This document shows, one piece after another, positions 1 to 64,000 of a DNA stretch of 64,000 nucleotides (positions within the stretch are counted from its first letter, which is position 1; every line of letters begins with the position of its first letter). The notes beneath the pieces are model-generated. The model made no database searches and had not been told where the DNA came from. It saw nothing but the letters and a program-made list of their open reading frames with translations. The translations under genes were made by a program, and so were the position numbers. This DNA is from Hyphomicrobiales bacterium 4NK60-0047b (GTDB lineage: Bacteria; Pseudomonadota; Alphaproteobacteria; Rhizobiales; HXMU1428-3): the NCBI GenBank assembly GCA_040367435.1, contig BAABWY010000001.1, forward strand, positions 992,001 through 1,056,000, given 5' to 3'.

Positions 1-168
1 AAATAAGCAAAGCGGCCTCATTAAATTTGTTATAGTATAATTTCAACACAACACGAAGTTCAACATCAAAAAAACTGACGCAACAAAAACGATACAACGT
101 TAAAAATAAACACACAAATTCAAACTACTACCCTGATTTACCAGCCCCCTATCACAGAAAAATGACAA

Positions 169-198
169 GCGCAGTTGCTAGTGCGCAACCTAAAGCGC
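169..198 (+). repeat. R1 hairpin repeat, copy 1
   Basis: Outer arms GCGC (169-172 and 195-198) enclose inner arms GTTGC (174-178) and GCAAC (185-189) around loop TAGTGC. The 3' inner arm is followed by CTAAAG, close to the CTGAAG found in most other copies. It matches the R1 pattern seen at 2824, 40467, 40557, 40614, 42979, 43019, 50756 and 63295. Confidence 0.6.
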
Positions 199-332
199 AA
201 ACAAGAAAGCACATCAGAATAATAAGCAAAGCATGTCTCATCCCCACAACAAAGTAAAGATGAGATTTCAGCGTGCTCCCGCATAAGTGGATACCAGTTA
301 TACGAAAAACATCTCGCTAAAATAAAAACTTA

Positions 333-369
333 GAGCGTGTCTTCATATTCATCAAAAAACAACACGCTC
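333..369 (-). terminator. possible terminator of the esterase gene
   Basis: GAGCGTGT (333-340) pairs with ACACGCTC (362-369) across a 21-nt loop. Read on the minus strand the hairpin is followed by a short T-rich stretch. It lies about 95 bp beyond the stop codon at 465. The loop is long, so this is a moderate call. Confidence 0.4.
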
Positions 370-464
370 ATAGAGTTTTCAAAGTTCAGTGATTTAACAG
401 CTACAAATACGTTCAATTTAAAATAAAATGATGTTCAGAAGAAAACCTTCAATAAGGCTAGCTG

Positions 465-1109
465 TCATTTTAAATGAGCCGTTAAATGCTCTCCGCCAAG
501 CTTCAGCCCACTAAAGTCAATCCCATGACCAACACCGCGTGATATATGAGAACGCACCTGAACGCCGGCATCAAGCAAAGCCGTTTCCGCCTCGCTAAGA
601 GCGGCCACTGGAATAACCTCATCAACATCACCATGAACTAACAATACAGGTGGCTTGACTGTCATTTCTTTAGCTAAATGTTCTGGTCCAGCTAATTTTC
701 CTGAATAACCAACTATAGCTGCTGGTGCAGACTTACGGCGCAAGCCAACATGCAACGCCATCATTGTCCCTTGAGAAAAACCAACCAATCCCAAGGCATC
801 ATCAGTAAGATTGTAAGCTTTGAGCTGTTCATCAATAAATTCATTCAAAGCTGGGGCTGCCTTGTTCACACCGCGCCAATATTCTGTGGGGTCTCTCATT
901 GTAAGGTCAAACCATTGAAACCCACCAAACGGGTTCATCGCACAAGGTTCAGGCGCATCAGCACTAACAAAAACTGTATTCGGCAATTGATCCTGCCATT
1001 CATTACCAATGCTAATCAAATCCTGACCATTTGCACCATAGCCATGCAAAAACATCACCAATGAAGTTGGTGTACCGGTTTTGGGTTCAAGCGTATAAAT
1101 CTGTCCCAA
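465..1109 (-). CDS. phospholipase/carboxylesterase family alpha/beta hydrolase
   Basis: This is a predicted soluble serine esterase of the phospholipase/carboxylesterase family (PF02230 type), about 214 residues, a normal length for the family. Near the N-terminus is the oxyanion-hole motif LHGYGANG. The nucleophile elbow GFSQG gives Ser112, LVHGDVDEVIP gives the acid Asp163, and GVGHGI gives His195, so the triad is complete. I place the start at a TTG (1107-1109) because GAGGGAG lies 6 nt upstream of it. The longer reading frame from 1124 would bury that ribosome-binding site inside the gene. The substrate cannot be told from sequence. It is transcribed alone, leftward, toward a possible hairpin terminator. 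Confidence 0.85.
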   Translation of the reverse strand: MGQIYTLEPKTGTPTSLVMFLHGYGANGQDLISIGNEWQDQLPNTVFVSADAPEPCAMNPFGGFQWFDLTMRDPTEYWRGVNKAAPALNEFIDEQLKAYNLTDDALGLVGFSQGTMMALHVGLRRKSAPAAIVGYSGKLAGPEHLAKEMTVKPPVLLVHGDVDEVIPVAALSEAETALLDAGVQVRSHISRGVGHGIDFSGLKLGGEHLTAHLK

Positions 1110-1193
1110 CGAAAACTCCCTCAAAATAAGCTATAAATTTAAGAGCTAGTCTTATCGAAAATGAAGCGAATGCGCAATGCAGCTCCAAGTTTC

Positions 1194-2714
1194 TTAAATT
1201 ATTGATGCTGCTGGTTGAGCTTTTGCCTCTGGATAAAGCTCATTAAACTGCTTGGCCTCACCAGTATTTTGCACAATTCGGCAATGACATCGGCGCAATT
1301 CCCGTACATGCGACGCACCACATGAATGAGCGATCAAACCAGCTCCATAATGAATTTTATTCACGAAATTTTTCACACGAACGGACTTTTCAGCAGGGTC
1401 TAACCCACTTTGCAAGCTAGCATTGTGAGTAGTGATACCGGTTGGACAGGTGTTTTTATTGCATTTAAGCGCTTGAATACAACCCAAAGCAAACATAAAT
1501 CCGCGCGCTGAAACAACCGTATCAGCACCTGCACAGTAAGCCCAGGCAACATCGGCTGGAGTAATCAACTTACCAGACGCAATCACTTTAATACGATCGC
1601 GTAACCCCACTTCATTCAACTTATTCACAACCAAAGGCAAAGCCTGACGAATGGGCAAGCCAACATTATCAATCAAGGGCATTGGTGCGGCACCTGTGCC
1701 ACCATCACCTGAGTCAACAGTGATAAAATCAGGTGCGGAAGCAATTCCGCGCTTATGTATTTCAGCTGCCAAATCATCAAACCAATCCTCAGAACCAACA
1801 ACCATTTTCACACCAACAGGTTTCTGGGTCAGCTCTCTAATTTGCTCAATAAAATCCATCAGGTCAGTAATGCTATTGATCTCAGGATGACGATTAAATG
1901 AAATCGAGGGTTCACCAACGGCAATGCCCCTAATTTTAGCAATTTCAGGGGTTACTTTTTCACCTGGTAAAATCCCGCCTTTACCAGGTTTCGCACCCTG
2001 GCTCAGCTTAATTTCAAACATTTTAATAAAAGGAAATGTACCAAGCTCTTTCATTTTCGCATGATCAAGTTTTCCATCTTTATCACGCACACCATATTTC
2101 GCCGTGCCAATTTGAAAAACAATATCTGCATTGCCATGCAAATGATAAGGAGACAAACCGCCTTCACCCGTATTCATCCAGCAACCAGCCATTTCAGCCC
2201 CTTTAGAAAGCGCTTTAACTGCTGGGCCAGATAACGCCCCAAAACTCATACCTGAAATGTTGATAATAGATTTTGACGAATAAGGGTTAGCACAATGCGG
2301 ACCGAAAACAATCTGAGGCGGCTCTTCTGCATCTTCATCCAGCAGAGGAAACGGACTGTTATTAAAAATCACTGTGCCAGTGACGCCTAAATTCTTGGTC
2401 GATCCAAACGCTACAGTATTATCAACACCTCTAGATGATTTATAAACCCAATCGCGCTCAGCCCGGTTGAAAGGCATTTCTTCCCGGTCCATGGCAAAGA
2501 AATATTGTCTAAAAAACTCACCAAGTTCTGTAAAAATTGTTCGAAAACGACCAATGACAGGATAGTTATGTCTGATGCTATCTTTTGTCTGCCCCTTATC
2601 AATGATGAAAAGAAAAACTGCATAGATAAAAAGCAAACCGATTAAAAAGATAAAAAGCGCAGAAAGAGAAACAAGACCAATCATAGCGTATTGAAAAAAT
2701 ATATTCATCGACAT
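1194..2714 (-). CDS. FMN-binding glutamate synthase-like protein, membrane-anchored
   Basis: The 506-residue product begins with a hydrophobic segment (about residues 8-40) likely to anchor it in the inner membrane. The rest is the FMN-binding TIM-barrel domain of the glutamate synthase large subunit (GltB2-like). Visible family motifs include GEGGLSPYH, TVDSGDGGTGAAP and a C-x5-C-x4-C cluster (C412, C418, C423) matching the [3Fe-4S] site of glutamate synthase. The glutaminase domain is absent, as is usual for this stand-alone family, whose physiological reaction is not well defined. I would not call it GltB. GGGAG lies about 9 nt before the ATG. It appears monocistronic. Confidence 0.85.
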   Translation of the reverse strand: MSMNIFFQYAMIGLVSLSALFIFLIGLLFIYAVFLFIIDKGQTKDSIRHNYPVIGRFRTIFTELGEFFRQYFFAMDREEMPFNRAERDWVYKSSRGVDNTVAFGSTKNLGVTGTVIFNNSPFPLLDEDAEEPPQIVFGPHCANPYSSKSIINISGMSFGALSGPAVKALSKGAEMAGCWMNTGEGGLSPYHLHGNADIVFQIGTAKYGVRDKDGKLDHAKMKELGTFPFIKMFEIKLSQGAKPGKGGILPGEKVTPEIAKIRGIAVGEPSISFNRHPEINSITDLMDFIEQIRELTQKPVGVKMVVGSEDWFDDLAAEIHKRGIASAPDFITVDSGDGGTGAAPMPLIDNVGLPIRQALPLVVNKLNEVGLRDRIKVIASGKLITPADVAWAYCAGADTVVSARGFMFALGCIQALKCNKNTCPTGITTHNASLQSGLDPAEKSVRVKNFVNKIHYGAGLIAHSCGASHVRELRRCHCRIVQNTGEAKQFNELYPEAKAQPAASII

Positions 2715-2784
2715 TTGATAAACACTCCCAAATGGTATCTACGAAACAAATTTAAATATTCTTATTATTTAGTGCTTGTCACTT

Positions 2785-2818
2785 AAAACCGGTAAGGTAC
2801 TAGTGCCTTACCGGTTTT
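2785..2818. other. perfect 13-bp hairpin
   Basis: AAAACCGGTAAGG (2785-2797) pairs perfectly with CCTTACCGGTTTT (2806-2818) around loop TACTAGTG. It lies 70 bp upstream of the glutamate-synthase-like gene and far from any 3' end, so termination is not its obvious role. The CTAG in the loop resembles the CCTAG of the third hairpin in the R2 elements, so it may be a detached module of that family. Confidence 0.55.
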
Positions 2819-2823
2819 AGGAT

Positions 2824-2856
2824 AGCTCGGTTGCTGGTGGGCAACTGAAGCGCAAC
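2824..2856 (+). repeat. R1 hairpin repeat, copy 2
   Basis: Inner arms GTTGC (2830-2834) and GCAAC (2841-2845) flank the consensus loop TGGTGG. CTGAAGCGC follows the 3' arm. It closely matches copy 3 at 40467-40500. Confidence 0.65.
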
Positions 2857-2949
2857 TAAAAATGACATGCTCTAGTGGTACACATAAACGTGATAACGGT
2901 CACCTAACCAATTCGTGACAAACATGTGATCAAGCCTAATGCAAAACAC

Positions 2950-2988
2950 AAAAAAATAAAAACCCTCTCTCAAATTTTGAAAGAGGGC
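2950..2988 (-). terminator. rho-independent terminator downstream of the OmpA-domain gene
   Basis: On the minus strand an AT-looped hairpin with GAGGG/CCCTC arms (2963-2988) is followed by an almost pure T tract (complement of 2950-2962). It lies about 200 bp past the stop at 3193, so the transcript would include the partial R2 element. Confidence 0.7.
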
Positions 2989-3107
2989 TCCAATCTACAA
3001 AATCAAAAATCTTAGTGAAAAAACAAACCTAGCTGCATGAAGAATGAGTAACGCACCGCTGATTATAGCTAGCTTCAAGAACTTTTATATCTCGTAATCA
3101 GCAGAGA

Positions 3108-3192
3108 ACGAAAAACGTAGGCCGCAGGCCGTCAGCACTTAGTGCTGCACCTCGTAGGGCGGCAGCTTAGCTGCCATCGCCCGCGAGAGATA
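3108..3192 (+). repeat. R2 mosaic element, partial copy E
   Basis: This copy lacks the GAAGAAGGAGC head. It keeps the chain of small hairpins GGCCgcaGGCC, CAGCACttaGTGCTG and GGCAGCttaGCTGCC, the spacer CACCTCGTAGG and the tail CCGCGAGAGA. The tail abuts the stop codon of the OmpA-domain gene, which is read from the opposite direction. Hairpin positions and spacers match the full copies at 57531, 62236 and 63162, but the stem sequences differ on both arms. Confidence 0.6.
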
Positions 3193-3822
3193 TTAGTGCG
3201 TCAAGTTCGTCACTTGAACGCGGCGGTTTTCACCTGAATGCGGATCATGGAAATCTTTCAGCTCTTCCTCACCATAACCAACAGCCACAAGCTTGCCATG
3301 CCCAATAGAGAAATTCTCCATCAAGAAATGCTTAACTGCTTTCGCGCGGCGTTGGCTAAGAGTTAGATTATAATGGTCACTACCCTTGGCATCAGTATGT
3401 CCAGCCACAAGAAACGTTCCCTCTTTAAGTTCTTTGTCACTTAAAGCACGGCCAAGTTTAATCATAGTCGGGATCGACGATGGTGAAATGTCAGCTGAGT
3501 TATACTTGAAATAAATTGTCAGATCGATTGTAGGCAATTTATATTTTTTAATGATCTTTGTTATTTCTTTACGATCTTCATGAGTTTGCTCTTCAACTTG
3601 TTTTTTCGCAACCTCAATCACCAGCCCGCGGCTTTTAACCCGCTCTTTATCAACGGCTGTCGCTCCCAAACTTCGGGTCAAACGTTTTACAGGAGCCGCT
3701 TTTAAAGCCCGAACCATATCCTCTGTTTTTAAAGCATCTCCAGCATTGGCCTGATTGATAGACAGCGTTGATGTTGTCGCCAAAGCAGCCACTATTAAAA
3801 ATTTCGAAAATTTAAGTCTCAT
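3193..3822 (-). CDS. OmpA-family outer membrane/periplasmic protein
   Basis: The 209-residue product has a typical signal peptide (about residues 1-27, ending NQANA). After a charged linker comes a C-terminal OmpA-like peptidoglycan-binding domain (about residues 98-205) with YFKYNSADI, GHTDAKGSDHYN and LSQRRAKAVKHFL. The domain probably holds the protein to the cell wall. No beta-barrel is evident, so it is better described as a periplasmic OmpA-domain protein than as a porin. I chose ATG 3822 because GGGAG lies just upstream. A longer frame from 3858 has no ribosome-binding site and would spoil the signal peptide. It is monocistronic, and an R2 element is flush with its stop codon. Confidence 0.85.
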   Translation of the reverse strand: MRLKFSKFLIVAALATTSTLSINQANAGDALKTEDMVRALKAAPVKRLTRSLGATAVDKERVKSRGLVIEVAKKQVEEQTHEDRKEITKIIKKYKLPTIDLTIYFKYNSADISPSSIPTMIKLGRALSDKELKEGTFLVAGHTDAKGSDHYNLTLSQRRAKAVKHFLMENFSIGHGKLVAVGYGEEELKDFHDPHSGENRRVQVTNLTH

Positions 3823-4237
3823 AGAAGCTCTCCCAAAACTGAAAAAAATACGAAACATTCTAAAATCATAAAGTCGTTAAACAAGATTGTTAGAAATAGT
3901 CCCAAAAAACAGCAGACGGCTATGTCTGCTTAAAATTTAATTGATTATACAACCGTTTTATAAACGGCGCAAAAAGTTAAAGATTAAAAATTTGTCATAA
4001 ATTAATCGAAGTTCAAAAAACTGCCTAAACAACTAGCTCATTAACAACATTGAGAAAAATTAATTCTTTGTAACTTGCTAACCATAAGATCCAAAGGTTA
4101 CTATAATACCATAAATTCAATAGGTATTTTGTCGCTTTGCTATAGATTTTAAAAGCTTAATTAACAAAAATACCTGCAAATATGCTGCTGATAAGGTTTT
4201 CTTGGCCAAAGAAATAAAAAAGAGTGAGGGACTTAAA
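3823..4237. other. divergent promoter region, no gene seen
   Basis: This is a very AT-rich 415-bp gap between the leftward OmpA-domain gene and the rightward cytochrome gene, so it must hold both promoters. A TATAAT-like hexamer occurs near 4100, but I cannot pair it with a confident -35 box. No small gene with a good ribosome-binding site is visible. Confidence 0.4.
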
Positions 4238-7200
4238 ATGAAACAGTCTTTGTTAAAGGTTGCAATCAAAACGAACCTATCGTTGAAATCACCGCCCATA
4301 TATAAAGAAGTACGAAAAGAGAAAAAGCGCTCAAATAGTGTACTATTTGCTCTACTGACGATAAGTCTTGCTTCATTTAGCATCTCACAACCAATACAGG
4401 CACAAGAAAAATCAGACCTGAAAAATGGTGAATACATGTTCACTGTTGCTGGGTGTGGCTCATGCCACGGTAAAGATGGTGACCCTAAAAAACTATCCGG
4501 TGGTTACCAAATCAAAACAGAATTCGGCACATTCGTAACACCAAACATCTCTCCTGATTTAACTCACGGCATCGGCAAATGGACAAAAGCAGACTTTTAC
4601 GCAGCTTTAAAAGAAGGTGTCTCTCCTAAAGGAGATCATTATTACCCTTCATTCCCTTATGCCTCATATGCAGGCATGAGCCGCAAAGATATTTTTGATA
4701 TTTTCTCTTATATTAAAACTCTGCCAGCAGTTGCAACCGCCTCTATTTCTCACAACCTAGCCTTCCCATATAGTCTGCGAAACAGCATAGGTCTTTGGAA
4801 AATAGCCGCCGCCCTTCCGTCTCAATTTATCCCGCAAGCTGGTAAAGACGCTCAATATAATCGAGGTAAATATTTGGTTGAGCACGTGGCCCACTGCGCC
4901 GAATGTCACACACCAAGATCATCTCTTTTCCAAACCCTTGATCAATCACGTAGCTTTGAGGGTTCTGTGTTAAATGGCGTTTCTGTCCCAGGTATCACAG
5001 CCTCTAAATTAAAGCGCAAAGGTCTGGATACATTCCTAACGTCGATGACCCAGGGCAAATCCTTACGCGGCAAACCCATGACTGACAAAGGCATGCTCAA
5101 AGTCGTCAAAAACATGGGCAAGCTCAGCAAAGAAGACATAACAGCTATTTACAGCTATCTGGCCAATACAAAGGCAGAAAAAACTGAATTGAACATTCAG
5201 CCCGTAGCTTATACCGAAGAGCCTGTTGTTGCTTCGACTGATAATGTCCTCACCAACACAAATGAAGAATTTTTCTCAAAATATTGCAGCTCGTGTCACG
5301 GCTCAGGCGGTAAAGAAGCGGCCAAGAAAGACTTCATCTGGAGCAATCTAAACACGCTGGCAAGTGACCCAACTTTGGTCACACCTGGCAAACCGGAAAA
5401 GTCAGATGTCTTCCTCTCAATTGTAGATGGTACAATGCCCAAACATGGCGAGCGTCCAACAAAAGAAGAAGTTGCTAGCCTAGCTCAGTGGATTAAAGAC
5501 CTAAAACCTCAAGAGAAAAAAGCCAAACTTATCAAAGTTGGCTCTGACGGTGAAGAAGAAGAAGGTGACGCTAAGAAAGAACCTGTGGAACTAGATGATC
5601 GCCCATTCCTTGAGGAAGAAGCTATTCAAAAAGCTATCCTCAGTGATTTGGTAAACGTGTCTGAGTTTGACCGCAAAACAACGCGCTATATCAGCCTCAC
5701 ACATCTCTATAATGCAGCGCCTGCTAAAGCGACGAATGAACAAGTCAATGCAAGCCTGAACTATTACAGATTGGCTACCGCAAAGCTCATTAACTCGGTG
5801 TCTTACTCACCAAAACTACATAAACCAACAATCGTTGAAGGAACAAACGATACGGTTGTTCGCATAAACATTGCCGACCTAAACTGGGATGAGCATAAAT
5901 GGGCAGAAGTTGAAAACCTATACCCTTACTCAGTTATTGGCATTAAAGGTGATGCGCTAAGTCAAATTCAACACATCACTCATACAAAAGCACCAATTGT
6001 AAAAGGTGACTGGTTCGCATTCACTGCAAGCAGAGCTCCGCTTTACAACAAGCTGCTACACTTACCAAACACCCTAACAGAGCTTGAAACACAAATCGGT
6101 ATCGATGCCAATCGTAATATCGATAAAGGTGATGTCGTAAGAGCTGCCTTTACGCAAGGTCACTCAAACGTCTCAGATCACAACCGCCTGATTGAACGCC
6201 ATGACCTGCCAACCGGTGGTTACTATTGGAAGTCATATGACTTTGGCGGTAGTGATGGCGAACGCTCTTTATTACAACATCCATTCGGCCCCGTTGGCGT
6301 GCGCAATTTACCTGACCATGCTGAACCATTTGTTCATGATGGCGGTGAAGTGTTCTTCTCTCTACCAAATGGCTTGCAAGCTTACTACCTGGCTGATGGT
6401 AAAGATAAGTTCATTCCATCAGGACCAACTGATGTGGTCCGCGATCACACACGCCCACCAGGACTTGGCGTCGAAGTGGTAAACGCTGCGTCATGTATGT
6501 CATGTCACGCCGATGGTATCGTCTTTAAAAGAGATGAACTACGAGCGTTTGCAGAAAAATCTTCAAGCTTCACTGTTAATCAAATGAAGTTCCTAAAAGA
6601 GCTTTATCCAGGCAAAGAAACTCTGCGTAAATATTACAAGAAGGACCAAAAAACGTTCACAGAAGCCCTCTTGCAGTTAGGCATCGGTCGCAGACTAGAA
6701 GATGGTCGCTTTGAAAACGTCTCGGTTTTAGTCGAAGGGGCTTATGCACCGCGAGAAATCATCGGTTATTTGGCTGATCAATATCAAGACGTATTGAACC
6801 AACAACGTGTGGCCGCTGAATTTGGTCAAACAATTGAACAATTCAACAGACGCATAGAAGCCATTCCAAGCAAATATAATGACGCCCTTCGCCAAGGCTT
6901 GCGCGTTAGAGATTTGCTGAACAATGGTCAAAAACTACAACGCTTACAATATGAGCAACTCTTCCCACAATTAGCGATTGGTTTGCTAGGCCTAGAATCG
7001 GCTTTCCACCCAGTAACTGAAGTTGCTCATAAAGACGGCAAAGACAAACACATCGAAAAAGTTAAAAAGGTTAAGTTCACACCGGTCACACTCACAGCGA
7101 AAGATCGCCATGAGAAAAAGACCAAGCGTCTAAACCTTGTTGTGAAAGTTGAGAAAAACCAATTCTACTTTGGCGAGCTGTTGAAATTCTCAGTTTCAAC

Positions 7201-7576
7201 CAGCAAGACATGCGAATTAAACATCATCTACAAACAAGCAGATGGCTCAATCGTCACATTACCACCAACCCTGAGCGGAGAAGCTGTCCTTGGCAATCCG
7301 ATCTTGAAAGCAGGTGAAGTTCGTCACTTACCTGTCTCAAGCAAAGTAAAATTACGCTTTGCAGAGCCTGCCGGTTCAGAAGAACTCTTTGTTCAATGCC
7401 GTGCTGGTGGTCTCGGAACTCATAAAGTTGATGAAAAGAAAATCGAACACATCAAAAAAGAGTTCACCCAAGAATACGCAACCCGTGGCCTGCGTATCGA
7501 AATTGACAAACATGCAGAACCGGAACGCGAAGTGCATGACGCAACTTCAATCAAGTTCCATGTTTCAGCAAAATAA
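4238..7576 (+). CDS. secreted tetraheme cytochrome c with C-terminal DUF4384-like domain
   Basis: The 1112-residue protein has a long basic N-terminus and then a hydrophobic export signal (about residues 34-56). Four c-type heme sites (CXXCH) are visible: CGSCH at 73, CAECH at 220, CSSCH at 350 and CMSCH at 753. The first two form a diheme module like the cytochrome subunits of membrane alcohol or gluconate dehydrogenases. The third is a single cytochrome c domain with a GTMPKHG axial-Met region. Residues 470-750 form a large domain I do not recognise. The fourth heme follows it. The last 130 residues (YFGELLKFSVSTSK onward) resemble DUF4384. GAGGGA sits 6 nt before ATG 4238. The function is unknown, but a periplasmic electron-transfer role is likely. 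The small secreted protein at 7614 follows after 37 bp. Confidence 0.8.
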   Translation: MKQSLLKVAIKTNLSLKSPPIYKEVRKEKKRSNSVLFALLTISLASFSISQPIQAQEKSDLKNGEYMFTVAGCGSCHGKDGDPKKLSGGYQIKTEFGTFVTPNISPDLTHGIGKWTKADFYAALKEGVSPKGDHYYPSFPYASYAGMSRKDIFDIFSYIKTLPAVATASISHNLAFPYSLRNSIGLWKIAAALPSQFIPQAGKDAQYNRGKYLVEHVAHCAECHTPRSSLFQTLDQSRSFEGSVLNGVSVPGITASKLKRKGLDTFLTSMTQGKSLRGKPMTDKGMLKVVKNMGKLSKEDITAIYSYLANTKAEKTELNIQPVAYTEEPVVASTDNVLTNTNEEFFSKYCSSCHGSGGKEAAKKDFIWSNLNTLASDPTLVTPGKPEKSDVFLSIVDGTMPKHGERPTKEEVASLAQWIKDLKPQEKKAKLIKVGSDGEEEEGDAKKEPVELDDRPFLEEEAIQKAILSDLVNVSEFDRKTTRYISLTHLYNAAPAKATNEQVNASLNYYRLATAKLINSVSYSPKLHKPTIVEGTNDTVVRINIADLNWDEHKWAEVENLYPYSVIGIKGDALSQIQHITHTKAPIVKGDWFAFTASRAPLYNKLLHLPNTLTELETQIGIDANRNIDKGDVVRAAFTQGHSNVSDHNRLIERHDLPTGGYYWKSYDFGGSDGERSLLQHPFGPVGVRNLPDHAEPFVHDGGEVFFSLPNGLQAYYLADGKDKFIPSGPTDVVRDHTRPPGLGVEVVNAASCMSCHADGIVFKRDELRAFAEKSSSFTVNQMKFLKELYPGKETLRKYYKKDQKTFTEALLQLGIGRRLEDGRFENVSVLVEGAYAPREIIGYLADQYQDVLNQQRVAAEFGQTIEQFNRRIEAIPSKYNDALRQGLRVRDLLNNGQKLQRLQYEQLFPQLAIGLLGLESAFHPVTEVAHKDGKDKHIEKVKKVKFTPVTLTAKDRHEKKTKRLNLVVKVEKNQFYFGELLKFSVSTSKTCELNIIYKQADGSIVTLPPTLSGEAVLGNPILKAGEVRHLPVSSKVKLRFAEPAGSEELFVQCRAGGLGTHKVDEKKIEHIKKEFTQEYATRGLRIEIDKHAEPEREVHDATSIKFHVSAK

Positions 7577-7613
7577 AACTAGAAATCTAACTTAAACAAT
7601 ACGGAGAGAGAAA

Positions 7614-7898
7614 ATGAAAAAACTATTTAGCATATTGGCTATATTCGGCCTATTATCATTCGGAGCAACCAGCGGAGCTTCAGCTGCTTGTTACGAATGG
7701 AAAAAAGTTTGTAAACCAATTTACAAAGTGAAAGTCTTTTGGGGCACATGTTATAATAAATATAATTACCCATTCCAGTGCAAGAAAAAGAAACGCGTGA
7801 AAATTGGTCATAAATGCAAAAACAAATGCGTCGCCTGGAAACCTCACAAAAAGATTTACAAATACAAGAAATACAAAAAGCATCACAAAGCATACTAA
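7614..7898 (+). CDS. small secreted Lys- and Cys-rich protein
   Basis: The product has 94 residues. Residues 1-25 form a clear signal peptide ending ASA-A. The mature part of about 70 residues is extremely basic (poly-Lys/Tyr/His, ending in KIYKYKKYKKHHKAY) and carries six cysteines as C-x5-C, two singles and C-x3-C, suggesting disulfide bonds. GGAGAG precedes the ATG. It lies 37 bp after the tetraheme cytochrome gene on the same strand and ends in a strong terminator, so the two are probably cotranscribed. I do not recognise a family. A cell-surface, DNA-, polysaccharide- or metal-binding role is possible but unproven. Confidence 0.7.
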   Translation: MKKLFSILAIFGLLSFGATSGASAACYEWKKVCKPIYKVKVFWGTCYNKYNYPFQCKKKKRVKIGHKCKNKCVAWKPHKKIYKYKKYKKHHKAY

Positions 7899-7902
7899 AA
7901 CA

Positions 7903-7937
7903 AAAAACGCCGCCTCAAAATTTGAGGCGGCGTTTTT
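7903..7937. terminator. strong terminator after the small basic protein gene
   Basis: CGCCGCCTC pairs with GAGGCGGCG around an AAAATTT loop, followed on the plus strand by five T residues. The A-run on the left makes it able to work in both directions. It closes both the cytochrome unit and the leftward gene ending at 7987. Confidence 0.85.
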
Positions 7938-7986
7938 CAATTCTCATTCACACCTAGATATAAAAGAAACTGCTAAAAACAAACTT

Positions 7987-8571
7987 TTAAGAATAAGACC
8001 GGTTAATCAAGCGTGTGTACTGATACAAACCATCTTGAAACCCATCAATTTTCTCAAAACCAAAATTACGCGTAATTTTTAGTCCCTCTTTAGTTACAGG
8101 CCTGGCATATATATTAGCCTCCCTAAATTGAGGTTGTTGTAAAAATTGACTAACATAACGAACACCATTTGCAGCAAACCCTGGTGCAATATATCCCCAA
8201 ACATAAATCCCAGCCGGCTCATCATCATAGTCGGCTAAATAGCAATCTGCAGGTAATGATCCATCATACTCACCATCCAACAAAGCTTCTAAGCCAAATG
8301 AATTAAGCATCTGCATGGCATAAAACCCAACAACCTCTCTATCTTTTTCAAATAAAAAAACGCCCTTTTTATTCAAGGAAATTAATTCCTGAATAAGGCC
8401 AATTCTATTTTCCTCAAGACAAAGAAAATCATCTAAGTAATCAAACAACCTCAAAGCATCATTTCTATCCTGTGCAAGACTTACTTTAATAAATCGGCGA
8501 TTGCTTAAAGAAAGCAAGTCAAACTCATGTTTCGGCAGTGAATTATTTTCTCTCAAACTATTAAATTGCAT
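7987..8571 (-). CDS. GNAT-like acyltransferase-fold protein
   Basis: The 194-residue cytosolic protein has the layout of GNAT acyltransferases: a central strand GVFLFEKDREVVGFY, a later region GIYVWGYIAPGFAANGVRYVSQFL, and a typical C-terminal ITRNFGFEKIDGF segment. The acetyl-CoA pyrophosphate loop (Q/RxxGxG/A) is poorly conserved. It may be a degenerate member or use another acyl donor. It is divergent from the LysR gene at 8678, so it may be that regulator's target. Substrate unknown. Confidence 0.6.
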   Translation of the reverse strand: MQFNSLRENNSLPKHEFDLLSLSNRRFIKVSLAQDRNDALRLFDYLDDFLCLEENRIGLIQELISLNKKGVFLFEKDREVVGFYAMQMLNSFGLEALLDGEYDGSLPADCYLADYDDEPAGIYVWGYIAPGFAANGVRYVSQFLQQPQFREANIYARPVTKEGLKITRNFGFEKIDGFQDGLYQYTRLINRSYS

Positions 8572-8677
8572 AACAGTTCCAACCCCTTAGAGCTTGCATA
8601 CATGATATTTTAGAGTAATGATGTATACCAATTAAATTTTTAACTGGATGTAGACAATTCTGCACAGGGGCGTTGCA

Positions 8678-9712
8678 ATTTTCGAACACAGTAAAAAGTT
8701 ACCGAATTTAAACAACGTATCCTGGGATGACATACGTATTTTTCTCGCATGTTCGAAAGAAACCAGTTTTCGCAAAGCAGCTGCTAAATTAAACACCAGC
8801 AGTTCCACTGTGGTGAGGCGAATTAATCACCTGGAAGAAACATTAAGCTTGCGGCTTTTCGACCGCTTACCTGAAGGGATCATCATCACAGATGAAGCCC
8901 TCGTCATAAAAGAAAGCGCAGAACTAATGGAAAAGTCTCTTGTAGACTTAATCCATAACCGCCCACAAAAAGATGAAGACCTAGAAGGAGAAGTTTGTAT
9001 CTCAATCTCTGAAGGGCTTGGCATCTATTGGCTCATACCAAGGCTGGTCGATTTTCAAAAACGCTATCCAAATTTAGTTCTCAATGTAAAATGCGCCATG
9101 GAAAGCCATGATGTTTTAAGATTAGAATCCGATTTTGCTATACAATATAAAAAGCCTACAAATCCTGATCTGATCGTAACAAGATTAGCAAGCTTGCACG
9201 TCTATCCCTTTGCCTCAAATGACTACATCAAAACACATGGCAAACCAACATTTGACGAATTAGGCAACCATAAATTTGTTATTATGGAAACTGAAGGTAT
9301 AAAAGAAGAAGAGATCTACGCACAATTATTGGGCTTGGATAGCTTCAAGGAACACATTGGTATCAGAACAAATAATAGCCCAGCTCTTTTTTATGCGATT
9401 GAAAGAGGCGCTGGCATCGGCGCTCTTCCCACCTATGCTCTAGCTTTAAATGCTCCTGTTATTCCGATTGATATGGGACTTCAAAACAGTCTCGACATTT
9501 GGTTGACCTATCACTCTGGTGTTAAAAAAACACCGCGAAAAGCAAAAACCATTGAGTGGATTAAATCCATCTTTAATCCAAAAATATATCCCTGGTTTGC
9601 AGACGAGTTCATCCACCCCTCAAAACTTGCTGACCTTCTGCCACCCGAGGCACAAATCAATAAAAACAAAAATTTTTTCACGGTAACCCCATTCGACCGT
9701 GAAAAAGTATAA
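8678..9712 (+). CDS. LysR-family transcriptional regulator with probable ATT start
   Basis: The reading frame encodes a full LysR protein. The N-terminal winged helix-turn-helix begins with WDDIRIFLACSKETSFRKAA and continues to HLEETLSLRLFDR. The ligand-binding domain follows. The first conventional start codon (GTG 8810) falls inside the DNA-binding domain and would remove half of it. Going upstream the frame stays open to a TAG at 8651, with no ATG, GTG or TTG. An ATT at 8678 is preceded by AGGGG at a 7-nt distance, so I propose it as the start (344 residues). AUU starts are known, for example in infC. A CTG at 8660 is the alternative. Likely partners are the divergent GNAT gene and the hydrolase just downstream. 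Confidence 0.7.
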   Translation: MFEHSKKLPNLNNVSWDDIRIFLACSKETSFRKAAAKLNTSSSTVVRRINHLEETLSLRLFDRLPEGIIITDEALVIKESAELMEKSLVDLIHNRPQKDEDLEGEVCISISEGLGIYWLIPRLVDFQKRYPNLVLNVKCAMESHDVLRLESDFAIQYKKPTNPDLIVTRLASLHVYPFASNDYIKTHGKPTFDELGNHKFVIMETEGIKEEEIYAQLLGLDSFKEHIGIRTNNSPALFYAIERGAGIGALPTYALALNAPVIPIDMGLQNSLDIWLTYHSGVKKTPRKAKTIEWIKSIFNPKIYPWFADEFIHPSKLADLLPPEAQINKNKNFFTVTPFDREKV

Positions 9713-9737
9713 TCATCTCACCATCAAAGAAAGTCTC

Positions 9738-10577
9738 ATGCAAACCGAAACTATAAAAACACCGTTCGGCCTAACAACCATAAAAAAAACAGGCCAAGTC
9801 TCATCTGAAAACCCATCAATACTCGTACTGCACGGTGGTCCAGGATATACGCATGACTACCTCGTTGAACCATTAAAAGCTTTAAGTTCAAACCATACTT
9901 TAATTTTTTACGATCAACCAACACTGACAACAACCAAAAACCATGCCGAAAATCTCTCACCCGAATTCGTCTGTAAGCACTTCAGATGGCTCTCACACCA
10001 TCTGGCAAAAGACAAACCACTAAACATCATCGCTCATTCCTGGGGCTGTCTTCTATTTCTTGCCTCGCAAGCAGACCCATCCCTATCAAACGAACCATCA
10101 TGTGAGTTTTCAAACTGCCTACTCCTCAACCCAACACCAGTCACTTCAAAAAAATATACTGCATGTTCCCAAAATTTAATTAAACGCATCTCTAAAATAG
10201 ACAGATTAAAACTTTTATTCTGGGTGCTGACTAAAAAAGAAGGAAGCACAATAATGAAATCTCTGCTTCCCTATTATGTCATGGATCATGAAACACTTCC
10301 TCAAGAAGGAATAGACCTCGATACAAAAACTTATCTTACAATCGCCCAACAACTCAAAAAGTTTGACCATAGCCAGTCTCTTCCAAAACTATCAAATGTC
10401 AAACTCGTAACTGGTGATCATGACTTCATAACTCTTGAGCAAATAGACGATCTCACAAAAACATATCCAGACGTTCATACTATTGAGAATTCAGGTCACT
10501 TTCCTTTTTCGGAGCAACCAGCAGAGTTCAATAAAATCTTACAAAACACCTTTAATCTCAAAAGCGAACAACTATAA
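9738..10577 (+). CDS. alpha/beta hydrolase (proline iminopeptidase-like)
   Basis: The predicted cytosolic alpha/beta-fold hydrolase has 279 residues and opens with an LHGGPGYTHDY oxyanion motif as in proline iminopeptidases. The nucleophile elbow is AHSWGC, the acid is in VTGDHDFIT, and the His is in NSGHFPF. Start ATG 9738 follows AAAGAAAG. The longer frame from 9699 overlaps the LysR gene and lacks a ribosome-binding site. It lies 25 bp after the LysR stop and is probably cotranscribed with it. The substrate is not predictable. A weak hairpin with GCC/GGC arms follows. Confidence 0.75.
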   Translation: MQTETIKTPFGLTTIKKTGQVSSENPSILVLHGGPGYTHDYLVEPLKALSSNHTLIFYDQPTLTTTKNHAENLSPEFVCKHFRWLSHHLAKDKPLNIIAHSWGCLLFLASQADPSLSNEPSCEFSNCLLLNPTPVTSKKYTACSQNLIKRISKIDRLKLLFWVLTKKEGSTIMKSLLPYYVMDHETLPQEGIDLDTKTYLTIAQQLKKFDHSQSLPKLSNVKLVTGDHDFITLEQIDDLTKTYPDVHTIENSGHFPFSEQPAEFNKILQNTFNLKSEQL

Positions 10578-10581
10578 AAAA

Positions 10582-10608
10582 ACGCCACTTCAAACTTTGA
10601 AGCGGCGT
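10582..10608 (+). terminator. hairpin after the hydrolase gene
   Basis: The arms ACGCCACTTCAAA and TTTGAAGCGGCGT (one internal mismatch) form a stable stem right after the stop codon at 10577. The downstream T-run is poor, so termination may be weak. Confidence 0.45.
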
Positions 10609-10682
10609 TCCAGTTTATCAGCAAACAAATCTATACGGAGCAATCTGTCACTGAAACTCAACTTGTTTTTATGAGAGACAAC

Positions 10683-11186
10683 TTATTTTTCTTTGGCCAA
10701 AATAAAATCTCTCTTGCCATGCTGGTGAATAAGAATAAGGCAATCTTCAGGACCAACACAACGGTCACCATGGTTCTCAGTACCGGTTTGCTTTGAGTAT
10801 GAACCCTGACTTAAAACAACTTCCTTACCATCTTTGCCTCTATGAGCCCATTTGCCCTGAATGGTCACACCATGGTAATCATGCGTATGGCGGTGATCTG
10901 GTGCAGCATGACCAGCTTTAATTTTAACAACCATGCCATAGTCACCACCATTGTTCCAATCACCCCACAGTAGAGCAAAAGAAATCCCCTTAGGACCTTG
11001 TTCAAATTTCAAATCATCAAATGAACGATGGTTATGATTATGAGCCATTTTGTCCATTTTTTCCATCTTCGTCATTTGGTCCTTTTTGGCCATTTTATCA
11101 GCCTTAACAACACTGACATTTACAAGCAAAAGACCAAACACTGCGCTTACCAGCGCAAAACCAATTTTAGTAAGTTTCAAAGTCAT
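10683..11186 (-). CDS. secreted cupin-fold protein with Met/Lys/His-rich linker
   Basis: The 167-residue product starts with a signal peptide or anchor (about residues 1-29, ending VVKADK). A linker unusually rich in Met, Lys, Asp and His (KMAKKDQMTKMEKMDKMAHN) follows. The rest is a cupin-like barrel of the DUF4437 type, with His residues in DHRHTHDYHGV and HGDRC that could bind a metal. The linker resembles periplasmic copper-binding Met motifs, but that is only a suggestion. GGAGAAA precedes the ATG. The gene is divergent from the LysR gene at 11314, its probable regulator. Confidence 0.65.
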   Translation of the reverse strand: MTLKLTKIGFALVSAVFGLLLVNVSVVKADKMAKKDQMTKMEKMDKMAHNHNHRSFDDLKFEQGPKGISFALLWGDWNNGGDYGMVVKIKAGHAAPDHRHTHDYHGVTIQGKWAHRGKDGKEVVLSQGSYSKQTGTENHGDRCVGPEDCLILIHQHGKRDFILAKEK

Positions 11187-11295
11187 TATTTTCTCCTAAA
11201 TTGATATATCCGGCTGTCTAAGTACCGTGATATTGATTGAGGAAAATTATATTTAATTCATTTTAGGAACAAAATAGTTGATTAATCACAAGATT

Positions 11296-11312
11296 TGTGA
11301 ATAATTTTCACA
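11296..11312. promoter_or_regulatory. palindrome at the start of a LysR gene
   Basis: TGTGAA and TTCACA flank TAATT, forming a perfect 6-bp inverted repeat that ends 1 nt before the ATG at 11314. It occupies the place where the ribosome-binding site should be. A LysR protein often binds such a dyad in the shared divergent promoter, so autoregulation is plausible. Confidence 0.5.
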
Positions 11313-11313
11313 T

Positions 11314-12210
11314 ATGAGCAATACAAACAACATCGACTTATTTGTACGTGTCGTAGAGGAAGGCAGCTTTTCAGCCGCCGCTCGCCAATTAGGGCAAACG
11401 CCCTCTTCCGTTTCAAAACAAATTTCCCAATTGGAAGAAGAATTAAATGCTCGCCTCTTTCATAGAACCACAAGAAAGCAAAGCTTAACCGAGGCAGGGG
11501 AAATCTATTTCCAACACGCAAGACAAATCGTAACGGATGTAAGAGAGGCCAAGCTAGCCGTCAGCAACCTAACTCAAGCGCCTTCTGGCTCTCTCTACAT
11601 AACCGCAGAGCCAGATTTAGCACAAACTTACTTAGGCCCAATCCTACCTGAGTTTTTAGAAAAACACCCAGAGGTCAACATCCGCATTTCAATGAGTGCC
11701 GCAAGAATAGATATCTTAGAAAAAGGCATAGACCTGGCCATTCGAATGGGACACCTTGAAGATTCAAGTCTTATTGCCCGCAAAATAGCAATCAGCCAGT
11801 CGGTAATTTGCGCAAGCCCCACCTATCTAAAAACGAACGGCACTCCTAAGCACCCTGAAGATCTCGCCAACCACAATTGCCTCTCCTTCAGAACAACCCC
11901 AGGCAAAAAAGAATGGAGTTTTAAAAAGGAAGCTTCAGAAATTAACATCCCAATCAAAGGCAGAGTAAATGTCAGCAGTTTATTCTTTCTACGCCAACTT
12001 ATTCTCGAACATATCGGCGTAGCCATGATACCGACCTGGATCATCAAAGACGAGTTGAAAAAGAAGCAACTCATCCCCCTACTAACTGATTATCCTCTCA
12101 ACCCACCAAACACACCAATCACAGCCATCTTCGCCAACAACCGCCACCTAGCTCCCAAAGTCCGCGTGTTTATAGACTTCCTTAGTGAAAAACTAAAAGA
12201 CGATTTCTAA
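11314..12210 (+). CDS. LysR-family transcriptional regulator
   Basis: This is a complete 298-residue LysR protein. The N-terminal HTH includes FVRVVEEGSFSAAARQLGQ, SSVSKQISQLEEEL and RLFHRTTRKQSLTEAG. The effector domain covers about residues 90-295. It is close to the large AaeR/DsvR-like group that often controls the divergent neighbour, here the secreted cupin gene. No good Shine-Dalgarno sequence precedes the ATG. A dyad symmetry (11296-11312) lies there instead, so translation may be weak or autoregulated. The stop at 12210 is 10 bp from the convergent HxlR gene. Confidence 0.88.
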   Translation: MSNTNNIDLFVRVVEEGSFSAAARQLGQTPSSVSKQISQLEEELNARLFHRTTRKQSLTEAGEIYFQHARQIVTDVREAKLAVSNLTQAPSGSLYITAEPDLAQTYLGPILPEFLEKHPEVNIRISMSAARIDILEKGIDLAIRMGHLEDSSLIARKIAISQSVICASPTYLKTNGTPKHPEDLANHNCLSFRTTPGKKEWSFKKEASEINIPIKGRVNVSSLFFLRQLILEHIGVAMIPTWIIKDELKKKQLIPLLTDYPLNPPNTPITAIFANNRHLAPKVRVFIDFLSEKLKDDF

Positions 12211-12220
12211 CGGCAAACCA

Positions 12221-12550
12221 TCACCTCTTTAAATCGTCTTTAAAATGCTCTCCCCACTGCCACAAAGCATCATGAATAGGTTTAATCGATCTGCCCATTT
12301 CGGTTAGGGAATATTCCACTCGCGGCAGAACCTCAGCATAAACTTTCCTTTTCACTAACCCGTATTCTTCAAGGCTTCTCAAATTCTGCGTTAACACTTT
12401 TTGAGAAACTCCACCTAAAGATTTTTTTAATTCACCAAAACGTTTTGTACCAGAGAGCAAATCACGTACAATTAAAGGCCCCCAACGTGTACCAATAAGT
12501 AATAAAGCCGTTTCGACAGGGCAAGCTGGTAAATCTTTTTTCTTAATCAT
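12221..12550 (-). CDS. HxlR-family transcriptional regulator
   Basis: This 109-residue winged-helix protein belongs to the HxlR family. The features are an N-terminal Cys (LPACPVETALLLIGTRWGPL), the recognition region FGELKKSLGGVSQKVLTQNL, and the wing EYGLVKRKVYAEVLPRVEYSLTE. Single-Cys HxlR proteins often sense quinones, aldehydes or oxidants. It is divergent from the SnoaL-like gene at 12674, which is its likely target. The 123-bp gap contains AGGTACCT near 12590. Confidence 0.88.
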   Translation of the reverse strand: MIKKKDLPACPVETALLLIGTRWGPLIVRDLLSGTKRFGELKKSLGGVSQKVLTQNLRSLEEYGLVKRKVYAEVLPRVEYSLTEMGRSIKPIHDALWQWGEHFKDDLKR

Positions 12551-12673
12551 ATCAATAGCTTTGCTATATTTTTCATTAGTTACCCAAAGGTACCTACTTT
12601 ACTTTTAATACTAATATAACAAATAGTTCCTTAAAGGCAAATAAGTCAATCAAACTTTTTAAGGAAGAAACTA

Positions 12674-13540
12674 ATGAAACAATTTATCCTCGTCTCTCTT
12701 GCAGCACTAATCCCATTCGCTGTCACACCTTCCCTGGCAACAGAAGCCCCAAATAAAATACAGGGGGAGGACACAATGAAAGAAAAAGTCAAACAACTAT
12801 TAAAAAGCATCGAGACTGGAAATCAAAAACCGGTTTCATATATTAACCCACAAAAATACATACAGCATAATTTAAATGTTAAAGATGGTCTGGCAGGGTT
12901 CGGTGAAGTCCTTAGCCAATTGCCAAAAGGCAGCGCCAAAGTAAATACAGTAAGAACTTTCAGAGATGGAAATTATATTTTCACGCACACAGAATATAAT
13001 TTTTTTGGGCCCAAAATAGGGTTTGATATTTTTCGTTTCGAAGATGGCCTCATTGTCGAGCATTGGGATAATTTACAGCAAACTGAAAACAAAACAGCAT
13101 CCGGCCGCACTCAAATAGACGGGCCAACAATACCAACTGATTTAGACAAAACCCAAGAAAACAAAGCCCTTGTTAAAAATTTTATAGACGACATCCTTCT
13201 TAACGGAAAAGTCGATAAAATTACCACTTACATATCAACAAAAAAATATCACCAACATAATCCTAATGTCTCAGATGGACTAGACGCCCTTGGAAAAGCA
13301 CTCGCTAAAATGGCAAAAGCCGGCACCCCAATGACATACCAGAAAAGCCATATCATCTTAGGAGAAGGAAATTTTGTTCTCTCCGTAGCTGAAGGAAAAT
13401 TTCTTGGCAAACATGTTTCTTTTTATGATTTATTTCGCATAGAGAACGGAAAAATTGTCGAACATTGGGATACAATTGAAGAGATCACACCTAAAAACAA
13501 ACAGCAAAACCAAAACGGTAAATTTGGATTTCAAAAATAA
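12674..13540 (+). CDS. secreted protein with two SnoaL-like domains
   Basis: The 288-residue product has a signal peptide (about residues 1-22, ending SLATE). Two homologous SnoaL-like (NTF2-fold) domains follow, about residues 35-140 and 160-275. Each has an HN-x2-V-x-DGL motif near its start and an FR-x-E-x-G-x-IVEHWD motif near its end. The repeat shows an internal duplication. Single-domain relatives are common beside HxlR regulators. Tandem, exported versions are less usual. No enzymatic activity can be assigned. AAGGAAG precedes the ATG. It is divergent from the HxlR gene and ends in its own terminator. Confidence 0.78.
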   Translation: MKQFILVSLAALIPFAVTPSLATEAPNKIQGEDTMKEKVKQLLKSIETGNQKPVSYINPQKYIQHNLNVKDGLAGFGEVLSQLPKGSAKVNTVRTFRDGNYIFTHTEYNFFGPKIGFDIFRFEDGLIVEHWDNLQQTENKTASGRTQIDGPTIPTDLDKTQENKALVKNFIDDILLNGKVDKITTYISTKKYHQHNPNVSDGLDALGKALAKMAKAGTPMTYQKSHIILGEGNFVLSVAEGKFLGKHVSFYDLFRIENGKIVEHWDTIEEITPKNKQQNQNGKFGFQK

Positions 13541-13577
13541 TATCCATCCCATTTTAAAAAGATAAAACAAAAATAAG

Positions 13578-13609
13578 AAAGGCAGCATGTTAATATGACT
13601 GCCTTTTTA
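13578..13609 (+). terminator. terminator after the SnoaL-like gene
   Basis: AAAGGCAG and CTGCCTTT arms are followed by a T-run on the plus strand, about 40 bp after the stop at 13540. Confidence 0.75.
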
Positions 13610-13717
13610 CCGTTTATAAAAAACAATTAGATCAATTTCATTTGAAACTATTTTCCCAAAAGGATCGTATATATTAAAAGCGCAATCCATCAACCCAACA
13701 GGCCTTAAGGGAAATCC

Positions 13718-14611
13718 ATGTCAGTGAAATTCTTTTTCTTTCTATTTTTAGCCGTTTTAATCGCTTTCATTACAATCGTGATGATCAACCCAACAGCTAA
13801 AACAAAAGCTATGAGCCTCGCCAGTCAGCTGATTGCAAAGAAAAACATAAGCGTTAAAAACAATATTTCCTACGGCCCCTTAAACCGCCAAAACCTCGAT
13901 CATTACCAGCCCAAAACTGGCAGCACTCAAAAACCAATTCTTATTTTCTATTATGGCGGCGGCTGGAACAGCGGTGAGAAATCGATCTATCATTTTATTG
14001 GAGCAGAATTGGCTTCAAAGGGTTTTGATGTCATCATCCCTGATTACCGCCTGTTCCCTGAAGTGAAATTCCCAAAATTCATAAATGACGCAGCCCTGGC
14101 CTACAATTGGGTCTGGCAAAACTTAGCCAAAAAAGAAGAGCGCCCCATAATCCTCATCGGCCATTCCGCCGGTGCTCATATCGCATCCCTCATGGCTTAT
14201 GATCAATCCTATCTCAACAAATTCAATAGTGCTGCAAACCCCAAATTCAAACCCGCTGGTTTTATCGGTTTTGCCGGCCCCTACGCTTTCAACCCCGTCA
14301 CATGGCCAACAACAAAAGACATATTCTCAACCATAGAGAATGAAGATCTCGCCCGGCCAGTTGCCTTCGTCAATTCAAAAAGCCCAGCCTCACTTCTCTT
14401 TCATGGGGAAGAAGATACAGTCGTCAAAAAATGGAATATGGAAACACTCACCAAAGCTTTGAAAGACAACAAAATAAAAGTAGAACCCAACCTACTCCCT
14501 GGCATCTCACACATAGATATCATGCTAAACATCGGCCTACCGCTGAAACAACAAAATAACATTCTTGAAAAGATGGTGGAGTTTATAAAAATGGTCGAAG
14601 AAAAAAACTAA
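13718..14611 (+). CDS. membrane-anchored alpha/beta hydrolase (esterase/lipase family)
   Basis: The 297-residue hydrolase has an N-terminal hydrophobic segment (residues 4-24) that is either an uncleaved anchor or a signal peptide. Motifs of the hormone-sensitive-lipase/BD-FAE group are visible: YYGGGWNSGEK (oxyanion hole), GHSAGAHIA (nucleophile elbow), FHGEEDTVV (acid) and LPGISHIDIM (His). The protein is probably periplasmic or membrane-bound. Its stop is only 4 bp from the convergent acetyltransferase. Substrate unknown. Confidence 0.8.
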   Translation: MSVKFFFFLFLAVLIAFITIVMINPTAKTKAMSLASQLIAKKNISVKNNISYGPLNRQNLDHYQPKTGSTQKPILIFYYGGGWNSGEKSIYHFIGAELASKGFDVIIPDYRLFPEVKFPKFINDAALAYNWVWQNLAKKEERPIILIGHSAGAHIASLMAYDQSYLNKFNSAANPKFKPAGFIGFAGPYAFNPVTWPTTKDIFSTIENEDLARPVAFVNSKSPASLLFHGEEDTVVKKWNMETLTKALKDNKIKVEPNLLPGISHIDIMLNIGLPLKQQNNILEKMVEFIKMVEEKN

Positions 14612-14614
14612 GTA

Positions 14615-15100
14615 TCAAACCGTCTCCAGACGATATTTCAAAAACTCATGTCCTGCATAATCAACTGCCTTCACAAAAGACGCACCAAGTCTCTCCAACC
14701 CTCGTAAATTTTTTCGTGATGGAGGAAGAAGAAAAGTCACAAAAGGAATACGCTCATCAGCTTTTGCAAAGCCGAGTATTTTTTTCACGATGCAAGGGCC
14801 AAATCCAAACTTTTCAGATCTCAACACCACCCCTAAATCCCACTCATCACCTTCTTTTTGAAAACCTCCCCAACCAATATAAGAGCCATCAAGCAGAAAG
14901 GCCCAATGCCCCAATCCATCCCGCTCCCAACACGCCTCTTTAGCCGCTACAAAATCAGAAACGGCCTGTTTATCCCACAAGGAAGTTATTAGCGGCATAT
15001 GTTCTGCAACACGAGGGTCAGACATATGAGAGAAAATTTCATCTCTCGGCACATCAGATAAACGGGCAAAGGTGATTTCTAACTTAGTTTCTTGCATCAT
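14615..15100 (-). CDS. GNAT-family N-acetyltransferase
   Basis: The 161-residue GNAT protein is of the RimJ/RimL type: ITFARLSDVPRDEIFSHMSDPRVAEHMP at the start, then GHWAFLLDGSYIGWGGFQKEG, and EWDLGVVLRSEKFGFG, in which the usual acetyl-CoA loop is recognisable. A C-terminal HEFLKYRLE ends the fold. I use ATG 15100, with AGGT a short distance upstream, rather than a GTG three codons earlier. The substrate is unknown. Such proteins modify protein N-termini, antibiotics or small amines. Confidence 0.75.
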   Translation of the reverse strand: MMQETKLEITFARLSDVPRDEIFSHMSDPRVAEHMPLITSLWDKQAVSDFVAAKEACWERDGLGHWAFLLDGSYIGWGGFQKEGDEWDLGVVLRSEKFGFGPCIVKKILGFAKADERIPFVTFLLPPSRKNLRGLERLGASFVKAVDYAGHEFLKYRLETV

Positions 15101-15185
15101 AAAAAACACCTAACCTGAGACGTCATAAATCTCAAATCAAATTACATTGAACCAACACTAGTTGATAAATTTAATGTAAAAATAA

Positions 15186-15845
15186 TTAACGATCGGTTTG
15201 ACCAGATTTTTGTCGCTCACGATAAGCTGCCACTTTCGCCCGATTGCCACACATAGATGGACTGCACCACATCCGGCGATGCCCTTTAGTTCGGTCATAA
15301 AACCACAAGGTACAAGGCTCATTTTTGCATTCACGCGTTAACTCTAAATTACCCTCAGCAAGCAATTCAGCCATAGCACTAACAATGGGCACCAAAAGCT
15401 CTCTCGGCTCAGTCCAAAGGCGGCGCGCACCAAGTTCAATTTCTTCACCATTTTGACCAGGCTCGATAAAACGTTCAATTTTTTCAAGAGATAAAAGGTC
15501 GTTCAATTTCTCAATGTCAGAGAGCATTAAAGCACCACGCCCTTGATCCTTAATGCGAATAACAATGTCACGAAACCACTCGCGTATTTCGCGCGCTTCC
15601 CTCGCAACCTCATCAATTTGATTTAAAGACCACTTGCCCTCAAGCAAATCCCTTTCAGAAGGAGAGATCACTTCAACGACAATCAACCAATCTAAAAAGT
15701 CAGCACCTTTGCCAATCCACTCAATCGGCTCCCCCTTGGGAGCCGCGATTGTATTAATGAAATCAAGAGCCAATTGATCCCCCACAATAATGGGCGGAAA
15801 GTCAATTTCGGAGCTAAGCACAGTATTACAACATTCATTCGACAT
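15186..15845 (-). CDS. CGNR zinc-finger transcriptional regulator (ABATE domain)
   Basis: The 219-residue product has the ABATE (stress-induced regulator) domain at about residues 15-150. The C-terminus carries a CGNR zinc finger: C-x4-C (ECKNEPCTLWFYDRTKG) followed by WCSPSMCGNRAKVAAYRERQ. CGNR proteins are predicted DNA-binding regulators and often control a neighbouring metabolic operon. It is divergent from the FAD oxidoreductase operon. Start ATG 15845 replaces a TTG two codons upstream. The gap upstream holds three GTAACC-type boxes, and three more precede the cupin gene at 19235, so these are candidate operators of this regulator. Confidence 0.85.
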   Translation of the reverse strand: MSNECCNTVLSSEIDFPPIIVGDQLALDFINTIAAPKGEPIEWIGKGADFLDWLIVVEVISPSERDLLEGKWSLNQIDEVAREAREIREWFRDIVIRIKDQGRGALMLSDIEKLNDLLSLEKIERFIEPGQNGEEIELGARRLWTEPRELLVPIVSAMAELLAEGNLELTRECKNEPCTLWFYDRTKGHRRMWCSPSMCGNRAKVAAYRERQKSGQTDR

Positions 15846-15853
15846 GAACAAAC

Positions 15854-15869
15854 CGTAACCTCATTAACG
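15854..15869 (+). promoter_or_regulatory. GTAACC box 1 (candidate CGNR operator)
   Basis: CGTAACCTCATTAACG lies just upstream of the CGNR gene start (15845). It shares GTAACC followed by a TTAA-rich half with boxes at 15895, 15913, 19079 and 19135. Confidence 0.45.
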
Positions 15870-15894
15870 CGATTTGACAAGTTAGATAATTTTA

Positions 15895-15928
15895 TGTAAC
15901 CTTTTAATGTATTTTTTAATAGTTACAC
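15895..15928. promoter_or_regulatory. inverted pair of GTAACC boxes before the oxidoreductase operon
   Basis: TGTAACCTTTTAATG (15895-15909) and, on the other strand, GTGTAACTATTAAAAA (15913-15928) form an inverted pair centred about 47 bp upstream of the ATG at 15959. TTGACA at 15873-15878 is a possible -35 element, so the pair would overlap or follow the -10 region, a repressor-like position. Confidence 0.5.
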
Positions 15929-15958
15929 TATGAATTTAGTAAAGAAGGAACTCTTGTT

Positions 15959-17248
15959 ATGCAAAACTCAAACACATTGTGGTCCAATGTTACAAAAACA
16001 AGAGTGCCTCACGCCTCATTAAAGAATGAGCACCAAGCAAATATCGCCATCATAGGCGGAGGTTTTACAGGCCTATCAACAGCACTTCATCTATTAGATG
16101 GAGAGCAATCTGTGACTTTAATTGAAGCTGCAGAAATAGGATTTGGTGCATCAGGGCGCAATAGTGGCCAAGTCATCCCAACTATGAGCGGCACAGAACC
16201 AGACGTAATCATTAAAAAACACGGGGAAGCAGGTGTCCGCTTTGCCAAACTAATCGCTAGCAGCGCTCATTATCTATTTGATCTTGTGAAACGGGAAAAC
16301 ATCGCTTGCGAAGCTGAACAAAATGGCTGGTTCCAACCTGCCCACACATCTGGCAGATTAAGTTTATCAAGAAAACGAGTAGAATCCTGGTCAAAATTAG
16401 GCGGTAAAGTCAGCTTGCTCAATGCAAAAAGCTCAGCAGAACTAATCGGTTCTGATCAATGGCACGGAGGCTTACTCTGCCACTCAGGCGGCCACATCAA
16501 CCCGCTAGCTCTGGTTCATGGCCTTGCAGAAAAGGTCACACAAAGAGGTTGTCAAATTTTTGAAAACACTCCCGCCCTTACCTTAAACAAAGTAAAATCA
16601 AAATGGCATATCAAAACAACCGAGGGCTTCATCGTTGCAGACAAAGTCCTGCTTGCAACAAATGCCTACACAGACCAATTTGAGCAAAATTTACATCCAA
16701 AACAATCTCGCTCCATCATCCCTGTCACCACCTATCAAATGGCAACAGAACCATTGGATAAAAACTTGAGAAAAACAATCTTGCCCCAAAATCACGCTGT
16801 TTCAGATACACGCGGAGACCTCCGCTTCTTTCGTTGGGACAAACGAAATCGCTTAATCACCGGCGGCGCCCTCATCTATCAAGCAAGTGCAGAAACACGG
16901 TTAAAAAAGATCATAGGTGAACGATTAAATCAAACATTCCACAAACTTGGCACTCCAAAGTTTGACTATATCTGGAGCGGGCGCATTGGCATGACGGCAG
17001 ATCGCATCCCTCGTTTTTATAGCCCAGAACCAGGCCTCTGGAGTTGGACAGCCTGTAATGGTAGAGGTATCGCACTCTCTATCACTCTAGGAAACGTTTT
17101 CGCCAAAGCCTTAACAGGCACTCCAATTAATGAATTAGCAATTCCGATCACCCCCATTCGCCCTTATCCCCTTCATGCAATCGGAAAAGAAGTAGCTCCG
17201 AAATTATTGGCTTATTATCGCTGGCGCGATAATCGTGAAGTCGCTTAA
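15959..17248 (+). CDS. FAD-dependent oxidoreductase (DAO family, PuuB-like)
   Basis: The 429-residue flavoprotein belongs to the D-amino-acid-oxidase-like family. The Rossmann dinucleotide motif is IAIIGGGFTGLSTALHLL (about residues 28-45), followed by GFGASGRNSGQV, the signature of the gamma-glutamylputrescine oxidase/sarcosine oxidase subgroup. The C-terminal IWSGRIGMTADRIPRF and NGRGIALSITLG complete the FAD site. It probably oxidises an amine or amino acid with transfer of electrons to oxygen or a carrier. It is the first gene of an operon with the ATC-hydrolase-like gene (18 bp later) and the M20 amidohydrolase gene. AAGAAGGAA precedes the ATG. Confidence 0.88.
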   Translation: MQNSNTLWSNVTKTRVPHASLKNEHQANIAIIGGGFTGLSTALHLLDGEQSVTLIEAAEIGFGASGRNSGQVIPTMSGTEPDVIIKKHGEAGVRFAKLIASSAHYLFDLVKRENIACEAEQNGWFQPAHTSGRLSLSRKRVESWSKLGGKVSLLNAKSSAELIGSDQWHGGLLCHSGGHINPLALVHGLAEKVTQRGCQIFENTPALTLNKVKSKWHIKTTEGFIVADKVLLATNAYTDQFEQNLHPKQSRSIIPVTTYQMATEPLDKNLRKTILPQNHAVSDTRGDLRFFRWDKRNRLITGGALIYQASAETRLKKIIGERLNQTFHKLGTPKFDYIWSGRIGMTADRIPRFYSPEPGLWSWTACNGRGIALSITLGNVFAKALTGTPINELAIPITPIRPYPLHAIGKEVAPKLLAYYRWRDNREVA

Positions 17249-17265
17249 ACAAAAGGAAATCAAAG

Positions 17266-17754
17266 ATGACCCTCCCTATCATCGAACGCAGAAAAATTGA
17301 AGCTGAATTACTAAAAAACATCTATGATGTTCTGAAAGAAAGCCATGGCAAAGACGTTGCCATCGAAACGATAGACACAGCTGTCTCAAAAGCTGCAGTT
17401 GACTTCGGTGATGAACACCGCAAAAAACTAGGACGCGATCCAAATTTACAAGATATGGCAAACATCTTACCCAATTGGACGGCAAATGACGCCTTAAAAA
17501 TCGATTTATTGACGCAAGAGCCCGGTAAGCTCGACTTTAATGTAACCCACTGCGAATATGCAAAAATGTATCATAAAATGGGATTAGGAGAAATCGGGCA
17601 CGTCCTTTCCTGCAATCGAGATGGCAAATTTTGCACCGGCTATAATCCCAAAATGAAATTTGAGAGAACTCAAACCATCATGCAAGGCGCCGACCATTGC
17701 GACTTTCGTTACACGATGGAAAACACCGAGGATGAAGCATCATGCAAACCTTAG
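17266..17754 (+). CDS. L-2-amino-thiazoline-4-carboxylate hydrolase-like protein
   Basis: The 162-residue protein matches the L-ATC hydrolase family (PF14196): FNVTHCEYAKMYHKMG, then GHVLSCNRDGKFCTGYNP and ADHCDFRY, with several conserved Cys. In Pseudomonas, L-ATC hydrolase opens the thiazoline ring on a route from ATC to L-cysteine, and an amidohydrolase removes the carbamoyl group. The next gene here is an M20 amidohydrolase whose ATG lies inside this gene (13-bp overlap), so the two steps may be linked. AAAGGAAAT precedes the ATG. Many family members have unknown substrates. Confidence 0.75.
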   Translation: MTLPIIERRKIEAELLKNIYDVLKESHGKDVAIETIDTAVSKAAVDFGDEHRKKLGRDPNLQDMANILPNWTANDALKIDLLTQEPGKLDFNVTHCEYAKMYHKMGLGEIGHVLSCNRDGKFCTGYNPKMKFERTQTIMQGADHCDFRYTMENTEDEASCKP

Positions 17755-18908
17755 ATAAAAACACACTCATCAGTGAAGCCATTGCATGGCGCCATCACCT
17801 TCACTCAATTCCCGAACTTGCCTACAAAGAAGTACAATCATCTGACTTCATCGCACAAAAACTAACTGAATTCGGTTTAATGGTTCACCGCGGATTAGCT
17901 GGCACCGGCGTGGTCGGAACCTTAAAGCGCGGCACATCAAAACGCACCATTGGCCTAAGAGCAGATATGGACGCACTACCTATCACAGAAATCACAGGCC
18001 TTGATTACGCCTCTCGTCATGAAGGTGTTATGCACGCTTGTGGTCACGATGGTCATATGGCAATGCTACTGTCTGCAGCCCGTATGCTCGCAAATGATGA
18101 AAACATCGATGGGACTATTCATTTTATCTTCCAACCGGCAGAAGAAAATGAAGCCGGCGCCAAACGCATGATAGAAGATGGTCTTTTTAAAACCTTCCCT
18201 ATGGACGCGGTCTTCGGCATACATAATTGGCCAGATTTACCTGTTGGCTCAGCTGGTGTAATAAGCGGCCCAGCTATGGCAGCCTTCGCTATTTTTGACA
18301 TTGAAATAAAAGGAAAAGGCGCCCATGCCGCCATGCCACATAAGGGAGCTGATCCCGTAACCACCGCTTTTCAAATTGGCAACGCCCTACAAACAATTGT
18401 TTCAAGAAACATCTCCCCCCTTTCCTCTGCTGTCGTCTCCATAACCAGCATCAATGGCGGCAATACATATAATGTCATCCCAAAAAACTGCAAACTCTCA
18501 GGCACTGCCCGTTGGTTTGAGCCGGACGTTGGAGACAAAATCGAAACAAACTTAAAAAACATCACGACATCAATCGCCATCGGACTTGGCTGTGAAGCGA
18601 GTATCGACTATCAACGCCGCTATCCCGCCACTATCAATTCAACAAAAGAAACAAACTTTGCTAAAGACATAATTAAAAAATTAAATCCTAAAATTGAACT
18701 TGCTGAAGATTTAAAACCAAGTATGGCCGCTGAAGATTTCGCTTTCATGTTAGAGCAATGTCCTGGCGCTTACATCTGGCTTGGCGCTGAACGTCCCGGT
18801 AAGAACCCAGGTCTCCACGCCCCAGATTTTAATTTCAACGATGACATCATACCAACAGGTGTCGAGCTATGGCACAACCTAGCACTCACCCACTTAGAAT
18901 CTGTATAA
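17742..18908 (+). CDS. M20 family amidohydrolase (N-acyl/carbamoyl amino acid hydrolase-like)
   Basis: The 388-residue enzyme is a peptidase M20 amidohydrolase of the hippurate/IAA-amino-acid hydrolase group. Metal-site motifs are LRADMDALP, HACGHDGHMAML and FQPAEENEAGAKRMI. The dimerisation domain contains GKGAHAAMPHKGADPV, and SMAAEDFAFM supplies a final ligand. These enzymes hydrolyse N-acyl or N-carbamoyl amino acids. The 13-bp overlap with the ATC-hydrolase-like gene implies translational coupling. It is the last gene of the operon and is followed by a strong terminator. Confidence 0.88.
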   Translation: MQTLDKNTLISEAIAWRHHLHSIPELAYKEVQSSDFIAQKLTEFGLMVHRGLAGTGVVGTLKRGTSKRTIGLRADMDALPITEITGLDYASRHEGVMHACGHDGHMAMLLSAARMLANDENIDGTIHFIFQPAEENEAGAKRMIEDGLFKTFPMDAVFGIHNWPDLPVGSAGVISGPAMAAFAIFDIEIKGKGAHAAMPHKGADPVTTAFQIGNALQTIVSRNISPLSSAVVSITSINGGNTYNVIPKNCKLSGTARWFEPDVGDKIETNLKNITTSIAIGLGCEASIDYQRRYPATINSTKETNFAKDIIKKLNPKIELAEDLKPSMAAEDFAFMLEQCPGAYIWLGAERPGKNPGLHAPDFNFNDDIIPTGVELWHNLALTHLESV

Positions 18909-18938
18909 ACTCACCTTCTAAACAATCAGACCAAATCC

Positions 18939-18979
18939 AAAAAGCCGCAAATGTTTTCTTTAAACATTTGCGGCTTTTT
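18939..18979 (+). terminator. terminator of the oxidoreductase operon
   Basis: A long stem (AAAAGCCGCAAATGTTT with AAACATTTGCGGCTTTT) is followed by T residues, about 31 bp past the stop at 18908. The A-run on the left could also allow leftward function. Confidence 0.88.
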
Positions 18980-19078
18980 ATTGAACATACCACAGCAGTC
19001 ATTCCGTTAATTCACCGTAACACCTAATCAAATCCGTCTCTTCACAGTCTCGTGATGAAATTGTTACCTCAAAACACA

Positions 19079-19153
19079 CGTAACCTTTGTTATTAACATT
19101 GACGAGTTACATAATAAATGACACCATTAATATACGATTTTAATGGTTACATA
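19079..19153. promoter_or_regulatory. cluster of GTAACC boxes upstream of the cupin gene
   Basis: Three copies occur: CGTAACCTTTGTTATTAAC (19079-19097, plus), GTTACAT (19106-19112, minus) and TATGTAACCATTAAAATCG (complement of 19135-19153). The last matches the boxes at 15895 and 15913 over about 13 positions. The cluster lies directly upstream of a candidate promoter. Confidence 0.5.
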
Positions 19154-19155
19154 TT

Positions 19156-19184
19156 TTGACGCTAAATTTAGTATCAAAATAATC
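19156..19184 (+). promoter_or_regulatory. candidate sigma-70 promoter of the cupin gene
   Basis: TTGACG and ATAATC are separated by 17 bp. The last GTAACC box ends immediately upstream of the -35 hexamer, a position suited to activation or to blocking by a bound regulator. The ATG at 19235 is about 50 bp downstream. Confidence 0.5.
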
Positions 19185-19234
19185 GAACAAAAACGAACGG
19201 CTCATCGTTCACTAACAAAGGAAAGTCTATAAAA

Positions 19235-19696
19235 ATGGATGCTATCGTACGTAACTCAGCCAAAACTGGCTTAAACTTCACGCAATTTGAAAGCGGCTCT
19301 CTAAAAAGCTGGATTGAAAATTCAGTTGAAATTCCTGGTCTTGGTAAAGTTCCTGGTAAATTGTTCTTAAAAGAACAAATGGGTTTGACCTCCGCTGAAA
19401 TTTCAATCAATGCTCTTCCAGCAGGCGAAGGCATGCCGTTCCACCATACACACAAACAAAATGAAGAAATCTACATCTTCCTAAATGGCACAGGCCAAGT
19501 TCAAATCGACGATGAAGTACTAGAAGTTAAAGAAGGCACCATTTTAAAAATCGCTCCAAATGGCGTTCGTACATGGCGCAATAATGGCTCAGAAATGCTT
19601 GTTTATCTCGTCCTGCAAATGAAAGACAATTCTCTTGTTCAATGGGGTCTTGAAGACGCTGACGTGCCAGAAAAAGAAGTTGCATGGCCTAAATAA
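19235..19696 (+). CDS. cupin-domain protein
   Basis: The 153-residue cytosolic protein has one conserved cupin barrel. Motif 1 is GMPFHHTHKQNEEIYIFLNGTG (G(X)5HXH(X)3,4E(X)6G form) and motif 2 covers the GTILKIAPNGVRTWRN region. The two His and the Glu can bind a metal. Function cannot be stated. The gene stands alone, but its promoter carries the same GTAACC boxes as the oxidoreductase operon 3 kb away, so it probably belongs to the CGNR regulon. GGAAAG precedes the ATG. Confidence 0.8.
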   Translation: MDAIVRNSAKTGLNFTQFESGSLKSWIENSVEIPGLGKVPGKLFLKEQMGLTSAEISINALPAGEGMPFHHTHKQNEEIYIFLNGTGQVQIDDEVLEVKEGTILKIAPNGVRTWRNNGSEMLVYLVLQMKDNSLVQWGLEDADVPEKEVAWPK

Positions 19697-19736
19697 ATCA
19701 TCAGCTTTATGATGTAGTCAGTTATAAAAACTTCTT

Positions 19737-19777
19737 AAAGGGAAAATAAAGACCTTAGATTTTATTTTCCCTTTTTA
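19737..19777. terminator. bidirectional terminator
   Basis: AAAGGGAAAATAAA (19737-19750) and TTTATTTTCCCTTT (19761-19774) form a long stem followed by T residues. It separates the cupin gene from the converging membrane-protein gene. Confidence 0.8.
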
Positions 19778-19796
19778 TTTAGGAAAAAATCGTTTT

Positions 19797-20168
19797 TTAT
19801 ATATTTTCTTTCCAATTTTTTCGAATAAGTTGAAAAATAATATAACCACCAGCAATGGTACCAACAGGAAACAAAAATAACCAAGGTACAGAAAGAAAAA
19901 CAGATAATACACGGGCCCAGGTTTTATGGCTTTTAAGCCCCTGCATCGCTAAATAATAAAACAAGGCACAGACAAAACATATGCCCGAAATAAAAGCTAT
20001 CCCCTCATAGTCAAAATCTAGTCCATGATTTGCAATCATAGCTACTGATACCAACAAAGGAACAATCAGTAAGATAAATAAAATAGACTTAAAGATGTTG
20101 CTAACCTTTGTGAAAAAGCTAAAAATTTTATTATTTTTTAATGAAGGGTTTGTTTCTTGAGAAACCAT
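19797..20168 (-). CDS. small integral membrane protein, unknown function
   Basis: The 123-residue product has three or four hydrophobic segments (about residues 24-46, 53-75, 84-112). Short polar ends (MVSQETNPSLKNNK and IRKNWKENI) flank them. It resembles the many small DUF-type inner-membrane proteins, but I recognise no family. The frame is intact and ends beside a shared terminator, which supports it as a real gene. It is monocistronic. Confidence 0.55.
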   Translation of the reverse strand: MVSQETNPSLKNNKIFSFFTKVSNIFKSILFILLIVPLLVSVAMIANHGLDFDYEGIAFISGICFVCALFYYLAMQGLKSHKTWARVLSVFLSVPWLFLFPVGTIAGGYIIFQLIRKNWKENI

Positions 20169-20404
20169 ATTCGATACCTTTTTATAATTTTTAGACTAGG
20201 GCTAACAAAGAACCAATTCCTTCGTTTAGCAATGAAGATCTCCCCTAACAATCAGATGCCAAAGTTGGGTGTGCATGCCATTCTATTTTTAAAGACTTAT
20301 CCAATTTGATAAATAAGCCTTAACCGAGACTTTTTTGAAAGAACAACGATTTCTTAGAAAAGAAGGAAATAATTCGAATTTAGGTTAAAGTATTAGGAAG
20401 AAAG

Positions 20405-20480
<76 letters not shown>

Positions 20481-20720
20481 ATACCATGCAAGGAGGATAG
20501 GCAATTCCCTGCAAACAATATGAGCACAATTTAAACCAAACCACTTTAGCTTCGTACCAAAAGGTTCGTAAATAAAAACACTCAAACATCAACTGTTAGA
20601 ACCATAAAGAACAACAGGATGAACGGCTTTATAGAGGCAATTGATCCCCCTGTCCAGCCCTCCTTTGCTGAAACTCAAAGGATTTTTGTTATTTTTTTAA
20701 AATGCTTGCAAAACTTAACT

Positions 20721-21740
20721 CTAAGCCTCGAAATCTGTCTCAGAAAACTCATATGTCGACGTGCAAAACTCACAGGTCACCGAGATTTTCCCAGTCATTT
20801 CAATCATCTTTCCACGTTCATCAGAAGAAAAATGCGAAAGCATGTTCTGCACCTTGTCTCGAGAACAAGAACATTCAGCTCTAACAGGCACTTTATCAAA
20901 AATCCGAACACCTTCTTCATGATAAAGTCGCAACAAAAGCCGCTCAGGGGCTAATTCCGGATCAAGCAACTCATGCGCTTCAACGGTTGAACCAAGCATC
21001 CGGGCCCGGTTCCAGTCTTCTTCAAAGTTCTCAAAAGGCTCATCAGTATCATAATCACGACCACCTTCACGGGTCAAATATTGCACAAGCAAGCCGCCAG
21101 CCCGCCAGTGCCAATGCTTTCCATCATCTCCAGCATCAGCATTATAATGTTTCGCAACATTTAAGCGCACCAAACTAGGAATTTGTTCAGATTGCATAAA
21201 ATAATCTTCAGCAACAGTGCCAAGAAAATCTCGCTCTATAGCAACGATCCCCTGGTAACGCTCCATATCAGCACCTTGGTCAACAGTAAGGGCCAAATAC
21301 CCCCGCCCTAACCAACTACCAATTTCATGCTCAACGCCGTCCGCCTCTAGTTCCGCAACGGCGGCCTTATTATAGCTAGCATACGCACGCAATTTTCCCG
21401 GTGTGGTGTAATCAACGACAAGCATACTGATAGGACCATCGGTTTTGGTCTGTAAAATCAGTTTGCCATCAAATTTAAGCGAAGCCCCGATAAGACAAGT
21501 AAGCGCAATAGCTTCTCCTAAATAAGTAGCAACACCATCAGGATAATCATGCCCAGACAAAATCTTATCAACCGCATTTCCAAGTCGAACCAAACGGCCA
21601 CGCGCTCCCGCTTCATCAGCTTGAAACGGCAATACAACATCGTCCTTGATGTCACTATCTAAAAAGATGTATCCATCATCAGAAACTGTTGAATGCGAAG
21701 TTCCAATATCATCATCAGAACCATGTTCTTCATCGCTCAT
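20721..21740 (-). CDS. hslO: Hsp33 redox-regulated chaperone
   Basis: The 339-residue protein is Hsp33, a cytosolic holdase activated by oxidation. The N-terminal domain starts after an acidic tail of about 30 residues and contains TYLGEAIALTCLIGASLKF. The C-terminal zinc switch is C-x-C (AECSCSRDKV) plus C-x2-C (VTCEFCTSTYEF), all four Cys present. Oxidation of these Cys unfolds the linker and exposes the chaperone surface. It lies downstream of argD and argF in the same direction, an order common in Hyphomicrobiales. It may be cotranscribed with argF despite a gap of about 108 bp. Confidence 0.95.
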   Translation of the reverse strand: MSDEEHGSDDDIGTSHSTVSDDGYIFLDSDIKDDVVLPFQADEAGARGRLVRLGNAVDKILSGHDYPDGVATYLGEAIALTCLIGASLKFDGKLILQTKTDGPISMLVVDYTTPGKLRAYASYNKAAVAELEADGVEHEIGSWLGRGYLALTVDQGADMERYQGIVAIERDFLGTVAEDYFMQSEQIPSLVRLNVAKHYNADAGDDGKHWHWRAGGLLVQYLTREGGRDYDTDEPFENFEEDWNRARMLGSTVEAHELLDPELAPERLLLRLYHEEGVRIFDKVPVRAECSCSRDKVQNMLSHFSSDERGKMIEMTGKISVTCEFCTSTYEFSETDFEA

Positions 21741-21848
21741 GAAATTTTCCTAATTAAAATTTGATCTAAAAAAATCTGACCTAAAATATAAAGAGTAAAT
21801 CTGGTAACAGGTATATTAGATATTAATCCTGAGAGTTACCTATTACCC

Positions 21849-22781
21849 CTATATAGCGCCCAAACTCCAGGCAACTATCGCCTTTTGAGCATGCAACCGG
21901 TTTTCAGCTTCATCAAACACAACAGATTGCGGTCCATCAAGAACTTCAGCTGTCACCTCACGCCCACGATAAGCCGGCAAACAGTGCATGAACAGCGCGT
22001 CTTTAGAGGCAAGTTTCATCATCTCAGTATTAACTTGATAAGGCGCAAAAACTCTTTTTCGCACTTCCTCATCTTCATCCCCCATAGAAACCCAGGTATC
22101 CGTCATAATCAGATCAGCATCAAGAAATGCATCATCTAACTTTTCGACAAAATGAATAGAGTTTTTCTTTGCCTTTTGGTCAGCCTTCACAGCATCTTCC
22201 ATCGCTTTTGTTGGCCCATATTCCTTAGGTGCCGCAATATAAAGAGAAAAGCCAAGCTTCGTTGCAGCATGCACAGCCGAGAGCGCCACATTATTGCAAT
22301 CACCAATCCAAGCCACCTTAGCCCCTTCAATCGAACCACGTTTTTCAACAAAGGTCAGAATATCAGCCATGATTTGGCAAGGATGTGAGTGGTCAGTTAA
22401 ACCATTAATCACAGGCACGTCCGCAAATTCAGCTAAATCCAGTAATTTTTGATGAGCGTCAGTTCTAAGCATAATCGCATCAACATAACGAGACATAACC
22501 CGGGCTGTATCCGCAATGGATTCGCCGCGCCCCAGTTGCAAATCATTTGAGCTTAAAGTGATGCAAGAACCACCAAGATCGCGCATCGCCACATCAAAAG
22601 AAAGTCGTGTGCGCGTTGAAGGTTTTTCAAAAATAGAAGCCAACACTTGCCCCTCACATAATTTAGGAGCTTTGTGTCTTAATTCTTTAAACTCTGTTTT
22701 CATAGCTAAAGCTGAAGACAATATATGAGAGATTGTCTCACTACTTAAACTATCAAGATCTATAAAATGCCGGTATGCCAT
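21849..22781 (-). CDS. argF: ornithine carbamoyltransferase
   Basis: This 310-residue enzyme makes citrulline from ornithine and carbamoyl phosphate in arginine synthesis. Visible are the carbamoyl-phosphate loop FEKPSTRTRLSFD, DHSHPCQIMAD, the domain hinge KVAWIGDCNNV and the ornithine-site motif FMHCLPAYRGREV. I use ATG 22781, preceded by AAAGGAAA. A frame from 22817 starts without a ribosome-binding site. It follows argD in the same direction after about 105 bp and likely forms an operon with it. Confidence 0.95.
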   Translation of the reverse strand: MAYRHFIDLDSLSSETISHILSSALAMKTEFKELRHKAPKLCEGQVLASIFEKPSTRTRLSFDVAMRDLGGSCITLSSNDLQLGRGESIADTARVMSRYVDAIMLRTDAHQKLLDLAEFADVPVINGLTDHSHPCQIMADILTFVEKRGSIEGAKVAWIGDCNNVALSAVHAATKLGFSLYIAAPKEYGPTKAMEDAVKADQKAKKNSIHFVEKLDDAFLDADLIMTDTWVSMGDEDEEVRKRVFAPYQVNTEMMKLASKDALFMHCLPAYRGREVTAEVLDGPQSVVFDEAENRLHAQKAIVAWSLGAI

Positions 22782-22886
22782 AGGCGCTTTCCTTTGGCTT
22801 AAATTCGTTTCCATCAAATAAAATAATAAATTCTAAAAAAGCAAATCAGCTGCTTCTCCAGATCAAATAAATTAAACGTCTCTGTT

Positions 22887-24080
22887 CTATGAAGTTGTCT
22901 TTCCAATTTCTTTGGAAAGCCTAGATGCGGCTCGTTCAAGTGCAGTAATAGCCTGATCAAACTCTTTTGCTGTCGCAATCAATGGAGGTAATATACGAAC
23001 AACATTATCTCCCGCCGGAACACAAAGAAGCTTTTCATCAAAACAGGCAGCAACAACATCTTGCGGCGGAACTTTTGCGTGCAAACCAAGCAAAAGACCT
23101 TCACCGCGTACCATATCAAAAACTTCAGGAAATTGATCCGTAACCGAGGCTAGCTTTTGTTTCAAAATCAAGCCTTTTTCTCTAATTTCTTCAAGAAAAC
23201 CTGGTTCAAGAACAACATCCAACACAGCATTGGCAGCCGCCATAGCAAGGGGGTTTCCACCAAAAGTAGAGCCATGAGAACCAGCAATCATGGCACGAGC
23301 CACTTCATCTTTCGCCAAACAAGCTCCGACAGGGAAACCGCCGCCAAGTCCTTTGGCTGTAGTTAAAATATCTGGCTCAACCCCATATTGTTGATAAGAA
23401 TAAAGTGCGCCTGTTCGCCCTACACCGGTTTGAACCTCATCAAATATCAGCACAAGATCATGTTTCTCACAAAGAGAACGTAACTCTTTCAAAAATTCAA
23501 CATCAGTACTGTTTATCCCACCTTCACCCTGGATAGGCTCAATCATAAGCGCTGCAGTTTCCTCAGAAATCACATCTCTTAAAGCCTCAACATCACCCAG
23601 TGGCACTTGGTCAAATCCATCAACCTTGGGTCCAAAACCTTCTAAATGTTTTGCTTGTCCACCAGCTGCGATCATAGCAAGTGTCCGTCCATGAAACCCA
23701 CCAGCAAAAGTAATAATACGATAACATTCCGGCTTATTCTTAGAAGATTGATATTTCCGAGCCATTTTCACAGCGCATTCATTGGCCTCTGCTCCGGAAT
23801 TAGCAAAAAATACTTTATCAGCAAATGTATGTTCGCAAAGCCGTTCCGCCAATCGTTCCTGGCCATCAATCTTATAAAGGTTAGAGACGTGCATTAACCT
23901 GGCAGCTTGATTTTGAATGGCCTCAACCAACAAAGGGTGCCCATGCCCAAGAGAGTTAACGGCAATACCTGCGCCAAAATCTAAATATCGATCACCGTTG
24001 GTCGCAACTAACTCACATCCATCACCGTGATCAAAAGTAATATTGGTCCGCGCATAAGTCGGTAAAATTTTATCCGTCAT
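22887..24080 (-). CDS. argD: acetylornithine aminotransferase
   Basis: This 397-residue class III PLP aminotransferase interconverts N-acetylornithine and N-acetylglutamate semialdehyde in arginine synthesis. Seen are YLDFGAGIAVNSLGHGHP, VFFANSGAEANECAVKMAR, the GGFHGRT loop, IFDEVQTGVGRTG and the PLP-lysine region TTAKGLGGGFPVGA. ATG 24080 (MTDKILPTYART) is chosen because it fits the usual N-terminus of the family. AGGAAA is just upstream. It is divergent from gcrA across a long gap. Confidence 0.95.
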   Translation of the reverse strand: MTDKILPTYARTNITFDHGDGCELVATNGDRYLDFGAGIAVNSLGHGHPLLVEAIQNQAARLMHVSNLYKIDGQERLAERLCEHTFADKVFFANSGAEANECAVKMARKYQSSKNKPECYRIITFAGGFHGRTLAMIAAGGQAKHLEGFGPKVDGFDQVPLGDVEALRDVISEETAALMIEPIQGEGGINSTDVEFLKELRSLCEKHDLVLIFDEVQTGVGRTGALYSYQQYGVEPDILTTAKGLGGGFPVGACLAKDEVARAMIAGSHGSTFGGNPLAMAAANAVLDVVLEPGFLEEIREKGLILKQKLASVTDQFPEVFDMVRGEGLLLGLHAKVPPQDVVAACFDEKLLCVPAGDNVVRILPPLIATAKEFDQAITALERAASRLSKEIGKTTS

Positions 24081-24882
24081 TTTCCTGGAAAGCCTATAAA
24101 TAAATAAAGCTGCCAAAAGGCAGCCTAAACTATAAGTTATATTAGCGTTTAGCCCCCCTTTCTGTCAAACATTTGCAACAACGAATGCTTTAGAAAGCAA
24201 ACAAAGTGAACAATAGCCCCTCTTAAAGAAGATGAATGCAAAGCTAAGAACCATGAAGACACCCCCTTTTTGAGGGCAAAACACTCCAACACAACCATCA
24301 AGGGAAATACGCACAGCTCATTTTAAAATATAAACACCCCATATAAGAACAACTTGTGCATAGGGAGTGAAGAAATAGGGGATAATAAAAAAAGACCGAA
24401 AGAAGTTATTCAATAAAAATAAGGATATATGTGTTTTTAGCCATTTTTTAATTTACACGTGCCCAAAACGTAACACTAAAAATTTGGACTGTTGAAAAGC
24501 ATAAAATCATTCCCTCCTACTCTTGCAGATAACAACTCGATCAGTGTAACTTTACAACATCCTTAATTGACGCGTTTCTTGAATAGTCATTTGTATTTTC
24601 AGTAATTTGCTATCTTTGTCATAGGTGAAAGTTGATCAGGTAATTTTTCTTTAGTCTGAGCAGCCCCACCTAAAGGTTCTGTAATTTTCCAGTTTTTAGT
24701 CGTGTAATCAAATAACTCAAGGCATCTTATTCGTTAAATTTATGCCTGCTTATTTGATATTTTAATTCAGTGTTGAGGCGGTGCTCATGCTGAAAATGAA
24801 ACTGTTTAGACAATCGAAAATTGAAGATTTCTGACATAAGAACAGTCTGAAATTATTTGGCTTAAATTTTGAGGAGGCACTC
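24081..24882. other. long intergenic region between argD and gcrA
   Basis: This gap of about 800 bp must hold the argD and gcrA promoters. I see no coding frame with a ribosome-binding site, no strong hairpin and no R1 or R2 copy. I did not find a GANTC site near the gcrA start by eye. The leader before gcrA ends in GAGGAGG, an unusually strong Shine-Dalgarno sequence. Confidence 0.4.
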
Positions 24883-25434
24883 ATGTCCTGGACCGACGAA
24901 CGGGTTGAAGTATTAACGAAATTATGGGCAGAAGGTTTAAGCGCAAGCCAGATTGCTGGTCGTCTGGGCGGAGTAACGCGCAACGCAGTAATTGGCAAAG
25001 TACACAGATTAGGGCTCTCAGGCCGAGCCACAACATCAAGAGCCAAGCCAGCCAGAGCAAGAAAACATAAAGCAGCACGACAAACCAATTCACCACGGCT
25101 CGGGTTGTTTTCAAATAGCAACACGGCCTTGCGCACCATCAGCACACCATCAGATGCTCCAAAAGAAGAGCCCTTCCGCTCTCAATTTGTAGAGCTAGAA
25201 ATACCTGAAGAAGAGCGGGTTGACTTAGTTGATTTAAAAGAATGTCAATGTCGTTGGCCAATTGGTGATCCACAAGATGGCAACTTCCATTTTTGTGGTA
25301 AGAAAAAAACCGAAGGAACACCTTATTGTGAGTATCACTCTGAAATAGCGTTTCAACCGCTTTCGCGCCAAAGCGCAAAAGCAAAAGCTCAAACAGTTGC
25401 TGCTACAAAAGCCAGACTTGCAGCAAATAAATAA
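24883..25434 (+). CDS. gcrA: GcrA cell cycle regulator
   Basis: This 183-residue alphaproteobacterial cell-cycle regulator binds sigma-70 RNA polymerase and methylated GANTC promoters. The N-terminal HTH is MSWTDERVEVLTKLWAEGLS followed by ASQIAGRLGGVTRNAVIGKVHRLGL, near-identical to the family. The basic middle is linker. The C-terminal sigma-interacting region carries CQCRWPIGDP, FCG and YCEYH. GAGGAGG lies upstream of the ATG. It is a single gene with a strong terminator, and it is convergent with the tad locus. Confidence 0.96.
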   Translation: MSWTDERVEVLTKLWAEGLSASQIAGRLGGVTRNAVIGKVHRLGLSGRATTSRAKPARARKHKAARQTNSPRLGLFSNSNTALRTISTPSDAPKEEPFRSQFVELEIPEEERVDLVDLKECQCRWPIGDPQDGNFHFCGKKKTEGTPYCEYHSEIAFQPLSRQSAKAKAQTVAATKARLAANK

Positions 25435-25481
25435 TTAAAAGCCTTGCTTTTTAAAGAGGAGCTTTGACCTATTTAACAAAC

Positions 25482-25513
25482 AAAAAGCCGTCACTAAAAA
25501 ATGACGGCTTTTT
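25482..25513. terminator. bidirectional terminator between gcrA and tadC
   Basis: AAAAAGCCGTCA and TGACGGCTTTTT form a perfect 12-bp stem. It serves gcrA rightward and the pilus operon leftward. Confidence 0.88.
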
Positions 25514-25537
25514 ATTTTATTCAAATTTCAAAAATTT

Positions 25538-26518
25538 TTAAAATGATGTTTCTGTTACTTTAATAACCGCTGGACCAAGAATAACAGCAAAGAGCACAGG
25601 TAAGAAAAACACAATCATCGGCACTGTCAATTTAGGCGGTAACGCTGCAGCTTTTTTCTCAGCTTCATTCATCCGCTCATCTCTAAATTCTTCCGCCATG
25701 GCTCTAAGAGACGTTCCCAAAGGCGTACCATATTTCTCTGCCTGGATTAAGCTTGTAACAACAGCTCTGACACCAGGCAAACCAGTACGTAAACCTAAAT
25801 TTTCAAAAGCTTGCCTACGGTTTTGTAAGTAAGACATTTCAGCAGTTGTTAGTGTCAATTCTTCCGCCAATTCAGCTGATTGATTACCAATTTCAATAGC
25901 AACTTTTCGAAAAGCTGCCTCGATAGACATTCCAGCCTGAACACAAATCAATAACAAATCAAGCGCATCAGGAAACGCTTGACGAATAGAAGCTTGTCGT
26001 TTTTGAATTAAATTCGTTATGAAAATATTAGGTAGATAGAAACCTACATACCCACCAGCCATGATCGCACAATATTTTAACATGCCTTGAAGGCCAAAAT
26101 CATTCACGAAATTCAAATAGAACCCAGTTAGAACCAAACCCGCTACAGGAAGCAAGCACCGTGCTGCTAAAAATGTCATTAGTGGAGCAGGACCTCGCAG
26201 CCCAGCCATTTTCATTTTTAAAGCAAGGTCTTCAGTTTCCAGTGCTTTACGCAAATTAAACATCTTAACAATGCGCTCAATACCCGTCTTATTCTCGTGA
26301 CGAATATTACCTTTGCTTACGCTTTCAGCTGCCATTTCTTGCAAACGTTGAATCTTGAGTTTCTCACGTTCATCAGAAACATATTTCATTCGAGAGTTCA
26401 ATTTGTCATTTGCAAACAAAGGCATCGTCAAAGTTAAAACGGTTGCAAACGTAGCAACTGCTGTTAACACAATCAGAATGAATTGCGGATTCATAGCTTG
26501 CTGAATTAAGTCATACAT
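25538..26518 (-). CDS. tadC: Tad pilus inner membrane platform protein TadC
   Basis: This 326-residue type II/IV secretion F-domain protein has an N-terminal membrane segment (about residues 12-33), a middle pair (about 108-160), and a last one (VPMIVFFLPVLFAVILG). The cytosolic F domain includes RQAFPDALDLLLICVQAGMSIEAAF. TadC pairs with TadB to form the platform on which the CpaF ATPase works. It is the last gene of the leftward operon. A tadD gene, often next, is absent here. Confidence 0.92.
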   Translation of the reverse strand: MYDLIQQAMNPQFILIVLTAVATFATVLTLTMPLFANDKLNSRMKYVSDEREKLKIQRLQEMAAESVSKGNIRHENKTGIERIVKMFNLRKALETEDLALKMKMAGLRGPAPLMTFLAARCLLPVAGLVLTGFYLNFVNDFGLQGMLKYCAIMAGGYVGFYLPNIFITNLIQKRQASIRQAFPDALDLLLICVQAGMSIEAAFRKVAIEIGNQSAELAEELTLTTAEMSYLQNRRQAFENLGLRTGLPGVRAVVTSLIQAEKYGTPLGTSLRAMAEEFRDERMNEAEKKAAALPPKLTVPMIVFFLPVLFAVILGPAVIKVTETSF

Positions 26519-26563
26519 TACAAAACACCTAAACTAATAACGTGAAACAAAGTGTAACCAGTT

Positions 26564-27556
26564 CTAAATTTTAAAGTTAATCATCCATCTCATAACAAGC
26601 ACTCCCGTCAACATCACAAGCGCACTGCCAATAAGAATCATATGTCCAGTTGGATGAGTAAAGAGTAAAGACATATAATCCGGACTAGTGAAAGTAACAG
26701 CTGCCATTACAACTAAGGGAAGTGCTCCGATAATCCCTGCAGAAGCCTTAGCTTCCATACTAACAGCCTGAACCTTGGATCTAAGTTTATGGCGATCTCT
26801 TAAAACATTAGAAAGGTTCATGAGCGCTTCAGAAATATTACCACCTACAGAAAGCTGAATGGTCACAACAATACAAAAGAAATTAACCTCTTGAAGCGGC
26901 ACTCTCTCAAAAAGCTTCTGCATAGCCTGTTCTACGGGCACACCAATTTTTTGCTGTTCAACAACATTTAAAAATTCACTACGAACCGGTTCACCAACTT
27001 CAGTCGTGATAATTTGCATACAATCATTAAACGGCAAGCCTGCCTTTACACCGCGTACAATGATATCAATCGCATTTACAAATTCAGACATAAATGCTTT
27101 TTGGCGTTTTTTGGTTAGAAAACTAAGCACATATCTTGGCAGTCCAACACCTCCAACAAATATACCAAGTGGAGCAAGATAAATTGGAGCACCAACGATC
27201 ACAAGAACAAAGGCCATAGATAAGCCGGCAATTGCTGAAAAAATATAAAACGATTTAACAGTCACCCCTTCCAGACCAGCACGTTGCAAACGCAAACGAA
27301 TTGTTGCTTTTTCACGCTTTTTATTTTTTTCTTCAATCTCTTTCATCGTATCAGAAACTTGTTGGCGGCGACGTGCTTCCACATGCCCTTCACGGCTATC
27401 TATTTTCTTGAGCCCACCACCAGCTAATTCTTTTTTACGCTTCTCAACCTTATTTGCACCAGACAAATAAGGATCCAAAATTATATAAATTATAACTCCA
27501 ACGGAGAGAGCACCCATGCCCATAGCTGCATATATAAGAATTTCATTATCAAACAT
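26564..27556 (-). CDS. tadB: Tad pilus inner membrane platform protein TadB
   Basis: This 330-residue F-domain protein has an N-terminal membrane helix (about residues 8-28), a basic cytosolic stretch, and the core FVNAIDIIVRGVKAGLPFNDCMQ, with further membrane helices near 100-140 and at the C-terminus. It forms the pilus platform with TadC. Its start overlaps the end of cpaF by 8 bp, implying translational coupling, and tadC follows 45 bp later. Confidence 0.92.
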   Translation of the reverse strand: MFDNEILIYAAMGMGALSVGVIIYIILDPYLSGANKVEKRKKELAGGGLKKIDSREGHVEARRRQQVSDTMKEIEEKNKKREKATIRLRLQRAGLEGVTVKSFYIFSAIAGLSMAFVLVIVGAPIYLAPLGIFVGGVGLPRYVLSFLTKKRQKAFMSEFVNAIDIIVRGVKAGLPFNDCMQIITTEVGEPVRSEFLNVVEQQKIGVPVEQAMQKLFERVPLQEVNFFCIVVTIQLSVGGNISEALMNLSNVLRDRHKLRSKVQAVSMEAKASAGIIGALPLVVMAAVTFTSPDYMSLLFTHPTGHMILIGSALVMLTGVLVMRWMINFKI

Positions 27557-29057
27557 TGGCTTCCCCTAATGGATTACCTTGCTCATCAGATACTTCAGAA
27601 TTTGCCAAAACTTCCGTTAATCGGCGATGTTCACCAAAATATTGAGCACGTTCATAAAACTTAGGACGGGTAATACCTGTGGAGCGATGACGCCCAACAA
27701 GTTTTCCATTGTCATCTTCACCCATAATGTCAAAAACAAAAATATCCTGCAAAGTTGGCACTTCACCTTCCATGCCAATAACTTCAGTTATACGTGTAAT
27801 TTTACGCGATCCATCTCTAAGACGTGAAGCTTGAACAATCACATCAACAGACCCAACAATCATCTCACGAATAGTTTTAGCTGGGAGTGTAAAACCACCC
27901 ATCAAGATCATACTTTCTAGACGGCTAATTGCTTCTCTCGGACTGTTAGAGTGTAACGTTCCCATTGAGCCATCGTGCCCTGTATTCATAGCTTGTAATA
28001 AATCAAAAGCTTCAGGCCCACGAACCTCACCCACAATGATTCTATCTGGGCGCATACGCAAACAGTTCTTCACCAAATCACGCATAGTGATCTCTCCCTC
28101 ACCTTCAAGGTTAGGAGGGCGTGTTTCTAATCGAACAACATGTGGTTGCTGCAGTTGAAGTTCCGCACTATCTTCACATGTAATGACACGCTCATCTTTA
28201 TCAGCATAAGCAGTCATACAGTTCAAAAGCGTCGTCTTACCAGAACCCGTACCACCAGATATAACAATATTACAGCGACATTTTCCAATAATTTCAAGAA
28301 CTTGCTTGCCTTCCGGAGAGATGGCTTTAAACTCCATTAATTGCTGAAGGGTTAAACGGTCTTTCTTAAATTTCCGAATAGTCATAGTCGGACCTTCAAG
28401 AGCAAGCGGAGGAACAATAACGTTCACACGAGACCCGTCTGGCAAGCGCGCATCACAAATGGGGCTGGTTTCATCAACCCGGCGACCAACCTGACTAACA
28501 ATCCGCTGACAGATATTTAGAAGCTGCATGTTATCGGTAAAACGCACAGCAGTATGCTGAACCTTACCATCAACTTCAATGAAGGTATCATGCGCTCCAT
28601 TGATCATAATATCTGCGATATCATCACGCGCTAACAATGGCTCCAAAGGACCATAACCAAGCACATCATTACAAATATCCTCAATCAATTCCTCTTGTTC
28701 CGAAATCGGCATAATGACATTCTGGATAGCCAGAATTTCACCAACAATATCGCGGATTTCTTCACGAGCAGCATCATTATTCAAATTAGCTAACTGAGTT
28801 AGGTCAATCGTATCAATGAGAGCATTAAAAACGGTTGTTTTAACATCATAATAATTTTCAGAGCGCCTGACTTCAGTTTCGACAACTGGTTCAGGTTCAA
28901 TTTTGGCTTGCTGTTTTGGTTTTAATTCTACGGAAGGAGCAACTTCAACTTGCTTTGTTGCAATATCAACCTGTGGCCGTTTAGGGGCGTGCCCCTGTCC
29001 AGCCTGGTCACCCTGACCAACTTGTCCATTCCCATTAGAACCGCGTTTACCAAACAT
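27549..29057 (-). CDS. cpaF: Tad pilus assembly ATPase CpaF/TadA
   Basis: This 502-residue secretion ATPase powers Flp pilin polymerisation. A Gln/Pro-rich tail of about 70 residues precedes the N-terminal domain. The ATPase core has Walker A (ISGGTGSGKTTLLN), the Asp box, ECEDSAELQLQQPHVVRLE-like segment, Walker B (RMRPDRIIVGEVRGPEAFD) and the His box (GSMGTLHSNSPREAISRLE). All catalytic motifs are intact. It lies between cpaE (12-bp gap) and tadB (overlap). Confidence 0.95.
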   Translation of the reverse strand: MFGKRGSNGNGQVGQGDQAGQGHAPKRPQVDIATKQVEVAPSVELKPKQQAKIEPEPVVETEVRRSENYYDVKTTVFNALIDTIDLTQLANLNNDAAREEIRDIVGEILAIQNVIMPISEQEELIEDICNDVLGYGPLEPLLARDDIADIMINGAHDTFIEVDGKVQHTAVRFTDNMQLLNICQRIVSQVGRRVDETSPICDARLPDGSRVNVIVPPLALEGPTMTIRKFKKDRLTLQQLMEFKAISPEGKQVLEIIGKCRCNIVISGGTGSGKTTLLNCMTAYADKDERVITCEDSAELQLQQPHVVRLETRPPNLEGEGEITMRDLVKNCLRMRPDRIIVGEVRGPEAFDLLQAMNTGHDGSMGTLHSNSPREAISRLESMILMGGFTLPAKTIREMIVGSVDVIVQASRLRDGSRKITRITEVIGMEGEVPTLQDIFVFDIMGEDDNGKLVGRHRSTGITRPKFYERAQYFGEHRRLTEVLANSEVSDEQGNPLGEANV

Positions 29058-29069
29058 AACAACTCTTCC

Positions 29070-30362
29070 CTACTTCATACCAATTCGGCTTAGAATTGGT
29101 TTTAAAATCGATTTTTCTTCCTGCTGCGGTGGTTTTACATTTGCCAATAAATAGGCAAATTCCAAAATCTGATTTGCAGTTTTAGATTTTTGAGCAAATT
29201 CACCAATCATCTGCCCATTATTCGCCGCTGTTCCAAAAACTTCAGCATCATAATCAATAACAACGGAAGGTTTCAGTTCAACAATTTGAGAAAAGTCAGC
29301 AACTGAAATTTCAGGTTTCTTAGGCATGCCCACTAAATTTAAAATTAAACGAGGAGAAATATCAGTCTGTCTGTTAGCCTTTAAATAATCGAGAATATTC
29401 TTTGTATTTCTCAAATTGGCCAAATCTGGTGTTGCAGTGATGATGATTTCATCAGATTGCATAAGCAAATATTTAGACCAAGACGTCCAAGCATGGGGTA
29501 AGTCTAAAACCGAATAAGGAATGTTTTTTCGAAGAACATCAAGAACAAGATCACAAGGTTCGCGCTCCACATCATATTCTTGATCCAAATTCCCAGCGGA
29601 AGCAAATAGACTTAATCGATCCGAACATTTAGATAAAAGGCGGTCAAGCATAACATCATCAAGTCGTTCTGGTTGGAACAATGCTTCAGCAATTCCCTGA
29701 GATGGATCTTGATTAAAGTCTAGCCCAGCAGTACCAAAAGGTAGATCAAAATCAGAAATTACAACATCAGTGCGAGTAATCTCAGATAAAGCCCAGGCAA
29801 CATTATGGCTCAAGACACTCGAACCAACACCACCCTTTGCACCAACAAAGGCAACAACTTGCCCAAGAGGTTCAGCATCTGGGTCAGAATACAAATTAGA
29901 AATAGAACTGATGATTTGCAAAGGTTCCGCCGGAGCTACCAAATACTCACTAACCCCTCGTTCAACCAATGCCCGATATAAAATCACATCATTTACATGA
30001 CCAACAATAATCACTTTTGTACCAGCGTCACAAACGTCAGCAAGCTGATCAAGTTGCATCAATAATTTTTCACGATTAGCTTTACTCTCCAAAATAATTA
30101 AATTTGGAGTAGGTCCATCACGATAAGTTTCTAAGGCAGCGCTAACACCCCCCATCTGCATAGACAAATGAGCCTTTTCCATCCGTCTGTCATTGCTTGC
30201 ATTTTGCATTGCATCTACAAACTTTTGTTCCTCACAGAATGCCTGAATTGAAATTCTAGGCACAGGACGCGCTTTACGATTGGCCTCAACCATATCAGGA
30301 GCATTATGCTCATCAGAAGTTTCCTGAAGATTTTCATCCTGAGAATAGGCTGTATCACTCAT
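29070..30362 (-). CDS. cpaE: Tad pilus localisation protein CpaE/TadZ
   Basis: This protein of about 430 residues has an N-terminal receiver-like domain (about residues 40-160) and a MinD/ParA-like ATPase domain. The latter shows the deviant Walker A GAKGGVGSSVLSHNVAWAL and VVISDFDLPFGTAGLDFN. TadZ places the pilus machine at the cell pole. I start at ATG 30362 (MSDTAYSQ), with GGGAA nearby, rather than at an upstream TTG. It sits between cpaD and cpaF in the operon. Confidence 0.92.
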   Translation of the reverse strand: MSDTAYSQDENLQETSDEHNAPDMVEANRKARPVPRISIQAFCEEQKFVDAMQNASNDRRMEKAHLSMQMGGVSAALETYRDGPTPNLIILESKANREKLLMQLDQLADVCDAGTKVIIVGHVNDVILYRALVERGVSEYLVAPAEPLQIISSISNLYSDPDAEPLGQVVAFVGAKGGVGSSVLSHNVAWALSEITRTDVVISDFDLPFGTAGLDFNQDPSQGIAEALFQPERLDDVMLDRLLSKCSDRLSLFASAGNLDQEYDVEREPCDLVLDVLRKNIPYSVLDLPHAWTSWSKYLLMQSDEIIITATPDLANLRNTKNILDYLKANRQTDISPRLILNLVGMPKKPEISVADFSQIVELKPSVVIDYDAEVFGTAANNGQMIGEFAQKSKTANQILEFAYLLANVKPPQQEEKSILKPILSRIGMK

Positions 30363-30395
30363 TTCCAATTTCCCTAAAGTCAAATATAAAATTAA

Positions 30396-31130
30396 TTATT
30401 TACTACTCTTGGTATCAACACGTTCATCTCGCGAACGCGTCGCAGAACTAACTTCACCCTTAATAAACTTATCCCAAATCGTATCTCTACGACGAGAATC
30501 CCTAGGACTCCAACCACGTGGTCCTTGTAGGTCACGAGGGTTTGCGACCATAGCTGCTAAGTTTCTTTGTCGCGCACATCCCCAATCAGGTGAGTTACGG
30601 TTATTTTCACTCTCATTAAAATTCTCATTCCATTGGCCACATTCAGGGCCATGAGCAACATAACGTTTGTAAGATAAATGAATAACGGGATACCGATCGC
30701 CACGTCCCGAATATCGTGTCACCGCTACAACTTCAGGACCGATTGACAAATTTTCTAACTGGCGTTGAATGTCCTTTAAAACTTTCCGCACTGCATATTG
30801 ATGCCGTGAATTCGAAGGCAAAGTAACCTTAATATCTCCAACACCACCCTCACGATAGTAGTGAAGAAATGTCCTCACCTCGTTTAACTTAGCTGGTGTA
30901 AGCTTTTCATCATGCCGGCGTACAGGAACTGAAATAGCCAGTTTATCTTTTCCAACTTTAATGGGGTGGTCAGCAGTTGGATCTCCAAAAAAAGAACCTG
31001 CATAATGATCTTTTCTCACTCGGTGATCAAAACCATGCTTACATGCCGAACTAAAAAGTCCCACAGCACCTACAAGCAAAACTGCTACGCTAGTTTGAAG
31101 CAATTGTTTATCCATAATTTTAAAAATCAT
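30396..31130 (-). CDS. cpaD: Tad pilus lipoprotein CpaD
   Basis: This 244-residue protein has an N-terminal signal ending in FSSAC, a probable lipobox, so it is likely an outer-membrane-associated lipoprotein. The family features are HPIKVGKDKLAISVPV and the C-terminal CGQWNENF...NNRNSPDWGCARQRNLAAMVANPRDL segment with paired Cys. CpaD assists the CpaC secretin. AAGGG precedes the ATG. Confidence 0.9.
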   Translation of the reverse strand: MIFKIMDKQLLQTSVAVLLVGAVGLFSSACKHGFDHRVRKDHYAGSFFGDPTADHPIKVGKDKLAISVPVRRHDEKLTPAKLNEVRTFLHYYREGGVGDIKVTLPSNSRHQYAVRKVLKDIQRQLENLSIGPEVVAVTRYSGRGDRYPVIHLSYKRYVAHGPECGQWNENFNESENNRNSPDWGCARQRNLAAMVANPRDLQGPRGWSPRDSRRRDTIWDKFIKGEVSSATRSRDERVDTKSSK

Positions 31131-31153
31131 TGTACTAACCCTTCAAACTTTAA

Positions 31154-32746
31154 TTACTCAACAATAAACCCAAGACCACCATCATCATGACGTGACTTAC
31201 GTCCCCATGAACGACGCACTTTCTTCCGTCTAGGCTCAGCCTTAAACACATCCTTCAAACTCCATTGAGTTTCAACAACTTCCGGCTCCCGGCGGCGAAC
31301 AGGCCGCTTATGACGGTCATAAGTATTTAAATGTCCCTTAAAGAAAGCTTTACGGTCTGAAGGGGTTCCAAGTCCCTGATCAGGTCTTGTCAATTTATTC
31401 AGTGAAGTACTGCGAACAATGTATGGTGTCACAATGATAACCAATTCACTTTCGTCACGTAGAAATTCACGACTTCTAAATAGAGAGCCAAGAACAGGAA
31501 GGCGTTTTAATCCAGGCACATCCTGTATATTATGTTTCGTGGCATCAGAAATCAGTCCAGCAATCACAATTGATCCACCAGAACCAAGTTCAACAGTCGT
31601 TGAAGCACGGCGCACTTCAATCGCAGGAATTGTGATCGAACTAAGAGTAATTGCACCCTTATCAGAAATATCACTAACTTCTGTCGCAATTTTTAAATTG
31701 ATAAGTTTTTCATCCATAACAACTGGTGTGAAAGCCAAAGCAACACCAAAAGGTTTAAAGTCAATCTTAATACCATCAGTATCGTTGGAAACAGGTATGG
31801 GGAATTCTCCACCGGCCAAAAAATTAGCCGTTTCACCTGAAACAGATGTAAGATTAGGCTCCGCTAAAGTTCGAAGAACTCCATTTTCTTCAAGAGCTCG
31901 AATAGCAGCACCAACACCATTCCCGTTTTTACTAAATTGGAGTTGAGACTTAAGACCAATGTCAGAAGCTGGAAAAGCAGCCAACCCTAACACCCTGGCT
32001 CCAGACTCTAAAACTGTCGAACTATTAGGTACGGCAAGGTCAGTTAAATTCGCAAAACTAATGCCATTCCCTGATGTAAAGGCTTCAACGTTCACACCAA
32101 GGCGTTTCGCAACTGTGCGCTTAATTTCAACAACCTTTACTTGAAGATTTACCTGTTCATTACCGCTTGAAGAAAGTAAATTAATCACCTCCTCCTTCGA
32201 CTTAACAAAACGAGCTGCTATATCAGCCGCTTTAGTTGCATCTGAAGGCGTGCGAACAGAGCCTGTTAAAACGATATGCTCATTCACCATATCAACTTTG
32301 ATATTACTATCTCGTAAAATCCGTTTAAACATACCCGAAAGGGCTGACATGTCCCGTGAAATAGAAATCTCAACAGTTAGAATTCTATTACCATCTTTAT
32401 CAAAGAAAAAAGCATTTCCTTCTCCAACCTTTTTGCCAATCAAATAAGCCCGGCGAGAACTATGCAAAACAGCATCAATAAATGCAGGATTAGAGACCAA
32501 AACATCTCGAACATCTCTTGGTAATTCAACCACCAAAGATTTATTCAAACCAATTTTCACATGGCGGGTTTCCCCACCTCTTGCAACACGTTCCACTTTA
32601 AGTAAAGAACGGTGTTCATTGCGGAAACTGTCAGAACCATTCTCAGCCATCCCCATAGCTGAATGAGCAATGATCCCAGCGGCAAATGCAAATAAAGCAA
32701 ATACATATTTGCTAAATTTTGCCTGATTTAATTCTATTATTCCCAT
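31154..32746 (-). CDS. cpaC: Tad pilus secretin CpaC/RcpA
   Basis: This outer-membrane secretin of 530 residues has a signal peptide (about residues 1-34), the pilus-assembly N domain (VERVARGGETRHVKIGLNKS to VGEGNAFFFDKDG), a BON-like domain with IVLTGSVRTPSDA, and the secretin domain with NLTSVSGETANFLAGGEFPIPV, VTPYIV at the end and VPGLKRLPVLGSLFRS. A basic tail of about 60 residues follows. ATG 32746 is used instead of the GTG just before it. It forms the channel for the Flp pilus. Confidence 0.94.
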   Translation of the reverse strand: MGIIELNQAKFSKYVFALFAFAAGIIAHSAMGMAENGSDSFRNEHRSLLKVERVARGGETRHVKIGLNKSLVVELPRDVRDVLVSNPAFIDAVLHSSRRAYLIGKKVGEGNAFFFDKDGNRILTVEISISRDMSALSGMFKRILRDSNIKVDMVNEHIVLTGSVRTPSDATKAADIAARFVKSKEEVINLLSSSGNEQVNLQVKVVEIKRTVAKRLGVNVEAFTSGNGISFANLTDLAVPNSSTVLESGARVLGLAAFPASDIGLKSQLQFSKNGNGVGAAIRALEENGVLRTLAEPNLTSVSGETANFLAGGEFPIPVSNDTDGIKIDFKPFGVALAFTPVVMDEKLINLKIATEVSDISDKGAITLSSITIPAIEVRRASTTVELGSGGSIVIAGLISDATKHNIQDVPGLKRLPVLGSLFRSREFLRDESELVIIVTPYIVRSTSLNKLTRPDQGLGTPSDRKAFFKGHLNTYDRHKRPVRRREPEVVETQWSLKDVFKAEPRRKKVRRSWGRKSRHDDGGLGFIVE

Positions 32747-32821
32747 CACAAAACACCACCTTTAAACTAAAACTAAAAAACTAAGCACCAATTCAATTCC
32801 CCCAAATTGGTGACCTAAAAT

Positions 32822-33616
32822 TCACATGCCAAAAGCCCGAACCTTCTGACCAAACTTAAACAATCTAACTGAGCCTCGATTGTCACCGCGTAAATTAGTC
32901 ACGCGATCATCAGCGCCCTGAGTTCTTTTTGAAAGACTACGGAGAGACAAAGACACATCCCCCATTTTATTCGCAAGCATCAAAATTTCTGCTTGGCCAG
33001 GAGTCAACTCTAATGTAGCTGTCCTGCCTGATGCTGTTTGCTTTCCCTTAGGTGGGTCAATTGTTTGTCCTATGGCAAGAACCCGCACATTTGAAAGAAC
33101 AGTATTGGAAACAAACTTGCTGCCCCGACCTTCACCCGTAATCTGCCGCGATAAAATTACATCCACATGATCATCCGGCAAAATAAAACCACCAGCTGCG
33201 GTTTCTTCTTTAATTTTGGTTGAAACAGCTCTCATGCCACTAGTCAAAAGGGCCGCCATAACACCGCCTGTCCCATGTTTAATAAATTTCCGCGGATTGA
33301 TTGCTTCGCCTTTGACAAACGACGCCCGAGCAATTGCCTTATCATAGTCAGCTTTTGCGTTCATATAAGATGCTTGATCAATCAATTTCGAATTCAATGC
33401 ATCTTTAGGCCACCTCTGCCATCTAAAATGACCAGACGATACCATATCCCCAAGCTTTATTGATCTCGCCGCCACCAAGACATGGGTCGTATTCATAAAT
33501 TCTTTTTGAACCACCTTCTCAGTTTTAGGCTGAGCCACAATATTCTTGGCAAGGAGTGCCGCACCAACCGCAGCAACAAATGCAATTCCCAAAACAAGTA
33601 CGCGAGATTTATTCAT
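32822..33616 (-). CDS. cpaB: Tad pilus assembly protein CpaB/RcpC
   Basis: This 264-residue protein starts with a membrane segment (VLVLGIAFVAAVGAALLA). It then has a SAF/RcpC-type domain: THVLVAARSIKLGDMVSSGHFRWQ and LPDDHVDVILSRQI, and ends near TLELTPGQAEILMLANKMGDVSLSLR. It is a periplasmic partner of the secretin. ATG 33616 is preferred, with AAGGA about 12 nt upstream. A TTG at 33625 is possible. Confidence 0.9.
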   Translation of the reverse strand: MNKSRVLVLGIAFVAAVGAALLAKNIVAQPKTEKVVQKEFMNTTHVLVAARSIKLGDMVSSGHFRWQRWPKDALNSKLIDQASYMNAKADYDKAIARASFVKGEAINPRKFIKHGTGGVMAALLTSGMRAVSTKIKEETAAGGFILPDDHVDVILSRQITGEGRGSKFVSNTVLSNVRVLAIGQTIDPPKGKQTASGRTATLELTPGQAEILMLANKMGDVSLSLRSLSKRTQGADDRVTNLRGDNRGSVRLFKFGQKVRAFGM

Positions 33617-33773
33617 AACTAACAAAGGTCCTTAAGCCCTAAATACAAAAACTTCACTAAACTTAAGGGGAGAATGGTCAATAGGAGGTTAATAAGTGTC
33701 ACTTTTTGAAAATTTAAACTCAAAAGACTGATCACATATTCGTAATGACTTAAAAAACAACGAAATTTAAAAA

Positions 33774-33804
33774 CAAAAAAAACGCCCCAGAATTGGCGCG
33801 TTTT
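33774..33804 (-). terminator. terminator after cpaA
   Basis: On the minus strand AACGCGCC-AATTCT-GGGGCGTT (one mismatch) is followed by a run of T. It lies about 25 bp beyond the stop of the prepilin peptidase gene, separating it from cpaB. Confidence 0.75.
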
Positions 33805-33828
33805 AAAAAAATAAAAATTGTAATGTTA

Positions 33829-34329
33829 TTAAAAAAGCCCCAGCCAATGAGAATATGGGTAAATACTCAAGCCGGATAACCCGATCGCGATCCCATAAGG
33901 AACAGCAGCAGTACCTGTCTGATAATTAACCAACCATCGTTGATTGGCAAGAAAGCTCGGTAAAGGAGTTTTATGAACCTTCAATATTACAAGGGAAAGT
34001 AATCCGCCATAAATGGCAACAAATAAAAGAAACATTCCAGTATATTCTGGCCCAAGCCATAAGGATGTTGCAGCAATAATTTTTGCATCACCTCCACCAA
34101 AATACCCACGTGCAAATAGCACAAAGCCAACAATAAGCATCAAAAAGCCAACAGCAACATGAAATCCTATTTCAGCCAATGTCAGTCCAGAAAAAGGAAC
34201 CAGTAAAATAAAACCGACAAACAGCCCCAAAGAAATTTTGTTAGAAATTGTAAAGGACATCGCATCTGATATCCCTGCATAGATTAATGCAAAGGGGAAA
34301 ATTAATAGTACACAATACTCGTATAACAT
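33829..34329 (-). CDS. cpaA: Tad prepilin peptidase CpaA/TadV
   Basis: This 166-residue A24-family aspartic peptidase is almost entirely membrane-embedded, with about five helices. The two catalytic Asp are in GISDAMSFTISN and in the GxGD-like motif YFGGGDAKIIAA. It cleaves and processes Flp pilin and TadE-type pseudopilins. It lies between flp and cpaB. The terminator behind it and the 200-bp gap suggest a unit separate from cpaB-tadC. Confidence 0.92.
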   Translation of the reverse strand: MLYEYCVLLIFPFALIYAGISDAMSFTISNKISLGLFVGFILLVPFSGLTLAEIGFHVAVGFLMLIVGFVLFARGYFGGGDAKIIAATSLWLGPEYTGMFLLFVAIYGGLLSLVILKVHKTPLPSFLANQRWLVNYQTGTAAVPYGIAIGLSGLSIYPYSHWLGLF

Positions 34330-34401
34330 TTCAAAACCATTCTTATAACTTCACTGGCTCTCAGTTTAACAACTTTCACTTAAGAACTATTAAACAAGTT
34401 C

Positions 34402-34437
34402 AAAAAAAAACACCCGCCAGAAAGTCTAACGGGTGTT
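34402..34437 (-). terminator. terminator/attenuator after flp
   Basis: On the minus strand AACACCCG and CGGGTGTT arms flank a 13-nt loop and are followed by nine T. It is only 22 bp past the flp stop, so flp mRNA can be made in excess of the downstream genes. Confidence 0.85.
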
Positions 34438-34458
34438 AATTAATAAACCTGTTAAATA

Positions 34459-34632
34459 TTAACTAGGTGTATTTAATTCAGTGTCAATAAATTCAAAAGA
34501 ATCATTAACTTTTTCGCCAATGTTGTTTACAGCTGTAATAATAACAACTGAAATACCTGCAGCAATCAAACCATATTCAATAGCTGTAGCACCAGACTCA
34601 TCATTCATAAAACGAACCATTAGATTTTTCAT
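34459..34632 (-). CDS. flp: Flp-type major pilin
   Basis: This 57-residue class III pilin has a basic leader of 14 residues (MKNLMVRFMNDESG). It is followed by the highly typical hydrophobic segment ATAIEYGLIAAGISVVII, in which Glu and Tyr of the IEYG motif are the conserved processing and assembly residues. The C-terminus is acidic (FEFIDTELNTPS). Cleavage is expected after the leader Gly. It has its own strong terminator and precedes cpaA. Long AT-rich DNA lies upstream. Confidence 0.93.
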   Translation of the reverse strand: MKNLMVRFMNDESGATAIEYGLIAAGISVVIITAVNNIGEKVNDSFEFIDTELNTPS

Positions 34633-35159
34633 TACGTAACTCCCTGAGTATTTTTTATATATAAATTAGCGCCAACCCCATCTAATAAGGGTCAGTGCCT
34701 CTGAACAGATTTGAATATAGCCAAAACCTATGAAAAAACAGTAAACCCAAAGAAAATAATCAGAAAAAACCTAGTAAAATCAAATGTTTACAAAAAATTA
34801 TTGATAAAATTACAGTTAAAGACCGTTCCAAACAGAAACAAACAAAGTAGTTATTAAAAAAATAAACGAAAAATCAAGTAAAACGCCAAAGAAAATCATC
34901 TTTTTTTTATTTTTTATTTTCCAAAAACAGTATTTAAAAAAAATGCATCTGTAATGAGGAGTTAAAAAAAAGAAAGAACCATTAAAATGAGATAAAAAAC
35001 TAATTTCCTCATAAACTTGCTGTTAAATCCCTAATACGGATCGCAAGTCGAAAAATGAAAAACTCAAAAAATAATACCTTTTTCGAACAAAAATAAGGAA
35101 ATCATTCACCTTTTACGAGTTTAATGAACCGTAACTCAGTTTAGTCAAAAGGTAAAAGT
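34633..35159. other. AT-rich divergent promoter region of the pilus locus
   Basis: This 527-bp gap between flp and the CpaC-N-like gene is extremely AT-rich, with many A and T runs. It holds promoters for both directions. I see no gene. CTTTTAC near 35110 and GTAAAAG near 35152 could form a leader stem just before the ATG at 35163. No CtrA-like TTAA-N7-TTAA site was found by eye. Confidence 0.4.
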
Positions 35160-35162
35160 GTG

Positions 35163-35723
35163 ATGTTTAGTAATTTATCAGTTCATAAATACACAAAGAA
35201 AAAACAAGTTTTCAGTTTGATGCTGCTAACTCTATTTTTAAATGCAGCCAGTTCATTTTCAAATAATGAAGTCAGCGCCGCAGATCAGAACGATCTAAAA
35301 GATCAAGAGATCATCACACACTCCACATCAAATTCTCTAATGAAGGTTACACTGAACCAAATCACATTAGTTAAATTAGAAGATCAAATTTCTGATGCAT
35401 TGATTGGTAATCCAGCAATAGCTGACATCACAATCCAAAACAATTCAACATTCATCATCACCGGAAAATCATACGGTCGAACAAATATCATTCTTTTAAA
35501 TAAAGATGGCGACAAAATTTTTAATAAGTTGGTTTATGTTGATGATGATAGTCGTAATGTCGTTCGCATCCAAAGAGGTGGAGCCCGCCTAAGTTATACG
35601 TGCACTCCAAATTGTCAGCCAACACCAACATTGGGTGATGATCCAGAACACATTAAATCATTATCAAATAACTTTAAGGCAAAACTGCAAACAATCGACA
35701 GAGCATTAAAACAATCAAAATAA
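35163..35723 (+). CDS. stand-alone pilus assembly N-terminal domain protein (CpaC-N-like)
   Basis: This exported protein of about 186 residues has a signal segment (about residues 18-40). It is followed by the same N domain found at the start of CpaC secretins: KVTLNQITLVKLEDQISDAL, GNPAIADITIQNNSTFIITGKSYG, RTNIILLNKDG. The C-terminal part is YTCTPNCQPTPTLGDD and a helical tail. Such single-domain relatives accompany tad loci in many alphaproteobacteria, with an unclear role. It has its own terminator. Confidence 0.82.
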   Translation: MFSNLSVHKYTKKKQVFSLMLLTLFLNAASSFSNNEVSAADQNDLKDQEIITHSTSNSLMKVTLNQITLVKLEDQISDALIGNPAIADITIQNNSTFIITGKSYGRTNIILLNKDGDKIFNKLVYVDDDSRNVVRIQRGGARLSYTCTPNCQPTPTLGDDPEHIKSLSNNFKAKLQTIDRALKQSK

Positions 35724-35744
35724 TAAAATAAGTTTTTAAAATAT

Positions 35745-35783
35745 AAAAAAAGGTGGGCAATATTGATTGCCCACCTTTTTTTT
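35745..35783. terminator. bidirectional terminator
   Basis: AAAGGTGGGCAA and TTGCCCACCTTT arms around TATTGA are flanked by an A-run and a T-run. It serves the CpaC-N-like gene and the leftward TadG-like gene. Confidence 0.88.
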
Positions 35784-35822
35784 AATTAAATTTTCTATTG
35801 AGTTCGATAAAGTTAAAAAAGC

Positions 35823-37292
35823 TTACTCCTTCAATCTTAGCTTCTGTAAGCCAGTTGCAATTTGATTAAATGCCTCTTGCAAAGAAGACCCATCAGGAGA
35901 ATTAAAATACATATCCTCTCTTGTGGCACACTCCCTCATAAGCTGCTGCGTGTTGCTATCATTTAATTGGAACGTAATAGAATAAATCAAAATATCTTGC
36001 GATTTAACATTCGTGCAAATTGTCTCGAGTTTATCATCCAATTGATTACCCAACCAGCCTGTCCCAAGATGATTATAATTTGGCATTCCATAAGCTGAGT
36101 AAATACCATTGTTATAATAGCCGTGATGATTTTGACCATCTGTAAGTAAAACAATTACTTTTCTATTTTCTGTATTATTTTCGTCATCACCTTCAGTATA
36201 TGGCTCTGCGCTTGACAAAACACGCCACCCCCAGATAAGTCCAATAGGAACGGAAGTGTAACCAGACGCAACCATGCTATCCACTTGATTTTTAATGGTA
36301 TTTTTCTGATTAGTTAAAGGAAGAATTTCTGCCGTTGGACATGTGCTTTTAAATTTAAGTACATTTTTTACCCACGAATTATAAACTGGATTATATCCAT
36401 TAAGTGTATGAATTGGCTTAACATATGGTGCCCATTTTGTGTTCACATCACTATCACTAGGCGGTACATCCCATAAGTCTAAATCAACAGTTGTTCCTTC
36501 TGCGGTTAAACCAGTACCAACCCGGGCACGCACGCAGCCTAACCAATTTCGATCATATTCATCAAGCACTTCATAGGCAGTCTTACCTTTTAATGAAGTC
36601 TTCCATGGATAGTCTTGGTTTTCTCCATAGTCCTCTTGCCCGGCAACAGATTTACTTTCTGAATCAACCCAAGAAGCATATTTATTATCAGTTCCAATAT
36701 TGACAGCCCCAGTGAAAGGCACAAGAGCAATCTCAACATACTCAGAACTTCCATCAGTTGCATATAGAGTATCAACCAAGGTTTTCGCAGCTGTCTTCAA
36801 TGAACTCATCTTAGATCCGCTCATTGAACCAGTATTATCGAGAACAAGCGCCACTTCAATATTAACTAACGTCCGACCAACAACAGATTTTTCATTAATA
36901 TCCATCGTATCATTGCCAGCTAGTTTCATTAAAATTGTAGGAACGATAGCACTGGATGTCGCTGTCACTTCTTCATTATTGACCACAACATTAATCTGAG
37001 GGTCATAATCTTTTCTTGTTGAAGCAGAAATGTTGGCATCAAAATATTGTTTCGCTATGGTTATCATCGCAACTTCATCTGTGACAGGCAAAGAACCAGC
37101 AGCTAACACTGCAGCATCAAGAGCACGTGCGATTTCTTTTTTAACCAAATAGCCACGCGCATAATCAATCGAAATACCTGCAGCCAATAGTAAAACAATT
37201 GCCATAGGGCCATAAATCATAGCCACCGCACCATCTTCACTTTTGTAAAAATGATTAACAAGTCTTTTAAGGTTATGGAAAATCTTTTGCAT
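35823..37292 (-). CDS. TadG-like pilus protein with von Willebrand factor A domain
   Basis: The 489-residue protein has an N-terminal TadE/TadG-type membrane segment (EDGAVAMIYGPMAIVLLLAAG, about residues 20-45). A large extracytoplasmic VWA domain follows with a MIDAS motif DNTGSMSGSKMSS, a later Thr region (TSVPIGLIWGWRVL) and VIVLLTDGQNHHG. It ends with ATREDMYFNSPDGSSLQEAF. VWA TadG proteins help anchor or tip the pilus. It is divergent from the two TadE-like genes at 37554 and 38145. Confidence 0.88.
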   Translation of the reverse strand: MQKIFHNLKRLVNHFYKSEDGAVAMIYGPMAIVLLLAAGISIDYARGYLVKKEIARALDAAVLAAGSLPVTDEVAMITIAKQYFDANISASTRKDYDPQINVVVNNEEVTATSSAIVPTILMKLAGNDTMDINEKSVVGRTLVNIEVALVLDNTGSMSGSKMSSLKTAAKTLVDTLYATDGSSEYVEIALVPFTGAVNIGTDNKYASWVDSESKSVAGQEDYGENQDYPWKTSLKGKTAYEVLDEYDRNWLGCVRARVGTGLTAEGTTVDLDLWDVPPSDSDVNTKWAPYVKPIHTLNGYNPVYNSWVKNVLKFKSTCPTAEILPLTNQKNTIKNQVDSMVASGYTSVPIGLIWGWRVLSSAEPYTEGDDENNTENRKVIVLLTDGQNHHGYYNNGIYSAYGMPNYNHLGTGWLGNQLDDKLETICTNVKSQDILIYSITFQLNDSNTQQLMRECATREDMYFNSPDGSSLQEAFNQIATGLQKLRLKE

Positions 37293-37553
37293 CAGTGCTC
37301 ACCCACAAAATAAATTTAACAAGCTAAACGATTAGACCAATTAAATTTCATTAAAACTGAGCAAATAATGACAGAAAGATATAAATATTTTCCAACCACA
37401 TATGGTTTATTTTTATTAAACAATCTTAAGGGGAAGTTTTAACGTCTTAACTTTATCTATCTCTTACTCAAAAAAAGATCATAAACGAATTTTTCAGATA
37501 TTTTTGATACAACACTCTTGTTACATAGTAACTTTAGTATCCAAGGCATAATA

Positions 37554-38126
37554 ATGATCAACTTAGCAAAAAAAAATTTCAATAGAACTTACATAAAATC
37601 ACTAAAATTAGTTCAGAAATTTAAAAAAGATGTTGAAGGTATTGTTGCAGTAGAATTTGCATTTATAGGCCTTCCCTTCTTTTTGCTTATTTTTGGTATA
37701 CTTGAGATTTCATTAGTCTTTATGGCCGAGATTAACTTGGCCCACGCAACAGCAGATACAGCAAGAAGATTAAGAACCAACCAAGCTGGAATTGATACTC
37801 TAGATAAATTCAAGGAAAATATTTGCGCAAACGTAGTATTCATTCCAAATTGCATATCAAAAGTAAAAGTAGAAGTTAGAACTTATGACGACTTCGCCAG
37901 CATCGACACATCTTTTAATGTGACTGGCGATGGCGGTCTTGATGATAATTTCCTATTTCAATCAGTGCCACCTGGATCGATAGCAACAGTTAGAACATTT
38001 ATTGAATGGGATATTTTTGCAAAAATCCCAAACTTAGGTCTTGGAAACCTCCCAAACAACAACAGGTTAGTGCAAGGTTTCTCTGCATTTCGCAGCGAAC
38101 CAGGCTTAAGCACTGGCTCAGACTAA
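37554..38126 (+). CDS. TadE-like pseudopilin
   Basis: This pseudopilin of about 190 residues has a basic leader, then EGIVAVEFAFIGLPFFLLIFGILE (about residues 27-50), the TadE signature with conserved Glu. The rest is a periplasmic domain with two Cys (ENICANVVFIPNC). CpaA probably cleaves it in the leader. ATG 37554, with AAGG 7 nt upstream, is preferred over the TTG at 37518. It forms an operon with the next TadE-like gene. Confidence 0.85.
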   Translation: MINLAKKNFNRTYIKSLKLVQKFKKDVEGIVAVEFAFIGLPFFLLIFGILEISLVFMAEINLAHATADTARRLRTNQAGIDTLDKFKENICANVVFIPNCISKVKVEVRTYDDFASIDTSFNVTGDGGLDDNFLFQSVPPGSIATVRTFIEWDIFAKIPNLGLGNLPNNNRLVQGFSAFRSEPGLSTGSD

Positions 38127-38144
38127 CCTGAAGGGTAAAAGAAA

Positions 38145-38729
38145 ATGAAATTATTCCAGTCGGCTGCAAATAAACTATTCATGAAGCTCAGCTCCTTTAA
38201 GAAAAACAGCGAGGGGACAGCCGCAATTGAATTTGCCTTCATTGCACCATTAATGATCGCCACTTATTTTGGAACAGTTGAAATTTCTCGGGTCTACATA
38301 ACTAAAAATAAAGTTGAAACAGTCACCGAAACAATTTCAGATCTTGTCGCCCAAGGTAAAACAACAACCACACAAGAATTGGCTGATATTTTTGCAATCG
38401 GCTCAAAAGCTCTAACTACAAAAGAGAATCTTGAATTCAATATTGTAGTCACTGCAGTTGAGACTCAACCAAACAATTCAGGAACCCCCGTCAGCCGCGT
38501 ACTTTGGAGTGAAAGCAAAAAAGGAACGAAAAAATTAACAAAAGACTCGATTGTAAACGATCTACCAGTCGGCTTAGCTAGGAATTATGAAACAATCATA
38601 ATGACAGAACTCTACTACGAACATTCATCTTTTTTAGAGTTTTTTATTAAAGGCAAAAAATCTTTTGATCGCCGGTTTTATTCAAAACCAAGATACACCT
38701 CATCCATCCCCTGTACTGATTGTACATAA
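38145..38729 (+). CDS. TadE/TadF-like pseudopilin
   Basis: The 194-residue protein has leader residues up to SFKKNSEGT, then AAIEFAFIAPLMIATYFGTVEISR with the pseudopilin Glu. The periplasmic C-terminus ends in SIPCTDCT. It follows the first TadE-like gene by 18 bp and is likely cotranscribed. It could be called TadF, but I cannot separate the two by sequence. Confidence 0.85.
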   Translation: MKLFQSAANKLFMKLSSFKKNSEGTAAIEFAFIAPLMIATYFGTVEISRVYITKNKVETVTETISDLVAQGKTTTTQELADIFAIGSKALTTKENLEFNIVVTAVETQPNNSGTPVSRVLWSESKKGTKKLTKDSIVNDLPVGLARNYETIIMTELYYEHSSFLEFFIKGKKSFDRRFYSKPRYTSSIPCTDCT

Positions 38730-38770
38730 AGAACTGAGTGCACTTAAATAAAATTATTACTCAAATAATT

Positions 38771-39523
38771 CTATTCAACAGGTGTAATAGCTGTTTGAAT
38801 CTTGCCAATGTCAAAACCAAACCATCCGTTTGTTGGTAGCATACGGTCCCATAAATGCGTCCAAATATCAGTTGTTCCAACAACATCAAAGAATGAAGCA
38901 AAGGGCGGCGTTAAAAAGAAAACCCCAACGGCAGCAAGAGCCATTAAAAAAGAAGCCCCGGGACTGCGATACTCAATAAGCTTCAAAGCTGTTCCAAAAG
39001 AGCGTTTCACACGGTTACCGCTAAAATCAACACTGTAAATTTCATCAAGCAATAAATGCACAATATAGCCAAACAACATAAAGATACCAGACAGCCAGCA
39101 TATACGAGGGTCTGATTGCAAACCATGATGAAAAATAGCCGCTGTAGCAAAAAGAAAAAACACACCAGCTAATAAAGAGTGAAACACCCCTCGATGCACA
39201 GCAAAATTATGAAACAAACTATGTAAGCAATATCGAACAGCTAAAAACGTACCAATCCAGATAATCCATAGTTCAACAATAGAATATTTAGAAACAACAC
39301 AAAACAAAACAACGATAGATAAAAACAAGCCCAGCGCAAAAAATATAATCCGAGAAGATCGAGAATCCTTCAAATCAATATCCGGCAAAACACTGCCCAA
39401 AGCACCAGCAAGCGCCAAAGTAATAATATCAGTTTGATTTATCATCTCTGTTGCAACAGCCAAAGTCGCTGCCATGCCACTCGCAATTGTACCTACACCC
39501 AAATGAGTTGCAAAGTTAGCCAT
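38771..39523 (-). CDS. YdjM-family membrane-bound metal-dependent hydrolase
   Basis: This integral membrane protein of about 250 residues belongs to the YdjM (DUF457) family: ANFATHLGVG at the start, then GSVLPDIDLKDS with acidic metal ligands, HRGVFHSLLAG, and LLLDEIYSVDFSG. About six membrane segments are visible. E. coli YdjM is SOS-induced, but the enzymatic function is unproven. ATG 39523 is chosen with GGGAG upstream. Confidence 0.8.
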   Translation of the reverse strand: MANFATHLGVGTIASGMAATLAVATEMINQTDIITLALAGALGSVLPDIDLKDSRSSRIIFFALGLFLSIVVLFCVVSKYSIVELWIIWIGTFLAVRYCLHSLFHNFAVHRGVFHSLLAGVFFLFATAAIFHHGLQSDPRICWLSGIFMLFGYIVHLLLDEIYSVDFSGNRVKRSFGTALKLIEYRSPGASFLMALAAVGVFFLTPPFASFFDVVGTTDIWTHLWDRMLPTNGWFGFDIGKIQTAITPVE

Positions 39524-39680
39524 TTCCACTGCTCCCAAAGTTGAAGAGATGAATTGGGGGGTAGACCCTAATCACCAAGGACTGATAAATGTCGCTAAAC
39601 TTAAAAAAGCAGATTCTAAGGTCAAAGAGAAGGGAATTTCAAAAGATGAGAAGATACATGGACTGAATAATGTTGATAAC

Positions 39681-40313
39681 TCAACGATACGTCACATCAG
39701 TCCCCTTCAAACCGCAATACCCACCAGGGTTTTTAGCTAAATATTGCTGATGATAGGTCTCAGCAAAATAAAAAACATCGTTGGGCTTAACTTCAGTCGT
39801 AATCGCTCCAAACCCTTTTGAATTCAAAGCTGCTTGATATTTAAGCTTACTTGTAAGAACAGCCGCTTGTTGCTCATCAGACGTTGTATAAATTCCAGAG
39901 CGATATTGCGTACCAACATCATTCCCCTGCCTGTTGCCTTGAGTGGGGTCATGAGCTTCCCAAAAGACAGAGAGCAAATCATCTAGCGACAGCTTTTCAG
40001 GCTCAAAAACCACCATAACAAGCTCATTATGCCCCGTTTTGCCTGTGCAAACTTCTTCATAAGTGGGGTTGGGCGTATACCCCGCGCCATACCCCACAGC
40101 CGTCACCCAAACACCATCAAGCTGCCAAAAGCGGCGCTCAGCCCCCCAAAAACAACCCAAGCCAAAGTAAATAACCTCAGATGTCTCAGGATAAGGCCCC
40201 TTCATATCAAGGCCATTAACAAAATGAGCTGGTTCAACGGCAAGAGGCTCTGCCCGCCCAGCTAATGCATCTTCTTTAGAAACAGCCACAATTTTGCTTT
40301 TTGCATAAAACAT
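39681..40313 (-). CDS. msrA: peptide methionine sulfoxide reductase A
   Basis: This MsrA of about 210 residues reduces methionine-S-sulfoxide in proteins. Catalytic motif GLGCFWGAERRFW contains the nucleophilic Cys. Following are GTQYRSGIY and, at the C-terminus, PGGYCGLKGTDVTYR, whose Cys may be the resolving residue. An unusual detail is GYGAGYTPNPTYEEVC, where most relatives have GYAGG. The start is placed at 40313. There is no signal peptide, so it is cytosolic. Confidence 0.92.
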   Translation of the reverse strand: MFYAKSKIVAVSKEDALAGRAEPLAVEPAHFVNGLDMKGPYPETSEVIYFGLGCFWGAERRFWQLDGVWVTAVGYGAGYTPNPTYEEVCTGKTGHNELVMVVFEPEKLSLDDLLSVFWEAHDPTQGNRQGNDVGTQYRSGIYTTSDEQQAAVLTSKLKYQAALNSKGFGAITTEVKPNDVFYFAETYHQQYLAKNPGGYCGLKGTDVTYR

Positions 40314-40466
40314 TTTATTTCTGCCTATTCTTATCTCTTGCACTTTTCATCATAACGGATTTTAGTGTCTAATAAGAGTAACAAATTATCACGTTCTGCT
40401 CAAAATAGGTTCACTGAAAACCCAAGGAACGCGGATATCACGACGGTTGCTTATTGAGGATGCTTT

Positions 40467-40500
40467 ATGCCGGTTGCTGGTGGGCAACCTGAAGCCGCAT
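40467..40500 (+). repeat. R1 hairpin repeat, copy 3
   Basis: Outer arms ATGC (40467-40470) and GCAT (40497-40500), inner arms GGTTGC (40472-40477) and GCAACC (40484-40489), loop TGGTGG, followed by TGAAG. It lies inside a longer pair formed by GGTTGCT near 40445 and AGCAAACC near 40508. Confidence 0.7.
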
Positions 40501-40556
40501 TTAAAAAGCAAACCTGACTGAGCACGAATGTGACGGTTGCTATTTGCAGATGCTTT

Positions 40557-40587
40557 GGGCCGGTTTCTAGTGGGAAACCGAAGGCCC
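40557..40587 (+). repeat. R1 hairpin repeat, copy 4
   Basis: Outer arms GGGCC and GGCCC, inner arms GGTTTC (40562-40567) and GAAACC (40574-40579), loop TAGTGG, followed by GAAG. It is enclosed by GATGCT near 40549 and AGCATC near 40597, the latter followed by CGAAGCAC. Confidence 0.7.
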
Positions 40588-40613
40588 ATCAAAAATAGCA
40601 TCCGAAGCACATT

Positions 40614-40644
40614 GTGCCGGTTTCTGGTGGGAAACTGAAGGCAC
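40614..40644 (+). repeat. R1 hairpin repeat, copy 5
   Basis: Outer arms GTGCC and GGCAC, inner arms GTTTC (40620-40624) and GAAAC (40631-40635), loop TGGTGG, followed by TGAAG. With copy 4 it lies inside a pair formed by GGTTGCT near 40535 and AGCAACC near 40655. Confidence 0.7.
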
Positions 40645-40677
40645 ACTAAAAGAGAGCAACCTGAAGGAGCATAAAAA

Positions 40678-41424
40678 ATGACAGACGTAGACAAAACAAT
40701 GCGAATATTCGAAGCAAGTAGAGGACGGAAAGTTATCCTCATAACTGTTTTTACGCTTCTTATTCCCTTTTTTATCTCTCTGCCTTTCATGATTTTCTTG
40801 AGGTTGAGCAAAGGCTTCTATTATGACGCCGCCATTTTATTTCTTTTTGCCATTTTATTTGCGATTTGGATGGTGTTTCTCGGCGCTCACATTTTATCAA
40901 GCCTACGCACCCGCATCCAACTAAACGAACAAGACGCAGTCCTACTCGTCCCCAATTGGCGCGGCCCCTTGCCTCTGCTGCCATACAAAACAATCAGCCT
41001 GACTTATGAAAATGTAAAGTCCGTCGAAAGCCGTAGCGAAATCTACAGAGAAGCCATCATTCCTATACTCATGCGTTCTTGCAGCATCGTCACACAAGAT
41101 GGGGAACGGCATATTCTCGGCTATACAAAAGAAAAAGCCACAGACCCGGCCTTTCCTTTTACTGAAATCAGCCACGAAATCGCCATGCGCGCAGGCCTCC
41201 CTTTAAGTGAAAGAGGAACCGTTCACGCAGGCGGCCAATATCTGGCCGCCATCAAAGGCCCCCCTTCATGGGACAAACAACCATTGTCGCCAGCTGCTGT
41301 TCAAACGGCACGAAAAGCCGCCCAAAAATTCTGGTGGATCATGATCGCCATTTCAGCCGCAATTCTCATCACCGGCGTCGGCATCGAATTCTGGCGCATC
41401 GGCGTAGAAGGTTTTGCTCAGTAA
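40678..41424 (+). CDS. membrane protein of unknown function
   Basis: The 248-residue protein has two N-terminal membrane helices (about residues 20-42 and 50-74), a soluble middle of about 140 residues (RIQLNEQDAVLLVPNWRGPLPLLPYKTISLTYENVKSVESR...), and a C-terminal helix (FWWIMIAISAAILITGVGIEF). The middle part resembles a bacterial PH-like fold, but I do not recognise a named family. Its Shine-Dalgarno sequence, GAAGGAGC, lies in the 3' end of the nested R1 repeat, the same arrangement as at 63333. Confidence 0.65.
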   Translation: MTDVDKTMRIFEASRGRKVILITVFTLLIPFFISLPFMIFLRLSKGFYYDAAILFLFAILFAIWMVFLGAHILSSLRTRIQLNEQDAVLLVPNWRGPLPLLPYKTISLTYENVKSVESRSEIYREAIIPILMRSCSIVTQDGERHILGYTKEKATDPAFPFTEISHEIAMRAGLPLSERGTVHAGGQYLAAIKGPPSWDKQPLSPAAVQTARKAAQKFWWIMIAISAAILITGVGIEFWRIGVEGFAQ

Positions 41425-41443
41425 ACAATCAATAATCAAACGA

Positions 41444-42025
41444 CTAGAGTGGTTCATAAATACTCATAATCACACCATTTGGATATGCTTCCGTTTTTTT
41501 GAGTTTATAGTTGGCGCGAGATAAATCAGAACCGAATAATTTTTTACCTTGCCCAACATGAACCGGAAAAATCCATAAACGCAATTCGTCTACCAATTTA
41601 TGCTTTAAAAGAGATTGCACAAGTTCACCACTACCATGCACTTGTATCAATGGACCACTCTGACTTTTTAAATTTAAAATTTCTGTCCGTATATCTCCAG
41701 ATAAAGAAACCGAGTTATCCCATTCAAGCGCACTCTCGGAAGAAGTAAAAACATATTTTCGAGCTTCATTCAAAAGCTTTGCAATAGGATCAGGGCTCTC
41801 AACTTCAGGCCAGTGAGTCGCAAAAACATCATAAGTCTTACGGCCAAATAGAATGTCATAAGGAACACTCATTGCTTCCTTCAAAACATGTGGCATCGTT
41901 TCATCCCAATAATCCGACGCCCATCCACCTTGTGTAAAGTTATCAGATGGATCTTCTTCAGAACTACTTGGTCCTTGCATGACACCATCAAGTGATAAAA
42001 AAGTTAGAATGGCTAATTTTCTCAT
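41444..42025 (-). CDS. dihydrofolate reductase-family protein (RibD C-terminal type)
   Basis: This 193-residue protein belongs to the RibD C-terminal/DHFR-like family: LAILTFLSLDGVMQGP, ILFGRKTYDVFATHWP, and VHGSGELVQSLLKHKLVDELRLWIFPVHVGQGKKLF. It is a likely NADPH-dependent reductase of unknown substrate. Its ATG immediately follows the stop codon of the upstream membrane-protein gene (42026-42430), so the two are translationally coupled. The pair is divergent from an HxlR gene. Confidence 0.85.
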   Translation of the reverse strand: MRKLAILTFLSLDGVMQGPSSSEEDPSDNFTQGGWASDYWDETMPHVLKEAMSVPYDILFGRKTYDVFATHWPEVESPDPIAKLLNEARKYVFTSSESALEWDNSVSLSGDIRTEILNLKSQSGPLIQVHGSGELVQSLLKHKLVDELRLWIFPVHVGQGKKLFGSDLSRANYKLKKTEAYPNGVIMSIYEPL

Positions 42026-42430
42026 TTAAATTCGCTCCCGATAAATTAATCCCAAAGCCAGGCCAGTTAAAATAAATTGCACAGCCTGAAAAATTGTATG
42101 ATAAATCAGAAAATCCGCCACAGGCTCTATTTTAAATTTCGCAGCCGTTGCAAACCCCATCGCCGTATAAGTCATCAAACCAATTATAAGCGTAAACTTC
42201 ACACCATCAAAAACTGTTTTGCGTCTCTCAATATCGTGCTTTGAATAAAGAAAGCCAATAACAATGCCTTGCACCAAAATTGCAGCAACCCCAAGCGGCA
42301 TAATCGGTTCAGCGCGCTGAAACGCGCCCCATTGCACATAAAGATCATGAAAAAACACCATGTGCCAAGGATAAGCCCAGGCCATAGTGATCACAAAATA
42401 TGCGGCAACAAACAGTCCAAGTTTCTTCAT
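42026..42430 (-). CDS. small four-helix membrane protein, unknown function
   Basis: The 134-residue product has four hydrophobic segments (about residues 5-20, 44-62, 76-95, 107-130). I do not recognise the family. It is the first gene of a two-gene unit with the DHFR-like protein and is divergent from the HxlR gene at 42538, which may control it. Confidence 0.65.
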   Translation of the reverse strand: MKKLGLFVAAYFVITMAWAYPWHMVFFHDLYVQWGAFQRAEPIMPLGVAAILVQGIVIGFLYSKHDIERRKTVFDGVKFTLIIGLMTYTAMGFATAAKFKIEPVADFLIYHTIFQAVQFILTGLALGLIYRERI

Positions 42431-42484
42431 TGTCTTTTTACCTATTTACCAGCTTAAAAATTGCAAAGCTTGCAGAGTTGGAAA

Positions 42485-42526
42485 TTAATTCTATAATAAA
42501 AGTGATATCAACAATAATTCTATTAT
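42485..42526. promoter_or_regulatory. direct repeats in the divergent promoter (possible HxlR operator)
   Basis: TTAATTCTATAAT (42485-42497) and ATAATTCTATTAT (42514-42526) share 11 of 13 bases and are 29 bp apart, close to three helical turns. They lie between the HxlR gene and the divergent membrane-protein gene. Confidence 0.4.
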
Positions 42527-42537
42527 GCAAGTGTTTC

Positions 42538-42978
42538 ATGGTTTCTAAAATTGAACATAAAAACAGAACCGGCTGCCCCATAGCCTGCTCACTAGATATT
42601 CTCGGCGATCACTGGACCCTATTGGTCATTCGTAATTTGATGTTTTTAGATGTGCATGAATATAAAGATATGCTGAAAACAGAAGAGCAAATTTCAAGCA
42701 GCATTTTGTCTGACCGCTTAAAGAAACTCGAATGTGAAGGCGTCATAGCCTCCATCCCCCACCCAGATAGCAAACGCAGAAAACTTTACTATCTAACACC
42801 GGTAGGCAAAGACTTAATTCATCTCATGATGGAAATTGTCTTATGGGCAAACAATCACCTAAGCGAGCGACTTGATATCCCAGCTGAGAAGAAAAAATTA
42901 CTCGAGAAAAACCCGGAAAAATTCAAAGCCCTCATCCTGGACAAAATCCAAAAATGGGAAGAAGAGCATCTTTATTAA
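42538..42978 (+). CDS. HxlR-family transcriptional regulator
   Basis: The 146-residue winged-helix regulator has the N-terminal Cys pair CPIACSLDILGDHWTLLVIRN, then EQISSSILSDRLKKLECEGVI and SKRRKLYYLTPVGKDL. ATG 42538 gives the family's normal N-terminus. The longer frame from 42400 overlaps the divergent gene. It probably controls the divergent membrane-protein/DHFR-like pair. An R1 hairpin starts right after its stop codon. Confidence 0.88.
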   Translation: MVSKIEHKNRTGCPIACSLDILGDHWTLLVIRNLMFLDVHEYKDMLKTEEQISSSILSDRLKKLECEGVIASIPHPDSKRRKLYYLTPVGKDLIHLMMEIVLWANNHLSERLDIPAEKKKLLEKNPEKFKALILDKIQKWEEEHLY

Positions 42979-43008
42979 GTGCGGATGCTTTGTGGGCATC
43001 TGAAGCAC
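42979..43008 (+). repeat. R1 hairpin repeat, copy 6
   Basis: Outer arms GTGC (42979-42982) and GCAC (43005-43008), inner arms GATGC and GCATC, followed by TGAAG. It begins at the base after the HxlR stop codon. Confidence 0.65.
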
Positions 43009-43018
43009 AATTAAAAAT

Positions 43019-43050
43019 ACGGATGCTTTGTGGGCAACCTAAAGCGCTAC
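43019..43050 (+). repeat. R1 hairpin repeat, copy 7 (mismatched)
   Basis: The 5' arm is GGATGC and the 3' arm GCAACC, leaving one mismatch. This copy seems to join a left arm of the GATGC type to a right arm of the GTTGC type, as if recombined. CTAAAGCGC follows. Confidence 0.55.
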
Positions 43051-43059
43051 TAAAAAGCA

Positions 43060-43077
43060 ATAGCCGTAAGAGAAAAA
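43060..43077 (+). repeat. isolated R2 tail
   Basis: AATAGCCGTAAGAGAAAA matches the conserved tail AATAGCCGTGAGAGAAA of the R2 elements. It lies 9 bp from the stop codon of the converging sirtuin gene. Copies 6 and 7 of R1 stand directly before it. Confidence 0.5.
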
Positions 43078-43086
43078 AGATAAAAC

Positions 43087-43824
43087 CTACCGCACAACTT
43101 TCTTCTGTGCGATAGCTGCTTCATGCATCAGCTTGTCAACATAGCGCGGTACAATCTCTGTCGCTTTTCCTTGATGCGCTTCATGAAACTGAACAGCCCC
43201 ATCAGAAGGCTCTAAGTTCAATTCAACAGTATGAGCACCGGCTTTTCTCGCCATGTTCACAAACCCAGCCGCAGGATATACGGAACCTGACGTTCCAATT
43301 GAAATGAAGAGAAAGCAACTATCAATCTCTTTTTGAATTTCATCCAAATCATATGGCATCTCACCAAACCAAACAACGTCAGGCCGTTGTTGCCCCTGCA
43401 CATTACATGATGGACAAATAGAGTTCACTTCAATGGTTCCATAAGGGTAGTCATAGGTCGTGCCGCAATCATTACATTTCACCCGGTCAATCTGCCCATG
43501 CATATGAATAATCCGGTGTGATCCAGCCGCCTCATGCAAGCTGTCAATATTCTGCGTCACAATCACAACTTCTCCAGGATACTCAGCTTCTAACCGAGCA
43601 AGCGCTTTATGGGCTGTATTCGGTGTCGCCTTATGATGCAAATCACGGCGCATATTATAAAAATCTAAACAGCGCTTTGGATCAGCTGCATAGCCCTCTG
43701 GCGTTGCAACCTCTTCAAAATTAAACTTGCTCCAAATACCATTCTCTTCACGAAAAGTTCCAAGACCAGACTCAGCTGAAAGCCCAGCACCAGTAAGAAT
43801 AAGAATTTTATCATAAAGCGGCAT
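43087..43824 (-). CDS. cobB: Sir2-family NAD-dependent protein deacylase
   Basis: This 245-residue class III sirtuin has LTGAGLSAESGLGTFRE for NAD binding, VVIVTQNIDSLHEAAGS, the catalytic HMHG and a zinc ribbon with C-x2-C (CNDC) and C-x2-C (CPSC). The motif GYAADPKRCLDFYNMRR holds the Tyr and Arg that give SIRT5-like enzymes preference for succinyl and malonyl lysine, so desuccinylation is likely in addition to deacetylation. It is monocistronic. Confidence 0.93.
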   Translation of the reverse strand: MPLYDKILILTGAGLSAESGLGTFREENGIWSKFNFEEVATPEGYAADPKRCLDFYNMRRDLHHKATPNTAHKALARLEAEYPGEVVIVTQNIDSLHEAAGSHRIIHMHGQIDRVKCNDCGTTYDYPYGTIEVNSICPSCNVQGQQRPDVVWFGEMPYDLDEIQKEIDSCFLFISIGTSGSVYPAAGFVNMARKAGAHTVELNLEPSDGAVQFHEAHQGKATEIVPRYVDKLMHEAAIAQKKVVR

Positions 43825-43963
43825 TGAATGACCTCTGAAGTTTTAAGTATTTATATTTTCATCAATACACCAATTCGGCCAGCAAGCACAACAAGCGATT
43901 AAAAAAATCTAACATAATGAAAACAAAAGAAGAAAATTATTGAAGGAAATAAAATTTCTAAAT

Positions 43964-44470
43964 TTAATAAGAACTTGCAGTCCCGCATTCAGTCTTAAAT
44001 TTAGCAAATGAAGGCCCCGAACCTTTTAAAGAAATTTCAGTCGTATCTCCTGAAAATTTAACAATTAATCTCTCGCCTTTTCCTAGCGCATCGATCAACG
44101 GGTCGGTCGGCGAAATAATCAACTTAGGCAAATATCCCATGATTTCTTGTAGCTCACTAACACCATCAAAAACCTGGCTCTTACCATCAATGATAAACTC
44201 CACCTTTATAGGCGCGTCTTTTACACCCTTTTCAACAGCAGCCCATGGCACGGTTAATTCAGCTGACTTACCAAGAGAAGTACAAGATAAAATCAAGCCA
44301 ATATCTTCATCACAATTATTACAATCCGCAACAGAAACATTCACGCCCTTGCCCTGAACATTCCAAACCCGTTTATCTTGCTCAGACAATGCAGGCACAA
44401 TCCCGAGTATTATAAAAAACAAAACCGCAAGTGAGAGTTTAACAAATTGAAATAGAATACGAAGGCCCAT
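43964..44470 (-). CDS. secreted protein of unknown function
   Basis: The 168-residue product has a good signal peptide (about residues 1-29, ending PALSEQ). The mature protein is about 140 residues with four Cys (DCNNC, SC and EC), likely forming disulfides in the periplasm. The segment VWNVQGKGVNVSVADCNNCDED is distinctive, but I cannot name a family. It is a single gene upstream of the aroC terminator. Confidence 0.65.
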   Translation of the reverse strand: MGLRILFQFVKLSLAVLFFIILGIVPALSEQDKRVWNVQGKGVNVSVADCNNCDEDIGLILSCTSLGKSAELTVPWAAVEKGVKDAPIKVEFIIDGKSQVFDGVSELQEIMGYLPKLIISPTDPLIDALGKGERLIVKFSGDTTEISLKGSGPSFAKFKTECGTASSY

Positions 44471-44533
44471 GAACGTTCCTTAAAGTTGAACTTTTCTTAT
44501 AAATGAGATGTCTTTATGAGATGAGATGCTCTT

Positions 44534-44566
44534 AAAAAAGCGTCTTTTTAAAGGTGACTTAGACGC
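44534..44566 (-). terminator. terminator of aroC
   Basis: On the minus strand GCGTCT and AGACGC arms are followed by TTTTTT, 11 bp beyond the aroC stop codon. Confidence 0.65.
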
Positions 44567-44576
44567 TCAGAAATAA

Positions 44577-45671
44577 CTACCCCTGCTGACCGCGATGCAT
44601 CAGATAATGATCTGCCAAAACCAACGCCATCATAGCTTCGCCTACAGGCACGGCGCGAATACCAACACAAGGGTCATGACGCCCCTTAGTTGAAACTTCT
44701 ACATTTTGGCCTGAACGATCAATGGATTTTCTGGGTGTTAAAATAGAAGATGTCGGCTTCACAGCAAAACGAGCAACAACCGGTTGCCCGCTAGAAATCC
44801 CACCTAAAACACCGCCAGCATGATTTGAAGAAAATTCAACACCGCTATTCCCCATGCGAAGTTCATCAGCATTTTCTTCGCCAGTTAGCTCAGCTGAACC
44901 AAACCCAGCGCCAATCTCGACGCCCTTCACAGCATTGATGCTCATCATCGCACTCGCAATATCCTGATCAAGCTTTGCGTAAATCGGCGCTCCTAATCCT
45001 ACAGGTAATTGGCCAGACACATGATCCGCCACAACCTCAACCACCGCACCAATCGATGATCCGCTTTTGCGCAAACCATCTAAATAGTCTGCCCAAATAT
45101 CTACGATTTCTTTATCAGGCGCAAAGAACGGATTGTTATTCACCTCATCCCAGTCCCAATTATCACGGTTAATTTTATGCGGCCCCATTTGCACCATAGC
45201 GCCGCGCACAATCATACCAGGCACAACTTTGCGAGCAAGGCCACCTGCTGCCACACGCATCGCGGTCTCGCGCGCACTAGAGCGCCCACCGCCCCGATAA
45301 TCACGAATGCCATATTTCTCGATATAAGTATAATCAGCATGGCCCGGGCGGTATTTATCTTTAATGTCTCCATAGTCTTTCGAGCGCTGATCCGTATTCT
45401 CAATCATTAAAGAAATTGGCGTGCCTGTCGTCACCAGATCACCTTGCTCGTTCTCAAAAACACCAGAGAGAATTTTAACTTCATCAGGCTCGCGTCGCTG
45501 CGTCGTGAAGCGAGATTGCCCAGGCTTCCTCTTATCCAGAAAAACTTGCAACTCTTCAGCCGTGATTGGAATATTAGACGGACACCCATCAACCACACAA
45601 CCGATTGCCGGTCCATGAGATTCTCCCCACGTGGTGATACGAAAAAGATGACCAAAACTGTTATGAGACAT
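44577..45671 (-). CDS. aroC: chorismate synthase
   Basis: This 364-residue enzyme makes chorismate from EPSP with reduced FMN. Signatures are [61 protein letters not shown] and the C-terminal [19 protein letters not shown] and [21 protein letters not shown] 45671 is used. The TTG three codons before it gives an atypical N-terminus. It lies near a histidine phosphatase and fabI in the same direction, a common alphaproteobacterial cluster. Confidence 0.97.
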
Positions 45672-45816
45672 AAAAAAATCCAAGTCGAAAAAAGGCTAAG
45701 CCGCCAGATTAAAATTGAAAGCACGTCTCGATTAAGAAAACGCCTCTAACTTATAGAAATGAAATCAAGCAAGGTCAATTTTCATTTAATAACTTGAACC
45801 CATTGGTTAACCAAGT

Positions 45817-46485
45817 TCAAATCCATTCAAACCCGTCTGTATAGACTTTTATAAACCTGTCTTGAGGACTTTTCAGACTAAGAACCTGGTCTTCCGGCAA
45901 GTTACTCACTGCACTGCGAACAATACGAGAAGGCCCCGAATGCGTAACAGCTATTGTATTTACAGAAAGATCATCATACCAACTTAAAACACGCGACCTT
46001 AATTCAGTATAAGTCTCTCCTTGAGGCCCAGAAACATCCCAAGGGTTTTTAAAGCGCGCTTCAACTAACTTGGGAGTTTCATCTCGTAATTCTACCCAGC
46101 TCTTTCCTTCCCACTCACCAAAACTAATCTCAAGTAAGCGATCATCAATGTCATAAGAATAGCTAGGCAATTCAAGTGCAGAAAGAACTATCTCCATCGT
46201 CTCTCGGCAACGCTTCAAGGGACTGGAAACAAAAGACCATGCTTTAAGTTCGTTTTGTAATTGAATATTTTTCAAGGAAGAGGATTGGAAAAATTGAGCA
46301 AGTTCAAGCCCGAGTTGAACACCATGCCTTAAAGCTTGGGTTCGTCCAGCATCATTTAGCGAAGTATCCGTGCGGCCTTGCAACCGCTTCTGAACATTCC
46401 AATCTGTTTCTCCATGCCGAAGCAAATAAAGCTGAGGCATGGAGTGAGATATAGAAGCAGATTTTTCATCAATGAGAGATGACAT
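45817..46485 (-). CDS. histidine phosphatase superfamily protein
   Basis: This 222-residue phosphoglycerate-mutase-like phosphatase has the catalytic LYLLRHGETDWNVQKRLQGR, then SPLKRCRETMEIV, the acid DRLLEISFGEWEG, and the second His in IAVTHSGPSRIV. The substrate is not known. It lies between fabI and aroC, as in many alphaproteobacteria. Confidence 0.88.
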   Translation of the reverse strand: MSSLIDEKSASISHSMPQLYLLRHGETDWNVQKRLQGRTDTSLNDAGRTQALRHGVQLGLELAQFFQSSSLKNIQLQNELKAWSFVSSPLKRCRETMEIVLSALELPSYSYDIDDRLLEISFGEWEGKSWVELRDETPKLVEARFKNPWDVSGPQGETYTELRSRVLSWYDDLSVNTIAVTHSGPSRIVRSAVSNLPEDQVLSLKSPQDRFIKVYTDGFEWI

Positions 46486-46493
46486 AAAGCCGT

Positions 46494-46931
46494 TTATTTA
46501 ACTGTTATATTAACAGTATGAACACCAGCTCGTGGACCAGATGTCACACGATAAGAAAATTGATCATTTCCTTTGCGCCGTGCACGGTAAACCATTTTCG
46601 TGCCCTTAATCGGAATACCCTTACATTCAGTAGATGGAATCATCATGTTCCGCTTGCTCACTGAAACTGAGCCATATTTCGGACGTTGAACAATCTTAAC
46701 TCCAGGAATAGTTTGCGCCCAGCAATTCCCATTCCAGTGCAAAAACTTGCCAATTTCAACTGATTGACCACGGCGTAGGACTTTAGAAGAAATACCTCCC
46801 GTTGCACCAAGGCTATCTACATTAAGAGGCCCCTGATTGCCACCGGCACAGCCAGATACAAAAACACTTAGTGAAGAAATCACCATAAAAGCTAAAAAGT
46901 TTTTAATAGAAACAAGTTTCAAAACAGACAT
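46494..46931 (-). CDS. predicted lipoprotein, unknown function
   Basis: This protein of about 145 residues has a signal peptide with a lipobox (VFVSGC, Cys about residue 28), so it is probably lipidated. The mature part ends in a beta-rich domain with Cys (NGNCWAQTIPGVKIVQRPKYGSVSV, TECKGIPIKG, FSYRVTSGPRAGVHTVNITVK) that looks Ig/cadherin-like. ATG 46931 (MSVLKLV) is preferred to an earlier ATG without ribosome-binding site. It lies 8 bp before the histidine-phosphatase gene, so they are likely cotranscribed. Confidence 0.7.
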   Translation of the reverse strand: MSVLKLVSIKNFLAFMVISSLSVFVSGCAGGNQGPLNVDSLGATGGISSKVLRRGQSVEIGKFLHWNGNCWAQTIPGVKIVQRPKYGSVSVSKRNMMIPSTECKGIPIKGTKMVYRARRKGNDQFSYRVTSGPRAGVHTVNITVK

Positions 46932-47188
46932 AATAACGCCCAATCCCACAAAATTTTGTCTTTCTAACAAGCCCGCCTTTCAAACAATTCCAAAAAGACA
47001 AAACTCAGTAATAAACGATGAACGAACAATTCTAAAAACTAAAAATTTCAGTTAAATAGAATCATCGACAAAACAATCTTATAATATTGAAAGCACTCAA
47101 TATATCTGGAAAAGGGCTTAATAACATGTTTTTAAACTTTAAAAAGCCGAGCCTGTTAAAAAGTTATCCCCTTAACAAAGCTACCCTA

Positions 47189-48001
47189 TTAGCTCACTGA
47201 AATATCAGGTGCATCTTCATTTTTCATGCCCACTATATGATATCCACTGTCAACATGATGTATCTCACCGGTTACACCTCTACTAAAATCAGACAAAAGG
47301 TAAACGCTAGCATTTCCAACATCTTCAATAGTCACAGTCCGGCGAAGAGGTGAATTATATTCATTCCACTTCAAAATATAGCGGAAATCACTAATTCCAG
47401 CAGCAGCCAATGTTTTAATTGGCCCAGCAGAAACACCGTTAACCCGAATACCATCTTTACCTAAATCAGCAGCCAAATAACGAACACTGGCCTCTAAGGC
47501 CGCCTTAGCAACACCCATGACATTATAGTGAGGCATCACTTTTTCAGCGCCGTAATAAGTTAGTGTCAGTAACGAACCACCTTCATTCATCATTTTTTCA
47601 GCCCGCTGCGCAACAGCTGTGAAAGAATAACAAGAAATGTTCAATGAGTTTTGGAAATTCTCAGGGCTGGTATCAACATACCGGCCATCAAGTTCATTCT
47701 TGTCTGAAAAAGCAACAGCATGAACAACAAAATCAATCGTGCCCCATGCCTCTTTCAAAGCATCAAAAGTCGCATCAATCGACGCTTCATCTGTCACATC
47801 ACATGGCAAAACAAGGTTAGACCCAAGGCTCTCAGCTAGAGGCTCAACACGTTTTTTCAGCGCATCACCTTGATATGTAAAAGCAAGTTCGGCACCTTGT
47901 TCTCGTGCAGCTTTAGAGATGCCCCAAGCAATTGAGCGATTATTAGCAACGCCCATAACCAAGCCGCGCTTCCCCGCTAAAAGATTTTGAACAGCGGTCA
48001 T
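47189..48001 (-). CDS. fabI: enoyl-ACP reductase (NADH)
   Basis: This 270-residue FabI performs the last reduction of each fatty-acid elongation cycle. Visible are the SDR-like KRGLVMGVANNRSIAWGISK, LVLPCDVTDEASI, YYGAEKVMPHYNVMGVAKAALE with the catalytic Tyr and Lys (Tyr-x6-Lys), and RVNGVSAGPIKTLAAAGI. A pair of 12-bp direct repeats lies 50-75 bp upstream of the ATG and may be regulatory. Monocistronic or first in a cluster with the lipoprotein and aroC genes. Confidence 0.96.
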   Translation of the reverse strand: MTAVQNLLAGKRGLVMGVANNRSIAWGISKAAREQGAELAFTYQGDALKKRVEPLAESLGSNLVLPCDVTDEASIDATFDALKEAWGTIDFVVHAVAFSDKNELDGRYVDTSPENFQNSLNISCYSFTAVAQRAEKMMNEGGSLLTLTYYGAEKVMPHYNVMGVAKAALEASVRYLAADLGKDGIRVNGVSAGPIKTLAAAGISDFRYILKWNEYNSPLRRTVTIEDVGNASVYLLSDFSRGVTGEIHHVDSGYHIVGMKNEDAPDISVS

Positions 48002-48050
48002 ATCTGAAGTCCTTTTCTTTATACATAAGCCATATACTCAGGCCACGAAA

Positions 48051-48076
48051 CTTAGATCATGACACTTAGATCATGA
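48051..48076. repeat. tandem 12-bp repeats upstream of fabI
   Basis: CTTAGATCATGA occurs at 48051-48062 and 48065-48076, separated by CA (14-bp period). It stands 50-75 bp upstream of the fabI start. Possible operator or a small tandem duplication. Confidence 0.5.
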
Positions 48077-48230
48077 ATTTGGCGCATCCTACACAATTAG
48101 GCAATTACGTCTACAAGCAAAGCACCGAATTTTTCTGAAAAATTATGATATTTTATTAAAAACAGACTATTTACGTGAAGAAATCACTCTAAAGTAGGGC
48201 TGCAATCAAATGTTTTTACTTTAATAAACC

Positions 48231-49634
48231 TCATAAAGAAGAGAAGCCATCAATCATACGGGCAAAACTTCTTGTCCCCTTTTGAAAGCTGGAAAGATTG
48301 TATTTTTCATCCGGAGCATGGATACAGTCATCATTCAGGCCATAGCCAACTAACAAACAATCCATCTCTAATCTTTGCATAAACGCTTCCACAATCGGAA
48401 TTGAACCACCACAGCCAAGCATCACCGGTGGCTTTTCAAATTCATCCTTTAAAGCTGCCCGAGCAACAGACATCTGTGGTTTACTAAGGTCAAAAGCAAC
48501 GGCCGGCGCTCCATCAGCTTCGCTGAATGTCACCTTCACATCTTCATCAAACTGAGCTTTTAAAAAATCTTGCAATGATTGAATTATTGTCACTGGATTT
48601 TGCCCCGCAACAAGACGGCAGGTTAGTTTCGCATGAGCTTTAGACGGAATAACCGTTTTCTGCCCTGGTCCAATATACCCTCCCCATAAACCATTGATCT
48701 CAACAGTAGGGCGGCACCATAATTGCTCAAGCAATTGATAGCCCGTCTCACCATGAGCTTTTTTCAAACCTATGTCATTTAAGAATTCAGCTTCGTCAAA
48801 TCCCTGAGATTTCCATTGAGCAGACATTTCAGTATCCGGTTCTGATACCCCATCATAAAAACCAGGTACCGTCACTCGGTTCTCAGCATCATAAAGAGCT
48901 GATAAAGCTTGTGAAAGTGCACGAAGCGGGTTAAGCGCTGGCCCCCCATACATCCCAGAATGCAAATCCCGATTAGGCCCTTCGATACTAATTTCAAATC
49001 CAGCCAAACCACGCAGCATCGAAGTAATGGCAGGTGTATCTTTATCCCACTGCAGCGTATCGCAAATAAGAGCAAAATCAGCTTTCACATCTTGCCCTCG
49101 TTCAGCCAAAAAACCATCCAAAGACGGGCTTCCACACTCTTCTTCGCCTTCTAAAAGCACGGTAATGTTCATAGGAATATCACCCGTCACCTCAAACCAA
49201 GCCCGCGCAGCCTCAACAAAGGTCAACAACTGACCCTTATCATCAGATGAACCACGTCCATGAATAACAGGGCCGTTTAGTGGGTCCTCAACAATCTCAG
49301 CTTGAAAGGGAGGCCGTGTCCATTCTTCAATGGGGTCAACCGGTTGCACATCATAATGACCATAAAAAAGAATATGCGGCGCGTCTGGGTTTTGTTTAGA
49401 AGTGTATTTCCCCAAAACCATTGGATGACCAGTCGTTGGTGCAACCTCACTCGAAAAACCAGCATCTTTCAAATATGAAGAAGCAAGCTCAGCAGCACAC
49501 AAACAATTATCTTTAAAGGCCGGATCTGTCGAAATGCTTTCAATAGCGATAAAGGAAAACAATCTTTTTAAAGCCTCATCACGCCCAAGATCTAATCTTT
49601 CAAGCACAGCTTCCAAATTCGAACTATTCGGCAT
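48231..49634 (-). CDS. M20-family dipeptidase/peptidase
   Basis: The 467-residue M20 metallopeptidase has HILFYGHYDVQPVDP and GRGSSDDKGQLLTFVEA for the metal site, the acid EGEEECGSPSL, GPNRDLHSGMYGG in the dimerisation region, and MLGCGGSIPIVE near the end. It is likely a cytosolic dipeptidase of the ArgE/DapE/carnosinase branch. ATG 49634 is chosen because GGGGGG lies just upstream. Monocistronic. Confidence 0.9.
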   Translation of the reverse strand: MPNSSNLEAVLERLDLGRDEALKRLFSFIAIESISTDPAFKDNCLCAAELASSYLKDAGFSSEVAPTTGHPMVLGKYTSKQNPDAPHILFYGHYDVQPVDPIEEWTRPPFQAEIVEDPLNGPVIHGRGSSDDKGQLLTFVEAARAWFEVTGDIPMNITVLLEGEEECGSPSLDGFLAERGQDVKADFALICDTLQWDKDTPAITSMLRGLAGFEISIEGPNRDLHSGMYGGPALNPLRALSQALSALYDAENRVTVPGFYDGVSEPDTEMSAQWKSQGFDEAEFLNDIGLKKAHGETGYQLLEQLWCRPTVEINGLWGGYIGPGQKTVIPSKAHAKLTCRLVAGQNPVTIIQSLQDFLKAQFDEDVKVTFSEADGAPAVAFDLSKPQMSVARAALKDEFEKPPVMLGCGGSIPIVEAFMQRLEMDCLLVGYGLNDDCIHAPDEKYNLSSFQKGTRSFARMIDGFSSL

Positions 49635-49900
49635 TTTACCCCCCATCACTCAAATCAATATCAGCTCTAAAAACCTCTATATCACTCATTGAAAAATATC
49701 AGTAATGAAAAACCACACCAAGAAAATTTAATCCCATACCAAAGAACATGGAACAAATAAAAACATTTAAAAACATAAGATTACAAAGACAGATTAATGA
49801 AATACAACTCATATAGGATCGCAACTGCCTAATTTTAGTGCAAGAAATTAAAAATACCTATATCATAGATCGCTCATAGCATTTCCAAAGGGAGGGAATA

Positions 49901-50179
49901 ATGGAAGCTTATTTACCACTTATCATCAATCTAATCGGTGGCGCCGTTGGCGGCAACGTAGCTGGTGGCGTTTTAAAAAATGTAAGCCTTGGCACATTAG
50001 GTAATTCAATCGCAGGTATCTTAGGGGGCGGCGCTGCTAGCCAACTATTACCAGAATTACTTGGTGCAGCTGGCGGTATGGACTTGCAAGGCATTCTAAC
50101 GCAAGTCGCAAGTGGCGGTGTTGGCGGCGGTGTTGCCATGGTTGTTCTTGGTCTAGTGAAAAGCCTGATTAGCCGTTAA
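49901..50179 (+). CDS. small glycine-rich membrane protein, unknown function
   Basis: The 92-residue protein is rich in Gly, Ala and Leu with two hydrophobic stretches (about residues 4-30 and 70-88). GGGAGGG lies 6 nt before the ATG. Glycine zipper patterns (GGAVGGNVAGG, GGGAASQ) suggest membrane insertion or oligomerisation. It is known as a short hypothetical protein in other alphaproteobacteria, to my knowledge without assigned function. It has its own terminator. Confidence 0.65.
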   Translation: MEAYLPLIINLIGGAVGGNVAGGVLKNVSLGTLGNSIAGILGGGAASQLLPELLGAAGGMDLQGILTQVASGGVGGGVAMVVLGLVKSLISR

Positions 50180-50190
50180 TTAGAATATAA

Positions 50191-50240
50191 GACGGGCCTG
50201 AAAAGACACATGAAAACGCGCCATTTTAGACCCGTTTTTT
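50191..50240 (+). terminator. terminator after the glycine-rich protein gene
   Basis: ACGGG and CCCGT with partial extension (ACGGGCCTGAAAA against TTTTAGACCCGT) enclose a loop and are followed by TTTTTT. Confidence 0.6.
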
Positions 50241-50247
50241 ATTAGCT

Positions 50248-50448
50248 TCAGACAGAAATATCTAAAACTGCCCCTTTGCCAGGTCCGGCAGAGCTAGTTA
50301 CTGCTTGTAAATTTTCCTGGGCAGCATTCACAAGGTCAACAACTGATCTCTCAGCTGACGCATTAAACTTCGCGATCTTAGCCGCCACCGCTAATTGGGT
50401 TTGCGACTGTTGCGCTGCCACAGCTGACGCTGCAATTGAAGCACTCAT
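50248..50448 (-). CDS. YjfB-like putative motility protein
   Basis: The 66-residue product has the layout of the YjfB family (PF14070): a short Ala/Ser-rich start, SQTQLAVAAKIAKFNASAE in the middle and the C-terminal VLDISV. The ribosome-binding site GGAGGGG lies 5 nt before the ATG, strong evidence that it is real. YjfB proteins are linked by name to motility, but no mechanism is known. Confidence 0.7.
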   Translation of the reverse strand: MSASIAASAVAAQQSQTQLAVAAKIAKFNASAERSVVDLVNAAQENLQAVTSSAGPGKGAVLDISV

Positions 50449-50577
50449 ATCCCCTCCAAATGTTAAGGAGTGTTGAATAGATCCTTTAAATTTATACCAA
50501 TAAAGCTAATAAACCCTAAACCATCACCTAAATCACATATCTCACTCTCCATCTCAAAACCAACTGTGGGAAAAAAG

Positions 50578-50595
50578 TATAGCCGTGAGAGAAAA
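50578..50595 (+). repeat. isolated R2 tail
   Basis: ATAGCCGTGAGAGAAAA is identical to the tail of full R2 elements (AATAGCCGTGAGAGAAA) but stands alone, 18 bp before R2 copy D. Confidence 0.6.
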
Positions 50596-50612
50596 CAGAG
50601 AATAACTCACCA

Positions 50613-50816
50613 TAAGAAGAAGGAGCTCAACCCACTTCGGTCTGAGTGACATGACAAAACCTAGCGCACAAGATCAGTCCGAACGGAGCGCAGCGAGTAC
50701 GGATAAGCTGATCGCATAAAAAGCCCCGCACCTCGTAGCCCAAGTACTTTAAGCACGGATGCTGGTCGGCATCTGAGGCGCAACTATAAGCGCTTGGAAT
50801 AGCCGTGAGAGAGTAA
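50613..50816 (+). repeat. R2 mosaic element, copy D (expanded, with nested R1)
   Basis: The head AAGAAGAAGGAGC and first hairpin (CTCAacccacttcggtcTGAG) match other copies. The middle is diverged and longer. It regains CGCACCTCGTAGCC. An R1 hairpin (GATGCtggtcgGCATC) lies inside the final hairpin region that ends AAGCGCTTGGAATAGCCGTGAGAGA. Its end touches the stop codon of the converging rnhB. Confidence 0.65.
50756..50786 (+). repeat. R1 hairpin repeat, copy 8 (inside R2 copy D)
   Basis: Inner arms GATGC (50758-50762) and GCATC (50769-50773) around TGGTCG, followed by TGAGGCGC. It lies within the last hairpin of R2 copy D. Confidence 0.6.
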
Positions 50817-51479
50817 TTAAAGCAAAGCTTTAATCGGCTTAAAGGATTGCCTGTGATGCATCGTCACTCCATGCTCAGCCAAAGCTTGCTGGTGATCTTT
50901 TGTTCCATAGCCTTTATTTGACGCCCATTTATAAGCAGGAAACTCTGCCGAAAGCGCTACCATCATCCGGTCTCTCGTCACTTTAGCGATGATAGACGCC
51001 GCCGCAATCGACAATGATCGGGCATCACCTTTCACCAAAGCCAGAGCTGGCATAGGCAACTCCGGTAACTTATTTCCATCCACCAAAACAGAACGCGGCC
51101 TAACAGAAAGGTCCGCAACAGATTGCCCCATGGCCCAAAGCGATGCCTTTAAAATATTGTCACGATCAATCTTCGCTACATCAGCAATTCCAACCCCAAT
51201 ATAAAGCCGCTCTTCTGCCGCCATCTCTGTCATCAGCTCAAACAAAGTTTCTCGTTTAGCTTCAGTTAATTTCTTAGAGTCATTCAATCCAGCCGGAATA
51301 TCATCCGGATTGAGAATGACAGCCCCCGCCACAACTGGCCCAGCCCACGGACCGCGCCCCGCCTCGTCAGTGCCAGCAACACAACCACCAAACTTTTCCA
51401 TGGCTTCTGTTTCAAACTGAAAATCCGGCCCAGTTTTCACTTCAGATGAAGAGAGTGTTTTTTGTTCTTTTTTTGTCAT
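50817..51479 (-). CDS. rnhB: ribonuclease HII
   Basis: This RNase HII of about 220 residues removes RNA from RNA-DNA hybrids and single ribonucleotides. Active-site residues are in VAGTDEAGRGPWAGPVVAGA (Asp and Glu), VLVDGNK (Asp) and the SIAAASIIAKVTRDRMM region. The C-terminus has NKGYGTKDHQQALAEHG. ATG 51479 with GGCGGG upstream is preferred. It is convergent with R2 copy D and 50 bp from the radical SAM gene upstream. Confidence 0.94.
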   Translation of the reverse strand: MTKKEQKTLSSSEVKTGPDFQFETEAMEKFGGCVAGTDEAGRGPWAGPVVAGAVILNPDDIPAGLNDSKKLTEAKRETLFELMTEMAAEERLYIGVGIADVAKIDRDNILKASLWAMGQSVADLSVRPRSVLVDGNKLPELPMPALALVKGDARSLSIAAASIIAKVTRDRMMVALSAEFPAYKWASNKGYGTKDHQQALAEHGVTMHHRQSFKPIKALL

Positions 51480-51530
51480 TTTACCCGCCTGTAATATCAA
51501 TCACTGCCAATATCACAAAACGCAAAGAAT

Positions 51531-52625
51531 TTAAAACAATCTCATCTGCCCACCCTTCGGCACAGGCGGCTCAAATAAATCAGTGCGTAGAGACACACGC
51601 TCTTTATTAAACCCAAACCGCTTAACCGCTAACTTGTAGCGATGCGATAATAAATCAGCATAAGGCCCCTCACCCCGCATTCGCGTTCCAAACTCCGCCT
51701 TGTAATCTTGCCCACCTCGCATTGATTGCACTAATGAGATCACTCTAGCCGCCCGATCAGGCACTTCACGCAAAAGCCACTCACGAAACAACTCTTTAAT
51801 TTCATGCGGCAACCGCAACAAAACATAATTCGCCTCAGTGCACCCTCGATCTAAAACGGCTTCCATAATCCCCTCCATTTCATGATCATTTAAAGATGGG
51901 ATCATCGGCGCCATCATCGTCATTGTCGGCACGCCAGCTTTGTGCAATTCATCCAAGGCCTTTAAACGCAAATGCGGTGCACTGGCCCGTGGCTCCATTT
52001 GCCGAATTAAAACCTTATCCAAAGATGTGATAGATAAAGCAACAAGCACTAAATTTTGTCTGGCCAATTCAGCAAGCAGATCCAAATCCCTAAGCACAAG
52101 AACTGACTTCGTCACAATCGTCAAAGGATGCTTAGCCTTAAGCAAAACCTTCAAAATCTGCCGCGTGAGTTTATACTCCCGCTCAATCGGTTGGTATGGG
52201 TCTGTGTTACCACCCAGCGCAATCGGAGAAATCGGCTTAGCAGAGTAAGAAGGCTTAGAGAGCTCCTCCTCCAGCAATTCAGCCGCATTAATCCGCGCAG
52301 TTAATTTCGTTTCAAAGTCAAGCCCCGGAGACATCCCCCAATAAGAATGACTTGGCCGCGCATAACAATAAGGACAACCATGCTCACAACCCCGATACGG
52401 ATTAAGCGAACGGTCAAAAGGAATATCAGGTGATTTATTTTGCGTGATGATAGACGTGCTCTCTTCATGACGAACCTCTGTTTTAAAGGGAGGGAGATCA
52501 TCAAGCCCATCCCAACCATCGTCATAAAGGTCTCGCTCGAATGCCTCAAACCGCCCAACATCATTGCTAGAAGTCCCACGCCCGCGGAAACGATCAGGGT
52601 CAATTAAACTTGTTTTTTTCATCAA
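51531..52625 (-). CDS. radical SAM protein, PA0069/SplB-like family
   Basis: The 364-residue protein has the radical SAM C-x3-C-x2-C motif in NPYRGCEHGCPYCYARPSH. The PA0069-family pattern follows (YWGMSPGLDFETKL, ALGGNTDPYQPIEREYKLTR, IVTKSVLVLRDLDLL, MMAPMIPSLNDHEM). Relatives resemble spore photoproduct lyase but have unknown substrate. A perfect alphaproteobacterial LexA-type box (GTTC-N7-GTTC) lies about 56 bp upstream, suggesting SOS induction and a DNA-repair link. Confidence 0.85.
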   Translation of the reverse strand: MMKKTSLIDPDRFRGRGTSSNDVGRFEAFERDLYDDGWDGLDDLPPFKTEVRHEESTSIITQNKSPDIPFDRSLNPYRGCEHGCPYCYARPSHSYWGMSPGLDFETKLTARINAAELLEEELSKPSYSAKPISPIALGGNTDPYQPIEREYKLTRQILKVLLKAKHPLTIVTKSVLVLRDLDLLAELARQNLVLVALSITSLDKVLIRQMEPRASAPHLRLKALDELHKAGVPTMTMMAPMIPSLNDHEMEGIMEAVLDRGCTEANYVLLRLPHEIKELFREWLLREVPDRAARVISLVQSMRGGQDYKAEFGTRMRGEGPYADLLSHRYKLAVKRFGFNKERVSLRTDLFEPPVPKGGQMRLF

Positions 52626-52680
52626 AAAACATCTCTGCCAATTATCATTCTGTAATAAAACAAGTTTATAATCTTATTGA

Positions 52681-52695
52681 GAACATATCAAGAAC
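52681..52695 (-). promoter_or_regulatory. LexA-type box (GTTC-N7-GTTC)
   Basis: GAAC-ATATCAA-GAAC on the plus strand reads GTTC-N7-GTTC on the minus strand, matching the alphaproteobacterial SOS operator. It is 56 bp upstream of the radical SAM gene. Confidence 0.6.
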
Positions 52696-52812
52696 ATTTG
52701 TGAGTTGCCAAACAAGCATTTAACAAAAAACAACGCATTTTTAACGCAAATAAGTATAACAAGACCCTAAGTTTACTTGCTCAATAAAACAACAATAGAT
52801 AACGTACCCTCC

Positions 52813-53559
52813 ATGCTATCAATCATTATACCGACCCTAAATTCAGCGAAAGAATTACCCGCCACTTTTGCCTCGCTCATGCCAGCCCTACTCGAAGGCG
52901 CTATAAACGAGGTCATCATAGTGGATGGAGGCTCAACTGATGACACAGTAAAGATGGCAGATAAAGCTGGTGCCAAGATACTCACTCCAGAAACAAAGGG
53001 GCGCGGCCCCCAATTAAGCGCAGGCGCAATCGCTGCAAAAAACCAATGGATGCTCTTTCTTCATTCAGATACCGAGCTTGAAGAAAATTGGCATAGTGAA
53101 GCAACAAAGTTCATCAAAGCAGAAAATCAAAAACTATCTGAAGAGACAGCTTCTCCCCATTCAGCCACTAAAAATGATGTCACTCTAAATGCAGCGGCCT
53201 TCAAGTTCTCACTGAAAGACAAAGGCCTCGCTCCAACAATCCTGGCAAAACTCGTCGCCTTACGCTGCTCTCTTTTCTCTCTACCCTATGGAGATCAGGG
53301 TCTTCTTATCTCCAAGCAAACCTATGAAGCGAGTGGTGGCTATCCAAACTTTCCAATTATGGAAGATACAGACATCATCCGCCGCCTTCCCGCCCCTGTA
53401 AAAATTTTACAATCAAGAGCCTTTACAAGCGCAGAAAAATACAAAAAAGAAGGCTACTTAAAAAGAAGCACTAGAAATCTCTATTGCCTCGCCGCCTATT
53501 ATCGCGGCCTACCACCAGAAAAAATCTACCAAATTTATACAAAATCCAGCACGTCTTAA
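52813..53559 (+). CDS. TIGR04283-like glycosyltransferase, family 2 fold
   Basis: This glycosyltransferase of about 248 residues has SIIIPTLNSAKELPATF, IIVDGGSTDDTV with the nucleotide-binding Asp, a DXD-like HSDTELEE region, and GDQGLLISKQTYEASGGYPNFPIMEDTDI. It fits the TIGR04283 glycosyltransferase group often paired with a TIGR04282 protein in arsenosugar-type loci. ATG 52813 replaces the TTG 36 nt upstream. It is followed 33 bp later by its partner. Confidence 0.82.
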   Translation: MLSIIIPTLNSAKELPATFASLMPALLEGAINEVIIVDGGSTDDTVKMADKAGAKILTPETKGRGPQLSAGAIAAKNQWMLFLHSDTELEENWHSEATKFIKAENQKLSEETASPHSATKNDVTLNAAAFKFSLKDKGLAPTILAKLVALRCSLFSLPYGDQGLLISKQTYEASGGYPNFPIMEDTDIIRRLPAPVKILQSRAFTSAEKYKKEGYLKRSTRNLYCLAAYYRGLPPEKIYQIYTKSSTS

Positions 53560-53592
53560 TCATATCAAATCTCTCACTTGAAAAGATCAGCC

Positions 53593-54288
53593 ATGCCAAA
53601 CATGTCAAAACCGTCTTCAAATCAAAAGACAACACAGCATCTCGTCATCATGGTCAAAGAACCCCGCCAAGGAAATGTCAAAACAAGGCTCTCTAAAGAC
53701 ATCGGCGGTGTAGCAGCTACCGCCTTTTATCGGCGTACAACCAATCACATTATCGGCCGCCTATCGAGAGACCCACGCTGGCAAACCCACATCGCCATCG
53801 CCCCAGATACCGCAATCAATCTCCCCTTCTGGCCAGAAAAAGCCTCTAAAGGTCTTAAGAGGTCAAGTCAGGGACATGGGGATTTAGGCGCTCGAATGCA
53901 CACACAATTTAAGAACATTGGAAAACCAGAGAATAAGACAAATGGTTTATTAATAGGTACTGGCCCGGTTCTAATCATCGGCACAGATATCCCAGAAATC
54001 ACAGCGACGCATGTCGCCAAAGCATTTAAACAATTAAAGAATAAAGAGGCTCTTATCGGCCCCTCAGGCGATGGCGGCTACTGGATCATCGGCCAAAAAC
54101 GCAGTCCAAAACTCAATCAACTCTTTAAAAACATTAGATGGTCCACAGAGCACACATACAACGACACTATCATCAATCTAGATGGGAGCAGATGGGCCAC
54201 AACGGAAACCCTGAGTGATGTTGATAATGGCCCCGAATACAAAGCTCTCAATCACTTTAGTCGCCGATTAATTCCGCCCGCAAAATGA
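53593..54288 (+). CDS. TIGR04282-like (DUF2064) glycosyltransferase
   Basis: The 231-residue DUF2064 protein has HLVIMVKEPRQGNVKTRLSKD, VLIIGTDIPEITATHVAKAF, and LIGPSGDGGYWIIGQK. Together with the gene before it, this pair is typical of arsenosugar-related clusters, although no ArsM or ArsS gene is seen here. ATG 53593 is used in place of a TTG at 53578. Confidence 0.82.
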   Translation: MPNMSKPSSNQKTTQHLVIMVKEPRQGNVKTRLSKDIGGVAATAFYRRTTNHIIGRLSRDPRWQTHIAIAPDTAINLPFWPEKASKGLKRSSQGHGDLGARMHTQFKNIGKPENKTNGLLIGTGPVLIIGTDIPEITATHVAKAFKQLKNKEALIGPSGDGGYWIIGQKRSPKLNQLFKNIRWSTEHTYNDTIINLDGSRWATTETLSDVDNGPEYKALNHFSRRLIPPAK

Positions 54289-54433
54289 AGACTTCAAACG
54301 AAATTGAAACCATTCATTGTTAATATACTTGAAATAGCGATTTTTAACTTCAATAAAGCCTCTTTAACGACTAGGTTACAGGCTGTATTTAAATTAAAAT
54401 TAAGCAAAACAACTAAGAAAACATGATAAAGTG

Positions 54434-56176
54434 ATGAGTAAGACAAAAACAAATCAAACCTCAAAACCAAAAGTTGCCGTCGCTTTAGAAAAATGTCGTG
54501 GTGCATTCATAAGTGTTGGTTTTTTCAGTCTTTTCATCAATCTCTTAATGTTAACCGGTCCACTGTTCATGCTTCAGGTCTATGATCGTGTCTTGGCTTC
54601 TAAAAGCTTACCGACCCTAACGGCCCTAGTCATTCTCATAGCCGCCCTCTTCCTCTTCCTTGGTCTTTTAGAAATGGTGCGCACACGCATACTCGCCCGC
54701 ATCGCAGATAAAATAAATACAGATTTAAGAAACACAAGCCTCAGCGCCACCATCAAACATTCCGTCATACAAACACCAAATGTCGGCACCCAACCCATTA
54801 GAGATTTAGAAACCTTAAAGAACTTCGTTGGCAGCCAAGGCCCAAGCACATTATTTGACCTACCCTGGACCCCCATCTATCTAGCCGTCAACTTCATGCT
54901 ACATTGGGTTTTAGGTGTCTTTTCAGTACTTGCCACCATATTCTTAATCATCCTCTCCATTATCAACGAGATTCTAACAAAACCTCGCACAGAAGAGGCG
55001 ATGACAAAATCCATGCACACCTCAATGATTGCAGAAGAAACCAAGCAAAATGCTGAAATTCTGCAAGCCATGGGCATGGAAAAAAATATTCTAAGTCGCT
55101 GGGAAAAATTACAGGCAGATGCCAGCAAAGCACATCTTGCCCTTTCAAACATTTCAAGCACCTTCACATCCCTTTCAAAATCAGTTCGTATGCTTTTACA
55201 AAGTTGTACACTTGCAGTCGGTGCAGTTTTGGTGATTGAGGGTCTTATCTCTCCAGGTTCAATGATCGCTGCCTCTATCATTCTAACAAGAGCGCTAGCC
55301 CCCATTGATCAATCCATCGCTCAATGGCGCAATTTCGCCAACGCCCGCAAAGCCTATCATCGTTTAAAAATGTTCCTTGGCGACGAAGATTTAACAGAGC
55401 CCCAAATGGCCCTTCCAGAACCAACAGGTAAAATCACAGTTGAAAAACTTTTCATCGCACCGCCTGGCATCAAAACCCCGGTTCTAAGATCAGTAGATTT
55501 CACATTAACACCAGGCGAAGCCTTAGGCGTTCTTGGCCCCACAGGCGCAGGCAAGTCTTGTTTAGCACGCGCTCTTATCGGCACCTGGGCCCCATTAAGC
55601 GGTGCCGTTCGTCTTGATGGCGCAACACTCGACCAATGGAACCCAGATCAACTCGGACCAGCCATGGGATATCTTCCCCAATCGGTTGAGCTTCTCTCTG
55701 GCACATTAAAAGAAAACATTGCCCGCTTCACACCAGAACCAGACCCAGAAAAAATCGTCAAAGCCGCAGTATTAGCAAACGTACACGAGCTCGTCCTTTC
55801 TCTACCAGATGGGTATGACACTGTCCTTGGTGAAGGGGGCCACAAATTATCCGGCGGCCAAAAACAACGCATCGGCCTGGCAAGAGCCCTTTATAATGAC
55901 CCCTGTTACATCATCCTTGATGAACCAAATTCAAACCTTGATGCTGAAGGCGAAGCAGCATTGACAAAAGCCATCGCCACAGCCAAACAAAACGGTCAAA
56001 CCATTGTTGTCGTTGCTCACAGACCAAGCGCACTGCAAGCCTGTGACAAAGTCTTGTTTTTAAGAGAGGGGAAACAATTGGCATTCGGTCCAAGAGATGA
56101 GGTGCTCTCAAAAATTCTAGCAAACCCACAAGACAAAGCAACACAACAAGAAAAACAAACTGAGGTGCAATCATGA
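54434..56176 (+). CDS. type I secretion system permease/ATPase (PrtD-like)
   Basis: This 580-residue ABC exporter half has six membrane helices (about residues 20-310) and a nucleotide-binding domain with Walker A (GPTGAGKSCL, about 368), Q-loop (MGYLPQSVELL), signature (KLSGGQKQRIGLARAL, about 472) and Walker B (CYIILDEP, about 491). It lacks a C39 peptidase domain, like PrtD rather than HlyB/colicin V exporters. ATG 54434 is used. It overlaps the following HlyD gene by 4 bp (ATGA). No RTX substrate gene or TolC gene is visible nearby. Confidence 0.92.
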   Translation: MSKTKTNQTSKPKVAVALEKCRGAFISVGFFSLFINLLMLTGPLFMLQVYDRVLASKSLPTLTALVILIAALFLFLGLLEMVRTRILARIADKINTDLRNTSLSATIKHSVIQTPNVGTQPIRDLETLKNFVGSQGPSTLFDLPWTPIYLAVNFMLHWVLGVFSVLATIFLIILSIINEILTKPRTEEAMTKSMHTSMIAEETKQNAEILQAMGMEKNILSRWEKLQADASKAHLALSNISSTFTSLSKSVRMLLQSCTLAVGAVLVIEGLISPGSMIAASIILTRALAPIDQSIAQWRNFANARKAYHRLKMFLGDEDLTEPQMALPEPTGKITVEKLFIAPPGIKTPVLRSVDFTLTPGEALGVLGPTGAGKSCLARALIGTWAPLSGAVRLDGATLDQWNPDQLGPAMGYLPQSVELLSGTLKENIARFTPEPDPEKIVKAAVLANVHELVLSLPDGYDTVLGEGGHKLSGGQKQRIGLARALYNDPCYIILDEPNSNLDAEGEAALTKAIATAKQNGQTIVVVAHRPSALQACDKVLFLREGKQLAFGPRDEVLSKILANPQDKATQQEKQTEVQS

Positions 56177-57492
56177 GCATCAAAGACCAACCTCAAAACA
56201 CGCCAGATCAAGAAATCAAAAAGTACCAGCGCTTAGGGCTTTTCTTTCTTTTATTACTCGTTGGTGGCATTGGCGGCTGGGCAGCATTTGCTTCTCTTCA
56301 AGGCGCAGTTATCGCCTCAGCACAAATCACCGTAAAATCAAACTTGAAGAGAGTGCAACACCTTGAAGGCGGCATTGTTTCTGAAATTCTAGTGAAGGAT
56401 GGTGACAAAGTCGAAGCAGGCCAAACTGTGCTGCGCCTAGACACAACAAAAGACCTCGCCAACCTTGCCTCACTCGACGCTAATCTAAACGAACAACTCG
56501 CTAGAAAAGCACGCCTCAGCGCAGAGAGAGATAAAAAACAAACAATTACTTTTCCCGAAATGCTTGTAAAAAAAGCTGAAAACTCAGCTGAAATAGCAAA
56601 AATTTTAAAGGGGCAAACCAATCTACTCAAAGCGCGCCAAGCTTCTATTTCAGGGCAGACATCTCAGCTAAAACAAAGAACCGAGCAACTAAACGAAGCC
56701 ATCAAAGGTATCACAGCGCAAGTTGCGTCGAAAAAAAGCCAATTAACGTTCATTCGCAAAGAATTAACCGACCTGCAGTCCCTGCAAGACAAAGGCCTAG
56801 TCCCACAAAATAGAATACTTGCACTGCAAAGAGAAGAAGCCAGGTTGCAAGGTGAAGCCGGTGAACTTGTCGCCTCAACCGCCCGCACCAAAGTGCAAAT
56901 CAGTGAAACAGAAATTCAAATCCTGCAAGTTGAAAAAGATCATCTCTCATCAATCCTAACCGAACTGAGAGAAACAACAACACAGGCCAATCAACTAACC
57001 GAACAGAGAACAGCCCTTGCCGATAAACTAAAGCGCATGACCATCATCGCACCAAAATCAGGTATCATTCACCAATTAGCGGTACACACAATTGGCGGCG
57101 TCGTCGCCCCAGGCGACCCTGTATTAATGATCGTCCCGCAAAATTCAGAGTTAATATTCGCGGCAAGGGTCAACCCGCAAGATATTGATCAAGTCTTTAA
57201 AGGTCAAAAAGCAAATGTACACCTAAGCGCCTTTGACCAACGAACAACCCCAGAAGTCACAGGGGTTGTCACTCTCGTTTCTGCAGAAACCACGCAAGAT
57301 CAACCCAACACACCTCCTTATTACAAGGTTCATGTTGAGCTGCCAAAAGATCAGATGGCAAGAATTAAGAACATAGAATTAGTCCCGGGCATGAATGCAG
57401 AAGTCTTCATCCAAACTAAATCAAGATTGGTCTTTGAATATCTCCTCCAGCCCCTAACAGACCAAATCCGCCGCACCATGCGCGAGCCGTAA
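56173..57492 (+). CDS. HlyD-family type I secretion periplasmic adaptor
   Basis: This 439-residue membrane-fusion protein has an N-terminal inner-membrane helix (about residues 18-40), the lipoyl half-motif KRVQHLEGGIVSEILVKDGDKVEAGQ, a long coiled-coil hairpin (about residues 90-285), and the second half IIAPKSGIIHQLAVHTIGGVVAPGDPVLMIVP. It joins the ABC exporter to an outer-membrane TolC. The ATGA overlap shows translational coupling with the ABC gene. Confidence 0.92.
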   Translation: MSIKDQPQNTPDQEIKKYQRLGLFFLLLLVGGIGGWAAFASLQGAVIASAQITVKSNLKRVQHLEGGIVSEILVKDGDKVEAGQTVLRLDTTKDLANLASLDANLNEQLARKARLSAERDKKQTITFPEMLVKKAENSAEIAKILKGQTNLLKARQASISGQTSQLKQRTEQLNEAIKGITAQVASKKSQLTFIRKELTDLQSLQDKGLVPQNRILALQREEARLQGEAGELVASTARTKVQISETEIQILQVEKDHLSSILTELRETTTQANQLTEQRTALADKLKRMTIIAPKSGIIHQLAVHTIGGVVAPGDPVLMIVPQNSELIFAARVNPQDIDQVFKGQKANVHLSAFDQRTTPEVTGVVTLVSAETTQDQPNTPPYYKVHVELPKDQMARIKNIELVPGMNAEVFIQTKSRLVFEYLLQPLTDQIRRTMREP

Positions 57493-57530
57493 AAGAGGGC
57501 ACGATCCAAACTCCAATTAGATGTAGCATC

Positions 57531-57649
57531 ACGAAGAAGGAGCATTACCTTTTTCGGGCAATGGAACATGACGCCTTTGGCGTCCGGTGCCTAGCACCGC
57601 CCCTCGGAGGCTCAAGCGCCATAAGCGCTTGAAATAGCCGTGAGAGAAA
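57531..57649 (+). repeat. R2 mosaic element, copy A
   Basis: Order: ACGAAGAAGGAGC; hairpin ATTaCC/GGgcAAT; ATGACATG-like spacer; GACGCC/GGCGTC; CGGTGC/GCACCG; CCCCTCGGAGGC; AAGCGC/GCGCTT; tail AATAGCCGTGAGAGAAA. Copies B and C have the same order, with different stem sequences that still pair. The last base is directly before the stop codon of the converging oxidoreductase gene. Confidence 0.75.
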
Positions 57650-59113
57650 TTAGAGACTTATCACCTTACCCGGGTTCATAATATTATCGGGGTCTAAGCT
57701 CAGTTTAATTGATCGCATCAAATCCATCTCAACAGAGCTTTTCTTCTGAGCTAATAAATCACGTTTCATCACACCAATCCCGTGCTCCGCGCTGATGGAG
57801 CCGCCAAATTCCAGCACCAAGTCATAAACGGCACTGCTTAAAGGTTCCCACTCATCAAGAAACGCTTGTTTGTCCATTCCAATAGGTTGGCTAATATTAT
57901 AGTGAATATTCCCATCCCCAAAATGTCCAAACGGAACAGGCCGCGCCCCTGGGATCATGCGCTCAACCAAAGCGTTGCCTTGGTGAATAAATTGCGGAAT
58001 GGCTGCCACAGGAACTGATACATCATGCTTAATCGAGCCACCCTCAGGCTTTTGCATCGCAGACATCTCTTCACGTAACGCCCACAGCTTTTTCCGCTGC
58101 GCTTCAGAAGAAGAAATCACACCATCCTCGATCAAACCTCGCTCTAGCGCACCTCCCAAAACATCTTCCATCACCCCCTCAAGCAAACCGTCTTTGGTGC
58201 TCTCAAGCTCAATCAACCCATACCAGGGAAAATCCTTTTCTAGTGGTTCAGCTTTTTGAGAACCATGCTTGAGAACAAATTCAATACCCGTCCGGCAAAT
58301 CATTTCAAATGCGGCAAGAAAACTTCCCGTCTCACCACTCACATAGCGGAAAAATTCTGAAAGCTGCTCAAGGCTTGCACACCCAACAAAGCCAACTTGC
58401 CGCTCAACAGGTTTCGGAAACAGTTTCAACGTTGCACCCGTGATAATTCCAAGTGTGCCCTCAGCCCCCATAAACAGGTGCTTCAAATCATAGCCCGTAT
58501 TGTCTTTGCGCAAATCAGTCATCCCCTGCCAGATTTCACCAGATGGCAAAACAACTTCAAGCCCAAGCACCAAATCACGCATCATGCCATATTTTAAAAC
58601 CTGAATGCCCCCAGCATTGCTCGAAATATTTCCCCCAATCTGACAACTCCCCTCAGATGCCAAACTCAAAGGAAACAACCGTTCATGATTATCTGCTGCT
58701 TGTTGCGCCTCTAGCAAAGTCACCCCGGCATCAACCACCATTGAGTTACTCGCCGGACTGACAGAGCGAACTTTTTTCATGCGGTTTAAGGAGACAACAA
58801 TTTGCCGGTTTTGTTGATCCGGCAATTGACCACCAACAAGCCCTGTGTTCCCACCCTGCGGCACAAGAGCTGTTTTCGTCTTAGCCGCCAATTTAACAAT
58901 TGCAGACACTTCCTCAACAGACCCAGGCAATAAGATAAGCGGAGATTTACCTACATATTTATCCCGCCACTCAACCAAAAACTTAGCTTTTTCATCCTCT
59001 TGAAAAAGAGCATAGCGCTCCCCAACTAGCGATGTGAATTGAGCAATTAATTCACTCTCTAAAGCCTGTGTCTTATTTGAAGCTTGGTTTTTATTTTGAG
59101 GTACAGTCATCAT
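57650..59113 (-). CDS. FAD-linked oxidase (GlcD/D-2-hydroxyglutarate dehydrogenase-like)
   Basis: The 487-residue flavoprotein of the FAD-binding PCMH/GlcD family has the FAD-binding segment LVPQGGNTGLVGGQLPD and ASEGSCQIGGNISSNAGGIQVLKYG, and the C-terminal domain with GHFGDGNIHYNIS and SISAEHGIGVMKRD. The D-2-hydroxyglutarate and D-lactate dehydrogenase groups share these features, so the 2-hydroxyacid cannot be named. Start is one of two adjacent ATG. It is the last gene of a leftward pair with the Sua5 gene and ends at R2 copy A. Confidence 0.88.
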   Translation of the reverse strand: MMTVPQNKNQASNKTQALESELIAQFTSLVGERYALFQEDEKAKFLVEWRDKYVGKSPLILLPGSVEEVSAIVKLAAKTKTALVPQGGNTGLVGGQLPDQQNRQIVVSLNRMKKVRSVSPASNSMVVDAGVTLLEAQQAADNHERLFPLSLASEGSCQIGGNISSNAGGIQVLKYGMMRDLVLGLEVVLPSGEIWQGMTDLRKDNTGYDLKHLFMGAEGTLGIITGATLKLFPKPVERQVGFVGCASLEQLSEFFRYVSGETGSFLAAFEMICRTGIEFVLKHGSQKAEPLEKDFPWYGLIELESTKDGLLEGVMEDVLGGALERGLIEDGVISSSEAQRKKLWALREEMSAMQKPEGGSIKHDVSVPVAAIPQFIHQGNALVERMIPGARPVPFGHFGDGNIHYNISQPIGMDKQAFLDEWEPLSSAVYDLVLEFGGSISAEHGIGVMKRDLLAQKKSSVEMDLMRSIKLSLDPDNIMNPGKVISL

Positions 59114-59145
59114 ATCTCTTTCATCAAACTAAAAAAAGCAAAGCT

Positions 59146-60165
59146 TTAAGAAGAATTCGCCGCCCGCCGAAGCCGGTCATTAATAGCAAGCCCAACCCCT
59201 TCAAACGGTATAGGACGAACGGCAATACCACTAACATCTTGGTTGTCCAACCAATGCAAGCCCGCAAAAAGCCGCGCTGCCGCTTCTTCTAAATCGCCAG
59301 TTTCACTGAGATTATAAAAGGGCAACTCACTTACCAACCCCTTATCTTCCGCTCCAAACCCAAGCAAACCTTCACCCGCTAAAACTTCAGTCGCCTCTAA
59401 GCGAACTGACGTCTTCGGCGCATAGTGCCGAAGCAAAGCCCCCGGAGCGATAGGAAAGGAAGATGAACTGTCACCGTTTTTTTCTTTTATTTGCGTCTCA
59501 TCAATAGCCACCTCAGGACATACAACACGCACACCAAGAACCGCCTCAAGCTCATCAACTGTCACAGGGCCTAAGCGCAACAAAACCAAAATCGGCAACC
59601 CTGTCTCGTAATCAAGTTCAGCTTTCACAATCGTAGATTCAAGACCGCGTTTAGTCTCACCACCATCAAGAATAAAATCTACTTTTGGGCCTAAATCTTG
59701 CCGCACATGCTCAGCAGATGTTGGGCTCAAGCGACCAGAACTATTCGCACTTGGCGCAGCCAACGCAACACCGCTTCGGGCTAAAAGCTCCTGAGAGAGC
59801 TCATGGTCCGGCACTCTTAAAGCAATCGTAGAAAGTCCTGCTGTCACAGCTTCTGAAATTCCAGCACTCTTTTTTAATGGCACAACAATCGTCAAAGGAC
59901 CTGGCCAAAATTTTTCAGCCAGCTGATTAGAGAGCTCATCAAACTCACCGATCTCTTGTGCCAAATCAAGTCCTGGCACATGCACAATCAAAGGATTAAA
60001 ATTCGGACGACCCTTCACAGTAAAAATCTTGCGAACAGCATCATCCTGCCGCGCATCAGCACCAAGCCCATACACTGTCTCGGTTGGCAAAGCCACAAGC
60101 CCGCCAGAAGTTAAAACCCCAGCTGCTTTATCAATGTCATCTTGCTGAAGTTGAGTAAAAGTCAA
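59146..60165 (-). CDS. L-threonylcarbamoyladenylate synthase (Sua5/YrdC/YwlC)
   Basis: This protein of about 339 residues makes threonylcarbamoyl-AMP for the t6A tRNA modification. The YrdC domain (about residues 1-190) has GLVALPTETVYGLGADA, KGRPNFNPLIVHV, FWPGPLTIV, SGRLSPTSAEHV and LDGGETKRGLEST. The C-terminal Sua5 domain (GALLRHYAPKTSV) follows. No ATG is present near the start. I choose TTG 60165, 9 nt after GGAG, rather than upstream frames without a ribosome-binding site. Confidence 0.92.
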   Translation of the reverse strand: MTFTQLQQDDIDKAAGVLTSGGLVALPTETVYGLGADARQDDAVRKIFTVKGRPNFNPLIVHVPGLDLAQEIGEFDELSNQLAEKFWPGPLTIVVPLKKSAGISEAVTAGLSTIALRVPDHELSQELLARSGVALAAPSANSSGRLSPTSAEHVRQDLGPKVDFILDGGETKRGLESTIVKAELDYETGLPILVLLRLGPVTVDELEAVLGVRVVCPEVAIDETQIKEKNGDSSSSFPIAPGALLRHYAPKTSVRLEATEVLAGEGLLGFGAEDKGLVSELPFYNLSETGDLEEAAARLFAGLHWLDNQDVSGIAVRPIPFEGVGLAINDRLRRAANSS

Positions 60166-60375
60166 ACAGTCAATCTCCAATAAAAAAATCCAATATAACA
60201 ATTGGAAACAATCTAAACACAATCAGGCAACACTTGCATTGTTTATGAAGAAAGAACTAGACTCAAATAAAACAATCATCAATCAAATTAGAGAAAAATT
60301 TGGTAGATTTGACACTCGGACTTAATTAACACTCATACTTAATTGATAGCGATACTTAACAGGAAATCACGATAA

Positions 60376-62166
60376 ATGAGCTACCAAGCACCTCTAGAAG
60401 ATGTTCAGCATATTCTCACACACATTACGGATATTGATCAATTCATCAGTGACGGCCTAGCGCCAACTCTCGATTCTGAGCTTGTGAGCGCTATTTTAGA
60501 AGAAGCTGGCAAATTCGCAGCTGATCAGCTCGCCCCTCTTAACCAAGTTGGAGACCAACAAGGCTGCTCATTAGAAAATGGAATTCTCACAACACCAAAT
60601 GGCTGGCAAGAAGCCTATACTCAATGGAAAGACGCCGGTTGGGCAGCCCTTTCAGCACCAGAAGAATTTGGCGGACAAAACCTCCCACACCTTCTCTCTC
60701 AAGCCGTCAGCGAGTTTTGGAACAGCTCAAACTTAGCCTTTGGCCTCTGCCCTCTCCTAACGCAAGGCGCTGTCGATGCCATAGCAGATCACGCGAATGA
60801 TGAATTGAAACATGCCTTTTTAGAAAAAATGGTCAGCGGTGAATGGACCGGCACCATGAACTTAACCGAAGCCCAAGCCGGTTCTGACCTGTCCGCCGTT
60901 CGAACAAAAGCAACACCAAATGGCGGTGGTACTTACGTCATTAAAGGCACCAAAATCTTCATCACATATGGAGAACATAACCTCACAGAAAACATCATCC
61001 ATCTTGTACTCGCTCGCCTGCCAGATGCCCCTGAAGGCACCAAAGGCATTTCACTTTTCCTAGTTCCAAAATTCATTCTTGATGAAAATGGAAATCCTGG
61101 AAAAAGAAATGATCTCATCTGTTCTGGTATCGAACATAAACTCGGCATTCACGCCTCACCAACTTGCACCATGAGCTTTGGTGATAATGAAGGCGCAACA
61201 GGTTATCTCGTTGGCGAAGAAAATCGCGGTCTCCACGCTATGTTCACAATGATGAATTTAGCCAGACTTTCTGTAGGCACACAAGGTGTCGCTATCATTG
61301 AGCGAAGTGCACAAGCTGCCATAAATTATGCCGATGATCGAACACAAGGCTCAGCCCTCGGCAGCCCTAGAGGCACATCAGATCCAATTATCAAACACCC
61401 AGATGTCCGTCGTAACATCAGCCTCATGAAAGCAATGACCATGGCATCCAGAGCCATCTGCCTCATGACTGCAAAATTTATCGACATTTCCATTCGCGCA
61501 GTAAATGAAGAAGAGAAGAAAGCAGCAGCTGAAAAAGCTGCATTCCTCACCCCCATCGCCAAAGCCTTCTCAACGGATTGTGCAGTGGAAGCAACTTCAA
61601 TTGGAGTTCAAGTGCATGGTGGCATGGGCTATGTCGAAGAAACTGGTGCCGCCCAACATATGCGCGACGCCCGTATTTTACCAATTTACGAAGGGACAAA
61701 CGGCATTCAAGCGCTCGATCTTTTGTTCCGTAAAATCTCATTAGATGGAGGTAAAACCTTAAAGGGCTTCATGAAAGAAATGAACGAAATACAACAAGCT
61801 TCAAATGAAACAACAGACCTTCAAAATCAGCTTGGCTCATATTTAAGTTCAGCTTTAAATGATTTAACAGAGACCGTTCAATTCTTGGAAACAGAGTTTA
61901 AAGCTGAAGGAAACAACAACCCTTCAACGCTCTATTATGCAGCCACACCACTATTGCGCTTGCTAGGTCTTTGCTTGGGAGGCAGTTACTTAATCAAGGG
62001 GGCGATAAATTCTGAAAAAGCAAACGAGCCCCAAGCCGAAAAACAAAAAGCCCTCGCCGCCATTTTTGCCCACCAGTTCCTAACGCAAACAAGCGGGCTA
62101 AAGCTACAAATCATAAAAGGAGCCGCAAGCCTAGAAACCCAAACCAACCAAATTTTTGGTATATAA
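60376..62166 (+). CDS. acyl-CoA dehydrogenase, long DmdC-like form
   Basis: The 596-residue acyl-CoA dehydrogenase has the N-terminal helical domain, the FAD segment MNLTEAQAGSDLSAVRTKA with GTKIFITYGEHNLT, then a C-terminal FAD/active-site region GVQVHGGMGYVEETGAAQHMRDARILPIYEGTNGIQ and a further C-terminal extension of about 150 residues typical of the long family (e.g. 3-methylmercaptopropionyl-CoA dehydrogenases). Acyl-chain preference is unknown. The enoyl-CoA hydratase and SDR genes follow, separated by R2 elements. Confidence 0.92.
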   Translation: MSYQAPLEDVQHILTHITDIDQFISDGLAPTLDSELVSAILEEAGKFAADQLAPLNQVGDQQGCSLENGILTTPNGWQEAYTQWKDAGWAALSAPEEFGGQNLPHLLSQAVSEFWNSSNLAFGLCPLLTQGAVDAIADHANDELKHAFLEKMVSGEWTGTMNLTEAQAGSDLSAVRTKATPNGGGTYVIKGTKIFITYGEHNLTENIIHLVLARLPDAPEGTKGISLFLVPKFILDENGNPGKRNDLICSGIEHKLGIHASPTCTMSFGDNEGATGYLVGEENRGLHAMFTMMNLARLSVGTQGVAIIERSAQAAINYADDRTQGSALGSPRGTSDPIIKHPDVRRNISLMKAMTMASRAICLMTAKFIDISIRAVNEEEKKAAAEKAAFLTPIAKAFSTDCAVEATSIGVQVHGGMGYVEETGAAQHMRDARILPIYEGTNGIQALDLLFRKISLDGGKTLKGFMKEMNEIQQASNETTDLQNQLGSYLSSALNDLTETVQFLETEFKAEGNNNPSTLYYAATPLLRLLGLCLGGSYLIKGAINSEKANEPQAEKQKALAAIFAHQFLTQTSGLKLQIIKGAASLETQTNQIFGI

Positions 62167-62235
62167 AGAATGTATGCTAAAAGCGCAGATGCAGATGGAA
62201 AATTGAAGAAACAGCATCTAATAAATACTCACCGT

Positions 62236-62357
62236 ACGAAGAAGGAGCTCAGCCTACTTCAGGCTGAGGGACATGGCGCAGCGTCAGCGCAGCCCGGCGC
62301 AAGCGCCGCCCCTCGGAGGCCCAAGCGCCATAAGCGCTTGGAATAGCCGTGAGAGAA
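62236..62357 (+). repeat. R2 mosaic element, copy B
   Basis: Order as in copy A: ACGAAGAAGGAGC; hairpin CAGCCT/AGGCTG; GCGC/GCGC; CGGCGC/GCGCCG; CCCCTCGGAGGC; AAGCGC/GCGCTT; tail GGAATAGCCGTGAGAGAAA. It lies between the acyl-CoA dehydrogenase and the hydratase gene, 17 bp before the ATG. Confidence 0.75.
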
Positions 62358-62374
62358 AGAAAAGAGCACTTAAA

Positions 62375-63121
62375 ATGTCCCATATTTCAGTCTCAGTAAA
62401 TGAAACCATTCAGCACATTCAAATCTGCCGGGCAGATAAAATGAATGCGTTCACGGATGAGATGTATCAATCAGTCGCGACCGCTCTTAAAAACAGTCAC
62501 AAAACAGATGAGATAAAAGTCAACCTTATCAGCGGTGTACCTGGGTGCTTTACCGCAGGTAATGATATCTCTGATTTTTACACCTATGCAGAAAAGGGAA
62601 GTTTTAGTCCTGGCATCATAGATTTTCTGACAACTCTTGGCACATTAGACATGCCTTTAATTCTCGCCATAGATGGCCCAGCAGTTGGCATTGGCACCAC
62701 TATGGCTTTCCATGCTGATTTGGTCTACGCCACTCCAGAAGCCATCTTCGCCACACCCTTTGCAGATTTAGGTGTCACACCAGAAGCCGCCTCATCTTAT
62801 CTCATGCCAAAAACCATGGGGCATGCAAGAGCCTATGAAATGCTGGCCCTGGGAGAAAAGTACTCAGCCGAAGACGCCCACCGCGCCGGGTTTGTGAATA
62901 AAATAATCGAGGCTGATCAACTGATTTCTCACAGTCTAACAATCGCTAAAAAACTCTCAAAAAAACCTAAGAACTCACTACTCATAACCAAACAACTTTT
63001 AAAAACAGAACGAGAGTACATCCTCTCAGTGATGGAAAAAGAAGTTGAAATCTTCTCAAAACAATTACAAAGCAAAGAAGCTAAAGCCGCTTTTGCTAGC
63101 TTTTTAAACAAAACAAAATAA
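62375..63121 (+). CDS. enoyl-CoA hydratase/isomerase family protein
   Basis: The 248-residue crotonase-fold protein has the oxyanion-hole segments VNLISGVPGCFTAGNDISDF and LILAIDGPAVGIGTTMAFHADLVYA, and FATPFADLGVTPEAASSYLMP. The Glu used as catalytic base in typical hydratases is in the position of TPEAASS. ATG 62375 is used. A longer frame runs through R2 copy B and is unlikely. It belongs with the acyl-CoA dehydrogenase and SDR genes. Confidence 0.9.
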   Translation: MSHISVSVNETIQHIQICRADKMNAFTDEMYQSVATALKNSHKTDEIKVNLISGVPGCFTAGNDISDFYTYAEKGSFSPGIIDFLTTLGTLDMPLILAIDGPAVGIGTTMAFHADLVYATPEAIFATPFADLGVTPEAASSYLMPKTMGHARAYEMLALGEKYSAEDAHRAGFVNKIIEADQLISHSLTIAKKLSKKPKNSLLITKQLLKTEREYILSVMEKEVEIFSKQLQSKEAKAAFASFLNKTK

Positions 63122-63161
63122 GATCAATATAAAGAAGGTAGTGTTAAAAAAGGTTATCTTG

Positions 63162-63279
63162 ACGAAGAAGGAGCGTTGCCCTTTTCGGGCAATCGGACAT
63201 GACGCCGCGAGGCGTCCGGCACCTAGTGCCGCCCCTCGGAGGCCCACCGCTTCAGCGGTGGAATAGCCGCGAGAGAAAA
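63162..63279 (+). repeat. R2 mosaic element, copy C
   Basis: Order as in A and B: ACGAAGAAGGAGC; hairpin TTGCCC/GGGCAA; GACGCC/GGCGTC; CGGCAC/GTGCCG; CCCCTCGGAGGC; final hairpin CACCGC/GCGGTG; tail GGAATAGCCGCGAGAGAAA. Between the hydratase and SDR genes. R1 copy 9 follows. Confidence 0.75.
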
Positions 63280-63294
63280 AAGGCGCAATAACAG

Positions 63295-63327
63295 CGACGG
63301 TTGTTGATAGGCAACCTGAAGGAGCAT
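63295..63327 (+). repeat. R1 hairpin repeat, copy 9 (carries ribosome-binding site)
   Basis: GGTTG (63299-63303) and CAACC (63312-63316) form the stem, followed by TGAAGGAGC. GAAGGAGC is the Shine-Dalgarno sequence of the SDR gene starting at 63333. The 3' arm and Shine-Dalgarno sequence match those before 40678. Confidence 0.65.
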
Positions 63328-63332
63328 TTAAA

Positions 63333-64000
63333 ATGTCAACAAATCCATCACTAAAAGATAAATCAATATTCATCACAGGTGGCTCAAGGGGTATCGGCCT
63401 AGCCATTGCAAAACGGGCAGCTGAAGACGGGGCCAATGTCACCATCGCCGCCAAGACAACCAAACCTCACCCCCAATTACCCGGCACTATTCACTCAGCT
63501 GCCGCAGAAATTGAAAATACTGGTGGCAAAGCACTCGCCGTCGAAATGGACATCAGGCACGAAGAGATGGTCAAAGATGCCTTAGCCAAAAGCGCTGATC
63601 ACTTTGGTGGAATTGACATTGTTATAAATAACGCCAGCGCCATTTTCTTGCAGCCAACGGAAAGTTTAGAGATGAAACGCTTTGACTTGATGCATCAAGT
63701 CAACGCCCGTGGCACCTTTATGGTCTCCAAACACGCACTCCCTTATTTGCAGAAAGCGGAAAACCCACACATCCTTATGCTCTCACCACCCTTGGATATG
63801 AGTGAAAAATGGTTCTCACCTCATGTCGGATATAGCATGGCAAAATACGGAATGAGCTTGGTTGTTTTAGGGCTAGCCGGCGAAGTTAGAAAACAAAACA
63901 TTGCTGTGAACGCCCTTTGGCCGCGCACCACCATCGCAACTGCTGCCATTGCCAACAATTTTGGTATGGATGCCATGAAACAATGCCGCAAACCAGAAAT
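63333..64000 (+). CDS. SDR-family oxidoreductase (HSDL2/citronellol dehydrogenase-like), cut by window end
   Basis: The first 222 residues are visible. It is a short-chain dehydrogenase/reductase with TGGSRGIGLAIAKRAAE (NAD(P)-binding Gly motif), VINNASAIF, and the catalytic YSMAKYGMS with Tyr and Lys. The region from WPRTTIATAAIANNFG matches HSDL2/citronellol-dehydrogenase-like members. The gene continues past 64000. Its Shine-Dalgarno sequence GAAGGAGC lies within R1 copy 9. It is probably part of the acyl-CoA catabolism unit. Confidence 0.88.
   Translation, partial: MSTNPSLKDKSIFITGGSRGIGLAIAKRAAEDGANVTIAAKTTKPHPQLPGTIHSAAAEIENTGGKALAVEMDIRHEEMVKDALAKSADHFGGIDIVINNASAIFLQPTESLEMKRFDLMHQVNARGTFMVSKHALPYLQKAENPHILMLSPPLDMSEKWFSPHVGYSMAKYGMSLVVLGLAGEVRKQNIAVNALWPRTTIATAAIANNFGMDAMKQCRKPE

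Follow-up and report, generated by a model that had tools for sequence, protein, structure and literature searches.

Hairpins of a single repeat family, R1, are nested within one another at 40530-40670 of the window (the whole stretch of 64,000 nucleotides analyzed here), where one outer hairpin encloses two hairpins lying side by side, the first of which holds a third level. With moderate confidence, we propose that R1 is an orphan REP-like family of mobile hairpins, which spread as single-stranded hairpins into hairpin tips and was then reshuffled; this proposal rests on the conservation of the core across two Rhizobiales families, the covariation of the arms, a single orientation in each replichore, copies in the loops of its own and of other repeats, and presence or absence between species. 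R1 is about 40 bp in size. Its outer arm is variable and 4-5 bp long, and its inner arm reads GGTTGC, GGTTTC or GGATGC; after the loop, T(N)GTGG, come the inner-arm complement, TGAA, the outer-arm complement and an A-rich tail. The nested block and its surroundings comprise the following features.

40442-40523 (+), composite 1: an imperfect outer hairpin (GGTTGC/GCAAACC), a GGATGC left arm without a partner (40458-40463) and one complete R1 (40462-40512).
40530-40670 (+), composite 2: an outer R1 hairpin, GTGAC-GGTTGC ... GCAACC-TGAAGGAGC, with arms at 40535-40540 (GGTTGC) and 40656-40661 (GCAACC), enclosing three further hairpins.
40548-40602 (+), second-level hairpin, AGATGC (40548-40553)/GCATC (40598-40602).
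40557-40597 (+), third-level R1, GGGCC-GGTTTC-TAGTGG-GAAACC-GAA-GGCCC plus the A-rich tail ATCAAAAATA; hairpin proper 40557-40587.
40614-40655 (+), second-level R1, GTGCC-GGTTTC-TGGTGG-GAAACT-GAA-GGCAC plus the tail ACTAAAAGAGA; hairpin proper 40614-40644.
40666-40669 (+), GGAG at the 3' foot of the outer R1, a possible ribosome-binding site 8 nt ahead of the ATG at 40678.
40678-41424 (+), a 248-codon reading frame downstream of composite 2, without a Pfam match.

The GGGCC-GGTTTC hairpin is complete and occupies the loop of the AGATGC/GCATC hairpin, and the GTGCC-GGTTTC hairpin, also complete, adjoins the latter within composite 2. When folded as single-stranded DNA, 40530-40677 gave z-scores of -4.6 (+ strand) and -4.3 (- strand), and no shuffle folded equally well. 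The initial annotation had described R1 nested in R1 over all of 40440-40677; this held for 40530-40670 and needed correction for 40442-40523, where the outer pair is imperfect and GGATGC is unpartnered. Copies of the CGAC..TGAAGGAGCA subtype (40661-40678 and 63320-63335) put GGAG a few bases ahead of an ATG, and of the 13 copies of this subtype in the window's own contig (C1), only 4 have a called gene start no more than 40 nt away.

The window holds about nine R1 copies, as had been counted initially, all on the + strand and on one plan; eight, including one weak match, were found by a covariance model, and the hybrid copy was found separately.

163-213 (+), R1 copy, missing at the equivalent place in the sister genome, DHS20C07.
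2819-2868 (+), R1 copy within a palindromic stretch; the entire 103-bp stretch is missing from DHS20C07.
40462-40512 (+), the complete R1 copy in composite 1.
40552-40601 (+), R1 copy in composite 2.
40609-40658 (+), R1 copy in composite 2.
42973-43023 (+), R1 copy of the GATGC type, also in DHS20C07.
43021-43046 (+), hybrid R1 copy with two arm types, GGATGC on the left and GCAACC on the right.
50747-50796 (+), R1 copy lying in CCCAAG..CTTGG, the terminal hairpin of a longer repeat.
63289-63339 (+), weakly matching R1 copy of the GGAG subtype, directly before an ATG.

The arms were of a single type in 66 of the 67 intact cores, and the sole hybrid was the copy at 43021, whose mismatched arms of two stem types had been recognized at the outset. 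An Rfam search of the window returned nothing except one tRNA.

A genome-wide pattern search, proposed in the initial annotation, yielded 172 matches to the 17-base pattern GGTTNCTNGTGGGNAAC in this genome and 0 for the reversed control. On C1, the R1 core occurred 68 times on the + strand and 5 times on the - strand (reversed control, 0), and the covariance model gave 135 matches in the 1.14 Mb searched of this 1.16-Mb contig, 117 of them outside reading frames of at least 100 codons; like a REP, R1 is a short, high-copy palindrome found mostly outside genes. In the genomes surveyed, it was found in two Rhizobiales families only: among 398 genomes of the order, R1 was present in 20, comprising all eight of its own genus and 12 from one other family, and among 385 genomes of the class, several from the same order, the present genome was the sole match (per-genome matches in both surveys, listed to about 15, are "at least" figures and not copy numbers). 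The core also occurs in named records, among them Methyloligella sp. DHS20C07 and the Hyphomicrobiales MAGs OFTM213, OFTM288 and HXMU1428-3. The core GGTTGCTGGTGGGCAAC-TGAAG is identical in both families despite GC contents of about 41% and 64%, and a nested case was also observed in a GC-rich genome of the other family (G201).

The substitutions in the arms were paired, as initially claimed. In a covariation test anchored on the loop and the 3' signature, with the arms unconstrained, the outer arms gave 218 Watson-Crick cells against 150 permuted and the inner arms 249 against 213, and in neither case did any of 2000 shuffles score as high. Outer-arm changes in a wider set were mostly Watson-Crick on both sides, with few G-U pairs; the near-perfect outer pairing in alignment A1 arises partly by construction, because A1 was selected for a paired outer arm.

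A strong enclosing helix was found around 24 of 122 copies, compared with 9.0 after permutation (maximum 17 in 300 permutations); this test superseded a weak first one that considered enclosing R1-type arms only (15 against 6.2, maximum 16). The best enclosed cases were CTCAGCC..GGCTGAG, CAAGCGC..GCGCTTG, TTCAGCCC..GGGCTGAA and GGTTGC..GCAACC, so that its targets include the hairpins of other repeats; some of the filled hairpins may have arisen by copying from each other and not by separate insertion. R1 often replaces the loop of the host hairpin instead of splitting it, and neither a target duplication nor a fixed insertion site was definable at its fuzzy boundaries. This genome also contains dispersed copies of a longer modular repeat, ..GAAGAAGGAG-hairpin-GGACATG..CCCCTCGGAGGCC-hairpin-GAATAGCCGTGAGAGA (for example at 50690-50840 of the window); its hairpins vary between species with complementarity kept, and R1 sits in them. 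A second palindromic repeat, ..GGTTTTGGGAA..GGAACGCTA, carries R1 at its middle (C1:228278 and C1:272280).

Comparison between species revealed R1 sites in empty, filled and lost states. DHS20C07 aligns with the present genome over 728 kb at about 89% identity, and the 63 aligned R1 clusters differed in length by at least 20 bp in 35 cases and by less than 5 bp in 23. R1 sequence was involved in 52 of 186 indels of 20-160 bp, with R1 and its flanking 15 bp making up less than 1% of the sequence; this figure counts the R1 content of inserts, meaning that R1 DNA comes and goes, and is not a rate. Empty sites in relatives, which the initial annotation had suggested looking for, were found at several loci. 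At C1:114470, DHS20C07 has an empty GGATGC-TTGTGG-GCATC hairpin, which in the present genome carries a 68-bp R1 composite; at C1:302920, the loop was replaced and the arms changed from GGTTGC/GCAAC to GGTTAC/GTAAC between the empty and the filled state, and the whole array is missing in two relatives. At C1:137867, a plain hairpin occurs in three relatives (the sister and two others) and R1 lies inside it only in the present genome, and at C1:918378, R1 is absent in OFTM213, single in DHS20C07 and HXMU1428-3, and nested in the present genome. At the last two loci, the relatives show that the present genome gained R1 in a loop, one of the targets being a different repeat. In the nested block itself, the hairpin at 40548-40602 is empty in DHS20C07 (GGATGC-TATGTGG-GCATCC) and filled in OFTM213 as in the present genome; since this third species is filled, the emptiness in DHS20C07 may have come about by loss. 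Relatives carry more than the present genome at C1:1083805, which therefore represents loss of a unit in its own lineage; in addition, a tandem gain was observed at C1:372799, and pieces were exchanged between the two composites of the nested block. The initial reading, insertion of hairpins into their own kind or recombination between them, was partly supported: insertion by the empty sites in the sister genome, with the direction set by further species at two of them, and recombination by the tandem gain, the unit loss and the exchange between composites. Tandem duplication alone was refuted.

R1 was also strongly polarized along the chromosome. On C1, 126 of the 135 copies lay on the + strand (126:9), with 86:8 among 94 clusters (p 1e-17), and the strand was uniform on the other contigs too, in the stretches sampled. 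On C1-C7, on C1 and C2 of G004 and on C30 of G256, the strand-balanced codon-3 GC and AT skews agreed in sign with what the R1 strand predicts, the agreement being weak on C6 and on C30 of G256 (two of the nine contigs beyond C1); codon-3 skew was used because the plain GC skew of the relatives' short loci was uninformative (124:109). Plain GC skew was about -0.14 on C1 and near zero on C3-C7, despite the uniform R1 strand in the sampled stretches. We take the polarity of R1 to follow the direction of replication, as indicated by the skews. Flanking genes or transcription do not explain it: 39 copies lie between two + genes and 38 between two - genes. Between divergent genes lie 8 of the 109 intergenic + copies, against 29% expected by length. 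A replication-strand bias of this kind would suit an IS200/IS605 derivative, and the copies are arranged head-to-tail on one strand per contig, not in the alternating orientation of BIMEs. The polarity, the residence in hairpins of other repeat families and the frequent replacement of loops all go beyond the initial annotation.

In the mechanism that we favor, R1 would spread at the replication fork in the form of a hairpin of single-stranded DNA. A putative sequence-specific factor would insert the copy where the lagging-strand template exposes the tip of another hairpin, whose loop is often replaced in the process; since R1 itself forms a hairpin, nesting is the consequence. Later, duplication and deletion, together with conversion among the copies, would make arrays expand and contract, and repair templated by the hairpin may maintain the complementarity of the arms. 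That the core is the same at different base composition in the two families favors a factor; copying is favored by the replacement of loops and the lack of sharp boundaries. More tentatively, R1 could represent a new kind of single-strand mobile element; its target would be hairpin tips, which would lead it to insert into itself, and its driver would be an enzyme family without a prior link to DNA movement.

The main and serious rival to hairpin-tip insertion is enzyme-free template switching, in which the nascent strand would quit a hairpin, copy R1 elsewhere and return, so that loops are swapped, arms are complementary by templating and the fork orientation is kept. We give this account substantial weight, short of calling it probable: the loops are replaced and not cut, the arm changes are paired with few G-U intermediates, no transposase is common to the R1-rich genomes tested, and there is precedent in that template switching is reported to create and maintain hairpins (PMC8794818). 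However, an identical core in families of such different GC content is more readily reconciled with a factor that recognizes it than with random copying, and unrelated hairpins have also been entered by R1.

We consider it unlikely that R1 was mobilized by a RAYT-type Y1 transposase since lost or diverged past detection, which was the type of enzyme suggested initially. R1 is REP-like in size, hairpin form and location mostly outside long reading frames, and the IS200/IS605 family uses the lagging-strand template (PMC6006769); however, Y1_Tnp, in a search whose control detected that of E. coli, was found neither in the present genome (G000) nor in five of its six R1-rich relatives in the genus (G002, G004, G005, G006 and G007), so that no Y1 acting in trans was seen in these genomes. 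The remaining relative, DHS20C07 (G003), has two Y1 genes (L253 and L254), both flanked by AATTACGGTGACAGT repeats unrelated to R1, and a cognate Y1 flanked by R1 was not found. In the other family (f2), Y1 occurred only in G391 among four genomes with at least 12 listed R1 matches. No GTAG or GTRG tag was seen at the hairpin foot, where the columns beside the stem in alignment A1 are the A-rich tail (sense ...CACTAAAAA), and the copies run head-to-tail. Reverse transcriptase, which a retron, group II intron or DGR product would involve, was absent from G000 and G003, occurring in the genus only in G004 and G006 and elsewhere in G201 and G256. IS110 was present in the genus in G000 only, outside it in G201 and G256, a distribution at odds with an IS110-mobilized element, and integron integrase, the partner of attC sites, exceeded the cut-off in 0 of 10 genomes. 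Each of the four enzyme families to which the search for a mover extended, Y1/RAYT, reverse transcriptase, IS110 and integron integrase, was missing from most R1-rich genomes tested and was rejected as the mover. When gene-carrying autonomous copies were sought as R1 arms split by 0.2-5 kb, C1 and DHS20C07 each yielded only two candidates. Finally, it is most improbable that R1 is a structured RNA element under selection in untranslated regions, with nesting as structural elaboration: some copies do precede start codons and carry GGAG (40666-40669), but orientation tracks the chromosome and not the flanking genes, outer-arm G-U pairs are few, presence differs between close species and copies between divergent genes are scarce.

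Compared with REPs and their RAYT/TnpA_REP transposases, R1 is likewise a short, high-copy, mostly intergenic palindrome with a single-strand hairpin logic, but it differs in having no GTAG tag seen and no cognate RAYT found, in its one orientation per replichore as opposed to alternating pairs, and in nesting in loops; because the RAYT association and the GTAG tag both fail, R1 was not filed as a classical REP. CGTC REPs have been reported without a dedicated transposase (Di Nocera 2013; PMC3733652), but their tag and stems are different, and loop nesting is not mentioned for them in the available text of that report. ISPsy8, IS1397, IS621 and others insert into REPs, ISPsy8 entering the hairpin at its symmetry axis (PMC1525189); they have a palindromic target in common with R1, but are whole insertion sequences with a transposase gene, whereas R1, at about 40 bp, inserts into members of its own family. 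IS608 and ISDra2, of the IS200/IS605 family, share with R1 the hairpins and the lagging-strand template on which the family acts (PMC6006769), but encode Y1, none of which was found for R1. No description matching nested bacterial hairpins was found in the literature searched. The double-hairpin elements of fungal mitochondria are small mobile hairpins without a known enzyme; they differ from R1 in sequence and genome.

What seems to be new is that R1 unites self-nesting, a replication polarity and orphan status. RAYTs account for most REP families, but not for orphan families. With R1, the species compared are close enough to reveal both the empty and the filled state of a site, the strand polarity is clear and the core is conserved in sequence; therefore, the spread of palindromic repeats without a known enzyme becomes testable, as does whether paired arm changes stem from selection or from templated synthesis.
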